From Chryseobacterium sp. BGARF1 (GTDB lineage: Bacteria; Bacteroidota; Bacteroidia; Flavobacteriales; Weeksellaceae), in the NCBI RefSeq assembly GCF_001677955.1, contig NZ_LELA01000089.1:1-64000 (forward strand): a stretch of 64,000 nucleotides of DNA, written 5' to 3'. Numbering within the stretch: position 1 is the first letter of the stretch; every line of letters starts with the position of its first letter. The position numbers and the translations under genes are program-made. The notes under the pieces were generated by a model that saw nothing but the letters and a program-made list of their open reading frames with translations, did not search any database and was not told the DNA's origin. Below, piece by piece: positions 1 through 64,000 of this stretch.

Positions 1-225
1 TCTCAAATTTTCATATTTAAAGATGTAATTTAATCTAATTTATTGATTTTCTAGTGTATTAATCTTTATTAAAATAGGATTTTTTAAAATTTAAAAAAAA
101 TTCAGGCAAAATTTAAAAATGAACTTTACATAAAATTAACAGTGCAAAAACCAACAAAAAATTATTTTAAAGGTAAATTTCCGTAGGGCTTACTTATCTT
201 TGCAATTCGAAAATTATTTAAAGAA

Positions 226-1017
226 ATGAAAAGTATTTATTCTAAAATTTTGCTTTTGGCATTCGTTGCAAGTTCTGTGTATTCTTATGCATGGGGATTA
301 ACGGGTCACAGAGTGATTGCTGAGATTGCAGAAAACCATCTTTCAGGAAAAGCAAAGAGAGAAATCAGAAAAATGTTGGGGCAGGAAAGAATGGCGTATT
401 GGGCAAACTGGCCAGATTTTATTAAGTCTGATACTACAGGTGCCTGGAAACAAGCTTCAGCTTGGCATTATGTAAACATTGATCCCCAGACAGACTTTGT
501 GGCATTTGAAAAAGATTTGAAAGCTCAGGCAGGAGCTAACCTTTATTCTCAGGTTAAGGTTTTATCTAGTCAGATTAAGGATGAAAAAACTTCTGAAAAA
601 GACAGAAAAATTGCTTTAATTTTTCTTATTCATATGATGGGAGATTTGGCACAGCCAATGCACACCGGAAGATCAGGAGATCTAGGTGGAAACAAAATTA
701 ACGTTACTTACTTTGGAGATAAAACAAATCTTCACTCAGTTTGGGACGGAAAATTGGTAGATTCACAAAAATACAGCTACACAGAATATGCAAAGCTTTT
801 GGATATTAAATCTAAGGATGAAGTAAAGCAAATACAATCTGGAACGTTAGAAAACTGGTTGTACGATTCTCATCAAATCGCTAATAAAATTTATGCTCAA
901 ACTCCGGATGGGTCTAAATTATCTTACGATTATCAGTATAAATTCAATGATACCATGGAAAGACAGCTTCTTTACGGAGGTTTAAGATTGGCGAAATTGT
1001 TGAATGATTTGTTTTAA
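226..1017 (+). CDS. Secreted S1/P1-type nuclease
   Basis: 263-residue zinc-dependent nuclease that cleaves single-stranded nucleic acids, probably acting in the periplasm or outside the cell. Residues 1-22 form a signal peptide; cleavage would leave W23 at the N-terminus, as in P1 nuclease, where the terminal Trp binds zinc. The other expected ligands are visible with the family's spacing: H28, D64, H81, H136, D140, H146, H170 and D174. Length is normal for bacterial members. A TATCTTTG sequence at 195-202 fits a Bacteroidota -7 box. The gene stands alone; the 467 bp after it hold only repeats and the rpoD leader. Family assignment is secure; the physiological role (nucleotide scavenging) is inferred. 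Confidence 0.93.
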   Translation: MKSIYSKILLLAFVASSVYSYAWGLTGHRVIAEIAENHLSGKAKREIRKMLGQERMAYWANWPDFIKSDTTGAWKQASAWHYVNIDPQTDFVAFEKDLKAQAGANLYSQVKVLSSQIKDEKTSEKDRKIALIFLIHMMGDLAQPMHTGRSGDLGGNKINVTYFGDKTNLHSVWDGKLVDSQKYSYTEYAKLLDIKSKDEVKQIQSGTLENWLYDSHQIANKIYAQTPDGSKLSYDYQYKFNDTMERQLLYGGLRLAKLLNDLF

Positions 1018-1117
1018 GAGTTGATAGCTGATGGTCTTTAGTTGATTGTCAAACGACTTATATAATAGAGCGGAACTTCGATTTCGCTTTTTTTGTTCAG
1101 ATACTTTTCTACTAAAT

Positions 1118-1142
1118 CTCATAGGTTTCCGAAACCTATGAG
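1118..1142. repeat. Perfect 12-bp palindromic hairpin
   Basis: CTCATAGGTTTC at 1118-1129 is followed after one base by its exact complement GAAACCTATGAG at 1131-1142. It lies just before the TAGCCCCGAT element. A related AGGTTT/AAACCT hairpin precedes the second copy of that element near 37270, so the two parts may travel together. Confidence 0.7.
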
Positions 1143-1164
1143 GTTTTATGACCTTACGTTGTCA

Positions 1165-1258
1165 CTAGCCCCGATAGAAACGACATCCTTTTTGGTGGCT
1201 GGTGCAACGAAGTGGAAGCGGCTACCAAAAAGATATAGTGGATAGTGGGAAAAAGCTT
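1165..1258. repeat. Dispersed TAGCCCCGAT element, copy A
   Basis: This noncoding segment begins with TAGCCCCGAT and an almost immediate CGACAT, and ends with a GATAGTGGG...AAAAGCTT block. The same order of blocks recurs at about 37360-37475. The ends are weakly inverted relative to each other. The 1018-1484 intergenic stretch holds this element, the preceding hairpin and AT-rich sequence leading to rpoD; no gene is seen. Confidence 0.5.
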
Positions 1259-1484
1259 CAAATAAAATAAACGTGATTTGCATGAATTAAATATTTCATC
1301 ATAAAAAAATATATTTCAGAGAAATTTTGATCTATAATCCTTGTTCTGAGGTAGAAGATTGATAATTTACAACTTTTTTTTTGAAATCATTTTAATTAAA
1401 TAAAAAATAATTGTAACCTGTGTAACCTTTTTAATGTTTCAAACGTATAATATAATAGCAACTCTATTTTTGAGAATAAAATAA

Positions 1485-2351
1485 ATGAGACAATTAAAAA
1501 TAACCAAGCAGGTTACCAACAGGGAAACCGCTTCATTAGACAAGTATTTGCAGGAAATTGGTAAAGTAGAACTAATTACAGCAGACGAAGAGGTAGATTT
1601 GGCACAAAAGATCCGTGCAGGCGACAGAGTCGCATTGGAAAAATTGATCAAGGCCAACCTTCGTTTCGTAGTATCCGTATCGAAACAGTACCAAAACCAA
1701 GGTCTTTCTTTACCCGATTTAATTAATGAAGGGAACTTAGGATTGATGAAAGCTGCAAAAAGATATGACGAAACCAGAGGTTTCAAATTTATCTCTTATG
1801 CGGTTTGGTGGATTCGTCAGTCGATCTTACAGGCTTTGGCAGAGCAGTCTAGAATTGTAAGATTGCCTTTGAACAAGATTGGATCGATTAACAAAATCAA
1901 CAAAGCTTACGCTCACCTTGAGCAGGAAAACGAAAGACCACCTTCTCCGGAAGAATTGGCTGAAGTTCTTGACATGAGCGAGGAAGATATTAAAGAATCT
2001 ATGAAAAACTCCGGAAGACATTTGTCTATGGATGCGCCTTTGGTAGAAGGTGAAGATTCTAACCTTTATGACGTTTTACGTTCTGGAGAATCTCCAAGCC
2101 CGGATAAAGATTTGATGCTTGAATCTCTTCAAATCGAGATTGAAAGAGCATTGAACACTTTAACTCCGAGAGAGGCTGATTTGGTAAGATTGTATTTCGG
2201 ATTAAACGGAAAACATCCAATGACTTTGGAGGAAATCGGAGAAACTTTCGATCTTACGAGAGAAAGAGTTCGTCAGATTAAAGAAAAAGCAATCAAGAGA
2301 CTAAAACATAATACAAGAAGTAAGATTTTGAAGTCTTATTTAGGTAAATAA
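1485..2351 (+). CDS. rpoD: Primary sigma factor RpoD/SigA
   Basis: 288-residue housekeeping sigma-70 factor of the short Bacteroidota type, lacking the long acidic region 1.1 and the non-conserved insert of proteobacterial RpoD. Region 1.2 starts near residue 18 ([12 protein letters not shown]), region 2 with its -10 recognition helix spans about 55-125 (including [16 protein letters not shown]), region 3 about 135-205, and region 4 with the -35 helix-turn-helix ends the protein ([20 protein letters not shown]). This holoenzyme would recognise the TTG/TAnnTTTG promoters seen in the window. A TATTTTTG at 1465-1472 is a possible -7 box for the gene itself, though it leaves a very short leader. 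Transcribed alone, with a terminator directly downstream. Confidence 0.97.
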
Positions 2352-2373
2352 TTTTTAGTTTAAATAATTATTA

Positions 2374-2407
2374 AGCGGAGTTTGATTTTTTCAGGCTCCG
2401 TTTTTTT
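2374..2407 (+). terminator. rpoD terminator
   Basis: A CGGAG/CTCCG stem closing a T-rich loop is followed by seven T residues, 22 bp after the rpoD stop codon. Confidence 0.75.
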
Positions 2408-2461
2408 GTGGCAATTTTTTAAGTATCTTCAACTCATTAAAAAAAATAAATTAAACAGCAT

Positions 2462-2503
2462 GTTTGTCATTCAAAACGAAGCATAGCGAAGTGAAGAATC
2501 TCA
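2462..2503. repeat. TTTGTCATTC...GAAGAATCTCAA repeat, intergenic copy
   Basis: A short dispersed sequence starting TTTGTCATTC and ending GTGAAGAATCTCAA. A shorter version of the same sequence lies in frame inside the radical SAM gene at 17225-17254, showing that this repeat family can enter coding sequence. Confidence 0.6.
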
Positions 2504-2551
2504 ACAATGAATATAATTATTAAACGAATTGAAAAATTGAAATATACCTTT

Positions 2552-2607
2552 GCCACGAATGCACGAATTTTTCTAATTATTATTAAAATTATTCGGGCAT
2601 TCGTGGC
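2552..2607. repeat. GCCACGAAT hairpin repeat, copy 1
   Basis: GCCACGAATGCACGAAT at 2552-2568 pairs with ATTCGGGCATTCGTGGC at 2591-2607, one mismatch in 17, across an AT-rich 22-nt loop. Copies 2 and 3 are at 16274-16327 and 24007-24057. All are intergenic, which fits a REP-like palindromic family. Confidence 0.8.
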
Positions 2608-2640
2608 TTACAAATTTAAAAGCAAAACTAAAATCATTAA

Positions 2641-3759
2641 ATGAATCAAATTTCAATCTTCGGAGCCGGAATTGGAGGTTTAACTTTAGGAAATATTCTA
2701 AAACAACACCATTTAGATTTTACCATTTATGAATCTGCTCCGGAAATAAAACCTGTCGGAGCCGGAATTATGATGGCTGTGAATGCGATGAAGATTTTTG
2801 ATAAATTGGGTTTAAAAGAGAAAATTGAAAGCCAAGGAAATAAAATTCACGGAATATTTATTACGGACGAGAAGCTAAAAACTATTTCTACAACGAATGT
2901 TTTGGCTTTAGAAAAGAAATTTAATTCTTGTAACGTTGCTATTCACAGAGCAGAACTTCAGAATATTTTAGCCGAAAATTTAGGTTTTGGAAACATTAAA
3001 CTCAATCATTCTTTACAGCAAATTCAGAAGAAAGAAAACTACTTTTTAGAATTTGAAAATGGTTTTACAGCAGAAAGTAAAATCGTTTTTGGAGCCGATG
3101 GAATTCATTCTAAAGTCAGAAATAAAATCTTTAAAACCGGAAACATTCGAAATGCCGAGCAAAAATGCTGGCGTGGTTTAACCGATCTTGAACTTCCCGA
3201 AAAATACAACCATCATGCTTTAGAAATCTGGGGAAAAGGAAAACGTTTTGGTTTTGTAAAAATTTCCGACAAAAAAGTCTATTGGTATGCTTTGGTGAAT
3301 GAAAATAAATTTACAGAAAATATTGATTTAACAGAAACCTTCAACGATTTTGATTCTTTGGTTTTGGACATTTTAAAAGCCACAAAACCAGAAAATATTA
3401 TTCTGAATGATATTATCGACCTCGCTCCTATTCCGAAATGGTATGCTGAAAATCTTTGTTTGATTGGTGATGCAGCTCACGCAACAACTCCCAATATGGG
3501 ACAAGGCGCTTGTCAGTCGATTGAAGACGCGTATGTGATTGGTAAATTATTAGAGAAAAATAAAAACTTCAATTCTGTTTTTGAAGAATTTCAGAATATC
3601 AGAAGAAAAAAAGTAGATACGATTGTTAAAAATAGCTGGACGATTGGTAAAATTTCTCAATGGGAAAAAGGAAATCAACTAAGGAATTTTTTGATGCGTT
3701 CGATTCCTGAAAGTATCAATCAGAAAATGGTAGAAAAGATTTTAAAGCTGGAGATATAA
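2641..3759 (+). CDS. FAD-dependent aromatic-ring-type monooxygenase
   Basis: 372-residue class A flavoprotein monooxygenase of the PHBH/UbiH/TetX superfamily, soluble and cytoplasmic, using FAD, NAD(P)H and oxygen. The N-terminal Rossmann motif IFGAGIGGLTLG is at residues 6-17, the FGADGIHSKVRN (DG) motif near 155, and the second FAD motif LIGDAAHATTPNMGQGA near 275-290. Length suits the single-component family. The substrate cannot be told from sequence; relatives include ring hydroxylases and TetX-like tetracycline-modifying enzymes, but no specific resistance claim is made. Transcribed alone and convergent with the next gene across a shared terminator. Confidence 0.9.
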   Translation: MNQISIFGAGIGGLTLGNILKQHHLDFTIYESAPEIKPVGAGIMMAVNAMKIFDKLGLKEKIESQGNKIHGIFITDEKLKTISTTNVLALEKKFNSCNVAIHRAELQNILAENLGFGNIKLNHSLQQIQKKENYFLEFENGFTAESKIVFGADGIHSKVRNKIFKTGNIRNAEQKCWRGLTDLELPEKYNHHALEIWGKGKRFGFVKISDKKVYWYALVNENKFTENIDLTETFNDFDSLVLDILKATKPENIILNDIIDLAPIPKWYAENLCLIGDAAHATTPNMGQGACQSIEDAYVIGKLLEKNKNFNSVFEEFQNIRRKKVDTIVKNSWTIGKISQWEKGNQLRNFLMRSIPESINQKMVEKILKLEI

Positions 3760-3760
3760 A

Positions 3761-3790
3761 AAAAGAAACTCAAATTGAGTTTCTTTTTTA
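3761..3790. terminator. Bidirectional terminator
   Basis: GAAACTCAA (3765-3773) pairs with TTGAGTTTC (3775-3783), flanked by A-runs on the left and T-runs on the right. It serves the convergent monooxygenase and DUF3347 genes. Confidence 0.85.
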
Positions 3791-4264
3791 TTATTTTATT
3801 TCAGATTTTATCGAACCGCATTTAAGCATCGAACTTCCGTAGTAAGGATTGACAATTTGTTTTTCATTACTTAGCCAACTTCCATCCGCCATCGGACAAT
3901 ATTGTACGAAAATGGTTTTATCAGAAATTTTATTTTCTTTAGCAACAGCGATCATCACATCAGATAATCTGTAAAACGGTTTTCTCTGTGCATCGATATT
4001 TTTTGCTGATGAAATTGTTTTTGCATCTGATTTTAATGAATTCAACTTTTTCTCGTCTAAAGATTTTGAATTGACTGATGAAGCTGTTTTCAAAAATTCT
4101 CCGGCTGCAGCCGATGTTTTCTTAGGATCATCAGAAGCCAAAGCAGATTTTACGGAAATGTAATTCTGATATAGTTTTGATAATTGAGGGTTTGTTTTCG
4201 ATTGTGCAGTTACAGATAGAACGGCAAATACTGAAAACAGAAAGGTGATGATATATTTTTTCAT
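3791..4264 (-). CDS. DUF3347 domain secreted protein
   Basis: 157-residue exported protein. Residues 1-20 are a signal peptide (MKKYIITFLFSVFAVLSVTAQ). The rest matches the helical DUF3347 pattern: YQNYISVKSALASDDPKKTSAAAGEFL, then a C-terminal segment with VQYCPMADGSWLSNEKQIVNPYYG. The conserved CPM...W and NPYYG motifs are typical; in larger relatives the domain accompanies copper or heavy-metal efflux components, where the Cys/Met segment may bind metal. Here it stands alone, so a metal-related periplasmic role is only inferred. Starts 55 bp from the next minus-strand gene's stop; operon membership is unclear. Confidence 0.82.
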   Translation of the reverse strand: MKKYIITFLFSVFAVLSVTAQSKTNPQLSKLYQNYISVKSALASDDPKKTSAAAGEFLKTASSVNSKSLDEKKLNSLKSDAKTISSAKNIDAQRKPFYRLSDVMIAVAKENKISDKTIFVQYCPMADGSWLSNEKQIVNPYYGSSMLKCGSIKSEIK

Positions 4265-4318
4265 TTTTAATTAGCTTTAATCCTTCTGTAAATTTAACAG
4301 TTTTTTATTTTTTTAAAT

Positions 4319-4687
4319 TTATTTAATATTTTCATCTTCCCAAACATCTTCATAGCCATTACAATCAATCAAGAATCTAAATCCTACATCTAAACCTAAA
4401 TATTGAATAATATTAGGATTAATTTCTAATAAATGTTCGGCACACATTGGTTTAAAAAAATCATCATCATTTTTAAATTCACCAAACCAAATATACCAAC
4501 CAACAGTTCCATTTTCACTAGAATGTCTCAAACCATTTACAGGCTGTAAAAAATAGTTATTTGAAATTCCAATATGCAGCTTTTTATTTATTGGACTCCA
4601 TTTTGAAGTATATTTTTTGCAGATATCTTTTTGTTTTACCAAATGAGGATCCCAATTATCATCTTTCTCTAATAATTCTTTCATCAA
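4319..4687 (-). CDS. Small soluble protein, possibly immunity-like
   Basis: 122 residues, no signal peptide or membrane segment, acidic and rich in aromatic residues. The pattern GWYIWFGEFKNDDDFFKPMCAEHL, then YLGLDVGFRFLIDCNGYEDVWED, recalls small SUKH/Imm33-like immunity proteins that act against contact-dependent toxins, but I cannot assign a family with confidence. It starts 28 bp downstream of the TonB receptor stop, on the same strand, and could be its last operon member or an orphan immunity gene. No toxin is adjacent. Starts with two consecutive Met codons. Confidence 0.6.
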   Translation of the reverse strand: MMKELLEKDDNWDPHLVKQKDICKKYTSKWSPINKKLHIGISNNYFLQPVNGLRHSSENGTVGWYIWFGEFKNDDDFFKPMCAEHLLEINPNIIQYLGLDVGFRFLIDCNGYEDVWEDENIK

Positions 4688-4715
4688 AATTATATTGTAT
4701 AGATTTAATGGAAAT

Positions 4716-6944
4716 CTACTTTATTTTAAATTCAAGCTTTACATTAAAGAATCTTCCCGTTAAACGAACCGGAACAGGATACATGATACTACTATTCGCA
4801 TCGGTAATCCATTGATTGGCAATTGCATTATTGATATTAAATGCATTAAAAACCTGCACTCCTAAAGTTAGTTCATCAAAATTGCTCAAGAAACCATAAG
4901 TTTGTTTTTTTGCTTCAGCATCTACAAATGCATACGAAAGTCCTAAATCTACTCTCTTGTAAGAAGGCAAAGTTTTTTGATACTGATAAGGATCTGTGAA
5001 AACCGGCGCACCATTTGGTAATCCCATCGCATAGGTTAAGGTAAGATTTACACGCATTTGCGGGAATTTCGGCATATAATCCTGATAAAACATTGCAAAT
5101 CTGAATCTCTGATCAGTTGGTCTCGGAATATTTCCTCTTCCATCAATATTTTCAAAAACCCTTGCATAACTTACAGAAAGCCAAGAATCTACACCTGGTA
5201 CAAATTCACCGAATAATCTTGTATCAATTCCGTAAGCGTAACCTGTAGCGTTATTTTGCCCTGAATAACGAATTCTCACATTATCCATATAATACGGAAT
5301 TACATTATCCATTTTTTTATAATATAATTCTGTCGTTAATTTAAATGGTCTGTCTTCAAACTCAAATTCGGTTTCATTGGCCAAAATTGCCTGAATCGAT
5401 CTTTGAGATTTAATATTTGAGTTAAAATTACCATTCAAATCTTTAATTTCTTTATAAAAAGGCGCCTGATAATAAACCCCTCCAGAAAGTCTGAACCACA
5501 TATCGGTATTCCAATCAGGTTTTATGGCAAACTGCGCTCTAGGTGAGAAAATGGTTTCGTTATTGAAACTCCAGTGTGCTACTCTCGCTCCTGCATTTAC
5601 CAAAACTTTACTCGCTCCCCAATAGAACTTCTGAGAATATTGTCCGTAAGCCGATAATCTTGTCGGCTCAATATGATTATTTCCCGCGATACTGTAAAAT
5701 AGGTCTAAATCTGATGCATCAGGAAATCTAGGATCATCAACCGGATGCGGAATACTGTATCCTGAAGAATCTACCAGCTTCCATTCATTAGTTAGATCTC
5801 GAAGATTTTCTTTTTCATATTTAAAACCTAATTCAATATCAGTATTCACATTCGGTGAAAAGCGGGTTCTGAATTGTGTTCCGTATGTTCTTACAAAAAG
5901 ATCATTTCTTGCGTGCTCTATTTGTCCGCCAACATCATAAGACGTGATTGGAGTTCCTGTAATTGGATCAAAAGTTTGGAGAATATAGCTTGATGCAATA
6001 GAATAATATTCTCTTTCACGGTTTTGATACGCAAAACTATCTAATGTAAATCTCCATTTATCAGACGGTTTGTAGTTTGCTGAAACTGTACCCATCATAT
6101 TTTTATACTGGTCATTTTCTTTACCATTATAAAAAACTGAGAGATTAATGGGCTGATTTATTGTTCCAAAATCTACACTTCTCTCTTTCGGGATCATTTC
6201 GTAATCATTCTTAGAATAATATCCAATAAATGAAAGTGAAAGCTTGCTGTTCACATGATAATTCAGATAAGACTGAAAATCATAGTAGGTAGGATTAAAA
6301 TCGGTGTCTTCATTTAAAGTATTCAAAACCAGATTGGTATTCCTGTATCTTCCAGAAAATAAAGCTGTGAATTTTTTGTTTCCGTTTTCATCTTCTTTTC
6401 CCGATGCAAAACCTGTTGTTAATCTTCCGCCAATTAAACTCGCTTCACCAGAAAGTTCAAATTTCTTAGGTTCACGATAATAAATATTTAAAGCTGAAGA
6501 CATTTTATCACCATATCTTGGCTCAAAACCTCCTGCCGAAAAGTTGACCGCAGAAACCATATCCGGATTGATGATACTTAAACCTTCCTGCTGAGAATTT
6601 CTGATTAGAAAAGGTCTGTAAATTTCAATATCATTAATGTAGATAAGGTTTTCATCATAGTTTCCACCACGCACCATGTATTGTGAAGAAAGCTCGGTGT
6701 TTGAATTTACAGACGGAAGTGTTTTTAGCATTCCTTCTACGCCGCCAGAGATACTTGCGACATTTTTGGCATCTTTTGCTGAAATTCTTACTGCTGTAAT
6801 ATCAGTGGTTTTCCCGGTAACTTTTTTCTGGAAAACAACTTCCTCAATATTGGAAACCCTTGTTGTCGTCGTATCTCTTTTTCTTGCTTGTGAGAATATC
6901 AAGACGGGTACCATAAGGCTTAGTGGTAAAACTAGTTTTTTCAA
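4716..6944 (-). CDS. TonB-dependent outer-membrane receptor
   Basis: 742 residues. Signal peptide 1-19 (LIFSQA), a short leader with VSNIEEVVFQ resembling a TonB box, then the plug domain from about 60 to 165 (VEGMLKTLPSVNSN, YMVRGGNYDENLIYIND, GGFEPRYGDKMSSALNI), followed by a 22-strand-type beta-barrel ending in an aromatic-poor KLEFKIK terminus. The N-terminal CarboxypepD-regulatory domain typical of SusC is missing and no SusD partner is nearby, so a polysaccharide-utilisation role is unlikely; siderophore, vitamin or peptide uptake are options. The stop of kdsA lies 43 bp upstream, so read-through from kdsA is possible. Substrate unknown. Confidence 0.93.
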   Translation of the reverse strand: MKKLVLPLSLMVPVLIFSQARKRDTTTTRVSNIEEVVFQKKVTGKTTDITAVRISAKDAKNVASISGGVEGMLKTLPSVNSNTELSSQYMVRGGNYDENLIYINDIEIYRPFLIRNSQQEGLSIINPDMVSAVNFSAGGFEPRYGDKMSSALNIYYREPKKFELSGEASLIGGRLTTGFASGKEDENGNKKFTALFSGRYRNTNLVLNTLNEDTDFNPTYYDFQSYLNYHVNSKLSLSFIGYYSKNDYEMIPKERSVDFGTINQPINLSVFYNGKENDQYKNMMGTVSANYKPSDKWRFTLDSFAYQNREREYYSIASSYILQTFDPITGTPITSYDVGGQIEHARNDLFVRTYGTQFRTRFSPNVNTDIELGFKYEKENLRDLTNEWKLVDSSGYSIPHPVDDPRFPDASDLDLFYSIAGNNHIEPTRLSAYGQYSQKFYWGASKVLVNAGARVAHWSFNNETIFSPRAQFAIKPDWNTDMWFRLSGGVYYQAPFYKEIKDLNGNFNSNIKSQRSIQAILANETEFEFEDRPFKLTTELYYKKMDNVIPYYMDNVRIRYSGQNNATGYAYGIDTRLFGEFVPGVDSWLSVSYARVFENIDGRGNIPRPTDQRFRFAMFYQDYMPKFPQMRVNLTLTYAMGLPNGAPVFTDPYQYQKTLPSYKRVDLGLSYAFVDAEAKKQTYGFLSNFDELTLGVQVFNAFNINNAIANQWITDANSSIMYPVPVRLTGRFFNVKLEFKIK

Positions 6945-6987
6945 AAGGAATTATTTATAATTTCTAAAATTAAGTATTTTTTAACAA

Positions 6988-7797
6988 TTATAGTATAGAT
7001 TCTCTAACTCTTGTGAGTTTTTGCAATAAATCTTCCAATAAATCTAATCTTAGCATGTTTGCTCCATCAGAAAGTGCTGTTTCCGGAGTTGGATGAGTTT
7101 CTATAAAAAGTCCGTCTGCACCAACAACAATTCCTGCTTTAGCAATCGTTTCGATAAGATCTGGTCTTCCACCTGTAACTCCTGAACTTTGATTAGGCTG
7201 CTGTAAAGAATGCGTAACATCTAAAATTACCGGAGCATATTCTCTCATTGTAGGAATTCCTCTGTAATCAACGATCAAATCGGTATATCCAAAAGAATTT
7301 CCTCTTTCTATAATAGCCACTTTTTGATTATTTGAATCAGTAATTTTCTGAACGGCAAACTTCATTGATTCAGGAGAAAGAAACTGCCCTTTTTTCAAAG
7401 TAACACATTTTCCTGTTTCAGCTGCAGCTACCAAAAGGTCGGTCTGACGAACCAAAAACGCAGGAATCTGCAAAACATCCACATATTGAGCGGCTAAAGC
7501 AGCATGCTCGTTCTCGTGAATATCTGTTGTGGTAGGAATATTAAAAGTCTCTCCTACTTTTTTAAGAATTTCCAAAGATTTTTCTTCACCAATTGTTGTG
7601 AAAGAATCTACTCTGCTTCGATTGGCTTTTTTAAAACTTCCTTTAAAAATATAGGGAATATTATATTTATTGGTCAGTTCAATTACTTTTTCCGCAATTC
7701 TTAACGCCATATCTTCGCCTTCAATAATACAAGGACCGGCAATTAAGAAAAAGTTTTTTGAATCTTTGTGCTGTATGTTATCTAAATGTTGAATCAT
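6988..7797 (-). CDS. kdsA: 3-deoxy-8-phosphooctulonate synthase (KdsA)
   Basis: 269-residue cytoplasmic aldolase that condenses arabinose-5-phosphate with phosphoenolpyruvate to give KDO-8-phosphate for lipopolysaccharide core synthesis. Hallmarks include FFLIAGPCIIEGEDMA near residue 17, FKGSFKKANRSR near 52, TTDIHE near 92, DVLQIPAFLVRQTDLL near 107, and VGADGLFIETHPTPETALSDG near 226. Length and full-length similarity are typical. It starts with MIQHLDNIQHKDSKN, a normal start for the family. Transcribed away from the DUF1697 gene's direction of travel; other KDO genes are not in the window. Confidence 0.95.
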   Translation of the reverse strand: MIQHLDNIQHKDSKNFFLIAGPCIIEGEDMALRIAEKVIELTNKYNIPYIFKGSFKKANRSRVDSFTTIGEEKSLEILKKVGETFNIPTTTDIHENEHAALAAQYVDVLQIPAFLVRQTDLLVAAAETGKCVTLKKGQFLSPESMKFAVQKITDSNNQKVAIIERGNSFGYTDLIVDYRGIPTMREYAPVILDVTHSLQQPNQSSGVTGGRPDLIETIAKAGIVVGADGLFIETHPTPETALSDGANMLRLDLLEDLLQKLTRVRESIL

Positions 7798-7959
7798 TAT
7801 TTTTATTTAAATTAAAAGTTCAGTAAAAATACTGAGAAAGTTTTATAATTGAAAATTATTTATAGACTTAACCTGTAAACGGTTTTTGGGGTTAAAAATT
7901 ACTTTAAAAGAGAAAAATTTAAAGATAGCTTCGTTCCTCGCAATTACAAAAAGAGAGTA

Positions 7960-8484
7960 TTAAAATTTTTTAAGAATCTTCTCAAAAGTATTAATATTTC
8001 TGCTGGTAAACTGGTCTTTCAGGCTTTTTTTGCCTAAAACTTTCCCAAAGCTAGAATCTAATGTATTTCCTTTTGAAACCTGCCAATAAAAGATATTATT
8101 AACGATTTCTCCTTTTTCGTTCTCAGATTTTGAAGCGTTCTGAAACTCATTCATTAGGATGTTTTCTACATTATCGTTTCCTACAAATGCATACGTGTGA
8201 AAATTTTCGTTCTTCTCAAAAGGATTTTTAAACCAAAACAATTCTGTTTCTTCTGCTGTCTTTACAAAAAGAAATGCTTCATATTTAAAATATTCAGACA
8301 TTGCTTTTTCGAGAACAATCTTTAGCTCATCTGTATTTTTATCTGAACTAAAAATAATATTTCCCGAAGCTAAAATCGAACTTACATCTTCCATTCCGGC
8401 ATCTTTGAACACCTGACAGACTTCTGCCATTTTCATATTGGTTCCTTTTACATTGACACCACGGAGAAAAGCACAGTATTGCAT
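7960..8484 (-). CDS. DUF1697 family protein
   Basis: 174-residue soluble protein with the family signature YCAFLRGVNVKGTNMKMAEV at the N-terminus and VSSILASGNIIFSS around residues 35-48. The DUF1697 fold is compact and its biochemical function is not established. The C-terminus (FTSRNINTFEKILKKF) also matches the family. The gene appears monocistronic. Its upstream region is unusual: two different 7-bp tandem repeats (8488-8507 and 8518-8543) occupy the place where the core promoter should be, so expression could vary with repeat number. Confidence 0.88.
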   Translation of the reverse strand: MQYCAFLRGVNVKGTNMKMAEVCQVFKDAGMEDVSSILASGNIIFSSDKNTDELKIVLEKAMSEYFKYEAFLFVKTAEETELFWFKNPFEKNENFHTYAFVGNDNVENILMNEFQNASKSENEKGEIVNNIFYWQVSKGNTLDSSFGKVLGKKSLKDQFTSRNINTFEKILKKF

Positions 8485-8487
8485 AAG

Positions 8488-8507
8488 GTTTAGAGTTTAG
8501 AGTTTAG
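8488..8507. repeat. Heptanucleotide repeat GTTTAGA
   Basis: About 2.9 copies of GTTTAGA directly before the DUF1697 start codon. Seven-bp units can gain or lose copies by slippage. Confidence 0.75.
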
Positions 8508-8517
8508 GGTCAAAATT

Positions 8518-8543
8518 ACTTTTTACTTTTTACTTTTTACTTT
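8518..8543. repeat. Heptanucleotide repeat ACTTTTT
   Basis: About 3.7 copies of ACTTTTT (8518-8524, 8525-8531, 8532-8538, 8539-8543). It lies between the DUF1697 start and the end of the upstream gene, in the promoter position. Confidence 0.8.
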
Positions 8544-8551
8544 AATACAAA

Positions 8552-10039
8552 CTACTTTACCTTTTCGTATAAATTATAATCTGTTCCTGAAGGTTTCAGT
8601 TTATAAATTTTTTCTAAAATCGGATAATCACTTTTCAGATGATTATTTATCCTGAATTCATTCAAAAGACGATAATGAGTTTTATAGTAGATTGAGTCTT
8701 TATCTTGAAACAAATCTCTGTAAGAAAGCATATATTTTGGTTTTCTGTTTTTTACAGTATTTATCCAAGAATTAGCTTTGTCTTTTTTAATTTCTTCCTG
8801 AATTTGTTTGTCAACCAACCCAACTTCATCAATCGTTTTTAAACCTGAGAAATACGGAATATAACCTGCAGGTTCTAGTAAAATCCATTGTTTTTTATCT
8901 TTTTCATACGTATTTAAAAATAATCCGATTGAGCGCCTGTAATTCCATTCGCCATTTCCTGTTGCAATAGAATGTACAGTTTGGAAAACCAACATTGGTA
9001 AAATATAAATAAGAACTAATAAAGTCAGCCAAAGATTTCGCTTTACTTTCTGTTCTAAAACAAAAATCAAAACCGGAACAAAAAGTAAAATCTGCGGAAC
9101 CCAGTAATACCAATCGAACAAGCTTTTTTGCGAAAGAAAAACGATTTGTTTCGACCATGCAAAAAGAAAAATAATCCACAGAAAATAATTTCTTTTTTCT
9201 CTTTGTCTTATTAAATAAATAAAACAAAGAAGTTCAAAAAGGGCAATCACAATCGTAATAGGATTAAAATCTCCCGGTAATTTCAGCATTCCCCAAAAAT
9301 TCCCGTAGTTTAATCTAAAATATTCTATATTTTGCTGTAAAGTAAATACCTGATCATACGCCAATTTCTTTGCAACGATTGTGTTATTTACCAATTCACC
9401 GAAGTAGAACCAATTGAAAGAAACACAGACTGCAACGCCTAAAATCCCACCTAAAATATAGCTCCATCTGATTTTTTTATTCCAAAAAACATCTACTAAA
9501 AATACAATTCCTAGGAAAATAACCGTGTCGATTCTTGTGAATAATATTAATGTTGGAAGTAAAATAAAAGCCCATTTTTTCTCTTTTTTGAAACCATAAT
9601 ACAACAATGCCATTTCAAGGAAAAACAGAATTCCATATTCCATTCCGAGGATTGAAATCTTTATGGATGGCGGTAAAATTCCAAATAAAAAGATGAAGAT
9701 CGCTTTATGCCAATTGTTTTTAAATAAAAGATGTGACAGAAATAAACTTCCTATTGTAAAAAGCGTCGTATTAAAAATAAGCAACGGCTCTATAAAATTT
9801 TCTTTTCCAAAGATCAGATTAAAAATATAAGAAACAAAAACGTACAAATGCGTTGTAGAAGCTGAGATTTTTGTGGCTCCGTTAAAACCGATTACCCCAT
9901 AATCCATGAGATTTTGAGCAACCCGCCAAGTGATAAATGCATCCTCCTGAATGTGATGCGTGAGTAAAAAATAAAGTTTTGCAATGATTGCAAAAAATAC
10001 AGCGTAGATTGGGAGATTCTTATTTTGAGATTCAGCCAT
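8552..10039 (-). CDS. Polytopic membrane protein, GT-C glycosyltransferase-like
   Basis: 495 residues with about ten hydrophobic segments from residue 10 to about 350, then a soluble C-terminal domain. The first loop contains HHIQEDAFITWRVAQNLMDYG, where the acidic pair after the first helix resembles the catalytic Asp/Glu loop of GT-C enzymes that use polyprenyl-phosphate sugars. The following ISASTTHLYVFVSYIF segment is also common in such proteins. It lies just downstream of the DUF2723 gene on the same strand, but a terminator separates them. A role in transferring sugars to lipid or protein on the periplasmic side is inferred; donor and acceptor are unknown. Confidence 0.72.
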   Translation of the reverse strand: MAESQNKNLPIYAVFFAIIAKLYFLLTHHIQEDAFITWRVAQNLMDYGVIGFNGATKISASTTHLYVFVSYIFNLIFGKENFIEPLLIFNTTLFTIGSLFLSHLLFKNNWHKAIFIFLFGILPPSIKISILGMEYGILFFLEMALLYYGFKKEKKWAFILLPTLILFTRIDTVIFLGIVFLVDVFWNKKIRWSYILGGILGVAVCVSFNWFYFGELVNNTIVAKKLAYDQVFTLQQNIEYFRLNYGNFWGMLKLPGDFNPITIVIALFELLCFIYLIRQREKRNYFLWIIFLFAWSKQIVFLSQKSLFDWYYWVPQILLFVPVLIFVLEQKVKRNLWLTLLVLIYILPMLVFQTVHSIATGNGEWNYRRSIGLFLNTYEKDKKQWILLEPAGYIPYFSGLKTIDEVGLVDKQIQEEIKKDKANSWINTVKNRKPKYMLSYRDLFQDKDSIYYKTHYRLLNEFRINNHLKSDYPILEKIYKLKPSGTDYNLYEKVK

Positions 10040-10097
10040 TGCGTTTTTTTAGTTATACAAAGGTAGTTCTAAATTTCAGGAATATCAACATAAAAAA

Positions 10098-10122
10098 ACG
10101 GAACCGAAGTTCCGTTTTAAGT
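10098..10122 (-). terminator. Terminator after the DUF2723 gene
   Basis: ACGGAAC at 10098-10104 and GTTCCGT at 10109-10115 close a CGAA tetraloop, with an A-run on the + strand that becomes the U-tract of the minus-strand transcript. Confidence 0.85.
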
Positions 10123-10129
10123 ATTGATT

Positions 10130-13100
10130 TTATTGTGTTGCTTTAATAATCGCTGTGGTAATCTGATCTTCTTTTTCTTTAGCGTAAGTAGAATCAAATG
10201 GCTCCATTATATCAAACAAATATTGATAAAACGGGGTGATTTTCTGTACTTTTTCAGATTCTTTCATTGCCTTTTCTTTCCCCATTTGCTGAAGATCTTT
10301 AATGAATACATTAAATTTCTTATCAACGGGTTCAATAGATTTCACAAGATAATTGTAAGCTTTCTCAGGTTGTCCTAATTTTTTATAAGCATCAGTTACT
10401 GAAGTTACAACTAATGAATATTCCATAGGCTTTGATCTCATTGGCCTTCCTGCAAATCTTTGCTCAGACGGGCTTAAAGATAAATAATAATCATATTCTT
10501 CAAAAATTCCTTTTTTAAGAATCTCAGCCAACTTCAATCCTTTTTCTTCTTGTCCTGCAACGATATATCCGTAAACCATTGAACTTAAAGAACGAGGATC
10601 ATTATATTTTTCTGCAGGAATTTCTTTTGCTGCAAGATCTAATATTTCTAAAGCTTTTGCTTTCTGTCCTGATAGAGCTAAAGCTGCTGCTGCTCTGCTT
10701 GCAGAACTTCTGTAGCCCATAATGTTTGAAGTTGCTGTTTCATCAAAATGAACTTTCAAGTCTTTGAAATTACCCCATCTGTAGTTTTTCACAACATTAT
10801 ATAATGAATTTCCATCTACTCTTCCCATTTCTCCATCGCTGCTTCTTGGCGTATGAATCGGAACCAATCTGTAGCTGAAACCGTCAAACTGAAGATATTC
10901 ATCTAAGAAGAAAATATTTTCGCTTTCATAAACCCCTCCTGAAGAGAAATTAATCGGACGTTTCCAATCGAAGTTTGCCAAAATATCAAACATCATCAGG
11001 TTATTTTTGTATAAAGTTCCTGATTTATAATCAACCACAATCTGATCTACCGTATTAGGAAGGTCTGAAGCATTGATGATTCCTGCTTTCACTGCGTTTG
11101 CTTTGTTTACAGGAATTACAAATTTATTTACCGGAAGGAAATTATATTTTTCGTAACGCTCCTCACCAAAAATCATTTTTAAAACTTCATCTTTTTCAGG
11201 AGATTTCATTTTAATAAAATTCATTGCCTCTTTCAAAGTCATAGAATCCTGAACCAAATATTTCTGGAACGGCGCTATTGCACTTTCTGGAGCCCCAGCT
11301 TCTTGTAGATTAGCGATGATATTTTTCCAATCATTCTTTTTCATTAGATAAATCTGGTCATTCACACCATCTCTGTAATCTTCATGATTAAGCTGACTAG
11401 GAATAGGATTAGAATTATAGGTTTTTCTTTTTACTTGATCAATATTCCAAGGAGTTGATAGTAAAGTAAAATTAACCACTTTCACATCATCACGGAATCT
11501 CTCTGTTTCCTGCATTGCCCAAACCGGATAAGTATCATTATCACCGTAAACAAATAAAATATCTTCTTTTGGTAATGATTTTAATACTGAATAAGAATAA
11601 TCGTATGCTGTATATCTGTTGCTTCTGTCGTGTACATTATAGTTTTGGAAACCCATCATAAATGGAACTCCTAACAAAATAACTCCGAAGCCTATATTTG
11701 CTGCGTTCGACTTTACTTTAGACTGTAAATACCATAAAATTCCTCCGGCTCCCAGACCAATCCAAATAGCGAAAGCATAGAACGAACCAACCATTGCATA
11801 ATCTCTTTCTCTCGGTTCGAAAGGTTTTACTCCGGTATAGAAAATAATTCCGACACTTGTTAAAATAAATAAAGATAATATTGCATAAAATCTTCCAAAA
11901 TCTCTGTTAAACTGGAAATAACATCCTAAAATACCCAATAATAATGGTAAGAAGAAAAATGCTACTGTACTTTCATTTTTGAATTTTGCAGGCATCGCAT
12001 CCTGATTTCCCCAAAGAGCATTATCGATTGGTGCAATTCCTGAAATCCAGTTTCCTTTTGTGTTTTCGCTGTTTCCTTCAAGGTCATTCTGTCTTCCAAC
12101 ATAGTTCCACATCAAATATCTCAAGAAATAATATCCATTTTGGAATGAAATAAAATAATCCATATTCTGAGCCAAAGAAGGCTTTTGAACCGTGATTAAA
12201 TTATAAGGTCTTACTTTTAAATAATCTGATGCGGTAATCGTTCCGTCTTCATATTTCGCTCTCAGTTCGTCGAAAATTTGTTTTGCTTCCGGGCTGTCTG
12301 CCACATCTTCATTTGCATAATTAAATTTAAAATCCGGTGCGCCGTACATAGAAATGTAATTTGACATTACATCTTTATCATCGTTGAACATTCTTGGCAT
12401 TAAGCTCACATGAGACTTATCAAAAATATAATTAAAACGCTCACTCGTTTTTCTGTAAGTACCTGTTTTTTCGTCTTTTTCGTAAACTTCTCCAGTCTTT
12501 TTAGTTTTAAAACTACCGTCTTCGTTTTTCTGAATTCCGTTTGCATCCAGGAAAGCAGTATAGTTTTGACCGTAAATTGTAGGCCAATCTCCATATTGCT
12601 CTCTGTTGTAATAATCAAGCATACCAATTGCAGTATCAGGATCATTAAGGTTCATTGGTGGATTTGCATTGGCTCTGATCGGAATAACCATCCAACAAGA
12701 GAAACCAATAATCATATAAACTATAGATAAAGCTACCGTCTGAAAAATATTTTTCTTCGACTGTCTTGCATATTTTATAAGGAAATAACAAAGCGCTACC
12801 ATAATGATAAAGCCAGCAATCGTTCCAGAATGAAAAGGTAGTCCTAAACCGTTTACAAAGAAGATTTCAAGTTTTCCAAATAAAGACATGATTACCGGGA
12901 AGATAATTTTAAATACAAGAATTAAAATTCCTAAAGTAATAAGGTTTGCAAAAATGAAATTTTTCCAGGTAAATGTATAGTTTCTTGCATAATAGACTAA
13001 ACATACAGCAGGAATCGCAAGCATTCCCATCATGTGAACTCCTACCGAAAGACCTAAAATGAAGAAGATTAAGATAATCCATCTTTCATTGTCTTTCTCA

Positions 13101-13615
13101 AGATATTCGTTTTCCCATTTTGTAATCAGCCAAACTAAAAGTGCAATAAACATCGATGTCATCGAGTACACTTCACCTTCCACTGCTGAAAACCAAAACG
13201 TATCAGAAAAGGTAAAACACAAAGCTCCGATAAGTCCTGCAAAAAGAATAGAAATCTCCTGATGTTTTGTGATTTCTTCAAAATCTTTGTTGAGAAGTCT
13301 TCTTACGAAATGAGTGATTGTCCAGAACAAAAACAAAATTGTAAATGCGCTGAATAATGCCGACATTCCGTTGATCACGATAGAGTAATTTTCACCTTTT
13401 CCAAAAGCAAAAATGGCAGCTACTGCTCCCACAATCTGAAATAAAGCAGCTCCGGGAGCATGCGTTACTTCTAATTTTACTGCTGAAGAAATGTACTCAC
13501 CACAATCCCAAAAGCTAAAATTGGGTTCCATAGTTGATAAGTACGTGAAAAATGCAATAACGAAAGTCACCCATCCGAGAAGGGTGTTCCATTGCCTAAA
13601 AGTCCAGTTTTTCAT
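10130..13615 (-). CDS. DUF2723 giant membrane protein (O-mannosyltransferase-like)
   Basis: 1161 residues. The N-terminal half has about 12 membrane helices and begins with the DUF2723 signature: FITYLSTMEPNFSFWDCGEYISSAVKLEVTH. The D/E pair in WDCGEY matches the catalytic position of GT-C enzymes such as protein O-mannosyltransferases, and VEGEVYSMTSMF near residue 150 is also conserved. The C-terminal ~500 residues are soluble, with GDNDTYPVWAMQET near 690, a large DUF2723-linked domain, and TPR-like helices near the end. Members are widespread in Bacteroidota and may glycosylate exported proteins; that activity is inferred. Transcribed alone; 225 bp of AT-rich spacer separates it from the divergent cysteine-synthase-like gene. 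Confidence 0.88.
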   Translation of the reverse strand: MKNWTFRQWNTLLGWVTFVIAFFTYLSTMEPNFSFWDCGEYISSAVKLEVTHAPGAALFQIVGAVAAIFAFGKGENYSIVINGMSALFSAFTILFLFWTITHFVRRLLNKDFEEITKHQEISILFAGLIGALCFTFSDTFWFSAVEGEVYSMTSMFIALLVWLITKWENEYLEKDNERWIILIFFILGLSVGVHMMGMLAIPAVCLVYYARNYTFTWKNFIFANLITLGILILVFKIIFPVIMSLFGKLEIFFVNGLGLPFHSGTIAGFIIMVALCYFLIKYARQSKKNIFQTVALSIVYMIIGFSCWMVIPIRANANPPMNLNDPDTAIGMLDYYNREQYGDWPTIYGQNYTAFLDANGIQKNEDGSFKTKKTGEVYEKDEKTGTYRKTSERFNYIFDKSHVSLMPRMFNDDKDVMSNYISMYGAPDFKFNYANEDVADSPEAKQIFDELRAKYEDGTITASDYLKVRPYNLITVQKPSLAQNMDYFISFQNGYYFLRYLMWNYVGRQNDLEGNSENTKGNWISGIAPIDNALWGNQDAMPAKFKNESTVAFFFLPLLLGILGCYFQFNRDFGRFYAILSLFILTSVGIIFYTGVKPFEPRERDYAMVGSFYAFAIWIGLGAGGILWYLQSKVKSNAANIGFGVILLGVPFMMGFQNYNVHDRSNRYTAYDYSYSVLKSLPKEDILFVYGDNDTYPVWAMQETERFRDDVKVVNFTLLSTPWNIDQVKRKTYNSNPIPSQLNHEDYRDGVNDQIYLMKKNDWKNIIANLQEAGAPESAIAPFQKYLVQDSMTLKEAMNFIKMKSPEKDEVLKMIFGEERYEKYNFLPVNKFVIPVNKANAVKAGIINASDLPNTVDQIVVDYKSGTLYKNNLMMFDILANFDWKRPINFSSGGVYESENIFFLDEYLQFDGFSYRLVPIHTPRSSDGEMGRVDGNSLYNVVKNYRWGNFKDLKVHFDETATSNIMGYRSSASRAAAALALSGQKAKALEILDLAAKEIPAEKYNDPRSLSSMVYGYIVAGQEEKGLKLAEILKKGIFEEYDYYLSLSPSEQRFAGRPMRSKPMEYSLVVTSVTDAYKKLGQPEKAYNYLVKSIEPVDKKFNVFIKDLQQMGKEKAMKESEKVQKITPFYQYLFDIMEPFDSTYAKEKEDQITTAIIKATQ

Positions 13616-13840
13616 AGTATAAAATCAATTATGCGAAAATAAGGTTTTTAGATTAGTTTAAATTAATTTTAACAAATTTTAAAAAATATGGCGTAGTTTT
13701 TGTGTAGTTCGGTAGGCTGCAAGCAAAAATAAATCACCTATTTATACAAATAGCAAACTTATAATGAACTAAAAGTTTAGAAATTATTTATTTTTTTGTA
13801 TTTTTGCGGTCAGATTTTTATTTGAAAAAAATAACAAATA

Positions 13841-14878
13841 ATGAGTAATGTTTACGATAATATTCTTGGCTTGATTGGGAACACTCCTTTGGTGAAACTT
13901 AATACAGTGACTAAAGAAATTCCTGCAAAAATTTATGCTAAGTTAGAATCATATAATCCTGGACATTCCACAAAAGATAGAATCGCACTTCATATTATTG
14001 AAAACGCTGAGAAAAAAGGTTTATTAAAGGAAGATTCAGTAGTTGTAGAAACTACTTCCGGAAATACAGGTTTTTCACTTGCAATGGTTTGCATCATTAA
14101 AGGATACAAATGTATTCTTGCTGTAAGTGATAAAACAAAAGCTGAAAAAATAGCTTATCTGAAAGCTCTTGGTGCTACAGTATATATATGTCCTGCGAAT
14201 GTACCTGCGAATGACCCGAGATCATATTATGAAGTAGCAAAAAGAATTGCTGCAGAAACCCCAAATTCCGTTTATATCAATCAGTACTTTAATGAGCTGA
14301 ATATTGATGCCCACTATCAGACTACAGGTCCTGAAATTTGGGAGCAGACTGAAGGTAAGATTACTCACCTTTTTGCATGTACAGGAACGGGTGGAACTTT
14401 ATCAGGTTCTGCAAAATTCTTAAAAGAGAAAAATCCAGATATTAAAATTATCGGTGTTGATGCAGACGGATCTATTTTGAAGAGTTTCCACGAAACCGGT
14501 AAAATTCACAAAGAAGATGTACATCCTTACCAAATTGAAGGAATGGGAAAAAATTTAATTCCTTCTGCTCTTTTATTTGATAAAGTGGATGAATTTGTAA
14601 GAGTAAATGACGAAATGTCGGCTTACAGAACCCGTGAACTTGCTTTGAAAGAAGCTATTATGGGTGGGTATACAACAGGAGCTGTTACTCAGGGATTAAT
14701 GCAATATGCGCAGTCTCATGAGCTAACCGAAAATGATTTTGTGGTAATGATCTATCCTGATCACGGCTCACGTTATATTACAAAAGTGTACAGCGATAAA
14801 TGGATGGAAGAACAAGGTTTCATCAACAACTGTTTCCATAACTATGATGAAGTTTTCAAAACAGAATTCATCAAATAA
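13841..14878 (+). CDS. PLP-dependent cysteine-synthase-like enzyme, probable cysteate synthase
   Basis: 345-residue fold-type II PLP enzyme. The Schiff-base lysine is K45 in GHSTKDR, the substrate loop is TTSGNTGFS at 71-79, and the phosphate-binding loop is GTGGTLSG near 187. It is longer than CysK (about 310) and the STKDR/TGFS variants differ from SVKDR/TGIA of true O-acetylserine sulfhydrylases. Its partner 75 bp downstream is an alpha-oxoamine synthase. In sulfonolipid-making Bacteroidota this pairing supplies cysteate from a serine derivative and sulfite, then acylates it to 3-ketocapnine. Plain cysteine synthase remains possible. A TATTTTTG at 13799-13806 may be the -7 box. Confidence 0.88.
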   Translation: MSNVYDNILGLIGNTPLVKLNTVTKEIPAKIYAKLESYNPGHSTKDRIALHIIENAEKKGLLKEDSVVVETTSGNTGFSLAMVCIIKGYKCILAVSDKTKAEKIAYLKALGATVYICPANVPANDPRSYYEVAKRIAAETPNSVYINQYFNELNIDAHYQTTGPEIWEQTEGKITHLFACTGTGGTLSGSAKFLKEKNPDIKIIGVDADGSILKSFHETGKIHKEDVHPYQIEGMGKNLIPSALLFDKVDEFVRVNDEMSAYRTRELALKEAIMGGYTTGAVTQGLMQYAQSHELTENDFVVMIYPDHGSRYITKVYSDKWMEEQGFINNCFHNYDEVFKTEFIK

Positions 14879-14900
14879 TAAGAATAAATTAATACAAATT

Positions 14901-14932
14901 AAGCCTTTTAGTAATTTACAAAGGGCTTTTTT
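14901..14932 (+). terminator. Intercistronic stem-loop between the PLP-enzyme genes
   Basis: AAGCCTTTT (14901-14909) pairs with AAAGGGCTT (14920-14928), one G-U pair, followed by six T. It may terminate or attenuate transcription before the alpha-oxoamine synthase gene. Confidence 0.65.
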
Positions 14933-14952
14933 ACATAAAACATACTCATACA

Positions 14953-16215
14953 ATGGTAGATATTTTTGAAAGAATAAAACAAAATCCAGGGCCACTAGGT
15001 CAGTTTGCTGATTACGCAGAAGGATATTTTGTATTCCCAAAACTTGAAGGTCCAATTGGTCCGAGAATGAAATTTCAAGGTAAAGATGTAATTTTTTGGA
15101 GCGCTAATGATTATTTAGGATTGTGTAATCATCCTGAAGTATTGGAAGCTGATGCAAAAGCAGCAGCAGAATTCGGAATGTTTTATCCGATGGGTGCAAG
15201 AGCGATGTCTGGTGAAACTCAACAACATCAGCAACTGGAAAAAGAATTGGCAGAATTTACTCAAAAAGATGCTGCTTATCTTTTAAATTTCGGTTACCAA
15301 GGGATGGTTTCATGTATTGATGCTTTGGTGACAAGACATGATGTTATCGTTTATGATGCAGATTCTCACGCTTGTATCGTAGATGGAGTACGTCTTCACA
15401 TGGGAAAAAGTTTTACTTTCAAACATAATGACATCGAGAGTTTAGAGAAAAACTTAGCGAGAGCAACCAAAGTGGCTGAAGAAAACGGTGGTGGTATTTT
15501 AGTAATCACTGAAGGGGTTTTCGGAATGAGAGGAATGCAGGGGAAACTAAAAGAAATTTGTGATTTAAAATCTAAATTCAATTTCAGACTTTTGGTTGAT
15601 GATGCACACGGTTTCGGAACTTTAGGTAAAACCGGAGCTGGAGCTGGTGAAGAGCAGGGATGTCAAGATCAGATCGATGTTTACTTCTCAACGTTTGCTA
15701 AATCGATGGCAGGTTTTGGAGCTTTTCTTTCAGGTGATGAAAATATTATCAGATTTTTAAAATACAATCTTCGTTCTCAGATTTTTGCTAAATCTTTAAC
15801 AATGCCAATGGTAATTGGAGGTTTAAAAAGATTAGAATTATTAAGAACACGCCCAGAAATTAAAGATAAATTATGGGAAAACGTAACTAAACTTCAAAAC
15901 GGATTAAAAGAAAGAGGTTTCAATCTTGGAAACACAAATACTTGTGTGACACCAGTTTTCATAAAAGGAACGACGATTGAAGCAACCCTTTTAGCAAAAG
16001 ATTTAAGAGAAAATTACGGTGTATTCACATCAGTTGTAGTATATCCTGTAATTCCAAAAGGAATGATCTTGTTGAGATTAATCCCTACAGCTTCGCATAC
16101 AGATTCAGAGATTAACGAAACTTTAGCTGCTTTTGATGGCATCAAAGAAAAATTTGATACTGGCGTATATGCAGAAATGGAAAAACAAATGAATATCGAG
16201 TACAAGCAAATGTAA
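14953..16215 (+). CDS. Alpha-oxoamine synthase, probable cysteate acyltransferase (3-ketocapnine synthase)
   Basis: 420-residue fold-type I PLP enzyme of the KBL/BioF/serine palmitoyltransferase family, which decarboxylates an amino acid while condensing it with an acyl thioester. Visible motifs: WSANDYLGLCNHPEV near 49-63, DADSHAC with the PLP-stacking H139, LLVDDAHGFGTLGKTG at 213-228 with the cofactor Asp and His, and the Schiff-base lysine K250 in FSTFAKSMAGFG. It is longer than bacterial Spt (about 397) and has a different N-terminus. Adjacency to the cysteine-synthase homologue supports the sulfonolipid (capnine) pathway, whose lipids occur in Chryseobacterium and Flavobacterium. Alternative: a serine- or glycine-using family member. 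Confidence 0.9.
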   Translation: MVDIFERIKQNPGPLGQFADYAEGYFVFPKLEGPIGPRMKFQGKDVIFWSANDYLGLCNHPEVLEADAKAAAEFGMFYPMGARAMSGETQQHQQLEKELAEFTQKDAAYLLNFGYQGMVSCIDALVTRHDVIVYDADSHACIVDGVRLHMGKSFTFKHNDIESLEKNLARATKVAEENGGGILVITEGVFGMRGMQGKLKEICDLKSKFNFRLLVDDAHGFGTLGKTGAGAGEEQGCQDQIDVYFSTFAKSMAGFGAFLSGDENIIRFLKYNLRSQIFAKSLTMPMVIGGLKRLELLRTRPEIKDKLWENVTKLQNGLKERGFNLGNTNTCVTPVFIKGTTIEATLLAKDLRENYGVFTSVVVYPVIPKGMILLRLIPTASHTDSEINETLAAFDGIKEKFDTGVYAEMEKQMNIEYKQM

Positions 16216-16240
16216 TTTGATTTCGTTTAAATAAATATAG

Positions 16241-16270
16241 AACCGTTAGAATTTTCTAGCGGTTTTTGTT
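16241..16270 (+). terminator. Terminator after the alpha-oxoamine synthase gene
   Basis: AACCGTTAGAA at 16241-16251 and TTCTAGCGGTT at 16254-16264 form an 11-bp stem with one G-U pair and a 2-nt gap, followed by a T-run. Confidence 0.85.
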
Positions 16271-16273
16271 TTT

Positions 16274-16327
16274 GCCACGAATGCGCGAATTTATTGATGT
16301 TGTAAAAAATATTCGTGCATTCGTGGC
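16274..16327. repeat. GCCACGAAT hairpin repeat, copy 2
   Basis: GCCACGAATGCGCGAAT pairs with ATTCGTGCATTCGTGGC across an AT-rich loop, flanked by TTTT and AAAA. Same family as 2552-2607 and 24007-24057. Confidence 0.8.
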
Positions 16328-16392
16328 AAAAATACTTTTCAAGATCTAAGCAGATTCTTAAAGATTTACAATAAATTTGCAAAAAATTCCTT

Positions 16393-18588
16393 TTGAAAGA
16401 TCTTCTTCTTATTACTCCGCCTTTCACGCAACTCAATACCCCTTATCCGGCTACAGCTTATATTAAAGGTTTTCTTAATACTAAAAATATATCAAGCTAT
16501 CAAATCGATTTGGGGATTGAAGTAATCTTGGAATTATTTTCAAGAGATGGAATTCAAAAAGTATTTGATACCGAAATTGATTTACAGAATATTTCAGAAA
16601 ACTCACAGCGAATTTTTGCTTTAAGAGACGAATATTTAAAAACAATCGATCAGGTTATTTTATTTCTTCAGAATAAAAATCCTACTTTGGCAAGACAGAT
16701 TTGTTCGATGAATTTTCTGCCAGAAGCTTCCAGGTTCAATCAGTTAGATGACATGGAATTTGCTTTCGGAAATATGGGACTTCAGGATAAAGCCAAGCAT
16801 TTGGCTACTTTATATTTAGAAGATCTATCTGATTATATTGTTGAAAACGTAGATTCTGATTTTGGATTTAGCAGATACGCCGAAAGATTAGGAAAATCTG
16901 CTAATTCTTTTGACGAATTATATTCTAAATTAAATTCTGACCAGACATTTATTGATGATTTTACTTTAAAGATTCTTCACGAAAAATTAGAATCAGTTCA
17001 GCCAAAACTGGTGTGTTTCTCGATTCCTTTTCCTGGAAATTTATACTCTGCTTTTCGGTCAGCAAAATTTATAAAAGAAAATTACCCACACATTAAAACT
17101 GCAATGGGCGGCGGTTTTCCAAATACTGAATTAAGAGAAATTAAAGATGAAAGAGTTTTTGAATTTTTCGATTTCATTACTTTAGATGATGGTGAAGTTC
17201 CTCTTGAATTAGTTTATGAAAATGTTTGTCATTCTGAGCAAAGCGAAGAATCTCAATTCAAAAGAACTTTTTTAATTGAAAACCAAGAAGTTACCTATAA
17301 AAATAATTCTACCAAACACGATTACAAACAATCGGAAATAGGAACTCCGGATTATATCGATTTACAATTAGATAAATATATTTCTGTTATTGAAATTGCC
17401 AATCCGATGCATAGTTTATGGAGCGACGGAAGATGGAATAAATTGACAATGGCACACGGTTGCTATTGGGGAAAATGTACTTTTTGCGATATTTCTTTAG
17501 ATTACATCAAAATTTACGAACCCATTTCTGCCAAAATTTTGGTTGACAGAATGGAAGAATTAATAAAAACAACCGGCGAAACCGGATTTCATTTTGTAGA
17601 TGAAGCTGCTCCTCCCGCGCTGATGAGAGAGGTTGCTTTGGAAATTTTGCGAAGAAATCTTGTCGTAACCTGGTGGACGAATATTCGTTTTGAAAAAAGC
17701 TTTACTCAGGATCTATGTTTCTTATTAAAACTCTCGGGTTGCGTTGCGGTTTCGGGCGGTCTTGAAGTTGCAAGTGACCGATTGCTAAAGTTAATCGACA
17801 AAGGAGTTTCTGTAGATCAGGTGGCAAAAGTTACCAAAAATTTTACTGAGGCAGGAATTATGGTTCATGCATATTTGATGTACGGCTACCCTACTCAAAC
17901 CGTTCAGGAAACTGTAGATTCTTTGGAAATGGTTCGTCAGCTTTTTAAAATGGGAATTTTACAGAGTGGTTTTTGGCATCAGTTTGCAATGACGGCACAT
18001 TCTCCGGTCGGACAAAATCCTGAAGAATTTGGAGTAACACCAATTAAGCAGGAAATTAAGTTTGCTAACAATGATATCGATTTCAAAGATAAAACCGGGA
18101 TCGATCACAGTAAATTTAGTTTTGGTTTAAAAAAATCTCTGTTCAATTTCATGCACGGAATTAATTTTGAAATTCCTCTGCAAGATTGGTTTGATTTTAA
18201 AATTCCAAAAACAAGCATTCATCCGGATTATATTCACGACTGTTTGTTAGATGAAGATCAATTTAAATTTAAAGGAAACTCTAAGGTTATATTTTTAGCA
18301 AAAAACGTAATCGCTGAGAATTACGTAAAAACAAAAAAACAAAACTCTTGGGCGTATACGAGAATTACATTCCATCTACGAACTAACATTGTTAAGATAG
18401 AGTTAGAACAGGAAAAAGCAGATTGGCTAATAAAAATTATCTCTGAAAATACTTTTGAAAATCCAAAACGTATTACCCTTCAGCAGCTCAAGCTCAATTT
18501 TGAAGAAACCCTTGAAGATTTTGAATTATTCTGGTTTTCAAAACCAATGCAGCAACTAAAAGAAAATGGAATTATTTTGAATCTGTAA
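16393..18588 (+). CDS. B12-binding-domain radical SAM protein
   Basis: 731-residue protein with a cobalamin-binding-like N-terminal Rossmann region (DLLLITPPFTQLNTPYPATAY at 3-23; LVCFSIPFPGNLYSAFRSAK and TAMGGGFPNTE around 210-245) and a radical SAM domain. The cluster motif is C357-X4-C362-X2-C365 in HGCYWGKCTFCD, one residue longer than the usual CX3CX2C. FHFVDEAAPPALM near 400 and SGGLEVASDRLLKLIDKG near 455 fit a radical SAM barrel. The start is a TTG at 16393; an in-frame stop at 16372 leaves no ATG further up. Residues 279-287 (CHSEQSEES) are the translation of a dispersed DNA repeat. Possibly a methylase or lipid/cofactor modifier; substrate unknown. Confidence 0.88.
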   Translation: MKDLLLITPPFTQLNTPYPATAYIKGFLNTKNISSYQIDLGIEVILELFSRDGIQKVFDTEIDLQNISENSQRIFALRDEYLKTIDQVILFLQNKNPTLARQICSMNFLPEASRFNQLDDMEFAFGNMGLQDKAKHLATLYLEDLSDYIVENVDSDFGFSRYAERLGKSANSFDELYSKLNSDQTFIDDFTLKILHEKLESVQPKLVCFSIPFPGNLYSAFRSAKFIKENYPHIKTAMGGGFPNTELREIKDERVFEFFDFITLDDGEVPLELVYENVCHSEQSEESQFKRTFLIENQEVTYKNNSTKHDYKQSEIGTPDYIDLQLDKYISVIEIANPMHSLWSDGRWNKLTMAHGCYWGKCTFCDISLDYIKIYEPISAKILVDRMEELIKTTGETGFHFVDEAAPPALMREVALEILRRNLVVTWWTNIRFEKSFTQDLCFLLKLSGCVAVSGGLEVASDRLLKLIDKGVSVDQVAKVTKNFTEAGIMVHAYLMYGYPTQTVQETVDSLEMVRQLFKMGILQSGFWHQFAMTAHSPVGQNPEEFGVTPIKQEIKFANNDIDFKDKTGIDHSKFSFGLKKSLFNFMHGINFEIPLQDWFDFKIPKTSIHPDYIHDCLLDEDQFKFKGNSKVIFLAKNVIAENYVKTKKQNSWAYTRITFHLRTNIVKIELEQEKADWLIKIISENTFENPKRITLQQLKLNFEETLEDFELFWFSKPMQQLKENGIILNL
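17225..17254. repeat. TTTGTCATTC...GAAGAATCTCAA repeat inside the radical SAM gene
   Basis: The DNA matches the intergenic repeat at 2462-2503 and is read in frame as VCHSEQSEESQ, between the B12-binding region and the radical SAM core. The insertion site is a predicted linker, which explains why it is tolerated. Confidence 0.7.
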
Positions 18589-18659
18589 ATTGCAAACTTA
18601 TACTTAAAGCATTATTTTTAAATTCTATTTAACGTAAAATTTTATTCAATTATATCAAA

Positions 18660-18731
18660 TTTGTCATTCCGTAGAAATATCAGCAAACAATATTTTAAAA
18701 ATTTCAATTTAGATTCCTACGGAATGACAAA
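18660..18731. repeat. Palindromic repeat with TTTGTCATTCCGTAG arms
   Basis: TTTGTCATTCCGTAG at 18660-18674 and its perfect complement at 18717-18731 bracket a 42-nt AT-rich interior. The TTTGTCATTC end is shared with the 2462 and 17225 repeats, so this may be the full palindromic version of the same family. Confidence 0.8.
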
Positions 18732-18780
18732 CTTTGAAAAAAACTAATCCTGAAAAATAAGTTTCCAGGATTTATATGTT

Positions 18781-18833
18781 TTGGCTAAAGCCAATGGAGT
18801 TGTTTATATTTAAAAAACGGGCTAAAGCCCGTT
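18781..18833. repeat. Two GGCTAAAGCC-type palindromes
   Basis: TTGGCTAAAGCCAA at 18781-18794 and AACGGGCTAAAGCCCGTT at 18816-18833 are two short palindromes sharing the GGCTAAAGCC core. They fill the gap between the radical SAM gene and the convergent gene and may double as transcription stops. Confidence 0.75.
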
Positions 18834-18861
18834 CCTATTGAATTTCTTAAATTATAGAGAT

Positions 18862-19692
18862 TTATTTTTTATCTTTTTCAACTCCATCTTTTACAACTTC
18901 ACCTACAATTATTTTATCTTGAACTTTTATAAAGCTAGGATCCAGGATTGCCATTCTTTCGGCAAGAGCTTTATAGGTAGGAAATTTCAATATAGAAGCC
19001 CTGCCAGACATTTCTCTGTACAAAGTAAACACTTTACCACCAGCTGTAGTAATTCTTTTTGTAGTGGTGCTGTATCTGCCTATTAATTTACTTTTAGCAT
19101 CATATATTTCAATATCTATAAATGTCTTATCTGAAATCGTATCTTCAGAACCAAAACTTACCGGTAAATTGGTGAAATAGCCAACTGGAACACCATTACT
19201 TAAAATTTCACCTACATTGTTGACTGTAATATTTAATCTGTCAATTTTAGATCGTATGCTATAAGCTTCTTTTGTTTTTGTATCGAGCTTACGTTTGGGC
19301 ATATTTTTGAAAAGTTCATCTAGATTTTTTACATTAATCCCTCTATCATCAATAATTTTTAAAGCTTTAATAGAAGTATATACTGCAGATTTTTCATCTC
19401 CAGAAAATGCAGACGGAGAAATATAATCCATATCTAAAGTTTTGTCGCGATTATAGACACGATTAAGCTTTACATAGCTATCTCTTACAGAATCTACTAC
19501 GCTTTTATCAATAAACTCCATGGTAAAAATAGGAGTTTCCTTTAAATCCATAAAAGTATATTCTCCAGATTTACTGGTGATTTTTGCAACATGAATTCCG
19601 TCTAAACTAACAATGCCTCTTTTCGTTTTAATAATTTGAGCATTTAGAATGAAGCTCAAAACTGTAAAGAACATGATTAAACTTTGTTTCAT
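18862..19692 (-). CDS. Exported protein of unknown function
   Basis: 276 residues beginning with a signal peptide (MKQSLIMFFTVLSFILNAQ, cleavage near 19) and no further membrane segment. The mature part has short beta-rich motifs (KRGIVSLDGIHVAKITSKSG, ETPIFTMEFIDKS) and a terminal KDGVEKDKK. I recognise no family. It reads like a periplasmic or surface-attached protein of Bacteroidota, with no lipobox and no T9SS sorting domain. It stands alone: terminators lie on both sides and the gene before it on this strand is atpC. Base composition matches its neighbours. Confidence 0.75.
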   Translation of the reverse strand: MKQSLIMFFTVLSFILNAQIIKTKRGIVSLDGIHVAKITSKSGEYTFMDLKETPIFTMEFIDKSVVDSVRDSYVKLNRVYNRDKTLDMDYISPSAFSGDEKSAVYTSIKALKIIDDRGINVKNLDELFKNMPKRKLDTKTKEAYSIRSKIDRLNITVNNVGEILSNGVPVGYFTNLPVSFGSEDTISDKTFIDIEIYDAKSKLIGRYSTTTKRITTAGGKVFTLYREMSGRASILKFPTYKALAERMAILDPSFIKVQDKIIVGEVVKDGVEKDKK

Positions 19693-19718
19693 AAAATCAG
19701 ATTTTTACAAAGCATAAA

Positions 19719-19746
19719 AAAAGTGTAACCAAAGTTACACTTTTTT
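19719..19746 (-). terminator. atpDC terminator
   Basis: AAAGTGTAAC and GTTACACTTT form a 10-bp stem with a CAAA loop, flanked by A- and T-runs, 27 bp after the atpC stop. Its symmetric flanks could also work on the other strand. Confidence 0.88.
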
Positions 19747-19772
19747 GAAAATATATTTAGCTTCGATTTTAA

Positions 19773-20057
19773 TTATTCGCAAAGGATAATTCCTTTTTCG
19801 TTATTAAATTCTACAACACCGCTTTTGATAGGATAAGAAAAAAACTCGCTTTGATTTTCATTTTCTTTGGTAAAATTATTAGCATAAGCCTCCCCTACAG
19901 ATTTTGTAAAAAGCTTTACTTTACCGCCAGATAATGAAGAAACAATTCCTGCGTGGTTTTTCATAAGGTGAAATTCACCATTTTTTCCGGGCAGCAATAC
20001 TGAGTCTACTTCTCCTTCAAAAACTACGTATTCTGGTGTTAAAATTTTTATATTCAT
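19773..20057 (-). CDS. atpC: ATP synthase F1 epsilon subunit
   Basis: 94 residues from the ATG at 20057 (MNIKILTPEYVVFEGEVDS). An upstream in-frame start would add 18 residues encoded by the AAATTTGAAATTT-rich spacer repeat, which is not plausible for this family. The beta-sandwich domain of epsilon is present (LLPGKNGEFHLMKNHAGIVSSLSGG), but the C-terminal helical hairpin that regulates the enzyme in E. coli is absent, as in many Bacteroidota. It sits in the central stalk of the F1F0 ATP synthase at the inner membrane. Downstream partner of atpD, 80 bp apart; the remaining atp genes are elsewhere. Confidence 0.94.
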   Translation of the reverse strand: MNIKILTPEYVVFEGEVDSVLLPGKNGEFHLMKNHAGIVSSLSGGKVKLFTKSVGEAYANNFTKENENQSEFFSYPIKSGVVEFNNEKGIILCE

Positions 20058-20137
20058 AGAAACAAATTTGAAATTTGATGTTTGAAATTTGAAATTACCA
20101 TCGAATCTCAAATTTCAAATCTCAAATTGTTAATAAT
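20058..20137. repeat. AAATTTGAAATTT palindromic spacer
   Basis: The gap between atpD and atpC is filled by repeated TTTGAAATTTGA blocks on the left and their complements (TCTCAAATTTCAAATC) on the right, giving a long weak hairpin. It makes the false N-terminal extension of atpC. Confidence 0.7.
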
Positions 20138-21817
<1,680 letters not shown>

Positions 21818-21851
21818 TTATACTTATATTTGCAGTCAAATTTTTTTCATC

Positions 21852-22772
21852 TTGAAAGTTTTCAGAAATTTTAACGATTATCCCTCTCAAAAGCCTCTGG
21901 CGTTATCTTTGGGAATGTTTGACGGAGTTCATCTCGGTCATAAATGTATCATCGACGAACTAAAAAAAGTGGGCTCTGCTCATCATCTGGAAACGGCAAT
22001 TCTTACTTTTTGGCCACATCCCAGATTTGTGTTCAATCCTAATGAAGACCTTAAACTTCTAAATACATTAGATGAAAAGACTTTATTAATGGAGAAATAT
22101 GGCATTAATAATTTATTTTTAAAAGAATTTGATGATGAGTTCAGAAACCTTACGGGTGAAGAATTTGTGCGTCATATCTTAATTGATAAATTAAACGTAA
22201 AATATTTGATCATAGGTTACGATCATTCTTTCGGGAAAAATAAAAGCGGAAATTTTAAATTGCTTCAAAAACTTTCTAAAGAATTAGACTTTGAGGTTGA
22301 ACAAATGGAAGCTATTAACATCCACGAAAATAATATCAGCTCTACAAAAATCAGAAATGCTTTATTGGCAGGTAATATTTTAGAGGCCAACGAAATGCTG
22401 GGTTACTCCTACTCTGTTTCCGGAACGGTTGTTCATGGGAAAAAATTAGGCAGAACTATCGGTTATCCAACCGCTAATATTGAAACTGAAAATCTAAAAT
22501 TACTTCCTAAAAAAGGTGCTTATATTGTTGAAGTTCTTTTAAAAAGCAAACAATATAAAGGGATGTTAAGTGTTGGTACAAACCCTACCGTTAACGGAGA
22601 AAAATTAACCGTTGAAGTTTACATCGTTGATTTTGAAGGAGATATTTACGATGAAAAAATCACCGTAAAATTCAGAGACTTTCTTCATGAGGAAATTAAA
22701 TTTGAAGGTCTGGAAAAATTGATTGAAAGGTTGGATGAGGATAAAATATTGACGGAAGCTTTTGATTTCTAG
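21852..22772 (+). CDS. ribF: Bifunctional riboflavin kinase / FAD synthetase
   Basis: 306 residues from a TTG at 21852 (KVFRNFNDYPSQKPLALSLG follows), chosen because the ATG at 21786 lies inside the palindromic repeat upstream of the promoter. The N-terminal FMN adenylyltransferase domain has LGMFDGVHLGHK and a later ISSTKIRNALLAGN; the C-terminal riboflavin kinase domain has GRTIGYPTANI and GMLSVGTNPTVNG. It makes FMN and FAD from riboflavin in the cytoplasm. Length is typical of the family. Its stop overlaps by 4 bp that of the convergent MmcQ/YjbR gene. Confidence 0.94.
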   Translation: MKVFRNFNDYPSQKPLALSLGMFDGVHLGHKCIIDELKKVGSAHHLETAILTFWPHPRFVFNPNEDLKLLNTLDEKTLLMEKYGINNLFLKEFDDEFRNLTGEEFVRHILIDKLNVKYLIIGYDHSFGKNKSGNFKLLQKLSKELDFEVEQMEAINIHENNISSTKIRNALLAGNILEANEMLGYSYSVSGTVVHGKKLGRTIGYPTANIETENLKLLPKKGAYIVEVLLKSKQYKGMLSVGTNPTVNGEKLTVEVYIVDFEGDIYDEKITVKFRDFLHEEIKFEGLEKLIERLDEDKILTEAFDF

Positions 22773-23122
22773 CTATTCAAAATTTCTTCTTTCGCTTTTT
22801 TGGTCAACGACTTAAACACCAAATCATATGATTGGTCTATCATTTTTAAGATTAGATTTCTTTTTAAGCCATCTAAAGAAACAGAATTCCAGTGGGTCTT
22901 ATTCATGTGAAAAGCACCTGTGATTTGTGGATGCTGCTCACGAAGTTCTTGGCTCCATTCGGGATCTGTTTTTACATTGATACTTAAAGGCTGTCTTTCT
23001 AGAGACATCAGTAGAAAAATTTTGATTCCTACTTTTAAAACTAAAGTTTCGTTATCGAACGGAAAACTTTCTGTCACTCCTTTTTTTGCAAGACAATAAT
23101 CTAAAACTTGGTTGGCATCCAT
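22769..23122 (-). CDS. MmcQ/YjbR family DNA-binding-fold protein
   Basis: 117-residue soluble protein matching the MmcQ/YjbR (DUF419) family end to end: DYCLAKKGVTESFPFDNETLVLKVG at the N-terminus, INVKTDPEWSQELREQHPQI in the middle and HMNKTHWNSVSLDG near 73-86. The fold resembles CyaY and DNA-binding proteins, but function is not established. Convergent with ribF, sharing 4 bp at the ends. A heptanucleotide repeat (ATCTTTT) lies 82-102 bp upstream. Confidence 0.92.
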   Translation of the reverse strand: MDANQVLDYCLAKKGVTESFPFDNETLVLKVGIKIFLLMSLERQPLSINVKTDPEWSQELREQHPQITGAFHMNKTHWNSVSLDGLKRNLILKMIDQSYDLVFKSLTKKAKEEILNS

Positions 23123-23203
23123 TTCGTATGAGTAATAAGTAATTGGTAATGAATAATAATTGATAAGTGATAAATTATGATCGATGATTTAATTTACCTA
23201 AAG

Positions 23204-23224
23204 ATCTTTTATCTTTTATCTTTT
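23204..23224. repeat. Heptanucleotide repeat ATCTTTT
   Basis: Three exact copies of ATCTTTT in the divergent promoter region between the MmcQ/YjbR gene and the NAD(P)H-binding protein gene. Confidence 0.85.
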
Positions 23225-23285
23225 ATAATTATCTCAAATTTAGTAAATTTAAAAAGGAAATAATCATGACACAAAACTATTTATT

Positions 23286-23942
23286 ATGAAAGCTTTAGTA
23301 ATCGGTGCTACAGGTGCTACAGGGAAAGATTTGGTAAATCAATTGTTACAGGATAACGATTTTGAGGAAGTGAATGTTTTTGTAAGAAAACCTCTTTCAA
23401 TTCAAAATAAAAAGTTAAAAACTCACATTGTAGATTTTGAAAAGCTCGAAGAATGGAAAGATCTTGTGAAAGGTGATGTTGTATTTTCTTGCCTTGGAAC
23501 GACTCTAAAAGTTGCAGGAAGCAAAGAAGCACAGAGAAAAGTTGATTTTGATTATCAATATCAATTTGCAAAAGCGGCAAAAGAAAATAATGTAGATGAT
23601 TATATTTTAGTTTCGGCTTATGGAGCCAATCCTACATCAAAAATATTTTACTCTAAAATGAAAGGCGAGCTTGAAGAAGCCGTAAAAAAGCTTCATTTTA
23701 ATAAAATTACAATTTTCAAACCTGGAATGCTCGAAAGAAAAGATTCTGAAAGAACGGGAGAAGTTTTAGGTAGCAGAATTATTAAGTTTGCCAATAAGCT
23801 TGGGCTTTTTGAAAGTCAAAAACCTTTGCCTACAGACATTTTAGCTAAAGCAATGATTAAATCTTCAAAAATAAAAAGCAATGGTTACTCGAGCATCAAG
23901 CTTGGAAATATTTTTTGTTTTGCTGAGAAAAGCAATACTTAA
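23286..23942 (+). CDS. NAD(P)H-binding SDR-type protein (atypical, HTATIP2-like)
   Basis: 218 residues. The N-terminal ALVIGATGATGKDLVNQLL is the GxxGxxG nucleotide-binding motif of extended or atypical short-chain dehydrogenases. VVFSCLGTTLKVAGSKEAQ near 80 and YILVSAYGANPTSKIFYSKMKGELEEAV around 115-142 carry the YxxxK-like dyad (FYSKMKGELE). These features match the TIP30/HTATIP2 group rather than classical SDRs. A catalytic role is unproven; redox sensing is possible. Appears monocistronic, followed by a GCCACGAAT repeat. Confidence 0.88.
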   Translation: MKALVIGATGATGKDLVNQLLQDNDFEEVNVFVRKPLSIQNKKLKTHIVDFEKLEEWKDLVKGDVVFSCLGTTLKVAGSKEAQRKVDFDYQYQFAKAAKENNVDDYILVSAYGANPTSKIFYSKMKGELEEAVKKLHFNKITIFKPGMLERKDSERTGEVLGSRIIKFANKLGLFESQKPLPTDILAKAMIKSSKIKSNGYSSIKLGNIFCFAEKSNT

Positions 23943-24006
23943 AACCTGCTAAAAACTTCAATTAGAATAAACTCATTCTCTCGCAGATTTTAAAAATTGT
24001 TAAATT

Positions 24007-24057
24007 GCCACGAATTCACGAATATTTTTTAACAAATGTATTTCGTGCATTCGTGGC
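24007..24057. repeat. GCCACGAAT hairpin repeat, copy 3
   Basis: GCCACGAATTCACGAAT pairs with TTTCGTGCATTCGTGGC, a few mismatches, across an AT-rich loop. Same family as 2552-2607 and 16274-16327. Confidence 0.8.
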
Positions 24058-24118
24058 AGTTTAACTTTTATACTTTTAAATAATAAAATTTAGACAAACT
24101 GTTAATAATTTAAAACAA

Positions 24119-24147
24119 AAAAATCGCCTCAAAATGAGACGATTTTC
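24119..24147 (-). terminator. Terminator after the TPR gene
   Basis: AAATCGCCTC at 24121-24130 pairs with GAGACGATTT at 24136-24145 (one mismatch), with an A-tract that becomes U in the minus-strand transcript. Confidence 0.75.
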
Positions 24148-24169
24148 ATTAGTATAAATCTTTAAAATA

Positions 24170-25219
24170 TTATTTTGCTTTAGCCTGAAGTTCAGCTTCT
24201 TTAGCTTTCATTTCAGTAACTTTAGCTTGATTTTTAAGCATTCCGTAAATATCCTTCAAAATCACAACTGCATCGATATTATTCGGGCTTGCCTGATACC
24301 ATTTTTCAGCATAAGGTAATGCTTTAGCAAATCTTTCTTTTCTTGCTTCAATTAATGTTGTTGCTTTATCTGGATCAGATTTTCTGATTGCGTTGATTTC
24401 TTTTACAGCTTTATCGTCATCACCAATAGAAGTATAAACTAAGTTTTGGTAAGCATTGTCTTTCAATTTAGCATCATTTGCAGCCAGCTCAATTGCTTTA
24501 TTAAATGAAGTAATTGCATCAGCTTCTGTAGCAGGATTTTTTGACTGTAAAACTCCTAGATTATACCAATTAGTAGCGTCATTAGGATTTTTTGCTAACT
24601 GATCTTTAAGATTTGTCATAAACTGATCGGTCTTACCTGTAGCATACAAAGCAGAACCATGATACTCTTTTAATTTAGCATTATTAGGAAATTTTGCTAA
24701 TCCTTTTTCTATAATTGCTAAAGCTTCATCATTTTTCTTTGCATTTAAAAGCAATGTAGACAAAGTTTCATATAAATCTGGCTCTACACTTTTAGATTGT
24801 TCCGTTTTAAAATCAGAATAATCTTTCGAAGTTTTCTTAATTAAATCCCAAGTTGCTTTATCATAAGCAGAAACTTGTCCGGTTTTGTTTTCTTTTGCCG
24901 TGTAAGTTGTCTGAACCCCAGTATACCCAGAATTAATTAAATCAGTATAAATTTTTATAGACTCTTCTAAGTTATTTGCTAATGCATAACTCAAACCAGC
25001 ATAATACTTGTACGTTTTGTCGTCCTGACCGTTTGCTTTTAATAAATCATAAAGCTCTATAAACTTTGGTCCAGCAACCGTATAATTTTTTGCATTATAT
25101 GCATCCATCGCTACTTTATTAGTAGCTTGCACTTGAGCATTTATTTCTTTTTTATCATCTTTCTGCCCAAAAGCAAAAACTGAAGAAACGATTGCTATAC
25201 CTAAAATTAGCTTTTTCAT
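24170..25219 (-). CDS. Exported tetratricopeptide-repeat protein
   Basis: 349 residues with a signal peptide (MKKLILGIAIVSSVFAFGQ). The mature part is almost wholly alpha-helical TPR-like repeats, for instance ALAIIEKGLAKFPNNAKLKEYHG, NPNDATNWYNLGVLQ and AITSFNKAIELAAND, ending in a charged EMKAKEAELQAKAK tail. It should be a periplasmic or outer-membrane-associated scaffold. Located 29 bp downstream of the gyrA stop on the same strand, so it may be cotranscribed with gyrA, as in related genomes; a functional link is unlikely. Confidence 0.87.
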   Translation of the reverse strand: MKKLILGIAIVSSVFAFGQKDDKKEINAQVQATNKVAMDAYNAKNYTVAGPKFIELYDLLKANGQDDKTYKYYAGLSYALANNLEESIKIYTDLINSGYTGVQTTYTAKENKTGQVSAYDKATWDLIKKTSKDYSDFKTEQSKSVEPDLYETLSTLLLNAKKNDEALAIIEKGLAKFPNNAKLKEYHGSALYATGKTDQFMTNLKDQLAKNPNDATNWYNLGVLQSKNPATEADAITSFNKAIELAANDAKLKDNAYQNLVYTSIGDDDKAVKEINAIRKSDPDKATTLIEARKERFAKALPYAEKWYQASPNNIDAVVILKDIYGMLKNQAKVTEMKAKEAELQAKAK

Positions 25220-25248
25220 AAATATGAATTTTTAATTATATTGTTATA

Positions 25249-27840
25249 TTATTCTTCAGATTCTGAATTTTCAGTTTCGTCAACCGAGTTTTCATTTTCT
25301 GCATTATTTTCTATTTGTGACGAAACGTTTTCTTCAGTTGAACTATCTTCCGCAGATTCTTCACCTTCAATACCTTCTTCTTCTACATCTTTGTCCATTT
25401 CCACTTTTGCGATGGCAGCAATTTCGTCATTCTTTTTAAGATTGATCATTCTTACCCCCTGAGTATTTCTACCCATAACACGCATTTCATCCATATTCAT
25501 TCTGATGGCAACGCCAGATTTATTGATAATCATCAATCCATCTTCGTCTGTAACATTCTGAATAGCAATAAGATTACCTGTCTTTTCAGTGATATTTAAA
25601 GTAATAACACCTTTTCCACCTCTGTTGGTAATTCTGTAGTCTTCTACTGCAGTTCTCTTACCGTACCCTTTTTCAGATACCACAAGAACCGTTTCGCGCT
25701 CTACATCGTTTACAACAATCATACCAATAACCTCATCATTTTCCTCCATCATAATACCACGTACACCGATAGATCCTCTACCCACTTCTCTTACCTTTTC
25801 TTCAGGGAAACGAATACATTTACCGTTTTTCGTGGCAATCATGATTTGAGATTCACCATTGGTAAGATAAGCACTTAGCAATTGATCATTTTCTCTAATC
25901 TCGATAGCATTGATACCATTTACTCTTGGTCTTGAATAAGCTTCTAAAGATGTCTTTTTGATAGTACCATTTTTAGTAATCATTACCACGCTCATCTGGT
26001 TGATGTAATCTACATCTTTCAGATCATTGGTTCTGATATATGCTTTAATCTTATCATCTGGTTCAATGTTGATTAAGTTTTGTACAGCTCTTCCTTTTGC
26101 AGTTTTAGAACCTTCAGGAATTTCAAATACTCTCAACCAATAACACTTTCCTTTTTCAGTAAAGAACAACATATATTGGTGGTTGGTTGCCGAAACGATA
26201 TACTCTAAGAAATCTGAATCTCTTGTTGTAGCCGCTTTATTACCTACACCACCTCTACTTTGGATTTTGTATTCTGATAGCAACGTTCTCTTCACGTATC
26301 CTGCATGAGAAATCGTAAGAACAACCGCTTCATTTGGAATAATATCTTCAATAGACATCTCCCCTCCAGAATAATCGATTTCTGTTCTTCTTTCGTCGCC
26401 GTATTTTTCTTTTACTTCAGCTAATTCTTCCTTAATAATTTGGAATCTTCTTGGTTCATTCGCCAAAATATCTTCTAAATTATTAATTTCTTTCATAATC
26501 GCATCATACTCATCACGGATTTTATCAAGCTCCATTCCTGTAAGACGAGCCAAACGAAGATCAAGAATTGCCTGAGCCTGAGTTTCTGATAAATCAAACT
26601 CCTGAATAATTCCTTCTTTTGCTGCTTGCGGATTGGCACTGTGACGAATAATTGCAATAGCTTTATCTAAAGAAGTCTGAGAACCAATCACTTTCATGAA
26701 ACCTTCAAGAATGTGGGCTCTTTCTTTAGCTTTTTTAAGTTCGTATTGAGTCCTTCTTACAATCACCACATGTCTGTGCTCAACAAAATGGTGAATAATG
26801 TCTTTTAAATTCAGCTGCTCAGGTCTTCCGTGTACCAAAGCAATATTGTTTACACTGAAAGACGTTTGTAGTGAAGTATACTTATAGAGCATGTTCAGAA
26901 CTACATTCGGAATTGCGTCGTTCTTTAATTCATAAACAATACGCATCCCGTTTCTGTCTGACTCATCTCTGATTTCGTAGATACCAACGATTTTATCGTC
27001 TTTTACCAACTCAGCAGTTCTGGCAATCATTTCAGCTTTGTTAACCTGATATGGAATTTCGGTTACAATAATCGCGTTTCTGTTATGAACTTCTTCAAAA
27101 CTTACTTTTGCTCTCAAAACTACTCTTCCTCTTCCTGTATGGAAAGCGTCTCTTACGCCGTCATATCCGTAGATAATTCCACCGGTAGGAAAATCAGGAG
27201 CAACAATATGCTGCATCAATTCATCGATGGTAATTTCTTTATTATCAATATATGCAGCAATTGCGTCTACCGCTTCAGAAAGATTGTGAGGAGCCATGTT
27301 TGTCGCCATACCTACTGCGATACCAGAAGTACCGTTTACCAAAAGATTTGGAATTTTTGTAGGCATTACAGTGGGCTCCGTTAAACTATCATCAAAGTTA
27401 TTTTGAAAATCTACCGTTTCTTTATCAAGATCTGATAAGATATCGTCTGAAATTTTCTTTAGCCTTGCTTCGGTGTAACGCATTGCTGCAGGTGGATCAC
27501 CATCCATAGAACCGAAGTTACCCTGACCGTCAACCTGAGGATAACGTAAACTCCAAGGCTGAGCCATTCTTACCATTGCGTCATAAACTGAAGAATCTCC
27601 ATGTGGGTGATATTTACCTAAAACATCCCCAACAATTCTTGCTGACTTTAAGTATTTCCTGTTAGAGAAAACCCCTAAACCATACATACCATAAAGCACT
27701 CTTCGGTGTACCGGCTTAAGACCGTCTCTTACGTCTGGTAATGCTCTCGAAACAATAACTGACATTGAATAATCAATGTAAGATGATTTCATTTCATCAA
27801 CAATGTTGATAGGAATTAATCTTTCTCCTTCTTTTTGCAT
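25249..27840 (-). CDS. gyrA: DNA gyrase subunit A
   Basis: 863-residue type IIA topoisomerase subunit that introduces negative supercoils with GyrB. The catalytic tyrosine is Y122 in AMRYTEARL. The quinolone-determining region [18 protein letters not shown] keeps S83 and D87 in the usual places, so no common resistance substitution is visible. The C-terminal beta-pinwheel contains the GyrA box [10 protein letters not shown] near 530. It ends in an extra ~50-residue acidic tail rich in E, S and N ([20 protein letters not shown]), a feature of many Bacteroidota gyrases that may tune wrapping. Start ATG at 27840 matches the family N-terminus. Confidence 0.97.
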
Positions 27841-27988
27841 ATATAAGTTTTATTATAATGATAATCAGACTTTTAAAAATTGGTCTGAAAACTATTTATT
27901 TTGAATAATTAATAACGTGCTAAGTTACAAAATTTTTACCGATTTTTGCCTGAGAAATTAAGCAAAATGTCTTAAAAAAAATTAAAAT

Positions 27989-28303
27989 ATGAGTGTATTA
28001 AGTATAACTTTTCATTGCATAAACAGCAGCATCGATGAGTGGGAAAATTATGTGGATGAAACCTTAGTTTTAATGGCTGAAAACCTTCTAGATGTCGATA
28101 AATATATCTTATCTGAAGTTCACAGCGATTTTATTGAAGAAGGAAAGAACTACAACCTTCTTTTGATCTTTGATGACGATGAAAAAAGAACAGATTTTAT
28201 GGAAAGTGAATTATTAAACATCTCAGAAAGAATCGAAACAAAATTTGGGCAAGATGTAATGATTTTCAACACTTCATTGAATCCTAAGAAAAAGAAGTTT
28301 TAA
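27989..28303 (+). CDS. DUF4286 family protein
   Basis: 104-residue small soluble protein with no signal peptide. Sequence (MSVLSITFHCINSSIDEWEN, YILSEVHSDFIEEGKNYNLLLIF, QDVMIFNTSLNPKKKKF) matches the DUF4286 family, found mainly in Bacteroidota as a short ferredoxin-like-fold protein of unknown function. Divergent from gyrA with 148 bp between; closed by a strong terminator. Confidence 0.85.
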   Translation: MSVLSITFHCINSSIDEWENYVDETLVLMAENLLDVDKYILSEVHSDFIEEGKNYNLLLIFDDDEKRTDFMESELLNISERIETKFGQDVMIFNTSLNPKKKKF

Positions 28304-28336
28304 ACAAACCTCAACTAAAATATCTACGGATAAATA

Positions 28337-28372
28337 AAACAGGCTGCCTCATTATAGAGACAGCCTGTTTTG
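28337..28372. terminator. Bidirectional terminator
   Basis: ACAGGCTGCCTC pairs with GAGACAGCCTGT (one mismatch) around ATTATA, with A-run before and T-run after. It serves the DUF4286 gene and the convergent small exported protein. Confidence 0.9.
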
Positions 28373-28373
28373 T

Positions 28374-28670
28374 TTATAAATTTACTACAACAACCGGTCT
28401 GCTATGATATACTCGCGGATGTCTGTTTTTTTTATGAGAATAATGATACGGTCTTGCCGGTTTATAATAATGCTTCTTATAATGTCTCGGGGCTTTATAA
28501 TAAACAACTTTTTTATATTTTGGTTTGTGATGACCATGATGGTAATGTTTTTTATGTGAACCATGACCATGCCCTCTTTGAAAAGGTGCAGCCTGATAAA
28601 ACACAATTGAAAAAACAATTAAAAACAGTCCAATTACTTTAGATAGCATTTTCATAAAAATCAATTTCAA
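28374..28670 (-). CDS. Small exported His/Lys/Tyr-rich protein
   Basis: 98 residues: a signal peptide (about 1-27, SKVIGLFLIVFSIVFYQAAP) then a low-complexity basic segment built from H, K, Y and R (GHGHGSHKKHYHHGHHKPKY). Such short cationic repetitive proteins recur in Chryseobacterium relatives; function unknown, with metal binding or surface charge modification as guesses. Two other frames over the same bases are open by chance because the composition is skewed; this frame is preferred because it alone has a signal peptide and a clean end next to the terminator. Confidence 0.65.
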   Translation of the reverse strand: MKLIFMKMLSKVIGLFLIVFSIVFYQAAPFQRGHGHGSHKKHYHHGHHKPKYKKVVYYKAPRHYKKHYYKPARPYHYSHKKNRHPRVYHSRPVVVVNL

Positions 28671-28758
28671 ATTAGTAAACCAAAATTACAATACTGATGC
28701 CAATAATTGTTTACAGCTAACTTTTCCGTAATTTTTAAGAAAATTTTATCATTTCCGA

Positions 28759-29253
28759 TTAAAAAATATTCGGACTTCTTCTTTCCATCATAATTAAATC
28801 TTTCCATTCTCCATGAAGCTGACCAATTTTATCTCTTTTACCAACAATCCTGAAGCCGTTTTTCTGATGAAATTTAATAGAAGCTTCATTTTCAGGGAAA
28901 ATATTTGACTGTAAAGTCCAGAATCTGTGGTTTTCACTATCGAGAATCAACTTTTTTAAAAGAACCGAACCCAAACCCTTGCCAAGATAATTGGTGTCAA
29001 AATAAATACTTACTTCAGCAACGCCTTTAAAACAATCTCTTTTACTTACGGGTTTTAAAGCACACCACCCAACCACTTCATTGTTCTCATTTTCCAAAAC
29101 CCATCGGCAGTCATTTAAAAAGCTGGAATTCCAGGCTTCTGAGCTTGGTAATTCGGTGTCGAATGTGGCAATTCCGCTGTCAATTCCCTGTTTGAAAATT
29201 TCTAAAACCTTGGTTTCGTCCTGCGGAAGCATTTCTCTTATCTCGTAGTTCAT
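28759..29253 (-). CDS. GNAT family N-acetyltransferase (MnaT/Pat-like)
   Basis: 164-residue cytoplasmic acetyl-CoA-dependent N-acetyltransferase. Motif A is the AEVSIYFDTNYLGKGLGSVLLKKL segment near 79-101 with the acetyl-CoA pyrophosphate loop GKGLGS; the N-terminal IREMLPQDETKVLEIFKQGIDSGIATFDTE and the C-terminal FHQKNGFRIVGKRDKIGQLHGEWKDLIMMER match phosphinothricin/methionine-sulfone-type acetyltransferases. The natural substrate is unknown; no resistance claim is made. Three bp separate it from the DUF421 gene upstream, so the two are probably cotranscribed. Confidence 0.9.
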   Translation of the reverse strand: MNYEIREMLPQDETKVLEIFKQGIDSGIATFDTELPSSEAWNSSFLNDCRWVLENENNEVVGWCALKPVSKRDCFKGVAEVSIYFDTNYLGKGLGSVLLKKLILDSENHRFWTLQSNIFPENEASIKFHQKNGFRIVGKRDKIGQLHGEWKDLIMMERRSPNIF

Positions 29254-29256
29254 TTT

Positions 29257-29769
29257 TTAATGATATTTTCTTTTATTTTTTCTTTTAATTCTGGAATAGT
29301 GAGTCTGCTGATCATCTTTATCCTCAGAGATCACACTGATATTTCCATCCACCTCCAGAATAGCAAGCTTTACATTATCTATCGTTTCTACTCCATGCTC
29401 TCTGATCGCTTCATTCAATTCATCAAAAGTAATTTTCACTTTTCTTAAAGCAACCTGATCTACCCTTCCATCCTTTATTAAAATTACAGGATCAGCTTCC
29501 ATAAAACTTGCAAAGCCACGATTAGCAAACATCAACCTTTTTAAAGTAAAATTAGCAGCAAATAAAACAAGCGCCGCAACAATTCCGCCTTCTAATGACG
29601 TATTTTCGCCAACCATTGCATTCTGTACCGCATTGGAAATCAGCAACAGCAAAACAACATCCCCTGCGTTGAGTTGCGAAAGTTGATTTTTCCCAAACAA
29701 ACGGATGGCGATTACCATAAAAAGGTAAACGCAAAGCGAGCGGATAACTACATCAAGAATAGGATTCAC
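29257..29769 (-). CDS. DUF421 (YetF-like) inner-membrane protein
   Basis: 170 residues with two or three N-terminal membrane helices (VIRSLCVYLFMVIAIRLFGKNQLSQL, AGDVVLLLLISNAVQNAMV, VAALVLFAANF) and a cytoplasmic DUF421 domain (FMEADPVILIKDGRVDQVALRKVKITFDELNEAIREHG). This is the YetF/YcaP family, whose function is unclear and may relate to the cell envelope. The next gene downstream begins 3 bp after its stop, so they form an operon with the GNAT gene. Confidence 0.9.
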   Translation of the reverse strand: MNPILDVVIRSLCVYLFMVIAIRLFGKNQLSQLNAGDVVLLLLISNAVQNAMVGENTSLEGGIVAALVLFAANFTLKRLMFANRGFASFMEADPVILIKDGRVDQVALRKVKITFDELNEAIREHGVETIDNVKLAILEVDGNISVISEDKDDQQTHYSRIKRKNKRKYH

Positions 29770-29816
29770 GGCAGATAATATTTAAAATCAAATGTATACA
29801 ATTACCTGAAATAAAA

Positions 29817-29838
29817 AAACTGCTTTTTCAAGCAGTTT
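29817..29838. terminator. Terminator before the DUF421 gene
   Basis: AAACTGCTT and AAGCAGTTT close a TTTC loop. Lies between the small TonB-C-like gene and the DUF421 gene, oriented to end the minus-strand transcript of the former. Confidence 0.75.
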
Positions 29839-29869
29839 AAGGAGAATTATATAGTTTGTTTCTATTGAA

Positions 29870-30280
29870 TTATCTGTTGTTGATGTCTACTCTTACAGGC
29901 ATTACAAAAGATGAAGCCAGCATATTTTCATTAAGTCTGTTGGCATCCACTTTATATTGAAGATGAGACAATACATTTTCTATTTCTTTACTTACATTTT
30001 TGCAGTCACCTTTTGAGCGTACATTGATAATTTTACCGTTTTCTGCAATATCAAATTTTACTTCAGAGTTTACAACTCCTTGTTTATAATCCTGACTGGT
30101 AAAGTCGAAATTAGCCATCAATAGATTTCTAATCTCGCTGAATGCATCATTTTTATTTAACTGAACCTCCTGAATAGTATTATTTGAAGTTGTCTGAGCC
30201 TTTATGTTACCTGCAATTGCTGTTAATCCTAATGCGAAAAGAGAAGCAACAAATATTTGAATTTTATTTTTCATAACCAT
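29870..30280 (-). CDS. Exported protein, TonB C-terminal-like
   Basis: 136 residues. A signal peptide covers about residues 1-29 (KNKIQIFVASLFALGLTAIAGNIKAQ). The mature part has VNSEVKFDIAENGKIINVRSKGDCKNVSKEIENVLSHL, which resembles the TonB C-terminal/TonB-box-binding fold (the sequence pattern of energy-transducer proteins), but the protein lacks a transmembrane anchor and a proline-rich linker, so a full TonB role is unlikely. Two Met codons (MVMK) allow a start at 30280 or 30274. Single-gene unit. Confidence 0.72.
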   Translation of the reverse strand: MVMKNKIQIFVASLFALGLTAIAGNIKAQTTSNNTIQEVQLNKNDAFSEIRNLLMANFDFTSQDYKQGVVNSEVKFDIAENGKIINVRSKGDCKNVSKEIENVLSHLQYKVDANRLNENMLASSFVMPVRVDINNR

Positions 30281-30468
30281 TTGATTTTAAATTATATATT
30301 AAACTTGTTTTGAATTCTAAATCAAAGATATAAAAAAATATTCATACAAATTTCACATTGAGTTAACATTGAGTTAACATTAAAACATAACAAACTGATA
30401 TACAGGTTTTTAAAATTTTAAAATAATTAAAAAGTTAACATTGGGAATTAATATGATGCAAAAAAAAA

Positions 30469-30490
30469 GGCTAAACTCAAAAATTTAGCC
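30469..30490 (-). terminator. uvrA terminator
   Basis: GGCTAAA and TTTAGCC close an 8-nt loop, with an A-run at 30461-30468 giving a U-tract to the minus-strand transcript. Confidence 0.82.
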
Positions 30491-30517
30491 TATATAATTA
30501 ATTGAAGATTAATATTT

Positions 30518-33346
30518 TTACATCTCCTTCTTCAAATACTTCCCTGTCAAACTCTTCTTCGACTTGATAATTTCCTCAGGAGTTCCTTTGGCAATGATCT
30601 CACCGCCGTATTTTCCACCTTCTGGGCCAACGTCAATAATATGATCGGCTAATTTGATAACATCCATATTGTGTTCGATGATGATGAATGAATTTCCTAA
30701 TTCAACCAATTTATTAATAGCATCCATCAGGATCTTCACGTCTTCAAAATGAAGTCCCGTTGTTGGTTCATCAAGAATGTATAAAGTATTTCCCGTCTGT
30801 CTTTTTGCAAGTTCTGTTGCCAGTTTGATACGCTGTGCTTCACCTCCTGAAAGAGTTGTCGACTGTTGTCCCATTGTAATGTAACCCAAACCAACATCCT
30901 GCAGAGTTTTTACTCTTGCAAAAATCTTAGGGATCGGCTGGAAGAAATCTACCGCTTCATCGATCGTCATATCCAATACATCTGAAATCGATTTTCCTTT
31001 GTAACGAACTTCCAAAGTTTCTCTGTTGAAACGTTTTCCGTTGCAGGTTTCACAATGCACGTAAACATCCGGTAAAAAGTTCATTTCAATCACTTTCAAA
31101 CCGCCACCCTGACAAGTTTCGCATCTTCCACCTTTTACGTTAAAAGAAAATCTTCCAGGTTTGTAGCCACGAATTTTAGATTCAGGCAATTCTGAAAATA
31201 AGTTTCTAATATCGGTAAACATTCCGGTGTAGGTTGCAGGATTTGAACGAGGTGTTCTTCCAATCGGTGTTTGGTCTACATCTACAATTTTATCGATATT
31301 ATCAAGACCTTCGACTTTTTTGTAAGGTAAAGGTTCCTGAACGGCTCTGTAGAAATGCTTATTCAGGATTGGATATAAAGTTCCGTTGATCAATGAAGAT
31401 TTTCCGCTTCCTGAAATCCCGGTCACAACAACCAGTTTTCCCAACGGAATATCAAGCGTTACATTTTTAAGATTGTTTCCTGTGGCACCTTTTAGTATAA
31501 TATTTTTACCATTTCCTTCTCTTCTCACTTCCGGAATGGCAATTTTTCTTTTTCCTGTAATATAATCTGCGGTAATGGTATCGGCTTTTAGCAAATCTTT
31601 CGGCTTCCCCTGCCAAAGAATTTCTCCACCAAATTTTCCAGCTCTTGGACCAATGTCTAAGACCTCATCGGCTTCCATGATCATATCTTTGTCGTGCTCT
31701 ACCACCAAAACAGAGTTTCCGATATCACGAAGATTTTTTAATGAATTGATTAGCCTTTCGTTGTCCCTTTGATGCAATCCGATACTTGGTTCATCTAAAA
31801 TATAAAGAACGTTGACCAACTGCGAACCAATCTGTGTTGCCAGACGAATTCTCTGAGATTCACCACCCGAAAGGGTTTTTGAACTTCTGCTCAAACTTAA
31901 ATAATCTAATCCTACATCTAATAAAAACTGAAGTCTGGTTTCGATCTCCTTTAAAATTTCATGAGCAATGATTGATTTTTTTTCTGAAAATTTATCTTTT
32001 ACATCAGCCAACCATTCTTTTAAGTCTGATAAACTCAAACCGTTGATTTCAGCGATGTTTTTACCATCAATTTTAAAACTCAAACTTGAAGGCTGAAGAC
32101 GAGCTCCTTTACATTCGGGGCAGGTTTCTTCAGTCGTGAAATGTCTTTCCAATAAAATTGCTTCGTAAGATTCTCTTTCCTCGATCAATTCTTCCATAAA
32201 AGGAATCAAACCATCAAAACTGATCTTGATCTTTTTGGAAATTCCTGCGTATTTTAAATCTTTATTGAACTCTTTATTACAACCATTATAAATATAATCT
32301 AAAGCTTCTTCAGGAATATCTTTAAAAGGTGTTGCCAATCCTAAACCAAAAATTTCAAGAATGTTTTTAATTTGAGTAAGTACAAATTTATTAGATTTGA
32401 TATCTTCCAAAGGCAACAAAGCACCTTGGTTGATCGACAATTTGTTATTTTCTACAAAATAATCGGTATTGATTTTTTTAATTGTTCCTAAACCTTTACA
32501 ACTTGGGCAACTTCCTTTTGGTGAGTTGAAAGAAAAAGTATTCGGTTCCGGTAAAGCCAATGAATGACCGGTTTCCGCATCCATTAAATTTTTTGAGAAA
32601 TATTCGATCTCGGTACTTCCCAGTTTTTGAATTCCAATTAAACCTTCTCCCATTTCCATTGCAGTTCGCAACGATTTTTCCATTCTGGCTTCGGATGCGC
32701 TTTCCCCAATGATCCAACGGTCAATTACAATATCGATGTCGTGTGTTTTGTAACGGTCAAGTTTTAAATCATATTCAATGTCTTGTAATTCACCATCAAT
32801 TCTTGCCTGTCCGTATCCTTTTTTGGCCATCTGAACAAAAAGCTCATGATAATGCCCTTTTCTGGAACGCACCACCGGCGCCATCAACATGATTTTTTCG
32901 TTCTTATAATTTTCTTTAATGGCATCAAGAATCTGGTCTTCGGTATAGCTCACCAACTTCTTCCCAGTTGTTTGAGAATAGGCATCAGAAACTCTTGCAA
33001 ACAAAAGACGAAGGTAATCGTACAATTCTGTAACGGTTCCTACGGTTGAACGAGGGTTTTTGTTGGTTGTTTTCTGCTCAATAGCAATTACCGGAGACAA
33101 TCCTTCTATCTTATCAACATCAGGACGTTCTAAACCACCCAAAAACTGTCTCGCATACGCAGAGAAAGTTTCAATGTAACGACGCTGACCTTCCGCAAAG
33201 ATTGTATCAAAAGCCAATGAAGATTTTCCACTTCCCGAAAGACCTGTAATTACAACCAATTCGTTGCGCGGAATTTTTACATTAATATTTTTAAGGTTGT
33301 GTTCACGAGCTCCGTAAACTTCTATATATTCAGTTGATTTACTCAT
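30518..33346 (-). CDS. uvrA: Excinuclease ABC subunit UvrA
   Basis: 942-residue damage-recognition ATPase of nucleotide excision repair; acts with UvrB and UvrC in the cytoplasm. Two ABC modules: Walker [16 protein letters not shown] near 33 and [17 protein letters not shown] near 645; signatures [16 protein letters not shown] and [16 protein letters not shown]. The zinc-finger cysteines are present: CPSCKGLG near 280, CPECKGARL near 410 and the pair [17 protein letters not shown] around 745-770. Length is normal. Promoter: a CAAAATTA (minus TAATTTTG) at 33384-33391 fits a -7 box. Monocistronic. Confidence 0.97.
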
Positions 33347-33498
33347 AATTTGGGGTGACTTTACCTGAAAATCACGATGTGCAAAATTACGGAATTTTAT
33401 GGAATTTATCGTGTTAAAAAATGTTAGTTTCTCATCTGTGAAATTGGAGATATATTGTGTGTTTTGATTTTAAATATATCCAGTTTTTACGCTATAAA

Positions 33499-33531
33499 AA
33501 TACCGATGAAATTTTCCATCGGTACTTTTTA
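33499..33531 (-). terminator. Terminator after the T6SS-lipoprotein operon
   Basis: TACCGATG (33501-33508) pairs with CATCGGTA (33517-33524) with flanking A- and T-runs, just past the DUF3829 stop at 33550. Confidence 0.85.
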
Positions 33532-33549
33532 TTTAGTTGATATTTTAAT

Positions 33550-34476
33550 TTATTTCACAAACGAATTATAAGAATTCAAAACAGATTCGTAAGCAGAATC
33601 CATTTCCTGAATATTGCTATCCGGAATTTTTCCTGTTGACTTTGAATCTCTGATTAACTTTCTGAATTTATCTAAAAAGTCAGCGGCTTTTTTGTTTACA
33701 TTTTCAAATTCAGTTTTTTTGTAAGCGTACTGCTGTTCTTTTACATTAAAAACTTTTTTGCTGTTATCTGCAACCACTTTTTCAAACTCATCATATTTTT
33801 TCTGAGCTTCTGCTTCATTAAAACCTCCTGCATATTGCTTGTCTAAAACTTCTATTACAGAATCCATAGAGCTCATTAAGCTTTTAGAAGAAAGTATAAA
33901 TTCTTTCATCGGATGGTCTTTAAGAATCACCTCTTCTGCGGCATCAGTTGCAGGTTTTATTTTTGTTAAAATATTTTCTGCCGCCGTAAAAAATGCCTGA
34001 GCTTCTGCGTCGATATCTTTTTTCAAAGCTTCAGCTTTTGCTCCTTTATCGTCTTTGTAATCTTCGGACGTGATATATGATTTTAGTTCTTCAAATTTTT
34101 TTCCTATGCTTTCTTTCTTCGCTTTATAAGTATTAAAATCTGCTTCTACAACAGTTTTATCTTTTTCAAAACCAGAAGGGACTTCTTTTATTTTACTAAG
34201 TGCATAATCCATAGAACTAATTATCACCGGCATGCTGTAAACCGTTTCTCCTTTAGATTTTTTCACTGCTGCTTCGGCATACTTCACAATATTTTCAATA
34301 TATCTGGAAGAGCTTTTATAAGAATCTAAGAAATCGTTATTAAAATCTATTATCGCCTGAGATTCGTTTTCTCCGGCTTTCAGAACGGCATTTCCTATTT
34401 TATCCATTCCTTTTTTACAGCTTACACTTGCCGCACTCAGCGACAAAGCCAGTGCAACCATCATTACTTTTTTCAT
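33550..34476 (-). CDS. DUF3829 lipoprotein
   Basis: 308 residues. A lipoprotein signal ends in the lipobox-like AASVSC (C20), so the mature protein is anchored by lipid in the outer or inner membrane. The rest is mostly helical with long coiled-coil-like stretches (KAEALKKDIDAEAQAFFTAAENI, EAEAQKKYDEFEKVVADNSKKV) and matches the DUF3829 family. Function unknown. It is the last gene of a three-gene operon, 22 bp after tssF, which suggests a tie to the type VI apparatus; that is inference from context. Confidence 0.85.
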   Translation of the reverse strand: MKKVMMVALALSLSAASVSCKKGMDKIGNAVLKAGENESQAIIDFNNDFLDSYKSSSRYIENIVKYAEAAVKKSKGETVYSMPVIISSMDYALSKIKEVPSGFEKDKTVVEADFNTYKAKKESIGKKFEELKSYITSEDYKDDKGAKAEALKKDIDAEAQAFFTAAENILTKIKPATDAAEEVILKDHPMKEFILSSKSLMSSMDSVIEVLDKQYAGGFNEAEAQKKYDEFEKVVADNSKKVFNVKEQQYAYKKTEFENVNKKAADFLDKFRKLIRDSKSTGKIPDSNIQEMDSAYESVLNSYNSFVK

Positions 34477-34498
34477 ATTTTATATTTGGATGTTAAAA

Positions 34499-36376
34499 TT
34501 AATTTTCAAAAAAATCGGTGTCTTCGTTGCTTATTTTCACAAGATACTCTATTCCATCGATTGCTTTTGCTACGATTTGGTTTCGCAAAATGTTTGCCAT
34601 ATTTTCCCAATACATTCTTCCGTAGAAAGAATAATTGTTGGGTACAATTTCCACCTCAACGGTTCTTACAAAACCTTCTTTTGGTTTGTTGCTGATCATC
34701 GTTCCGCGTTTTACACGAACATCTTTCAGCTCATCTTTCAAAACCATTCGGCAATAGTTTTTTACATCTTCCAGAGAAATGATCTTATCTCTCGTCGTTA
34801 AAGCATATTTGTAAGCCTGAATACTATCTGAACCTTTCTGCTCTTCCGCTCCGCCGATTGTTTCCGTCAACAAAATCATCGACTGCGATTTCAATTGGTT
34901 TGAAAGCTCGGTTCCGGGACGCATATGATTGGCAAAAGTGCAGTGCGTAATCCAAAATGAGGCGTAGGTATGGTCTGTTTTTTCGACGGGTTCCATGATG
35001 ACGTAGTTAAGTTCCTGCCTGATGTTTCTTTTGGCATTATTTACTTTTTGCACCATCGATTTCATCTTATCAGACATCTCTCCCAACATTCCTTTTACAT
35101 TGTCTCGGTTTAATAATGAAAATGCTGCAATCTCATCTCTTGTCAGTTCAAGAACGTTAGAGATCATATCTACTGCATTCCTGTTATTGAAACGTTCCAT
35201 TCCTCCTTTTCTTACCGTGTACAACCCTTTTTTAAGATTATCTGAAGGCGTGAAAGGAATTTCGGTGTATTTTCTACCGCCTCCGTCCTGAACCTCATCT
35301 ACATACAGAAAATGTTCAGCCTCTTCGGTAATCAACGGAATATTATTTCCCATGATATCTAAACTATACTCTGTTTTTTTCCAGCCTCGATTGTACACCG
35401 GAAAGGCATTTAAGACAAAAGTAAAGTTATCTAAGATTTCTGCAGAAAATTGGGGAGGAAACTCAAAAGTAAGCCATAAAAATTCTTTTCCGTTCAGATA
35501 TTTTTCTATTTCTTCTCTCCCTTTTAAGAAGTCTAAATTCTCCGGAAGTTCTTTCGTGAAAAGATCCCTCGAAAGTCCTGTAACTTCAACAAATCTATGA
35601 CGGTAAATATTTTTAATATCATCAATAATTTTTGTTTTTATTGATTGTTCATGAAATAGCTGTTCGTATCCTTCAGCTTCATTATTTTTCACATAAGATA
35701 TTCCTTCTTTGATGAACATAGGATTTCCGTTGCTTGAAACGGTACTGTATGGTAAAAGCTTGTAAACAAAATCAAGATGCTCAAATGCGGGATTTGAACA
35801 ATAAAGGCTTAATGTTTTCGGAAACTTTTCGTTGGTAAATTTTGAAACATCAATTCCAATGGTTACTTTCCTGTAATCTTCCGGTCTTCCCTGAAATCTG
35901 GAAATTGGAATTTTATTTAATCTTTCATCTAAACTGTAGCATGTATTTCCTACAAACATAATTGCGGTCTGTGCTTTGTTTGTTCTTACACTACCAACTG
36001 GTGTGAAAGGAATATTCAGCTGTTTATCTGATTCCGATTTTACAGTGGAGTTCATGTGTTTTTTGAAAAAAAACTCAGTATGTTCCAGCAAAATTTCTGA
36101 TGACTCATATGGCGCGGTGTAAGCTAAAGCATGAGCCGGAATCGGGTGTGTATAAATGGAGGGTGTTAATAGCTTGGCAAGCTTTTCTAAGATTCTTGCA
36201 TTAACGGTTTGAATTTCATTATTCGCTTTAAAAACTTCGGTGCTGAATGCATCAATCAATAATTTTACAAAAGGATCTAGCGACTGAGGGCTTTTCAGCC
36301 CCCAAACTTTTGTAGCATTCTGAAGCATTCTTGCTTTTACGGATTCTTTGGAATAAATATTCTGATCTAAATTCAT
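34499..36376 (-). CDS. tssF: Type VI secretion baseplate protein TssF
   Basis: 625-residue protein matching the TssF family of the Bacteroidota-specific T6SS (subtype iii). The opening SKESVKARMLQNATKVWGLK, then FVKLLIDAFSTEVFKANNEIQTVNARILEKLAKLLTP, and the middle KFPKTLSLYCSNP segment are typical; TssF pairs with TssG as a wedge of the contractile baseplate, related to phage gp6. No TssG, TssK, sheath (TssB/C), Hcp or VgrG genes are in the window. Starts 23 bp after tssE; ends 22 bp before the lipoprotein gene, so the three are one operon. Confidence 0.85.
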   Translation of the reverse strand: MNLDQNIYSKESVKARMLQNATKVWGLKSPQSLDPFVKLLIDAFSTEVFKANNEIQTVNARILEKLAKLLTPSIYTHPIPAHALAYTAPYESSEILLEHTEFFFKKHMNSTVKSESDKQLNIPFTPVGSVRTNKAQTAIMFVGNTCYSLDERLNKIPISRFQGRPEDYRKVTIGIDVSKFTNEKFPKTLSLYCSNPAFEHLDFVYKLLPYSTVSSNGNPMFIKEGISYVKNNEAEGYEQLFHEQSIKTKIIDDIKNIYRHRFVEVTGLSRDLFTKELPENLDFLKGREEIEKYLNGKEFLWLTFEFPPQFSAEILDNFTFVLNAFPVYNRGWKKTEYSLDIMGNNIPLITEEAEHFLYVDEVQDGGGRKYTEIPFTPSDNLKKGLYTVRKGGMERFNNRNAVDMISNVLELTRDEIAAFSLLNRDNVKGMLGEMSDKMKSMVQKVNNAKRNIRQELNYVIMEPVEKTDHTYASFWITHCTFANHMRPGTELSNQLKSQSMILLTETIGGAEEQKGSDSIQAYKYALTTRDKIISLEDVKNYCRMVLKDELKDVRVKRGTMISNKPKEGFVRTVEVEIVPNNYSFYGRMYWENMANILRNQIVAKAIDGIEYLVKISNEDTDFFEN

Positions 36377-36399
36377 AAATTTTTTTTACAAATAAATAT

Positions 36400-36840
36400 T
36401 TAGTCGATGGACATGGGGCTTAGAAAAAGTTCGGTAGAAAAACTGAAACGCTCGCCTGTAGCTTCCATTTTTGCATTGATTCCTATTTTCACTTTTTTCT
36501 TGATTTCCGTATGTTCTTTGGTATCATAGTTATGCTCTACAAGTTTTACATGGGCATCAACTTGTGGCTGTACAATTCGTGGCTCGTATTGTAAGATTTG
36601 TCTTTTAAGACTTTTTACAAATACACTTTCCCAAACTGCTGATGTTACGCCATTATCGAATTCCAGATTCCAAACATCGTTTCCGTAGTTGTCATCATAT
36701 CTGTTCTCGCCTTTTTTTGTCGTGATTAGAAGCATGATGTTATGAGCGATGCTTTCCCCCATATCGCAGGTATCGATACTTCCCCCTTCAGACATGAGTG
36801 TAGAAGGCACAAAAGGCATTCTGTAATTTGGTGTGTCCAT
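36400..36840 (-). CDS. tssE: Type VI secretion baseplate protein TssE (gp25-like)
   Basis: 146-residue protein with the GPW/gp25 fold of baseplate wedges: a core of ESIAHNIMLLITTKKGENRYDD, YGNDVWNLEFDN and VFVKSLKRQILQYEPRI. The EPRI motif is the best conserved mark of the family. TssE joins the baseplate to the sheath in T6SS. First gene of the tssE-tssF-DUF3829 operon. Its upstream side is a 643-bp region without genes; a CAAANNTA-type -7 box was not convincingly found. Confidence 0.86.
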   Translation of the reverse strand: MDTPNYRMPFVPSTLMSEGGSIDTCDMGESIAHNIMLLITTKKGENRYDDNYGNDVWNLEFDNGVTSAVWESVFVKSLKRQILQYEPRIVQPQVDAHVKLVEHNYDTKEHTEIKKKVKIGINAKMEATGERFSFSTELFLSPMSID

Positions 36841-37269
36841 AAGTGATATTTCGCTTTTTTCTTTGGTGTTACTTAAAATGAAATACCAATTTAATCATTT
36901 TTGAGAAATAATGAGTTATGGAATATTAAAATTATTATTAAAAGTAAAGGATTTTTGTCCGTTTTGAAAAGCTATGAACTTTCACATGGAAATTTATTGA
37001 TGTATTAGGCAAAATTTGAAATAAGAATACTACTGAATTTTTCACATCATTTTACAAATTTTTTTTAACGCAAAGATTTAGAATTAAATTTTATGTTTAA
37101 GAAATAAAGGCCAATAAATTTGCTTCGCTAAGCTTGACAAAAAACTGTAAAATCAACTTGGTGATTTTGTTTAATTAATTAAAGAACAGGAATTAAATTT
37201 TGTGTAAAAAATACAACGATAATTAAAATGAATACTTTTCAGTTACTTCTTTATTTGAACTTTCTAAAA

Positions 37270-37302
37270 AACGATGTCAAGGTTTGAAACCTTGGCATCG
37301 TT
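37270..37302. repeat. Hairpin with AACGATG...CATCGTT arms
   Basis: A 15-bp stem with one mismatch (AACGATGTCAAGGTTT against its complement) around a tiny loop. It shares the AGGTTT-GAAACC core with the hairpin at 1118-1142 and, like it, precedes a TAGCCCCGAT element. Confidence 0.75.
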
Positions 37303-37359
37303 AATCTTAAATTTAATCAGTTGATGAATGAGATATTTTTTGAATAGTGCCGAATTTTA

Positions 37360-37475
37360 TAGCCCCGATTGAACGACATGTTTGAGCTCTTTTTATTGAT
37401 TTTTTGGAGATGGTAAAGCTACTGCCGAAAAAGCAATAAAAAAGCGAGTAGTGAAAGCGGGAATTAGCTTCTAAA
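37360..37475. repeat. Dispersed TAGCCCCGAT element, copy B
   Basis: Opens with TAGCCCCGATTGAACGACAT and closes with GTAGTGAAAGCGGGAATTAG. Copy A at 1165-1258 has the same ordered blocks with differences. The interior is unrelated AT-rich sequence of different length, so only the ends appear conserved. Confidence 0.55.
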
Positions 37476-37483
37476 AAAAATTA

Positions 37484-38902
37484 TTAATCTGTTTTTTTAT
37501 TTCTATTGATAAGATAGTAAACGGGCAAACCGAGAAGAACAATTAAAAATCCCGGCCAAGTGTATTGCTGTTTGTAAATTAAAAGTAACACACAGAAAGT
37601 AGTTCCAATTAAAAGATAAACAATTGGAGTAATTGGGTACAGCCAGGTTTTGTAAGGTCTCTCAAGATTGGGTTGTTTAATTCTCAAGTAAATTACTCCG
37701 AAAACGGTAATCATATAGAACAATACGATGACAAATGAAATCATGTCTAAAAGATTTCCGTACTGTCCGCTCAGACAAAGTAGCGAAGCCCAAACTCCCT
37801 GCATCCAAAGCGCATTTCCAGGAACCTGATTTTTGTTGTTGTCAACGGCAGATTTAAAGAACAATCCATCTTTTGCCATCGTCTGAAAAACTCTTGCTCC
37901 GGCTAAAATTAATCCGTTGTTGCAGCCAAATGTAGAGACCATCACCAAAACAGCGATAATTACAGTTCCTGCACTCCCAAAAATATTCTGTGAAGCGGCA
38001 ACCGCCACTCTGTCATTAGCCGCAAAAGCAATCGAATCTCTATCTAAAGCATTAATGTAAACAAAATTTACTGCGATATACAACAACATTACTGCAGAAG
38101 TCCCCAAAATCATTGCCTTCACAACATTTTTCTTAGGATTCTCAATTTCGCCAGAAACAAAAGTTACGCTTTCCCAGGCAACCGAACTAAACACCGAACC
38201 AACCATTGCGGCAGCGATTCCGCCCATCAAAGTCATACCAGAGATAGATTCCCACCCCGATTGTAAAAAAATGCCTTTATCGTCCTGTTTTAAGTTATTG
38301 AAAGAATCTGTTCCAAAGCTGAAATTTTCAGCCAGGTGAGAAACGTCTACTAAGATAAATCCTAAAGCTATTAAACCCAGCAAAGCAATAATCTTTGAGC
38401 CTGTAAAAACATTTTGAAGTAGTTTACCGCTTTCTACTCCTCTTGTATTGATATAGGTCAGCAAAATAATAACCGCAATTGCCAAAATCTGAATCCATGT
38501 AATTTGAAATGTTCCGCTTTGAAATATCGGCGCAGCATTATTTAATTCAGGAACAAGGTATGCTGTAAATTTCCCGAATGCCATTGCAACCGCAGCAATT
38601 GTTCCGGTCTGAATCACGGTAAACAATCCCCATCCGTAGAGAAATCCCATTTTTTTACCAAAAATCTCTGTAAGGTAAGTGTATTGCCCACCAGCTTTTG
38701 GGAAAAGCGATGACAGTTCGCCATAGCTTATTGCTGCAGCAACGGTCATAATTCCGGTGATTACCCAAACGACAATCATCCAGAACCCAGAACCCAGATT
38801 TCGCATCATATCGGCGCTTACGATAAAAATTCCGCTTCCAATCATCGAACCCATTACCAACATAATGGCGTCCCAAAGTTTTAGTTTTTTCTGCATATTC
38901 AA
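37484..38902 (-). CDS. APC-family amino acid permease
   Basis: 472-residue inner-membrane transporter with about 12 hydrophobic helices. The first helix carries the broken GSMIGSGIFIVSADMM motif that binds the substrate backbone in the LeuT/APC fold, and helix 6 the SVAWESVTFVSGEIENPKKN segment, where the E at the membrane exit is typical of LAT/basic amino acid transporters. It is expected to move amino acids, either by exchange or proton coupling; the substrate cannot be named. Monocistronic, divergent from the DUF4920 gene. Confidence 0.92.
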   Translation of the reverse strand: MNMQKKLKLWDAIMLVMGSMIGSGIFIVSADMMRNLGSGFWMIVVWVITGIMTVAAAISYGELSSLFPKAGGQYTYLTEIFGKKMGFLYGWGLFTVIQTGTIAAVAMAFGKFTAYLVPELNNAAPIFQSGTFQITWIQILAIAVIILLTYINTRGVESGKLLQNVFTGSKIIALLGLIALGFILVDVSHLAENFSFGTDSFNNLKQDDKGIFLQSGWESISGMTLMGGIAAAMVGSVFSSVAWESVTFVSGEIENPKKNVVKAMILGTSAVMLLYIAVNFVYINALDRDSIAFAANDRVAVAASQNIFGSAGTVIIAVLVMVSTFGCNNGLILAGARVFQTMAKDGLFFKSAVDNNKNQVPGNALWMQGVWASLLCLSGQYGNLLDMISFVIVLFYMITVFGVIYLRIKQPNLERPYKTWLYPITPIVYLLIGTTFCVLLLIYKQQYTWPGFLIVLLGLPVYYLINRNKKTD

Positions 38903-39038
38903 ATATTCCGTTCAAATATAGATAAATCTGCAATTGTTTTTCAATTTTGTTTTCGATTTCTAAATGACCTGTTTTTTATCAAGTTTATAATCATTCTACA
39001 TTCAATTATTATTGTTAATTTTGGAAAAAATATTAATA

Positions 39039-39548
39039 ATGAAATTTAAGGCAATATTAGTTTTAGCTGCAGTAAGTGTATCGACTTTGGCTTTTGCTCA
39101 GGAAAAGAAAAAAATGGGTCCGCCGGAAGGCAATGCAATCGTAGGAGACACTTATGGGTCTGCGGTAGCTTCTTCTGTTGAATCTAAAGCTATCTCTGTT
39201 GAAAAATTAGGCAAAAAGCTTAAGAAAGAAAATAAGAAAGTTGAAAACGTAGCGGTAAAAGGAAAAGTAACTGACGTTTGCGAGAAAAAAGGATGTTGGT
39301 TAACCATTCAAACTGAAGACAATTCTCAGTTTTTTGTAAAGATGAAAGATTATGCATTCTTCGTTCCAACAGCTTTGAAAGGAAAAACAGTTGTACTAGA
39401 CGGAACTGCTGAAAGAAAAGTAACTTCTATCGACGAGCAGAAACATTATGCAGAAGATGCTAAAAAACCTCAGGCAGAAATTGACGCAATTACTCAACCT
39501 AAAGAGGAAATAAGATTTGTAGCCAACGGAATTAAAGTGGTTAATTAA
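39039..39548 (+). CDS. DUF4920 exported protein
   Basis: 169 residues from the ATG at 39039; an upstream TTG (39012) is less likely because the ATG gives a clean signal peptide (MKFKAILVLAAVSVSTLAFA). The mature protein has VEKLGKKLKKENKKVENVAVKGKVTDVCEKKGCWLTI: the VxGxVxxVCxxKGCW motif with two cysteines is the DUF4920 signature, an OB-fold-like domain perhaps binding metal or a ligand. Function unknown. Followed by a strong bidirectional terminator shared with the M14 gene. Confidence 0.88.
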   Translation: MKFKAILVLAAVSVSTLAFAQEKKKMGPPEGNAIVGDTYGSAVASSVESKAISVEKLGKKLKKENKKVENVAVKGKVTDVCEKKGCWLTIQTEDNSQFFVKMKDYAFFVPTALKGKTVVLDGTAERKVTSIDEQKHYAEDAKKPQAEIDAITQPKEEIRFVANGIKVVN

Positions 39549-39611
39549 TCAGATTTAAAAATACTGTTTTGATATGCTTTGATTTTAATCAGCATGCAAG
39601 AACATAAAAAT

Positions 39612-39640
39612 AAAACGCGGAACAAATTGTTCCGCGTTTT
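39612..39640. terminator. Bidirectional terminator
   Basis: AAAACGCGGAACAA and its perfect complement TTGTTCCGCGTTTT abut with one base between. Convergent DUF4920 and M14 genes end on either side. Confidence 0.92.
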
Positions 39641-40750
39641 CTAGTCTTCTATTTTAAAATTTACTTCCCCATCAAGTTTAGGATATTTGGTATCGGAAAT
39701 ATATTTTTTTCCGGTACAGTCAACTTCCAGCCAACCTTTTCTTTTCTTTACATCTCCCGCCTCTATCACAAAAGGGATAAATGATATCTCATCTTTTCCT
39801 TCTTCATGAATTTCTCTATACTGAACTGCAATATCCAAAATACATTCATGGTTCGTATTTAATTTTACGTTTCTGTAAATAACATCATAATGCGTTTCTT
39901 GGTTTTCGGGAATCTCCTGATAAGCTTCCCAACCTGTAGTATCAGAATTGAGTTCACTAATTGATTTTAATGCATAATACAAAGCAAGTGTATAATATTT
40001 TCTTGTTTCTTTTCTTGAATAATCATCAGCAAAATGTCCGCCTTCAAAAAGAATGGTCGGCATTCCTGCTTTTATAAAATTATCTCCCGTAGAAGTGGGA
40101 TAAAACTCATCAGAATATCTTCCAATTTGATTAGGAATTAATTCTTTCAAGTGGTTGTAAACATCCGCAATTACCGCCATGCATTTTTTACGGTTATCAG
40201 TAACAGTTCGCTCTATATTTTCTGAAGGCGCCAAAAAGGAAAGTGTTGCAGGATGAATTCCATCGGTGGTAAAAATTGTACGTTGCTCATGAAGATTCAG
40301 CGCATAGTCGAATTTCTTTGATGCAGCCAGATTCTTCAAGAATTTAATCTCTTTACTCGCTTCATTATGAAAGTCTCTGTTAAGGTCTATTTCCGAAGCA
40401 TTCAGCCTAGTCCATTTTTCAGAACCATCAGGATTTAACATAAAAATAAAATCTAAACTGATCTTGCTGAACAACTCTTCTTTTAATTCGGGTGCTTTAT
40501 CTAAACTCTTCAATAGGTCCAGCATTGCATGGGTCGCATTAGATTCGTTCCCGTGCATTTGTGACCAAGCAAGAATATTGATCTCACCAGTTCCTAAACC
40601 TAACTTATAAATTGGTTTATCTAAATAAGACCTTCCAATCTCTTGAATGTAATCTTTGAGATTAGTCTGTAAGTAAGAAAATAATTTTTCAGGAGAAATA
40701 TATCGATTAGGGAAATCAGGGTGTGCAGTATAGAAATGTTTAAAGTTCAT
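39641..40750 (-). CDS. M14 family zinc carboxypeptidase-like protein
   Basis: 369 residues from the ATG at 40750 (MNFKHFYTAHPDFP); a longer reading from 40831 would use upstream AT-rich DNA. The zinc ligands H66 and E69 are in QMHGNES; NPDGSEKWTRLNASEIDLNRDF supplies the substrate-binding Asn-Arg; the third ligand is likely the His of NLHEQRT, and the E of FEGGHF fits the catalytic glutamate. No signal peptide, so it may be cytoplasmic, unlike digestive carboxypeptidases; it is possibly a peptidase of peptidoglycan or small peptides. A TTTACA-N2-TGTAAT site lies 54-67 bp upstream. Confidence 0.88.
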   Translation of the reverse strand: MNFKHFYTAHPDFPNRYISPEKLFSYLQTNLKDYIQEIGRSYLDKPIYKLGLGTGEINILAWSQMHGNESNATHAMLDLLKSLDKAPELKEELFSKISLDFIFMLNPDGSEKWTRLNASEIDLNRDFHNEASKEIKFLKNLAASKKFDYALNLHEQRTIFTTDGIHPATLSFLAPSENIERTVTDNRKKCMAVIADVYNHLKELIPNQIGRYSDEFYPTSTGDNFIKAGMPTILFEGGHFADDYSRKETRKYYTLALYYALKSISELNSDTTGWEAYQEIPENQETHYDVIYRNVKLNTNHECILDIAVQYREIHEEGKDEISFIPFVIEAGDVKKRKGWLEVDCTGKKYISDTKYPKLDGEVNFKIED

Positions 40751-40803
40751 TAATAATAATTTACATTTTTCAAAAATAACAATTTTGGCTATAAAAATAA
40801 AAT

Positions 40804-40817
40804 TTACACATGTAATA
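40804..40817. promoter_or_regulatory. TTTACA-N2-TGTAAT operator-like site upstream of the M14 gene
   Basis: TTTACACATGTAAT, an inverted pair of half-sites with a 2-bp spacer, matching the sites in front of the helix-turn-helix gene. It lies at the presumed promoter distance for the carboxypeptidase gene. Confidence 0.45.
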
Positions 40818-40819
40818 TT

Positions 40820-40841
40820 GTCAAACAACACATATTGACAT
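40820..40841. promoter_or_regulatory. TGTCAA-N10-TTGACA dyad
   Basis: Inverted half-sites TGTCAA and TTGACA in the same intergenic region. It may be a binding site for some regulator, but no partner is known. Confidence 0.25.
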
Positions 40842-41502
40842 TTTGTCTGTTAGTTAAATTGTGGATTAACAATATTTCAAACACTACTGTTTAATATACT
40901 AGAAATCAATACTTTACAATATTTAAATAAAGTGATTAATAAATAATCCTTTAAGTGGTAATATTTCTATTTTTCCACAAATGAGAATAACTAATTTAAA
41001 CAAATTATTTGTGGATAATTTTGAATTTTATCCATATATACAAATGTTAATTGTTGGTAACTTTGATTATAATCCCTCTTAATATGTGCAAAATACATCT
41101 CCAAATAACACTTTTGATTGAATATCTTAAAAAGGAACATTCATAACAAAGAATATTATTCATGAAAATTACCAAAAGTAGTTAGCAATACCAGATAACA
41201 ATTATGCTTTCCTAATTTAAAGGTAGAAGCACATGCTAAAATCTCCCTTACAATCAAATTTAAACCCTCTTCTACTCCATTAGTCAATAAAGAAGGTCAG
41301 AAAGTTTATTAATGACAAGAAGAGAGAATTCACCCGTAGAATTTACTCTCAATTATTTTTCAAATTTACATTATCATCTTAGTTTTTCGTTTATTTTAAA
41401 TGGAATCTTATCAGCAATAGATTGTGGAAACATTGTTTAATAATTTATTTTTCTAAATTTTACAATTGTATCAAAATACTGTAAAACAAACACTTACACC
41501 TG
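40842..41502. other. Gene-free AT-rich region
   Basis: No coding region on either strand is convincing. One more loose match to the operator (TATACAAATGTTAA at 41037-41050, 12 of 14 positions in the reverse reading) lies here. Otherwise nothing recognised. Confidence 0.6.
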
Positions 41503-41582
41503 TTTACTTTTGTACATTTACTAATTTACTCCTATTTACATTTGTATTTGTCTTTTGTAAATTTATTATTTACATTTGTAAA
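41503..41582 (+). promoter_or_regulatory. Three operator-like repeats overlapping the helix-turn-helix gene promoter
   Basis: TTTACTTTTGTACA (41503-41516), TTTACATTTGTATT (41535-41548) and TTTACATTTGTAAA (41569-41582) are 32 and 34 bp apart. Each contains a perfect TAnnTTTG -7 box. The best promoter is TTG at 41548-41550, a 20-bp spacer, TACATTTG at 41571-41578 and the ATG at 41604. A repressor bound to the last site would block its own -7 box. Confidence 0.6.
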
Positions 41583-41603
41583 TACAATTTAATACCTTCT
41601 TGT

Positions 41604-42131
41604 ATGAGTTTAAATGAGAGAATTTCAAAAGTTATAGAATATTCAGGGTTTACACCGTCTGAATTTGCAGATGAAGTGGATGTACAACGGTCGTCTATTT
41701 CTCACGTAACATCAGGAAGAAATAAACCTTCTCTAGAATTTATCATTAAAATAAAATCTCGTTTTCCTGAAATTTTATGGGATTGGTTAGTTACTGGAGA
41801 CGGCGAAATGTTAAAATCTGAACTTCCCGATACAGAAGAATCCGTAATGGAAGGAAAGGTAATACCGACTTCCCTACCCGACTTATTTACCATGATAAAT
41901 AACGATAAAGATTTTGGTGGCGAAGAATTTGAAGAACCAGCCATGATTGAGAACCCTCCAGAATCCGTTAAAACGCATCAAAGTAAAGCAAACGAAAAAA
42001 TATTCGATTCTCAGCAATTAGAAAAACCAAACGAACAAATCATCAGTCAAGTCATTGAAAATCAACCAAGTAAAATAAAACGAATTATCTTATTTTACGA
42101 AAATGGAAAATTTGAAAGTTTTGAACCATAA
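41604..42131 (+). CDS. Helix-turn-helix regulator (XRE/CI-like)
   Basis: 175 residues from the ATG at 41604. The longer ORF upstream is rejected because it would translate the promoter and operators. Residues 1-65 are a classic XRE-type HTH: LNERISKVIEYSGFTPSEFADEVDVQRSSISHVTSGRNKPSLEF, with the recognition helix near QRSSISHVTSG, followed by a Trp-rich stretch (WDWLVTGDGEML) common in phage-repressor-like proteins of Bacteroidota. The rest is low-complexity and probably disordered, ending in KRIILFYENGKFESFEP. No phage genes are near. Its promoter bears three operator-like sites, suggesting autorepression, and a 221-bp tandem array starts 80 bp downstream. Confidence 0.9.
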   Translation: MSLNERISKVIEYSGFTPSEFADEVDVQRSSISHVTSGRNKPSLEFIIKIKSRFPEILWDWLVTGDGEMLKSELPDTEESVMEGKVIPTSLPDLFTMINNDKDFGGEEFEEPAMIENPPESVKTHQSKANEKIFDSQQLEKPNEQIISQVIENQPSKIKRIILFYENGKFESFEP

Positions 42132-42214
42132 GAAAGCCTAATTTAACAACTCAAGCTCATTGCAAAGATAAAATAGGAGTTAAAAAGTTTAGTGCATTGA
42201 AGTCTTACTCCTAT

Positions 42215-45200
42215 ACTGAAATTACACTTTTGTACCGTTTATTTGATGTAATTTCTTCATCCAAACCTTTCAGAATTCCAGTCATTCCACACGTTAAACT
42301 ATTAGTCTCAACAAAAATTATTTGGGCTTTTTCAGGCCTATTTATATTAAAAACTTGAAGAGGAATCACAATAATTGAAGCTCAAATTTTAGGTTTCAAA
42401 CACAAGAAAACAACTATTATTTTGGCAATTTACAACCCTAAAAATACATTTTTATTCTTTCAATATGGCCTAATTTGCTAGTCAAAAACTTTCAAAATTC
42501 TCAACATTTTACCGGCTAAATTATTAGTTTCAACAGAAATTATTTGAGCTTTTTAGGACTATTTATCTTGAAAATTTGAAGAGAAATCATAATAATTTAA
42601 GTTCAAATTTTAGTTTTCAAACACAAAAATACAACTGTGATTTTGGCAATTTTCAACCTTGAAAACTCATGTTCACTTCTTCAATTTAATGCAATTTACT
42701 CATCAAAAACTTTGAAAATTATCGTAATTCTTTCTGCCTAATTCATAATTTGAATAGAGGGAATTTCACCTTTTTAAGAGTTGTTTATCTTGGGAAATTG
42801 AAAGAATTCGGCAATAATTTAAGCTCTATTTTTATATTTTCATACAAAAAATCGACTGTTATTTTAGCAATTCTCAGGCCTGAAATTACATTTTCACGCC
42901 TTCGATTTGACGTATTTTGCTCATCTGAAACTTTCAAAATTTTCGAAATCCCCCCTGCTAAATCCATAATTTGAATAGAAATAATTGAACTTTTTTAGAA
43001 CTATTCATCTTGAAATTTCGAGAAAAAATCACAATAATTTAAGCTCAAATTTTGGTTTTTAATCATAAAAAAACGACTATTATTTTAGTGATTTTCAACC
43101 CAGAAATGCATTTTTATTCTGTCTATTTAAAGTAATTTAGTCATCTAAAACTTTCAAAATCTTCTTGACTTTCTTTTATAAATCTAGAATTCAATAGAAA
43201 AAAAATTAAGCTTTTTTAGGGTTATTTATTTTAAAAACGTGAAGAGAAATCACAAAACTTAAACCTAATTTTAGTTTTCAAACACAAAAAAACTACTGTT
43301 ATTTTAGCAATTCTCAACCATGAAACCACACTTTTGGCCCTTAGATTTGATGTAATTTACTCATCAAAAACTTTAAAAACTTCAGTAATTCTTCTTGCCA
43401 AATTCACAATTTGAATAGAAATAATTTGACCTTTCTAAGGTTTAATTACCTTAAAGTTTCGAGAAAAAAAGACATTAATTCAAACTCAAATTTTATTTTT
43501 TAACTATAAAAAACAACGGTTATTTTAGCAATTCTCAACCTTGAAAACACCTTTTTACTCCTTCGATTTAATGCAATTTATTCATCTAAAACTTTCAAAA
43601 ATCACGTAATTATTACCCCTAAATTCATAATTTGAATAGAGATAATTCGACCTTTCTAAAGTTTAATTACCTTAAAATTTCGAGAAAAAATAAGATTGAT
43701 TTAAGCTCAAATTCTAGTTTTCAAACACAAAAAATCAACAAATATTTTGGCAATTTTCAACCCAGAAAACACATTTTTGTTCCGTCGATTTGGTATAATT
43801 TATTCATCAGAAACTTTCAAAATTTCAGTAATTCTTTCTGCAAAATTCATAATTTGAATAGAGAAAAACTGAGTTTTTTAGGACTACTTAAATTAAAAAT
43901 TTCAAGATAAATCACAAAAAATTAAGTTCTATTTTGGGCTTTAAGTACAAAAAAGCAATTGTTATTTTTGGCAATTTTCGACCCTGAAATTTCACTTTTG
44001 TTCCGTTGATTTAATATAATTTACTAACCTAAAATTACAGTAATTCTTCCTGTTAAAATCATAATTTTAGTAAAGAAAACTTGAGCTTTTCAGGATTATT
44101 TATCTAAAAAAAACGAGGAAATATCATAATAAATTAAGCTTGTTTTTAAGTTTTTAAGAATAAAAAACCACTATTATTTTGCTAATTTTAAACCTTAAAA
44201 ATACATTTTTGCTCCTTCCATTTGATGTAATTTACTAATCTAAAAATTCACAATTTGAATAGAAATAACTTGACCTTTTTAAGGATTATTTATCGTAAAA
44301 ATACGAGGAAATATTATAATAATTTAAGTTCGTTTTTGGGTTTTCAAGTACAAAAAGCAACAGTTATTTGGGCAATTTCAAACCTTAAAAACACATTTTT
44401 ATTCCATCGATTTGATGTAATTCACTCATCAAAAACTTTGAAAATTTCAGTAATTCTTCCTACCAAATTCACAATTTGAACCGAGATAATTTGACCTTTT
44501 AAAGAATTTTTCATCTTAAAAATTTGTGAAACATCACATTGATTTAAGATAAAATTTTAGTTTTCAAACATAAAAAAGCAACTATTATTTGGGTAATTTT
44601 CAATCCTGAAAAAACATTTTTATTCCGTCGATTTGGTGTAATTTATTCATCAAAAACTTTGAAATTTTCAGTAATTATTCCTACCAAATTCATAATTTGA
44701 ATAGAGATAATTTGACCTTTCTAAGGTTTAATTATCTTAAAAAACGAGGAAATATCATCATAAATCAAGCTCGTTTTTTAGTTTTCAAGTACAAAAAACC
44801 ACTGTTATTTTGGCAATTCTAAGCCATGAAAATACATTTTTATTCCCTCGGTTTGGTGTAATTTGCTAATCAAAAATTTCCAACATTTCATCCGTTAAAT
44901 TATTAGTTTCAGAAGGGGAAATTTGAACTTTTAAAGGCTTAATTATCTTAAAATTTCGAGAAAAATCATAATAATTTAAGCTCGTTTTTTAGTTTTCAAG
45001 TACAAAAAAGAAACTTTTATTTTGGTAATTCACGGCATTTTGTTTCTTTAATTTGATGCAATTTGCTCATCTAAAATCTTCAAAACTTTCGGAATTCTTC
45101 CTGCTAAATTCACAATTTAAATAGAGATAATTTGACATTTTTAAGGCTTACTTACCTTCAAAACTTGAAGAGAAATCATAATTATTAAGTTCGTTTTTTA

Positions 45201-45466
45201 GTATCTCAAACACAAAAAAAACTTTTATTTTGCCAATTCTAAACCCTGAAAAAACATTTTTATTCCGTTCATTTGATACAATTTGCCCATCAAAAATTTT
45301 CAAAATCTGAGTAATTTTTCACATAAAATTCATAATTTCAATAGAGAAAATTTGAACTTTTTTAGGATTATTTATTTAAAAAAATGAGCATGAATTTCAC
45401 AATAATTCATGTTCATTTTTTAGGTTTCAAACAAAAAAAACAACTGCTATTTAGGTAATTTAAAAC
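42215..45466. repeat. Degenerate tandem array, about 15 units, period ~221 bp
   Basis: Aligning on the CTTTTTAGG-type anchor gives positions 42327, 42549, 42770, 42990, 43211, 43431, 43652, 43873, 44086, 44275, 44496, 44717, 44928, 45137 and 45358; the steps are 222, 221, 220, 221, 220, 221, 221, 213, 189, 221, 221, 211, 209 and 221. The units differ from each other at many bases, so this is an old array and not an assembly stutter. Recurrent blocks: TTTTCAAACACAAAAAA, TTATTTTGGCAATTTTCAA, TTTGATG-N9-CATCAAA and ATTCATAATTTGAAT. It is AT-rich, with frequent stops in all frames. Partial units flank both ends. Confidence 0.9.
42741..45342. promoter_or_regulatory. Recurrent ATTCATAATTTGAAT dyads in the array
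   Basis: Exact copies at 42741, 43623, 43845 and 44688; one-base variants at 42962, 43402, 44246 and 45328; two-base variants at 44467 and 45108. Spacings are 221 or a multiple, within 1-2 bp. ATTCA and TGAAT form the half-sites. A few units (near 42300, 42520 and 44900) have a different ATTAGTTTCAA block in the same place. Confidence 0.65.
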
Positions 45467-45597
45467 TACTAGAAAGGCTTTTACTTTCCTTTTTTGAACA
45501 AAAAAAAGAGTTTGTTTCACGACGAAATTAAATGGGTTGAGAATCTTTTATATTAAAACCATTCTCCGATACAAGGTCGAAAAAAATCATAAAAAAA

Positions 45598-45628
45598 GTC
45601 CGTTTTCACTAGTTATGAAACGGACTCT
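45598..45628 (-). terminator. Terminator after the T9SS cargo gene
   Basis: AGTCCGTTTTCA against TGAAACGGACT, with a single bulge, A-rich flank on the left and T-run on the right. It ends the gene whose stop is at 45661. Confidence 0.8.
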
Positions 45629-45660
45629 TTAGTTTTAATTATTTATTAGACCTATAAAAA

Positions 45661-46680
45661 TTACAGTTTTATAAGTTTTGTAATTTTTGGGCTTTCATTA
45701 TTTAAAATTTTAAGAACATAGTTTCCTTTTGGAAGATCTGATACATTATATTCTTCCGAGCCTTTTAAAACTTTTACAACTCTTCCTGTTGCATCCATCA
45801 CCTCAACAGAATCTATTTGAAGCTTTCCTGGATTATTAATTTTAAAAGTATTCTTTACGGGATTAGGATAAACCTGTATTCTATTGTCATATTGCACCAC
45901 CTCTTTTGTACCTAAAGTTGCAGAAGTGTAAGTGATAACAAATGGCATGTCTATAGGTACATCTGGTGCTGTAGTAGGGTTTCCTGTATCTACAGGTGAT
46001 GACCATACTCCTCCTACTGCATCTAGTTGCTTAGCATTAAAAGTAGGCAATCCCCTACTGTCTAGAATAGCAACAGTTGGAAGGAAACTTGCATTAGCAA
46101 GAACTACATTTTGCAACTGATATTTTATCCAATAAGTACCAGCGCCTAAAGTAACGGGCGTATTTGCTGTTACTTTCCATACTTTTCTACTTGTTGCAGG
46201 TGCTGTAGTAGTAACAGGAATAATACTACTTCCTATTCTGTATATATTTGAATCTACACTAGAACTAAATCTATTGGTAGTATCATCTCCAAATACACTA
46301 ACAGCTCCAGCAACAGATGGGTCTGAGCTATAGATATTTACCCTAACTGTATTGAATGGGGAAGTTGTTCCTGTATAATTTGTCTGATAAGCAAAAAAAT
46401 CAATACTGCTTATCTGCCACTGAGAACCTACAGGTATTGTAAAATCATCTGCAAGAAAAAAGCTTGCTGTTGCAGAGCTATATGTACCTCCTAATCCTAA
46501 ACTTGTATTAGATTCTGTAGTATTTCCAGCATTATTCTGAAGTTCAGACCACGTGTATCCGGTAGGTGCAGCACCACCGCTTTTAGATGTAGCTCCTGTG
46601 CTTAGTCCTCCATTACTAAGGGTTTGTGCGATTGAAAAATTTGCTAAAAGAATAGTAGCAAAAAGTAATTTTTTGTTCAT
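45661..46680 (-). CDS. T9SS type A sorting-domain surface protein
   Basis: 339 residues: signal peptide (MNKKLLFATILLANFSIAQ), a beta-rich central part with Thr/Ser-rich repeats (SSATASFFLADDFTIPVGSQWQISSIDFFAYQTN) that resembles a carbohydrate-binding or lectin-like fold but matches no family I recognise, and the C-terminal sorting domain (YDNRIQVYPNPVKNTF, MDATGRVVKVLKGSEEYNVSDLPKGNYVLKI). It would be exported by Sec and anchored to the cell surface or secreted by the type IX system. Central function unknown. Monocistronic. Confidence 0.88.
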   Translation of the reverse strand: MNKKLLFATILLANFSIAQTLSNGGLSTGATSKSGGAAPTGYTWSELQNNAGNTTESNTSLGLGGTYSSATASFFLADDFTIPVGSQWQISSIDFFAYQTNYTGTTSPFNTVRVNIYSSDPSVAGAVSVFGDDTTNRFSSSVDSNIYRIGSSIIPVTTTAPATSRKVWKVTANTPVTLGAGTYWIKYQLQNVVLANASFLPTVAILDSRGLPTFNAKQLDAVGGVWSSPVDTGNPTTAPDVPIDMPFVITYTSATLGTKEVVQYDNRIQVYPNPVKNTFKINNPGKLQIDSVEVMDATGRVVKVLKGSEEYNVSDLPKGNYVLKILNNESPKITKLIKL

Positions 46681-46824
46681 AATTATTAATTTTTATTGGT
46701 AACCTAAATATAGTTAAAACCTATTTAACTGGCAATAAGTACGTTACAAAAAAAACAATAGATTATTAATAAAATCAATAATGTTTTAACAAAAACAAAT
46801 CAAAAAAACTAACAACAACAAAAA

Positions 46825-46850
46825 AAACTTCGCATTCAACGAAGTTTTTT
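46825..46850 (-). terminator. Proline dehydrogenase terminator
   Basis: AAACTTCG and CGAAGTTT close a 7-nt loop with A- and T-run flanks, between the T9SS gene and the prodh gene. Confidence 0.85.
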
Positions 46851-46869
46851 TAATATAGGATGAAAAAAG

Positions 46870-48036
46870 TTATTTCTTTCTTCTATCAAGTTCTTTTTTA
46901 ATTAAACCCAATTCTCTTCCGGTTTGTCCAGCTACTGAAGTATTTTCTCTTGCTCTTCTTGTAAGATAAGGAACTACGTCTTTTACAGGTCCGTAAGGAA
47001 GATATTTTGCGGCATTATATCCTTTATCAGACAAATAAAATGTAATGTTATCACTCATTCCGTAAAGTTGCCCAAAATAGATGTGAGGATTATTATTTTC
47101 CAGTCCTTTAGCCTTCATTTTATCCATCACCAATTCAGATGAGATTTCGTTGTGAGTTCCGAAGAACGCAGAAACTTTATCTAAATGATTCATCACAAAA
47201 TCAATTCCTGAATTGTAATTTTTGTCGGATGCATCTTTGCTTGGCTGAATAGGGTCTGCATACCCTTTTTCTGCAGCTCTCGCTCTTTCTTTTTCCATAT
47301 ACGCGCCACGAACGATCTTATAACCAATAAAATAATTTTTTTCTCTTGCTCTCTGAAGATTCTGTTCCATATATTCAAGACGGCCGGTTCTGTACATTTG
47401 AATGGTGTTCCAGACAATCGGTTTTTCCTGATTATATTTTTCCATCATCTCTTCACAAAGCTGGTCTGCTGCGTCCTGCATCCAGGTTTCTTCAGCGTCA
47501 ACCATCACTTTTTTATCGTGCTCATGACAAAGTTTACATACCTCGTCAAATCTTTTTACCACTCTTTGCCATTCTTCTTTTTGGCTTGAAGTCAGTTCTG
47601 CATTTTTTCCAACAGCTTCATAGAGATCAATTCTCCCGAATGCGGTAGGTTTAAAAACAATAAAAGGAATTGCAGGATTTCCTACAGAAAATTTAATGAT
47701 GTCTTTAATTTCCTGACACACTGCATCAAAGGTTTCTTCATCTTCTTTCCCTTCAATCGAATAATCAAAAATACTTCCAACCCCTCTTTTGAAAAGCTGT
47801 TTTACCGCTTTCATACTCTCTTCACGAGTTTCTCCACCTACAAATTGCTCAAACAAAGTGTTCTTCACAATTCCGTTAACGAATGGGAAATTATTATGGA
47901 CGGTAAAATTCAGGACAGAAGTTCCAAGGCTTGTTAAAGCAGGCTGTTCAATCATTTTAAACATCCAATAGGCTTTTCTTAATTGTGCATCCGTTTTATC
48001 AGCAAATGCAACTTTGGTATCGTTGAAAATGGGCAT
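46870..48036 (-). CDS. Proline dehydrogenase
   Basis: 388-residue FAD enzyme that oxidises proline to pyrroline-5-carboxylate, at the inner face of the membrane. Family motifs: IVWNTIQMYRTGRLEYMEQNL near 210, FIGYKIVRGAYMEKERARAAEKGYADPIQPSKDASDKNYN around 237-275 and the late FGQLYGMSDNITFYL and RRARENTS segment with the FAD/substrate-binding Arg pair. It is the monofunctional type without a P5C-dehydrogenase domain (as in PutA). Monocistronic; a CAAATGTA at 48060-48067 could be the -7 box. Confidence 0.94.
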   Translation of the reverse strand: MPIFNDTKVAFADKTDAQLRKAYWMFKMIEQPALTSLGTSVLNFTVHNNFPFVNGIVKNTLFEQFVGGETREESMKAVKQLFKRGVGSIFDYSIEGKEDEETFDAVCQEIKDIIKFSVGNPAIPFIVFKPTAFGRIDLYEAVGKNAELTSSQKEEWQRVVKRFDEVCKLCHEHDKKVMVDAEETWMQDAADQLCEEMMEKYNQEKPIVWNTIQMYRTGRLEYMEQNLQRAREKNYFIGYKIVRGAYMEKERARAAEKGYADPIQPSKDASDKNYNSGIDFVMNHLDKVSAFFGTHNEISSELVMDKMKAKGLENNNPHIYFGQLYGMSDNITFYLSDKGYNAAKYLPYGPVKDVVPYLTRRARENTSVAGQTGRELGLIKKELDRRKK

Positions 48037-48099
48037 TCCTTTTTGTTAATTTAATTTTGCAAATGTAAGAATAACCTGAGCTTTTTTAAAGCTTTTTTT

Positions 48100-49029
48100 C
48101 TACAATTTACCTTCAATTCCATTCAGTAGCATTGCAAGAATACCAATGAAAACCCAGAAGCGTAAAATATTGAGCGTAAGAAACTTAGTTTTTCTTGAAG
48201 AATTTAAAAGCAAATAAACACAGATAACCATGACAAACAAACCACCGGTAAAATAATAAGACATAAAACCTGAAATTCCTGTTTTGAGAATAAGTTTCAT
48301 CGAAACTGCCATTGTTACAATCAACAATGAGATAAGAATGGTCTTGGTATTTTTACTTTTAAAATAATTTGGAATTGTGGTGTAACCAAAAGCTTTATCA
48401 ACACTTTTCGTTAGTGTATCTTTCACAATATCAATACATAAAAGAATCAAAAACAAAAAAATAGCCATTAAAAAAACCTTCTTTGAAAAAGTCTGATAAT
48501 AAACCATCATCCCGAAAAACGGATATAATGTTAAACTGACGAAAGTAAGGTTATTCAGAATTAGAATACGGCTCAGTTTATGGCTATAAAACCACATAAA
48601 GAACTGATAAACAACAAAGAAAATTAAAACCCTATACGAAATAAAACTTGCTACACCGAGCGAAATTACCGTTAAAGCCAAATATACATACAGAAAATAT
48701 TTCTGCTGAATAAAGCTCTGAATTCTTGTACGAAACGGTTTTACAATATAGTCTTTTTCGATATCGTAAAATTGATTGATGATTCCACCGGCAAGAATAC
48801 TTAAAACAGTACAGAAAATAATCCCGTGAACTTTAAAATCAAATACAAATTTTCTGAAAGATTCTTCCTGATTAAAAAGAAAAAAAGTAGAAACGTAAAG
48901 CGCAAAAGTAAGCAAAATAGCCACAAAAAAACGTGCACCTAAAAGAAAGCCCACGAATTGTGATAATCTGTAAAACAAAGATTTTTGGATATAATTTTTC
49001 TGTTGGAAACTTTCTTTTTCAGAACTCAT
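48100..49029 (-). CDS. UbiA-family prenyltransferase
   Basis: 309 residues from the ATG at 49029 (MSSEKES), preferred over a TTG 6 bp upstream. About nine membrane helices. The first Asp-rich motif is the NQFYDIEKDY segment near 107, and a second, DIVKDTL, near 205; both bind Mg2+ and the prenyl diphosphate. It transfers a prenyl group to an aromatic acceptor in the membrane, for instance in menaquinone, heme O or other lipid synthesis. It lies 10 bp after the mevalonate kinase gene, an arrangement that fits isoprenoid metabolism, though the acceptor is not clear. Confidence 0.9.
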   Translation of the reverse strand: MSSEKESFQQKNYIQKSLFYRLSQFVGFLLGARFFVAILLTFALYVSTFFLFNQEESFRKFVFDFKVHGIIFCTVLSILAGGIINQFYDIEKDYIVKPFRTRIQSFIQQKYFLYVYLALTVISLGVASFISYRVLIFFVVYQFFMWFYSHKLSRILILNNLTFVSLTLYPFFGMMVYYQTFSKKVFLMAIFLFLILLCIDIVKDTLTKSVDKAFGYTTIPNYFKSKNTKTILISLLIVTMAVSMKLILKTGISGFMSYYFTGGLFVMVICVYLLLNSSRKTKFLTLNILRFWVFIGILAMLLNGIEGKL

Positions 49030-49039
49030 CCCCAACTTT

Positions 49040-49966
49040 TTAGAATCTGTAAATCACTTCTTTCTGGAAACCGTCAAGCATTTTTTCTGCTTTTTCGTAA
49101 TCTTTAGTAAAGCCTAAAATATAGCCACCTCCGCCACTTCCACAAAGTTTTAGGTAATAAGCATTAGAATCTAATCCTTTTTTCCAAATGTTAAAAATAC
49201 TCTCAGGAATCATCGGACGGAAATGTTCGTAAGCCCAGTAAGAAAGCTTTTTAAGGTTTCTAAAAAATGGGTTCATATCTTCTTTAAGAAAAGCTTCGAT
49301 ACAAGCATTATTGTAACGAATAAACTCTTCTTTTAATGTTTTACGAAAACCTTCAGTCTTCATTTTTTCAAAGAAAATTTGAATCATAGGACCTGTTTCG
49401 CCCGTAATTCCTGAATCAATCAAAAAAATAGCTCCTTTTCCTTCTTCACCTTTCGGGATTGCTACTTTATCTAAATTTTCTTTATTTTGGATAAGAATTG
49501 GAAGATTCATATAACAAATCAAAGGATCCATTCCTGAACTTTTACCATGGAAATAGCTTTCCATTTCACCAAAAATAGCTTTTATGTTTTTTAAATCGTC
49601 CTTAGAAATTGTTTCTGGATTATGTTTTGTGAAGCAATATTTTTCGAAAATAGCGGCAACTAAAGCTCCTGAACTTCCTACGCCATATCCTTGAGGGATA
49701 TTTGAATCGAAGAAAAGTCCTTTTGAAATATCTTCTTTAAAACGGTTTACGTCTAATCTAAATTGCTCAGGAAGGTTTAAATTTTCAAGATAATCAGCAT
49801 ATTTTTGCAAATGCTGATTCGATTTTTTTTCAAATTCTGAATCCGAATCTGAAAACTTTAACGTGCCTTTATAAAAACTGTAAGGAACTACAAGACCTTG
49901 TGAGTCTTCTATCATTCCATACTCTCCGAAGAGAATTATTTTGGCGTAAAATAAAGGGTTCGTCAT
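49040..49966 (-). CDS. Mevalonate kinase (GHMP kinase)
   Basis: 308-residue GHMP-superfamily kinase, cytoplasmic. The N-terminal YAKIILFGEYGMIEDSQGLVVPYSFY is the family start; the ATP-binding motif GYGVGSSGALVAAI is near 94; the C-terminal LCGSGGGGYILGFTKD near 280 is motif 3. It phosphorylates mevalonate or a related intermediate toward isopentenyl diphosphate; Bacteroidota often use this pathway. Close spacing to the UbiA gene points to one operon. A CAAAGTTA at 49988-49995 with a TTG-type element 22 bp upstream could be the promoter. The diphosphomevalonate decarboxylase gene is not in the window. Confidence 0.87.
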   Translation of the reverse strand: MTNPLFYAKIILFGEYGMIEDSQGLVVPYSFYKGTLKFSDSDSEFEKKSNQHLQKYADYLENLNLPEQFRLDVNRFKEDISKGLFFDSNIPQGYGVGSSGALVAAIFEKYCFTKHNPETISKDDLKNIKAIFGEMESYFHGKSSGMDPLICYMNLPILIQNKENLDKVAIPKGEEGKGAIFLIDSGITGETGPMIQIFFEKMKTEGFRKTLKEEFIRYNNACIEAFLKEDMNPFFRNLKKLSYWAYEHFRPMIPESIFNIWKKGLDSNAYYLKLCGSGGGGYILGFTKDYEKAEKMLDGFQKEVIYRF

Positions 49967-50047
49967 TGTGTGTTAAAAATCTTTATGCAAAGTTACTATT
50001 ATTCTGCTGAATATTAACAAATTTTAAGCCATTGTGTAACTTATATC

Positions 50048-51526
50048 TTAGTTTTTAAGAATCTGATAAGAATTGCTCCCGCTGCAAAAAATGCAGACAT
50101 CGAAATAAATGCATATTGCATATTGCATATTGTGAAACTTTTGAATAAACACACTGAAGATAAGCATTCCGGTAATAATTGCAATTTTTTCAAGTACATC
50201 ATAGAAACTGAAATACGTTGTATTTTCCATAGAATTTTCAGGTAAAAGTTTTGAATAAGTAGACCTAGACATTGCCTGAAGACCTCCCATTACCAAACCA
50301 ATTAAACCAGCCAAACCATAAAACTGAAGCTGAACATTTGGATTTTCTTTGTTTAAAGAATACGCAGATAAACAACAAGCAATCCAGATAATCACAGCAA
50401 TGGTGATTACATTTTTATTTCCAATTTTTTTAGATAATCTTGAAAATAAAAACGCTCCAAAAATTGCAATAATCTGAATAACTAAAATCGTAATAATCAA
50501 TTTATATTTATCGGCTTCTTTAGGAAAAATTACTGTACTTCCGAAAGGAACTGCCATTAAAAAGATGGTCTGCATCCCTACACTGTAAAAGAAGAAACTT
50601 GACAGGAAAAATTTCAAAGCTTTGTCTGAAAAAAGCTTGTTCCCTACACTGTATAGTTCTCTGAAACTCTCTTTCGCAATATCTTTATAAAAACTGATAT
50701 TATCTTTTAAAACTTCAAAAAAACCTCCTTGTTCCTGGTGTTTTTTAAAGATATTTTTATAGTTTAAGAGCACTAAATCTTTAGGAAGTTTCTCTTTCAC
50801 ATCTCCAAACTGCGGTAAATGTTTGAATGTATATTGTGAAAAACCAAACCACCAAGCTCCCGTTAATAAAAAGCTGATTCTGATATAAATTTTAGCCTGA
50901 TCCGGTCCTTTTGCAACCACCTGAATTAAAACCAAACAGATAATCAATAAAACTACAGAACCAATATATCCATAAATATATCCTTTAGCAGACAATGCAT
51001 CTTGTTTATCAGGAGTAGCAATATCTGGTAAAAACGAGTTATAAAACACTAAACTTCCCCAAAACCCGACACTCGCAGTAATACTAAAAAGCAATCCTAA
51101 AAAGATGTTTTCCATACCTGTAAACATCGCTAATCCCATACAAGATGTAGCTCCTAGGTAACAGAAAAACTGAAGAAATGATTTTTTATTACCAATCGTA
51201 TCTGCCAAAGAAGATAAGAATGGAGACAATAACACCACTAAAAAGAATGAAATCGCATACGAAAAACTTAATACCGCTTCCGGCTCATAAGCATCCCCGA
51301 AGATCTTAATCATGTTTCGCACAGGAATTTCCTGAACTTCTCCTGCCTCCGGAACAAACTCCTTTTTATTGTAAGCAGTCGTAAGAATTGTATAGTAAAT
51401 CGGGAATATCGCAGAAGTAATCACCAAAGAATACACAGAGTTTGCCCAGTCGTAGACTGCCCAAGCTTTCATGATTTTTGGATTATTTTTTATATTTTGA
51501 GTAGGTTGAATTTCAGTTTCAGACAT
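50048..51526 (-). CDS. MFS transporter (UMF1/Atg22-like) with frameshifted C-terminus
   Basis: 492 residues from the ATG at 51526 (MSETEIQPTQ); the longer ORF from 51571 reads through promoter sequence. Twelve-helix MFS architecture: KAWAVYDWANSVYSLVITSAIFPIYYTILT opens the UMF1-type fold and AMSRSTYSKLLPENSMENTTYFSFYDVLEKIAIITG is the typical late loop. Three copies of GCATATT at 50111-50131 shift the frame at the last helix. With two copies the frame would read MQYAFISMSAFFAAGAILIR to a stop at 50041, which looks like a normal helix 12; the present frame ends ICIYFDVCIFCSGSNSY. So the window holds an indel mutant or an off-state. Substrate unknown. Confidence 0.88.
   Translation of the reverse strand: MSETEIQPTQNIKNNPKIMKAWAVYDWANSVYSLVITSAIFPIYYTILTTAYNKKEFVPEAGEVQEIPVRNMIKIFGDAYEPEAVLSFSYAISFFLVVLLSPFLSSLADTIGNKKSFLQFFCYLGATSCMGLAMFTGMENIFLGLLFSITASVGFWGSLVFYNSFLPDIATPDKQDALSAKGYIYGYIGSVVLLIICLVLIQVVAKGPDQAKIYIRISFLLTGAWWFGFSQYTFKHLPQFGDVKEKLPKDLVLLNYKNIFKKHQEQGGFFEVLKDNISFYKDIAKESFRELYSVGNKLFSDKALKFFLSSFFFYSVGMQTIFLMAVPFGSTVIFPKEADKYKLIITILVIQIIAIFGAFLFSRLSKKIGNKNVITIAVIIWIACCLSAYSLNKENPNVQLQFYGLAGLIGLVMGGLQAMSRSTYSKLLPENSMENTTYFSFYDVLEKIAIITGMLIFSVFIQKFHNMQYAICIYFDVCIFCSGSNSYQILKN
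50111..50131. repeat. Coding heptanucleotide repeat GCATATT x3
   Basis: Three perfect copies (50111-50117, 50118-50124, 50125-50131) inside the end of the MFS gene. Each 7-bp step changes the reading frame. Confidence 0.95.
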
Positions 51527-51745
51527 TTTCAAATGAGTTAGTTGCACAAAAATAGAAAAACCGCTGAACATTCGGCAGTTTTTATTTTTTTTAGTCTAAA
51601 TTTTATTGATTTGTTAAAATTAGACGTAGTTGAAAAATATATAAACATTGATAAAGGTGTCGCTTCTACGTTGCTTTCAATGTTTTCTCTTAATTTTAGT
51701 TACAAAGGTTTGGCTCCTGCGGCGCAAGTTTTATTAAACATAAAA

Positions 51746-51773
51746 AAACCAAAAACACGAATGCTTTTGGTTT
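51746..51773 (-). terminator. Thiolase terminator
   Basis: AAACCAAAA and TTTTGGTTT form a 9-bp stem around a 10-nt loop, downstream of the thiolase stop at 51797. Confidence 0.8.
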
Positions 51774-51796
51774 CAATATAACAATAAAACTAAATT

Positions 51797-52975
51797 TTAC
51801 ATGTTTTCGATAACGATTGCCGAAGCACCACCACCACCATTACAGATAGCTGCAGCACCATATTTAGCGTTATTTTGCTTTAAAACATTGATTAAAGTAA
51901 CGATAATTCTTGAACCAGAACTTCCAAGCGGATGTCCCAAAGCTACTGCTCCACCGTTTACGTTTACTTTAGCAGCATCTAATCCTAAAATCTTATTGTT
52001 TGCCAAACCAACTACAGAGAAAGCCTCGTTAAATTCGAAGAAATCGATATCTGAAACTTCTAAACCTGCTTTTTTAAGAGCGATTGGTAAAGCTTTTGCA
52101 GGAGCTGTTGTAAAGTTTTCAGGCTCGTGAGCTGCATCAGCGTAAGAAACTATTTTAGCCAAAGGAGTTAATCCTAATTCTTCCATTTTCTCTTTAGAAA
52201 CAAGAATTAAAGCAGAAGCACCGTCATTTAAAGTAGATGCATTAGCCGCAGTAACCGTTCCTTCTTCTTTTTTGAAAACCGTAGGAAGTGTAGGTAGTCT
52301 ATCGAAATTTACCGCTTTATATTCTTCATCTTCTGCGAAAATGATAGGATCACCTTTTCTCTGTGGAATTGAAACAGGAACCACTTCTTCAGCGAATTTT
52401 CCTTCGCTCCAAGCTTTTGCAGATCTTGTGTAAGATTGTATTGCAAATTGATCCTGATCTTCTCTTGTAATGCTATAATCTGTGGCACATTTTTCTGCAC
52501 AAACTCCCATGTGAACTTTGTTGTAAACATCTGTAAGACCGTCTAAAATCATTCCGTCCTGCATTTTTACATCACCTAATTTTGTAGCATTTCTTGCATT
52601 ATAGTAATGAGGAACCATCGACATGTTCTCCATACCTCCCGCAATAATTACATCTGCATCACCTGCTTTAATCGCCTGTGCAGCCATTGAAACAGCTTTC
52701 ATTCCTGAAGCACAAACTTTATTGATCGTTGTAGACGGAGTTTCGTTTGATAACCCTGCTCCTAAAGCAACCTGTCTTGCCGGAGCCTGACCTTCACCTG
52801 CCTGAAGAACATTCCCCATATAGATCTCCTGAACGTTTTTAGGATCAAGATTAATTTTATCTAATGCTCCTTTTACCGCAGCAGCGCCTAATTTTGTAGC
52901 TGGAACTGTTGCTAAACTGCCCATAAAACTTCCGATTGGAGTTCTTACTGCGGAAACGATGAATACTTCTTTCAT
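51797..52975 (-). CDS. Acetyl-CoA C-acyltransferase (thiolase)
   Basis: 392-residue thiolase of the acetyl-CoA acetyltransferase type. The nucleophilic cysteine is C88 in NKVCASGMKAV; the catalytic histidine is in NGGAVALGHPLGSSGSR near 346 and the second cysteine in AAICNGGGGASAIV near 378. It joins two acetyl-CoA to acetoacetyl-CoA or cleaves 3-ketoacyl-CoA in beta-oxidation; the direction is not decided by sequence. In a mevalonate-using organism it could feed that pathway (the mevalonate kinase gene is about 2 kb away, not in the same operon). Monocistronic. Confidence 0.95.
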   Translation of the reverse strand: MKEVFIVSAVRTPIGSFMGSLATVPATKLGAAAVKGALDKINLDPKNVQEIYMGNVLQAGEGQAPARQVALGAGLSNETPSTTINKVCASGMKAVSMAAQAIKAGDADVIIAGGMENMSMVPHYYNARNATKLGDVKMQDGMILDGLTDVYNKVHMGVCAEKCATDYSITREDQDQFAIQSYTRSAKAWSEGKFAEEVVPVSIPQRKGDPIIFAEDEEYKAVNFDRLPTLPTVFKKEEGTVTAANASTLNDGASALILVSKEKMEELGLTPLAKIVSYADAAHEPENFTTAPAKALPIALKKAGLEVSDIDFFEFNEAFSVVGLANNKILGLDAAKVNVNGGAVALGHPLGSSGSRIIVTLINVLKQNNAKYGAAAICNGGGGASAIVIENM

Positions 52976-52999
52976 ATTTTTTTTCTTTTATACTATAGT

Positions 53000-53386
53000 T
53001 TAATTTTCTCTTTTAGATTTCACGAAAAGCATAATTAATACTCCTAAAAACTCTGCAAACCACCCATATTGTAGTTTTACCGTTCCGGCTAAAGCTTTCG
53101 TCCAAGATTTGAATGGTAAAAAGCTGAAGTAGCTTGAAGCCTGATATTTTATTGCAAATAAGCTAAATACAAATAAAATAAGTAAAAATACAGCAAAAGT
53201 ATTGACAAGTTTTGCGCGGTTATTTACAATCCCGAAAAGTGCACATGCACAGAATATCCAGCAGAAAATCGCCAAATAATGATCGAGTTGCCAGTAATTC
53301 CAGTTTCCTATAATAGGAACATGAACAAGTGGTAAAAAGCTGCCCACCACGACCAAAAGTAATCCTAAAAGCTGTAAATTTTTCAT
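53000..53386 (-). CDS. Small four-helix membrane protein of unknown function
   Basis: 128 residues with four hydrophobic segments (LQLLGLLLVVVGSFLPLVHV, YLAIFCWIFCACALFGIV, TFAVFLLILFVFSLFAI, WFAEFLGVLIMLFV). No family recognised; it resembles small inner-membrane proteins common in Flavobacteriia. It starts 24 bp upstream of the thiolase start on the same strand and may be cotranscribed with it. Confidence 0.72.
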   Translation of the reverse strand: MKNLQLLGLLLVVVGSFLPLVHVPIIGNWNYWQLDHYLAIFCWIFCACALFGIVNNRAKLVNTFAVFLLILFVFSLFAIKYQASSYFSFLPFKSWTKALAGTVKLQYGWFAEFLGVLIMLFVKSKREN

Positions 53387-53437
53387 TACTTTATTTTACA
53401 ATTTTAAATGAATCTTAGAATGCCAAAATACAAAAAA

Positions 53438-53462
53438 AAACATACTTTTTGTAAGTATGTTT
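53438..53462 (-). terminator. Terminator after the outer-membrane protein gene
   Basis: AAACATACTT and AAGTATGTTT close a 5-nt loop with A- and T-runs, 95 bp after the stop at 53558. Confidence 0.75.
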
Positions 53463-53557
53463 TAAAATCATTTATTTAAGAATGATAATACTATTTAGAT
53501 AAAATTATTGCGTAAAATTTATCAATTATTTAATACTAATTTAATTTTGATAGATAT

Positions 53558-54643
53558 TTAAAAATTAACACTCAACAATTCCAATCCAATCTGAAGACCA
53601 TATTTGCTTGTAATCAATGCATCATTATTAAAAGTTGGAGTAAAATCTTTCTGAATGAATAATGCAACTCCTCCATATCCAATTCCAATTCTCGCCCCAG
53701 CAATGACGTTATTTACACCAACCATTACCCTCTCTTTCTCCACTATTTTTTTTGTGTAATCTGTAGAATATTTGTTATAGATTGTACTTCCCGTTTTTAT
53801 ACCACCATAAAATCCACCAGTCACATAAAACTGTGTTTTTCTGCTATCAATATATTTCACCCCTTCATAATCTATATATTTTGGATTCAAAACCCATCTT
53901 AACTCTAAAGGAATCGTAATGTATGAATTGTAAATCAACGTTTTTTTCAAATGACCTTTGGCAAAATCCTGCAGAAATAAATTTTTTCCATCCTGAGCAA
54001 ATACTTTATTGTTCTCTGGAGTAAAATAATCGACGCGCAATCCCAAACCCGTACGATAAAAAACTGGACTTGTAAACTTCCCTAATTGATTTTCATATCT
54101 TAAATAGGTATAGACCGACAAATTATTACTGGTACGCTTCACATCAGAATTTTTATTATAAAAACCAAATGGCTTATCCCCAGAAGTAAGTGATGGAGAT
54201 ACAAAACTTGCGGTAAGTTTTATAGAATGCAAATAATCTTTCGGTAATTTTACTCGTTTATTATTAAAAATACCCAATAATCCACTTTGGGGGTCGATTG
54301 TGAGACTGTAGCGTTTATCAGGATTTAAGACGATGTTTCTCACCATTTCTTTAGTAGAATTTTCCAAATTGCCTTTTTCATTTTCAATCTTTTCATTAAG
54401 AATGTTTTGATATCTTTCAGCTATTTCAGTTTTCTGTTTTTGTATTTCTTCTGTTGAGGATTTTCCTTTAAAGTTTTTATCAAGTTTATCTAACTCAATA
54501 TTCATTTTTACTTTTTCTGAAAGAATGATGCTATCGATTTTTTTGGTATAGGTATTCATTTCAGAATGGATGTTCTTATCATTCTGACCAAACGCCAATG
54601 TAGAGATTAGAAGTGTGGAAAATAATGTAATTTTTGTTTTCAT
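53558..54643 (-). CDS. Putative outer-membrane beta-barrel protein
   Basis: 361 residues from the ATG at 54643 (a longer start at 54664 is in the leader). Signal peptide MKTKITLFSTLLISTLAFGQ, then a coiled-coil-like segment (KMNIELDKLDKNFKGKSSTEEIQKQKTEIAERYQNILNEKIENEK) and a C-terminal half of alternating beta-strands (YVTGGFYGGIKTGS, VIAGARIGIGYGGVALFIQKDF) ending LQIGLELLSVNF, a barrel-like terminus with a final aromatic F. Not assigned to a family. It follows the anti-sigma gene by 77 bp and may be part of the sigma operon or its target. Confidence 0.8.
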   Translation of the reverse strand: MKTKITLFSTLLISTLAFGQNDKNIHSEMNTYTKKIDSIILSEKVKMNIELDKLDKNFKGKSSTEEIQKQKTEIAERYQNILNEKIENEKGNLENSTKEMVRNIVLNPDKRYSLTIDPQSGLLGIFNNKRVKLPKDYLHSIKLTASFVSPSLTSGDKPFGFYNKNSDVKRTSNNLSVYTYLRYENQLGKFTSPVFYRTGLGLRVDYFTPENNKVFAQDGKNLFLQDFAKGHLKKTLIYNSYITIPLELRWVLNPKYIDYEGVKYIDSRKTQFYVTGGFYGGIKTGSTIYNKYSTDYTKKIVEKERVMVGVNNVIAGARIGIGYGGVALFIQKDFTPTFNNDALITSKYGLQIGLELLSVNF

Positions 54644-54719
54644 ATGATGATTATTTTTAGACATAATTGTACTGCCATTTACTTGTAAACAGGTACTTAT
54701 ACAGACATTTTAATTTTGA

Positions 54720-55403
54720 TTATTTCGAAACGATAGAATCAGCAAAAACATGAACTCCAAACACTTGTAAAGAACTCGGACGTTTAAATTTTAATTTTGA
54801 AGCATCAAGTACACCAAACTGGCGGTGATTTTTTATTTCAACTCTCGTTTTATCTAATTCTCTACCTAAAAGTAAATCTTCAGCATTAATGTAAGAAGCT
54901 TTTTTTCTTTCGGCAATTACGGGTTTCATAACAGGTGTTTCAAATTTCTCAGCTAAAACAGATGGAACTTCGATTACTTTATTTTCTTTTTCAGTTACTG
55001 CTAAAGTTTCAGGAAGCCTTGATTCTACAGTTAATTTCTCTGAACCAAAAATCTTTTGATTATTTTTTATAATAATTTCGGAAGAAACCAAATTTTCTAC
55101 ATTCTCAGTTGGAATAATAGATTCAACAGTTTTCTTTGCCTTTGGTCTATTATACGGAGTTTCTTGGGATACAATTGTTTCTTTGGAACCAGAAAACTGA
55201 TTAGAATTGTAATAAAACAAAGTTCCAAATGATAGTAAAAGAACAATTACTGCGGCATATTTCCACCATTGAAACGAGGGCTTTTGCACCGTTTCAGAAT
55301 CATTATCTAACCCAAGTTCAATTTGTTCCCAAAGATTCTTAGAAGGCTTTATTTCGAGGTTTTCGTAGTCAGTTTTTAACTGTTTCCGTATGTTTTTGTC
55401 CAT
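54720..55403 (-). CDS. Membrane-anchored anti-sigma-like protein
   Basis: 227 residues: a cytoplasmic N-terminal part (MDKNIRKQLKTDYENLEIKPSKNLWEQIELGLD), one membrane helix near 48-66 (WWKYAAVIVLLLSFGTLFYY), and a periplasmic C-terminal region. This topology and the position just after an ECF sigma gene, overlapping it by 35 bp, mark it as the cognate anti-sigma factor. It lacks a visible zinc HxxxCxxC (ZAS) motif. The start is the ATG at 55403 inside the sigma gene. Sequence similarity alone is weak; the call rests on context. Confidence 0.72.
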   Translation of the reverse strand: MDKNIRKQLKTDYENLEIKPSKNLWEQIELGLDNDSETVQKPSFQWWKYAAVIVLLLSFGTLFYYNSNQFSGSKETIVSQETPYNRPKAKKTVESIIPTENVENLVSSEIIIKNNQKIFGSEKLTVESRLPETLAVTEKENKVIEVPSVLAEKFETPVMKPVIAERKKASYINAEDLLLGRELDKTRVEIKNHRQFGVLDASKLKFKRPSSLQVFGVHVFADSIVSK

Positions 55404-55923
55404 TTTCTTTTGCTTTTAAATAATCAGCAATCCATTTTTTGGCTTTGCTGAGCTGACTTTTACTTGTTCCTTCAGAAATATTCAGAATTTCAGCGATTTC
55501 CTGATGCTTTTTATCTTCAAAAACGTAGAGATTAAAAATCAATCGATAACCCGTCGGTATTTTAGAAAAAATTTCTTCAATATTGATTTTATTTAGATTC
55601 TCCTCCAATTCTTCTTCAGGATAATCATCTGCAATTTCAATATCTGCGTATAGAATATTTTTGTTTTTCCTGACAAAACTTATAGAATCGTTGACGACAA
55701 TTTTCCTCAGCCAAAACGGAAAGCTTTTCCAGTCATTACAATCATTGATCTTATTGAAACATTTCAGAAAAGCATTCAATAAAATATCTTCTGCATCATG
55801 AATATTATTCGTGTAAGAATTCGCAACCGCCAACATTTTAGCTGAAAACAAATCGTAAAGCTCTTTCTGGGCTCTCCGATCTTGTTTTTTTGCAAGTTTA
55901 AAATTCTCTTCTAAATGCTTCAT
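55369..55923 (-). CDS. ECF RNA polymerase sigma factor
   Basis: 184-residue extracytoplasmic-function sigma factor. Region 2 spans about 8-90 (AQKELYDLFSAKMLAVANSY, IHDAEDILLNAFLKCFNKI, FPFWLRKIVVNDSISFVRK) and region 4 with its helix-turn-helix about 115-170 (FSKIPTGYRLIFNLYVFEDKKHQEIAEILNISEGTSKSQLSKAKK). It redirects RNA polymerase in response to an envelope signal, held in check by the downstream anti-sigma gene. The gene order is sigma, anti-sigma, outer-membrane protein; the signal and regulon are not known. Confidence 0.92.
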   Translation of the reverse strand: MKHLEENFKLAKKQDRRAQKELYDLFSAKMLAVANSYTNNIHDAEDILLNAFLKCFNKINDCNDWKSFPFWLRKIVVNDSISFVRKNKNILYADIEIADDYPEEELEENLNKINIEEIFSKIPTGYRLIFNLYVFEDKKHQEIAEILNISEGTSKSQLSKAKKWIADYLKAKENGQKHTETVKN

Positions 55924-55980
55924 TTACTAGTTTCTATCTATAAGACGGTGCAATTTGAAAATGGTTGCCTAAAAATAAAA

Positions 55981-56012
55981 AAAATTGCACTTTTTTTCAA
56001 AAGTGCAATTTT
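55981..56012 (-). terminator. Terminator after the nucleoside-type MFS gene
   Basis: AAAATTGCACTTTT at 55981-55994 is followed by its complement AAAAGTGCAATTTT at 55999-56012 (loop TTTC). Perfect 14-bp stem, also usable by the sigma side. Confidence 0.88.
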
Positions 56013-56032
56013 ATATTTAAATATTAGTTCAA

Positions 56033-57415
56033 TTAATGATTAATATTGGCAACCGCTTTAGGATCATGTTTATGTTTAAATAAAATCCAGAAAAATATAG
56101 CCAAAACGAATGAATAAGCAGCAAAAGAAAGCCAGATATTCTGCCAATCTTTCATCATTACTGCTGTTGATAAAGTTCCATCAGCATTAACTGCCGCATG
56201 AAAACTATTTTTAAGAATATCTAAAAACGTCTGATTATCTGGTGTTGTCTGAAGATAAGTAGACAATTCTGTAACGGTAGTAAATTTATGAGTAAAGAAT
56301 TTATCTATTGCCCAACCTGCAGCATAACTTCCAAAAAGAGCTCCAAAACCGTTGGTCATCATCATAAACAAACCTTGCGCCGAAGAACGAATCTTTTTAT
56401 CTGTAGTGGTCTCAACAAAAAGAGAACCTGAAATATTAAAGAAATCGAACGCCATTCCGTAGACAATACATGACATGATAATCAAACCTAAACCATATCC
56501 CTCTGGAACTCCATAAGCAAAGAATCCGAATCTTAGAACCCAGGCAAACATTGAAAAAAGCATTACTCGCTTGATACCGAATCTCTTCAAGAAAAACGGA
56601 ATTGCCAAAATAAACAACGTCTCTGAAACCTGAGAAATCGACATAATTATGGTTGACCTCTGTACTACAAAAGAATCAGCATACTTCGGAAAGTGTGAAA
56701 ACTCACTCAAAAATACATCTCCATAAGCGTTTGTCAACTGTAAAGCTGCTCCTAAAAGCATTGAGAATAAGAAAAACAATGCTGTTTTATAGTTTTTGAA
56801 AAGCTTAAAAGCATTCAATCCAAGTTGTTCTGATAGAGGTGCATCTTTGTCGATAAGCTTCTGAGGCGGGCATTTTGGTAATGTTAAAGCATAAATTCCA
56901 AGAATAATTGCCGCAACTCCTCCAATATAAAACTGGCCTTCTGTTGCTTTATTTCCTGTAAGATTAGTCACCCACATTGCCACAATAAAACCAATTGTGC
57001 CCCAAACACGAATCGGTGGAAAATCTTTTACAACATCTAAATTGCTGTTCTTTAAAACTGTATAAGAAATAGAGTTTGCTAAAGCAATTGTAGGCATATA
57101 GAAACACATTGCTACCAACATTACTGAAAAGAATGAGTTGGGATCTGTACTATGTGGTAAAATAAAAAGGGTGATTCCGTAAAGAATCTGTAAGGCAGAA
57201 AAAATCTTTTCGGCATTTATCCATCGGTCAGCAATAATTCCAGTGATCGTCGGCATGAAAATCGAAGCGATTCCCATGGTTCCGAAAACAGCTCCAAACT
57301 GCGTTCCGTCCCACTGTTTTGTACCGAACCAAAAATTTGCCATCGTAATAAGCCAAGCTCCCCAAACAAAAAACTGTAGAAAGCTCAGGATGGTCAATCG
57401 TAATTTTAAATTCAT
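56033..57415 (-). CDS. Nucleoside-type MFS permease
   Basis: 460-residue 12-helix transporter of the nucleoside:H+ symporter (NupG/XapB-like) group. The N-terminus LTILSFLQFFVWGAWLITMANF is characteristic; FGAVFGTMGIASIFMPTITGIIADRWI contains the loop 2-3 MFS motif, and the C-terminal LFMMMTNGFGALFGSYAAGWAID is also typical. It would import nucleosides by proton symport across the inner membrane. A related biosynthetic or salvage gene is not adjacent; only a BFN-family gene follows upstream. Monocistronic. Confidence 0.9.
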   Translation of the reverse strand: MNLKLRLTILSFLQFFVWGAWLITMANFWFGTKQWDGTQFGAVFGTMGIASIFMPTITGIIADRWINAEKIFSALQILYGITLFILPHSTDPNSFFSVMLVAMCFYMPTIALANSISYTVLKNSNLDVVKDFPPIRVWGTIGFIVAMWVTNLTGNKATEGQFYIGGVAAIILGIYALTLPKCPPQKLIDKDAPLSEQLGLNAFKLFKNYKTALFFLFSMLLGAALQLTNAYGDVFLSEFSHFPKYADSFVVQRSTIIMSISQVSETLFILAIPFFLKRFGIKRVMLFSMFAWVLRFGFFAYGVPEGYGLGLIIMSCIVYGMAFDFFNISGSLFVETTTDKKIRSSAQGLFMMMTNGFGALFGSYAAGWAIDKFFTHKFTTVTELSTYLQTTPDNQTFLDILKNSFHAAVNADGTLSTAVMMKDWQNIWLSFAAYSFVLAIFFWILFKHKHDPKAVANINH

Positions 57416-57436
57416 TTTTTAATTGTAAATATCTCT

Positions 57437-58036
57437 TTAATCTATTTTCTTTTTTCGCCTTTTGATTTCCTCCTGAATTTCAAGAGCGGTATCAAAATCT
57501 TCTTCTTTTACGGCTTCATCCAACAATTTCTGCAATTCTTCCATTGAAGCAGAGGTCAAGCCGTCTTCGACTTCAATAGTCTCAGAAAAAGTTTCATCTT
57601 CTTTAGCTACTTCTTCTAGTTCTAATAAAATTCCGGCTTCGTTTAAAACCTGTTGTGTGGTGTAAATTGGAGCATCAAATCTTACTGCCATTGCAACGGC
57701 ATCTGAAGTTCTTGCATCCAAAATAAGGTCTTCGTCGGTTTCAGAATTTTTAAAATTGATATTTGAAAAGAAAACGCCGTCTACAATCTGATAAATGATT
57801 ACAGAAACCAATTTATAATGGGTAGAAATAATAAACTTTGTAAATAAATCGTGTGTAAGCGGACGCGGTGGATGAATGTCTTTTTCCAGACCTAAAGAAA
57901 TGGATTGCGCTTCAAAATTGCCAATAACCACGGGCAATTTAATGTTTGTTTCTTCATGTTCCAATAGTAATGCGTAAGCCCCAGACTGGGTCTGGCTGTA
58001 CGATATTCCGCGTATGACTAGCTGTTTATAATCCAT
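57437..58036 (-). CDS. Bifunctional nuclease (BFN/DUF151) with UVR motif
   Basis: 199 residues. The N-terminal DUF151 domain spans about 1-140 (LPVVIGNFEAQSISLGLEKDIHPPRPLTHDLF, LILDARTSDAVAMAVRFDAPIY) and the C-terminal UVR motif is at 161-195 (MEELQKLLDEAVKEEDFDTALEIQEEIKRR), shared with UvrB and UvrC. Plant BFN proteins have DNase and RNase activity; in bacteria the function is not established. It lies 21 bp before the MFS gene on the same strand, so it may be cotranscribed with it. Confidence 0.92.
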   Translation of the reverse strand: MDYKQLVIRGISYSQTQSGAYALLLEHEETNIKLPVVIGNFEAQSISLGLEKDIHPPRPLTHDLFTKFIISTHYKLVSVIIYQIVDGVFFSNINFKNSETDEDLILDARTSDAVAMAVRFDAPIYTTQQVLNEAGILLELEEVAKEDETFSETIEVEDGLTSASMEELQKLLDEAVKEEDFDTALEIQEEIKRRKKKID

Positions 58037-58084
58037 GACTACAAATATAAATTAATTTTTTATTGTAGGTTTTACTTTTTAGAC

Positions 58085-58117
58085 AAAAATAAAAGCCCGG
58101 AAGCCGAGCTTTTATTG
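58085..58117 (-). terminator. etfBA terminator
   Basis: AAAAGCCCGG and CCGAGCTTTT (one mismatch) close an AAG loop, within an A-rich and T-rich context, 120 bp past the etfA stop. Confidence 0.72.
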
Positions 58118-58138
58118 TAATTATTTGAATTGTAATGA

Positions 58139-58231
58139 GTGAATAGTGAATTTTATTTTATAAGTCAATATTGCTGTGCAAGTGAATTTTTAAAATTGAC
58201 AAGCAAAGCGAATTGACCATTCACTATTAAC
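58139..58231. repeat. Imperfect palindrome with AATAGTGAAT ends
   Basis: A GTGAATAGTGAATTTTA block near 58139 is mirrored by ATTCACTATTAAC near 58219. The interior has GTGAATTTTTAAAATTGAC. A REP-like element; nothing similar was found elsewhere in the window by eye. Confidence 0.45.
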
Positions 58232-58235
58232 TTTT

Positions 58236-59183
58236 CTATCCTTTAAGTGCTTTAATTTTCTCAGTTAATGCAGGAATAATCTGGAAAGCATCTCCTACAA
58301 CACCATAATCAGCTGATTTGAAGAACGGAGCTTCAGCATCACTGTTGATTACAACAATTGTTTTAGAAGAGTTTACTCCAGCCAAGTGCTGAATCGCTCC
58401 AGAAATACCAATTGCAATATAAAGATTAGGTGCAATTGCTTTACCTGTTTGACCAACGTGCTCTGTATGAGGTCTCCATCCGATGTCTGAAACCGGCTTT
58501 GAACATGCTGTTGCAGCACCTAAAACATTTGCTAAATCTTCTACCATTCCCCAGTTTTCAGGACCTTTCAATCCTCTACCTGCAGAAACTACTACTTCAG
58601 CTTCTTTAAGGTCTAGTTTTCCTGAACTTTGCTCGTGAGAGATTACTTTAGTATCTTCATTAGCAACAGAAAGATTTTTCACCTCTTCAGAACCAGAAAC
58701 TGCATTTTCTTTAACACCGAAAGCGTTTTGAGAAACCGTTAAGATAACTCCTGCACCTTCAGCTTTTGCATGCATGAAACCTTTTCCTGAGAACGCTTTT
58801 CTTTTCACCTGAAACGGAGATTGGCTTTCCGGAGCTTCCAATACATTGGTAATTAAAGAATAATTCTTCATTACAGCCAACATTGGCGCTACAGAAGAAG
58901 CATCTGTTGTGTGAGGAAAAACAAGGATATTTCCGTCTACAACTTCACTTACCGCTTGTGCATAAGCTTTTGCTGAGAAATTTTTAAGACCTTCGTCTTT
59001 GATATTGATTACGTTTGTTGCTCCATATTTATACAATAAATCTGAAGAATCTGTTGGGTTTATAGAGATAGCCGTAACGGTATCACCCGCCTGGTCTGCC
59101 ACTGCTTTAGCATAAGAAACTGCTTCAAAAGCTGCTTTCTTGTAAACACCGTTTATATTTTCTGCGTATACGAATACTGCCAT
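58236..59183 (-). CDS. etfA: Electron transfer flavoprotein alpha subunit
   Basis: 315-residue FAD-binding subunit. The C-terminal FAD motif is complete: VVSAGRGLKGPENWG near 196, then ACSKPVSDIGWRPHTEHVGQTGKAIAPNLYIAIGISGAIQHLAG around 225-268 and VVINSDAEAPFFKSADYGVVGD near 277. With EtfB it takes electrons from acyl-CoA dehydrogenases to the quinone pool; in this genome that fits fatty acid or branched-chain amino acid oxidation. Cotranscribed after etfB, 76 bp apart. Confidence 0.95.
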   Translation of the reverse strand: MAVFVYAENINGVYKKAAFEAVSYAKAVADQAGDTVTAISINPTDSSDLLYKYGATNVINIKDEGLKNFSAKAYAQAVSEVVDGNILVFPHTTDASSVAPMLAVMKNYSLITNVLEAPESQSPFQVKRKAFSGKGFMHAKAEGAGVILTVSQNAFGVKENAVSGSEEVKNLSVANEDTKVISHEQSSGKLDLKEAEVVVSAGRGLKGPENWGMVEDLANVLGAATACSKPVSDIGWRPHTEHVGQTGKAIAPNLYIAIGISGAIQHLAGVNSSKTIVVINSDAEAPFFKSADYGVVGDAFQIIPALTEKIKALKG

Positions 59184-59259
59184 GATTTTAAAATTTTTAA
59201 ATTAAAGGTTTAGGTTTAGGCTAAGATTAAAAACCTCAAACTCAGCCTCAATCTTAATA

Positions 59260-60006
59260 TTAGATTACTTTAGCTTCCTCGTGAAGAAGTCTTACCAACT
59301 CATCTAAATTGTCTGGAGAAACGATTTTAACAGCTGCTCTTGCCGGAACAGAGTCGTAAGAAACTCCCTGAACCTTTACTTCAGAAGAAGTAGGCTCTAC
59401 AACCTGCAAAGGTTTTGTTCTTGCAGACATAATTCCTCTCATGTTTGGAATAATCAAATCTTTTTCGTCAACCAATCCTTTTTGACCAGCGATTACAGCA
59501 GGTAATTTCACAGAAATAGTTTCTTTGCCACCTTCAATTTCTCTTACTGCAGTTGCTTCAGCTCCGTTCACATCTAAACCAACAGAAGCGTTTACGAAAG
59601 GCTGATTCAACAACTGAGCAACCATTCCCGGAACAGAACCACCGTTGTAATCAATCGATTCTTTACCACAAAGAATTAAATCATATCCTCCATTCTGAGC
59701 TACAGAAGCAATTTCTTTCGCTGTAGAATAACTGTCTTTCGGGTCAAGATTTACTCTTACTCCGTCATTTGCACCAATTGCCAAAGCTTTTCTTATTACT
59801 GGCTCAGTTGTAGCATCTCCTACGTTTAAAACCGTAACTGTTGCTCCTTGAGATTCTTGTAATTTGATTGCTTTTGTTAATGCGAATTCGTCTAACGGAT
59901 TGATTACCCACTGAATTCCGTTTTTGTCGAATGCAGATTTGTCTGCTGTAAAATTAATCTTTGAAGTAGTATCCGGAACACTACTGATGCAAACTAATAT
60001 TTTCAT
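59260..60006 (-). CDS. etfB: Electron transfer flavoprotein beta subunit
   Basis: 248-residue AMP-binding partner of EtfA. Family motifs: ICISSVPDTTSKINFTADKSAFDKNGIQWVINPLDEFALTKAIKL near the N-terminus, and LILCGKESIDYNGGSVPGMVAQLL near 115 and VDEKDLIIPNMRGIMSARTKPL near 180. Length normal for the family. First gene of the etfBA pair. The upstream 280-bp spacer has CATATG-based inverted repeats (60033-60092). Confidence 0.95.
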   Translation of the reverse strand: MKILVCISSVPDTTSKINFTADKSAFDKNGIQWVINPLDEFALTKAIKLQESQGATVTVLNVGDATTEPVIRKALAIGANDGVRVNLDPKDSYSTAKEIASVAQNGGYDLILCGKESIDYNGGSVPGMVAQLLNQPFVNASVGLDVNGAEATAVREIEGGKETISVKLPAVIAGQKGLVDEKDLIIPNMRGIMSARTKPLQVVEPTSSEVKVQGVSYDSVPARAAVKIVSPDNLDELVRLLHEEAKVI

Positions 60007-60032
60007 ATGTAGATTTTATTGTTTTTAATTGC

Positions 60033-60092
60033 CATATGTTATCGCCTATTTTTATTGCTAAGAACGCTTGCAAATCATGGCGATTTCATATG
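60033..60092. promoter_or_regulatory. CATATG-ATCGCC inverted repeats upstream of etfB
   Basis: CATATGTTATCGCC at 60033-60046 is mirrored by GGCGATTTCATATG at 60079-60092, two mismatches apart. It lies 27 to 86 bp above the etfB start, in promoter position. Another CATATG spans the start codon. Function unknown; a regulator site or a hairpin. Confidence 0.4.
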
Positions 60093-60286
60093 TTGTTTTA
60101 ATTATTTTCATGTGACATATGCAGCCTTACAGCTCCATATCTAGTCTATTTGTTTTCTTTTTAGCCTCTTTAAATTGGAAAATTTTTGGAAGCTATTTTT
60201 GTTTGTTAAGTTTTGTAAATATAAATAAAAAATATATTATGCATGCATAATACTTATTTAATTATTATTCAGCGCATTATAAGTTT

Positions 60287-60994
60287 CTAAGACTTTGGTT
60301 TTGTTGCTCTAAACTCAATCTTGCTAGGTAAAACTCTTGGATTCATTCTTAAAATATCCAATATTAAATTTCCCATATCATCCGGCTGAATTTTCCAGGC
60401 ATCTTTTTCTGAAGGAATATTTCCATTAAAATTTGTCGCAACCGAGCCCGGCATGATTACGCTAGATTTAATATTATACTTCCTTAAATCGATCATTGCA
60501 GCCTGAGTAAAGCCTACTACACCAAATTTAGAAGCGTTGTAACCCGTTCCGTTTTCAAAGAAATTAGCTCCCGCCAAACTTGAAATCGTAATATAATATC
60601 CTTCAGTTTTCTTTAATTCTTCAACTGAAGCTTTTAAAGTATGGAAAACTCCGGTTAAGTTGGTATCAATCATCTCATTCCATTCTTCAGAACTTAGCTC
60701 ATCAACCGGTTTGAAAATTCCCAATCCTGCATTTGCAATTACAAAATCTAATCTTCCGAACTTTTCTATAGTGTTTTTAACTGCATTAAATTCACTATCT
60801 AAATTTTTAACATCAGAAACCAATCCCAGAACATTTTGAGAATATTGTTTTAATTCATTCTCTATTTTCTTGACATCTTCCTTTTTTCTTCCCGAAAATG
60901 CAACTGAAACACCATTTTCAAGCAATATTTTAGCAATTCCATATCCTACACCTTTTGTTCCTCCTGTAATATAAGCTACTTTATTTTCTATCAT
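60287..60994 (-). CDS. Short-chain dehydrogenase/reductase
   Basis: 235-residue classical SDR: cofactor loop TGGTKGVGYGI at 11-21, NAGLG near 88, catalytic Ser in TISSLAG near 137, and Y-x3-K in GYNASKFG near 150. The A-S-G-R-K-K motif after the second strand suggests NADPH. FabG-like in overall length. It could be any ketone reductase; one possibility is the 3-ketocapnine reductase step of sulfonolipid synthesis, but it is 44 kb from that gene pair and this is only a guess. Monocistronic. Confidence 0.9.
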   Translation of the reverse strand: MIENKVAYITGGTKGVGYGIAKILLENGVSVAFSGRKKEDVKKIENELKQYSQNVLGLVSDVKNLDSEFNAVKNTIEKFGRLDFVIANAGLGIFKPVDELSSEEWNEMIDTNLTGVFHTLKASVEELKKTEGYYITISSLAGANFFENGTGYNASKFGVVGFTQAAMIDLRKYNIKSSVIMPGSVATNFNGNIPSEKDAWKIQPDDMGNLILDILRMNPRVLPSKIEFRATKPKS

Positions 60995-61022
60995 TGATTA
61001 AATTTTAAAACCCTAAAATAAC

Positions 61023-61048
61023 AAAAACGCCCCAAATGGAGCGTTTTT
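61023..61048 (-). terminator. Terminator after the first C-terminal T9SS gene
   Basis: AAAAACGCCCC and GGAGCGTTTTT form a stem (one mismatch) around AAAT. A near-identical copy is at 62249-62274. Confidence 0.85.
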
Positions 61049-61072
61049 AATATACTGAGATTGGTCAGTAAT

Positions 61073-61966
61073 TTATTTTTTGATGAATTTTTCAGTAGAA
61101 ATACCATCTTTCGTTTCAACATTGATTAGGTAAGTTCCTGCAGGAAGACTTCTCACATCAACTTTGTTATCATCTAGTTTTGCATTTACTTTTTTACCTG
61201 TAATATCAAATACTTCCACCTTATTTATTTTAGAATCCGATTTTACTGATATAAAATCTACTGTAGGGTTTGGATAAATTGCTACTAATGATTTCGAAGC
61301 CTTAGAAATATCACTTGTTCCCAATACCGTACCTGTAGTTGTAACTTTAAAATCATCTACAAATAATGCAAATTGATCATCAGAAACGCATTGAATAGCA
61401 ATACGTACTGATTGCCCCGCATAAGCATCCAGATTAAAAGTGTATTGAGCCCATTCATTTGCCGACGGAGTAACAATTGTCGTAGGATTAATTTGAGTAA
61501 AGCTTGTTGTTGTAGTATTAGTTGTAGATACCAATATATTAAATTTCTCTAAACCATATAGTGCATTCAGAGGTTTTGCCCAAAAACTAACATTATTACC
61601 TGTACTGCCTAAAGTCATTTGTGGACTTATCAACCAATCATTATTCAAGAAAGGAACCACACTTACATTAAAGCAAGCCATTGACTTATTTCCTGTTCTT
61701 GCTTGAGTTTGTGTGGAAGTTGTCGCAGGAACAATACCTGCTCTATTAAAGACTATGAATGATTTTGGAGTTGCTTGATTTGGAAATGTTGACCCATTAA
61801 GTACATATGAATTTTTTAAATCCAAATCTGTTAATGTCCACCCTCCTACTGTTCCTGTAGTATATGCAAAATCTGCATATGTTTCAAAACTATCTTCAAA
61901 AATTGTAGTCTGTGCATTCAATGATCCGAGCGCCATAAGGGCATTTAATAGTAAAATTTTCTTCAT
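61073..61966 (-). CDS. T9SS cargo with choice-of-anchor J-like domain
   Basis: 297 residues: signal peptide (MKKILLLNALMALGSLNAQ), a beta-sandwich resembling the choice-of-anchor J/MAM-like domain (FEDSFETYADFAYTTGTVGGWTLTDLD, GNKSMACFNVSVVPFLNNDWLISPQM, VRIAIQCVSDDQFALFVDDFKV) and the type A sorting domain (VAIYPNPTVDFISVKSDSKINKVEVFDITG, then LPAGTYLINVETKDG and a KFIKK end). Exported through T9SS to the surface, probably a carbohydrate-binding or adhesion module. The terminal 190 bp of DNA nearly match the neighbouring gene. Confidence 0.88.
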   Translation of the reverse strand: MKKILLLNALMALGSLNAQTTIFEDSFETYADFAYTTGTVGGWTLTDLDLKNSYVLNGSTFPNQATPKSFIVFNRAGIVPATTSTQTQARTGNKSMACFNVSVVPFLNNDWLISPQMTLGSTGNNVSFWAKPLNALYGLEKFNILVSTTNTTTTSFTQINPTTIVTPSANEWAQYTFNLDAYAGQSVRIAIQCVSDDQFALFVDDFKVTTTGTVLGTSDISKASKSLVAIYPNPTVDFISVKSDSKINKVEVFDITGKKVNAKLDDNKVDVRSLPAGTYLINVETKDGISTEKFIKK

Positions 61967-62248
61967 AATATTTTCATTCTAAGTTATTGCTAAAGTTAAA
62001 TAAAAATTATCAACATACCAAGAAAAACAAACATTAAATAAATAAATCACAACTAAAAACTCTTAAAAAGCTACTATTTAACAAACAAATTAACTTTAAA
62101 CAAATTCAAATAATCCTATACAATGTTCTTCTTTATTGGTATTATTTTCTAGAATTGTCTTTTGAAAATTCCTTTTCAAAAAATACGATATTCTCTCATC
62201 AGTAAGAGTTATTTACCTTTATTAGATTTTTTTTAATTCTAAAACAAC

Positions 62249-62274
62249 AAAAACGCCCCAATTGGAGCGTTTTT
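62249..62274 (-). terminator. Terminator after the second T9SS gene
   Basis: AAAAACGCCCC and GGAGCGTTTTT around AATT, a near-copy of the hairpin at 61023-61048. Confidence 0.85.
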
Positions 62275-62298
62275 AATATACTGAGATTGATCAGTAAT

Positions 62299-63198
62299 TT
62301 ATTTTTTGATGAATTTCTCTGTAGAAATACCATCTTTAGTTTCAACATTGATTAGATAAGTTCCTGCGGGAAGACTTCTCACATCAACTTTGTTACCATC
62401 TAGTTTCACATTTGCTTTTTTACCTGTAATATCTACAACAGAAACTGAATTGATTTTAGAGTCTGTTTTGATGTTTAGAACATCCGTAGTCGGATTAGGC
62501 GATATTCGTAACTTATTAGAATTGAAGACTTCTTCTGTTGTCCCTAAGGTAGTCGTTCCAACAATTGAGAATGCTAAACTATTAAAAGTTGGGTCTGCAG
62601 TTAAGGTGGAAACGTTAGTCCAATTTGTTGCATTAGCGCCAAATGCATTTCCCGGATCAATAAGTTTTGCAGGATTTCCTGATGCTGTTGTTGCAGTAAA
62701 CCAATTAAATCTTGTTGTAGCAGTATATGCTGTAAGATTGGTTTTAGGTGCAAAAGCCAACCAATAAGTAACTCCCGGTTGCAATGTAACAGCTGTAGGA
62801 ATTGCTGAAGCAACATTAATATTAAAAGTATATGTACTGGTGTCAGTTTTCACTAAATTATAGGCAGGTGATGTACTACTTATATCAATTTTAGCAACTG
62901 GTACATAACTGGTAACTGTTGGATTACTAGCAGGAACTCCACTAGCATCAGTATAAATATAAAGAATTAGTCCTGTGGAAATCCCTGTTTCAAGTGTTCC
63001 AGCATTTTGAAAACCAGTAACACTAATGCTTGATACTGTTGTAGCTTGCGAAACGGTAAAATCATCAGCGCATAAAACAAAACTCCCTGATGAAAGCACA
63101 TTTGATACAATACCATTAGTACCTGTTGGTGTTTGAGTAAATTGACCATTTATTAATAATCCTAATAATAATGATCCTAAATAATAAATTTTCTTCAT
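62299..63198 (-). CDS. T9SS type A sorting-domain surface protein
   Basis: 299 residues: signal peptide (MKKIYYLGSLLLGLLINGQ), a beta-rich body with repeats resembling the SSATASFFLADDF protein at 45661 (SGSFVLCADDFTVSQATTVSSISVTGFQNAGTL) and the sorting domain (LRISPNPTTDVLNIKTDSKINSVSVVDITG, LPAGTYLINVETKDG). Body and signal differ from the gene below, but the last ~190 bp are almost the same. The 332 bp before the previous T9SS gene contain only the terminator and AT-rich DNA. The two bodies suggest a family of choice-of-anchor R-like surface domains; function unknown. Confidence 0.88.
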   Translation of the reverse strand: MKKIYYLGSLLLGLLINGQFTQTPTGTNGIVSNVLSSGSFVLCADDFTVSQATTVSSISVTGFQNAGTLETGISTGLILYIYTDASGVPASNPTVTSYVPVAKIDISSTSPAYNLVKTDTSTYTFNINVASAIPTAVTLQPGVTYWLAFAPKTNLTAYTATTRFNWFTATTASGNPAKLIDPGNAFGANATNWTNVSTLTADPTFNSLAFSIVGTTTLGTTEEVFNSNKLRISPNPTTDVLNIKTDSKINSVSVVDITGKKANVKLDGNKVDVRSLPAGTYLINVETKDGISTEKFIKK

Positions 63199-63442
63199 AA
63201 TATATTAATTTTCGTTATGCGCTAAATTATAAAAAATACCTCACCCCGGCAACAAAATATCAACATAAAATGAATAATTCTTAAGAAAAATTTCTCAAGA
63301 ATTATTATTTAATAAATTAATTCACTTTTTGAGACTTCGAATAATTCTCAAAAAAACATTGGGAGACTCTTAATTCCTTTATAGAGATTAAACGATATGT
63401 AATGTTTAGAATCAAAAAACGTTCTACCGCAAAGTCAGAAAT

Positions 63443-64000
63443 TTATTTTTTTATGAATTTCTCTGTAGAGATACCATCTTTTGTTTCAACATTGATTAAG
63501 TAAATTCCTGCAGGAAGACTTCTAACATTAATTTTATCATCTTCTAATTTTACATTTACTTTTCTGCCTGTAAAATCTACAACAGAAACGGTATTGATTT
63601 TAGAATCTGTTTTGATGTTTAAGATATCTGAAGTTGGATTAGGGAAAATTGATAACATGTTTTTTATAATTTTCACATCATCTTTTGTAGATAATACACC
63701 TCCTTCATTATTAATTGCAATTTTATCAATATAGCCGCTTCCAGAATTGTTATCATGTACAAAAGCCATCTCATCAAAATTATAATTCTGGAAGAAATTA
63801 CCTGTATAAATTTGAGAGCCATTTAAATAATATGTAAGTCCTGTAGCGGTACCAACAATTTTCACACGATACCAAGTATCAGCATTCCATGTTCCGGTGG
63901 TAGTCGCAAATGTAGATGATGTACCAGTCGTTTGTGCAGCTACAATCTCTCCTGTTTTATTAAATCTCAATCTAATTATATAAACTCTTCCTGCTGTGCC
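63443..64000 (-). CDS. T9SS type A sorting-domain protein, 5' end outside window
   Basis: Partial: the frame stays open to the last base, so the start lies beyond 64000 and the visible 185 codons are the C-terminal part. The ATG-like start at 63970 in this frame is a TTG (Leu codon), not a start. Visible: a lectin/concanavalin-like strand region (TTGTWNADTWYRVKIVGTATGLTYYLNGSQIYTGNF), then VHDNNSGSGYIDKIAINN and the sorting domain (MLSIFPNPTSDILNIKTDSK, LPAGIYLINVETKDG). Probably a LamG-like surface protein. Exported through T9SS. Confidence 0.85.
   Translation of the reverse strand, partial: GTAGRVYIIRLRFNKTGEIVAAQTTGTSSTFATTTGTWNADTWYRVKIVGTATGLTYYLNGSQIYTGNFFQNYNFDEMAFVHDNNSGSGYIDKIAINNEGGVLSTKDDVKIIKNMLSIFPNPTSDILNIKTDSKINTVSVVDFTGRKVNVKLEDDKINVRSLPAGIYLINVETKDGISTEKFIKK

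Follow-up and report, generated by a model that had tools for sequence, protein, structure and literature searches.

Heptamer-rich bacterial genomes have already been described, and the survey of Mrazek 2007, as relayed in the available parts of PMC4679880 and PMC4692102, names heptanucleotide repeats as the most abundant class in most of the genomes examined. The same parts of these two sources carry the proposal that a 7-base polymerase contact favours slippage. Among the Bacteroidetes, Gramella forsetii and A. sublithincola are reported to have heptamer arrays that are missing at the same place in relatives (PMC4679880, in the sections available). In Haemophilus influenzae, heptamers are located in the promoters of hmw1A and hmw2A, and the accessible text of PMC2651432 also lists a 14-unit heptamer that lies inside a gene and goes with a frameshift, and credits strain Rd KW20 with 126 heptamers at a two-unit threshold and none at three. 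The portion of PMC4060949 that is available contains nothing on heptamers, and a literature search on phase variation and on tandem or simple sequence repeats in Chryseobacterium and Flavobacterium, outside of which most subscription papers lie, returned nothing relevant.

The locus considered here is a heptanucleotide tract of Chryseobacterium sp. BGARF1, located in a window of 64,000 nucleotides (the whole stretch that was analysed, from contig NZ_LELA01000089.1 of assembly GCF_001677955.1). As far as the available descriptions go, the arrays of Chryseobacterium resemble the Mrazek type in that period 7 is the most over-represented, in that most arrays lie between genes and in that 7-base slippage is proposed, but they consist of many AT-rich units and not of one dominant unit (GGGAATC, TAACTGA), and one of them is in a gene. 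With G. forsetii and A. sublithincola they share several heptamer arrays in intergenic regions that are absent from that position in close relatives, whereas the arrays of those species are centred on TAACTGA, and the available sections of PMC4679880 report none in a transporter gene. The likeness to hmw1A/hmw2A lies in the 7-base units and in the one strain with an in-gene, frameshifted array; according to the accessible text, however, the hmw heptamers run to 13-38 units and their effects on expression have been tested, whereas the transporter tract has three units in one genome, with switching unsupported.

The repeat tract and the transporter gene

The initial annotation of the window had placed three copies of GCATATT at 50111-50131 within an MFS transporter gene, with the present frame ending at 50048 and the alternative one at 50041. 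The coordinates are correct, all units are perfect and both frames end as claimed. The features concerned are:

50048..51571, minus strand: UMF1/Atg22-like MFS transporter gene with an altered end (ORF of 507 codons, PF11700 match)
50111..50131, minus strand: three tandem AATATGC units (GCATATT on the plus strand), one more than in relatives
50051..50110, minus strand: codons 3′ of the repeat, in a frame unused by relatives, replacing the last helix and the basic end
50048-50050, minus strand: stop triplet of the present frame (ORF call)
50041..50043, minus strand: stop triplet of the relatives' frame (sequence reading and alignment of the ends)

Around the tract, the perfect period-7 run covers 50110-50132 (23 bases, 3.3 units), which makes it a heptanucleotide simple sequence repeat in the sense of at least three perfect 7-base units. 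Within the window the two-unit 14-mer is confined to this tract, where it occurs at two overlapping positions; none of 100 shuffled sequences contained it. The window holds three perfect period-7 arrays of at least three units, compared with a mean of 0.00 (40 shuffles) or 0.05 (20 shuffles).

By its profile match the gene product belongs to the PF11700 family ('Vacuole effluxer Atg22 like'), though with an altered end, and scores 224.9 bits (cut-off 24.1) over residues 31-492; there is also an MFS_1 match (50.4 against a cut-off of 33.4) and no match in NCBIfam. The name UMF1 is carried over from the initial annotation; none of the matches for this protein gave it. The true start is probably a later ATG at about 51526 (MSETEIQ), because four relatives (L034, L053, L069 and L080) have stop codons between the two possible starts.

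The BGARF1 protein ends in NMQYAICIYFDVCIFCSGSNSYQILKN, and its nearest relatives end in NMQYAFISMSAFFAAGAILIRFLKTKI or close to that; the last helix and end that are usual in the genus are absent from the BGARF1 protein and are replaced after NMQYA. Specifically, the best 19-residue hydropathy mean of the last segment is 1.02, compared with 1.70-2.06 in 11 relatives, and the last eight residues include one that is basic, where relatives have three. AlphaFold gave a single last helix for a relative (482-502; block means 64, 68, 51) and a split one for the BGARF1 protein (482-496 and 498-506; block means 48, 41, 38), both being low-confidence models (overall 52 and 51, respectively), and structure prediction was for this reason rejected as proof of helix loss.

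Should the new end be a functional variant under selection, a frame that is still open and a retained length of 507 residues would be in keeping with it. Yet the replaced part includes near-end positions at which 27 homologues do not vary (e.g. R501), and the last segment has become less hydrophobic; we consider such a variant highly improbable; damage to the transporter by the altered end is the likely outcome.

Direction and age of the change

Searching the genus with the transporter gave matches in 173 of 173 genomes, BGARF1 among them, and 30 of the loci were aligned at their ends: BGARF1, one locus cut by a contig end (L030) and 28 other homologues. All 28 have 7 bases fewer at the tract, a hydrophobic last helix and, in most cases, a basic end. 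Stop codons within the matched stretch were seen in three (L010, L023 and L027), those of L010 and L023 falling before the start (the same records recur in the second set). This second set, which partly overlaps with the first, comprised the best 80 of 215 loci from named genomes; 77 are uninterrupted up to a hydrophobic end like that of the relatives, and the other three are either cut by a contig end (L042) or broken elsewhere (L044, L054). The three-unit string is present in 1 of the 173 genomes, which is BGARF1.

Because the 28 homologues lack the 7 bases and the string occurs in that one genome, the extra GCATATT unit is, on this comparison, derived. The initial annotation had asked for the C-terminus to be aligned with homologues, and had held that homologues with the three-copy frame and end would speak against it; the alignment gave the two-unit frame and hydrophobic end throughout, and the three-copy frame and end in 0 of 28. 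An old alternative C-terminus shared across the genus, at which matches reaching query residue 498 or 506 had hinted, was also rejected, as no homologue read has the BGARF1 end.

The codons for N-M-Q-Y-A read AATATGCAATATGC, that is, two AATATGC units, in 8 of the 28 homologues, and the remaining 20 have no two-unit AATATGC run; G010 and G056 likewise have two units at the tract. A motif scan of 67 sites, a narrow one that missed many loci (BGARF1 included), found none with more than two units. A repeat tract kept in related lineages was looked for and not found, the two units of sister species being often interrupted. Judged from these codons, the near species carry the two-unit stretch as ordinary coding sequence, with no sign of purposeful upkeep.

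The age of the change can be approached by comparison with the near relative G141 (Chryseobacterium sp. YIM B08800). Of the 480 codons 5′ of the repeat, 90 differ synonymously and 6 by a replacement. The 70 bases that follow the repeat differ at 3 positions; in the frame that relatives use, every one of these differences is synonymous, whereas in the BGARF1 frame all three would alter the product and one of them creates the present stop. This is modest evidence, with the branches unpolarised, that the frameshift is younger than the three downstream substitutions, and the extra unit is probably recent.

Other breaks in the transporter gene

The transporter gene is also disrupted in other members of the genus. 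A 20-bp tandem duplication, upstream of the BGARF1 site, shifts the frame and is recorded for G010 and for the loci L044 (C. balustinum DSM 16775) and L192; in G056 (L193, a single-contig assembly) an A run is one base shorter and the frame is shifted, possibly as a result of sequencing error; and in C. koreense CCUG 49689 (L054) there is an in-frame TAA at codon 193, with the frame open on both sides. With a relative's protein as query, at least 8 of the 173 genomes gave two matches each among the matches listed, namely BGARF1, G010, G056, G028, G052, G065, G128 and G135; the case of G065 is a cut at a contig end, and the assemblies of G128 and G135 are 75% and 73% complete, respectively.

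Of 32 near genomes, 3 have a broken copy of the gene, and in a further one it is cut by the end of its contig. In the same 32 genomes, a neighbouring GHMP kinase gene always has a full-length match without stops, and a PutA-like neighbour always matches along at least 387 of its 388 residues. A higher rate of breakage in the transporter gene than in these two neighbours was considered but not retained, the counts (3 of 32, as against 0 of 32 for either neighbour) being too small.

Given that the BGARF1 genome is a draft in 260 contigs, the third unit might itself be an error of sequencing or assembly. The two neighbouring genes tested are nevertheless intact in BGARF1, the gain of exactly one 7-bp unit is an unusual error for short reads, and assemblers rather tend to collapse short repeats; all of this counts against an error, which we regard as very unlikely.

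Period-7 arrays in the genome and the genus

Perfect arrays of at least three units were counted in 673,406 of the 4,675,015 bases of BGARF1 (the window and other contigs, mostly the larger ones and not a random choice). There are 20 arrays of period 4, 1 of period 5, 2 of period 6 and 12 of period 7, and none of periods 8-15. Eight of the 12 period-7 arrays reach at least four units (maximum 10). Eleven of the 12 lie outside ORFs, the twelfth being the transporter tract. Coding sequence was here any ATG ORF of at least 120 codons, such ORFs covering 82% of the sample; when other start codons are allowed, the period-7 array of L118 overlaps the upstream end of an ORF. Among non-coding stretches of at least two units, 11 of 46 with period 7 reach three units, as against 2 of 73 with period 6 (Fisher P 0.0005, a value that treats arrays as independent).

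Period-7 arrays of at least three units were also found elsewhere in the genus: six in 400 kb of G069, one in 200 kb of G118 and one in 200 kb of G012. In 400 kb pooled from 20 further genomes there were four, together with one array each of periods 5, 6 and 8. The extra unit in the transporter gene fits a lineage-wide tendency towards period-7 arrays, which are elsewhere confined almost entirely to DNA outside genes.

Two of the intergenic arrays in the window vary in unit number between species, and 16 genomes were searched for each:

23204..23226, no strand: ATCTTTT x3.3, intergenic, unit number varying between species
8516..8543, no strand: TTACTTT x4.0, intergenic, unit number varying between species
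8488-8507, no strand: GTTTAGA x2.9, beside the TTACTTT array

The ATCTTTT array has 3.3 units in BGARF1, 2.7 in G094, 4.7 in G010, 7.7 in G069, 8.7 in G141, 15.9 in G038 and 17.9 in G065; an array of at least 2.5 units was not found in G056, G165 and G118, and six other genomes gave partial matches only. For TTACTTT the numbers are 4 in BGARF1, 10.1 in G069, 4.9 in G094, 3 in G010, 3 in G165, 6 in G141 and 8.1 in G031, with no array of at least 2.5 units in G056, G038, G065, G118 and G020 and partial matches only in four others. The unit length of the array adjoining TTACTTT is 7 bp in some genomes and 8 bp in G010, G165, G141 and G031, where the array has 4-9 units. A strict rule of 7 bases only was accordingly rejected: it is contradicted by these period-8 arrays at one intergenic site, by a BGARF1 period-6 array with 7.2 units, and by the single period-8 and period-6 arrays of the 20 further genomes.

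The window contains other repetitive or structured features. A perfect period-7 stretch (CCAGAAC x2.7) lies at 38780-38798 inside a 472-codon ORF, and the imperfect 7-bp arrays AAATTTG x4.7 and AATCTCA x3.4 at 20064-20127 were excluded from the perfect-array counts. About 3.2 kb of tandem units, roughly 190-221 bp each, occupy 42241-45464; one ORF of at least 80 codons is wholly within this region (92 codons, TTG start), the region has no match in Rfam, and 42241-44246 has none in the plasmid collection. The sole Rfam match in the window is a Flavo-1 RNA at 1163-1256 (62.7 bits, gathering score 42).

Origin of the extra unit

The initial annotation had left two options, a tract that could switch the protein between two forms and a recent mutation. 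The former would correspond to a phase-variable contingency locus, in which the tract flips between two and three units in the population and gives the usual or the altered end. In its favour, the period-7 arrays of the lineage do vary between species by whole units, and the H. influenzae survey, in the accessible text of PMC2651432, uses a three-unit threshold for heptamers and includes a frameshifting heptamer within a gene. The whole-unit changes, however, were seen at two intergenic arrays and not at the transporter, where no homologous site read exceeds two units: no homologue in the genus has three or more, and sister species have two units only, often interrupted, so that nothing looks kept for switching. 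In addition, the GCATATT tract is short, and the gene would by its family encode an inner-membrane transporter, not a typical surface antigen. We consider phase variation at this site quite unlikely, and the switching half of the earlier suggestion finds no support. The other half is supported, within the limits of a single genome, by the one occurrence among 173 genomes, the two-unit frame and end of the 28 homologues and the mostly synonymous codon changes upstream.

We regard it as likely, with good confidence, that the third unit arose recently through tandem duplication, with strand slippage as the most likely mechanism, in a lineage that tends to form period-7 arrays. More specifically, the N-M-Q-Y-A codons of near relatives would by chance read as two AATATGC units; in the BGARF1 lineage one unit would have been copied again (+7 bp), thereby moving the last ~20 codons to another frame; a less hydrophobic, more polar tail would have taken the place of the conserved final helix and its basic terminus; and the protein length would have stayed at 507 residues by coincidence. 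The three units, their derived state and the change of frame are observed, and the recency of the duplication is supported by the comparisons above. We infer slippage as the source of the extra unit and an impaired transporter as its effect; the slip is probably an ordinary mutation, and probably a harmful one for the transporter.

Two qualifications concern this account of a recent duplication. Firstly, since relatives carry breaks of other kinds in this gene, relaxed constraint on it could matter as much as slippage. Secondly, the period-8 arrays at one intergenic site and the period-6 array with 7.2 units count against a strict period-7 version. A broader idea is that a habit of replication or repair in this lineage grows arrays mostly by 7-base steps from chance two-unit seeds, which would make the transporter tract a newborn in-gene array and a potential two-state switch of the last helix; this we hold to be unlikely.

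Significance

Taken alone, the tract amounts to a recent frameshift in one transporter gene. What it offers is an illustrative case: comparison with sister species makes visible the seed of two units, the addition of a third and the effect of that addition. Because the intergenic 7-base arrays of the genus vary in unit number, Chryseobacterium is a convenient test ground for the 7-base slippage preference, for which the polymerase proposal is the only explanation in the literature, as represented by the available sections of PMC4679880. The variable intergenic 7-base arrays could double as typing markers.
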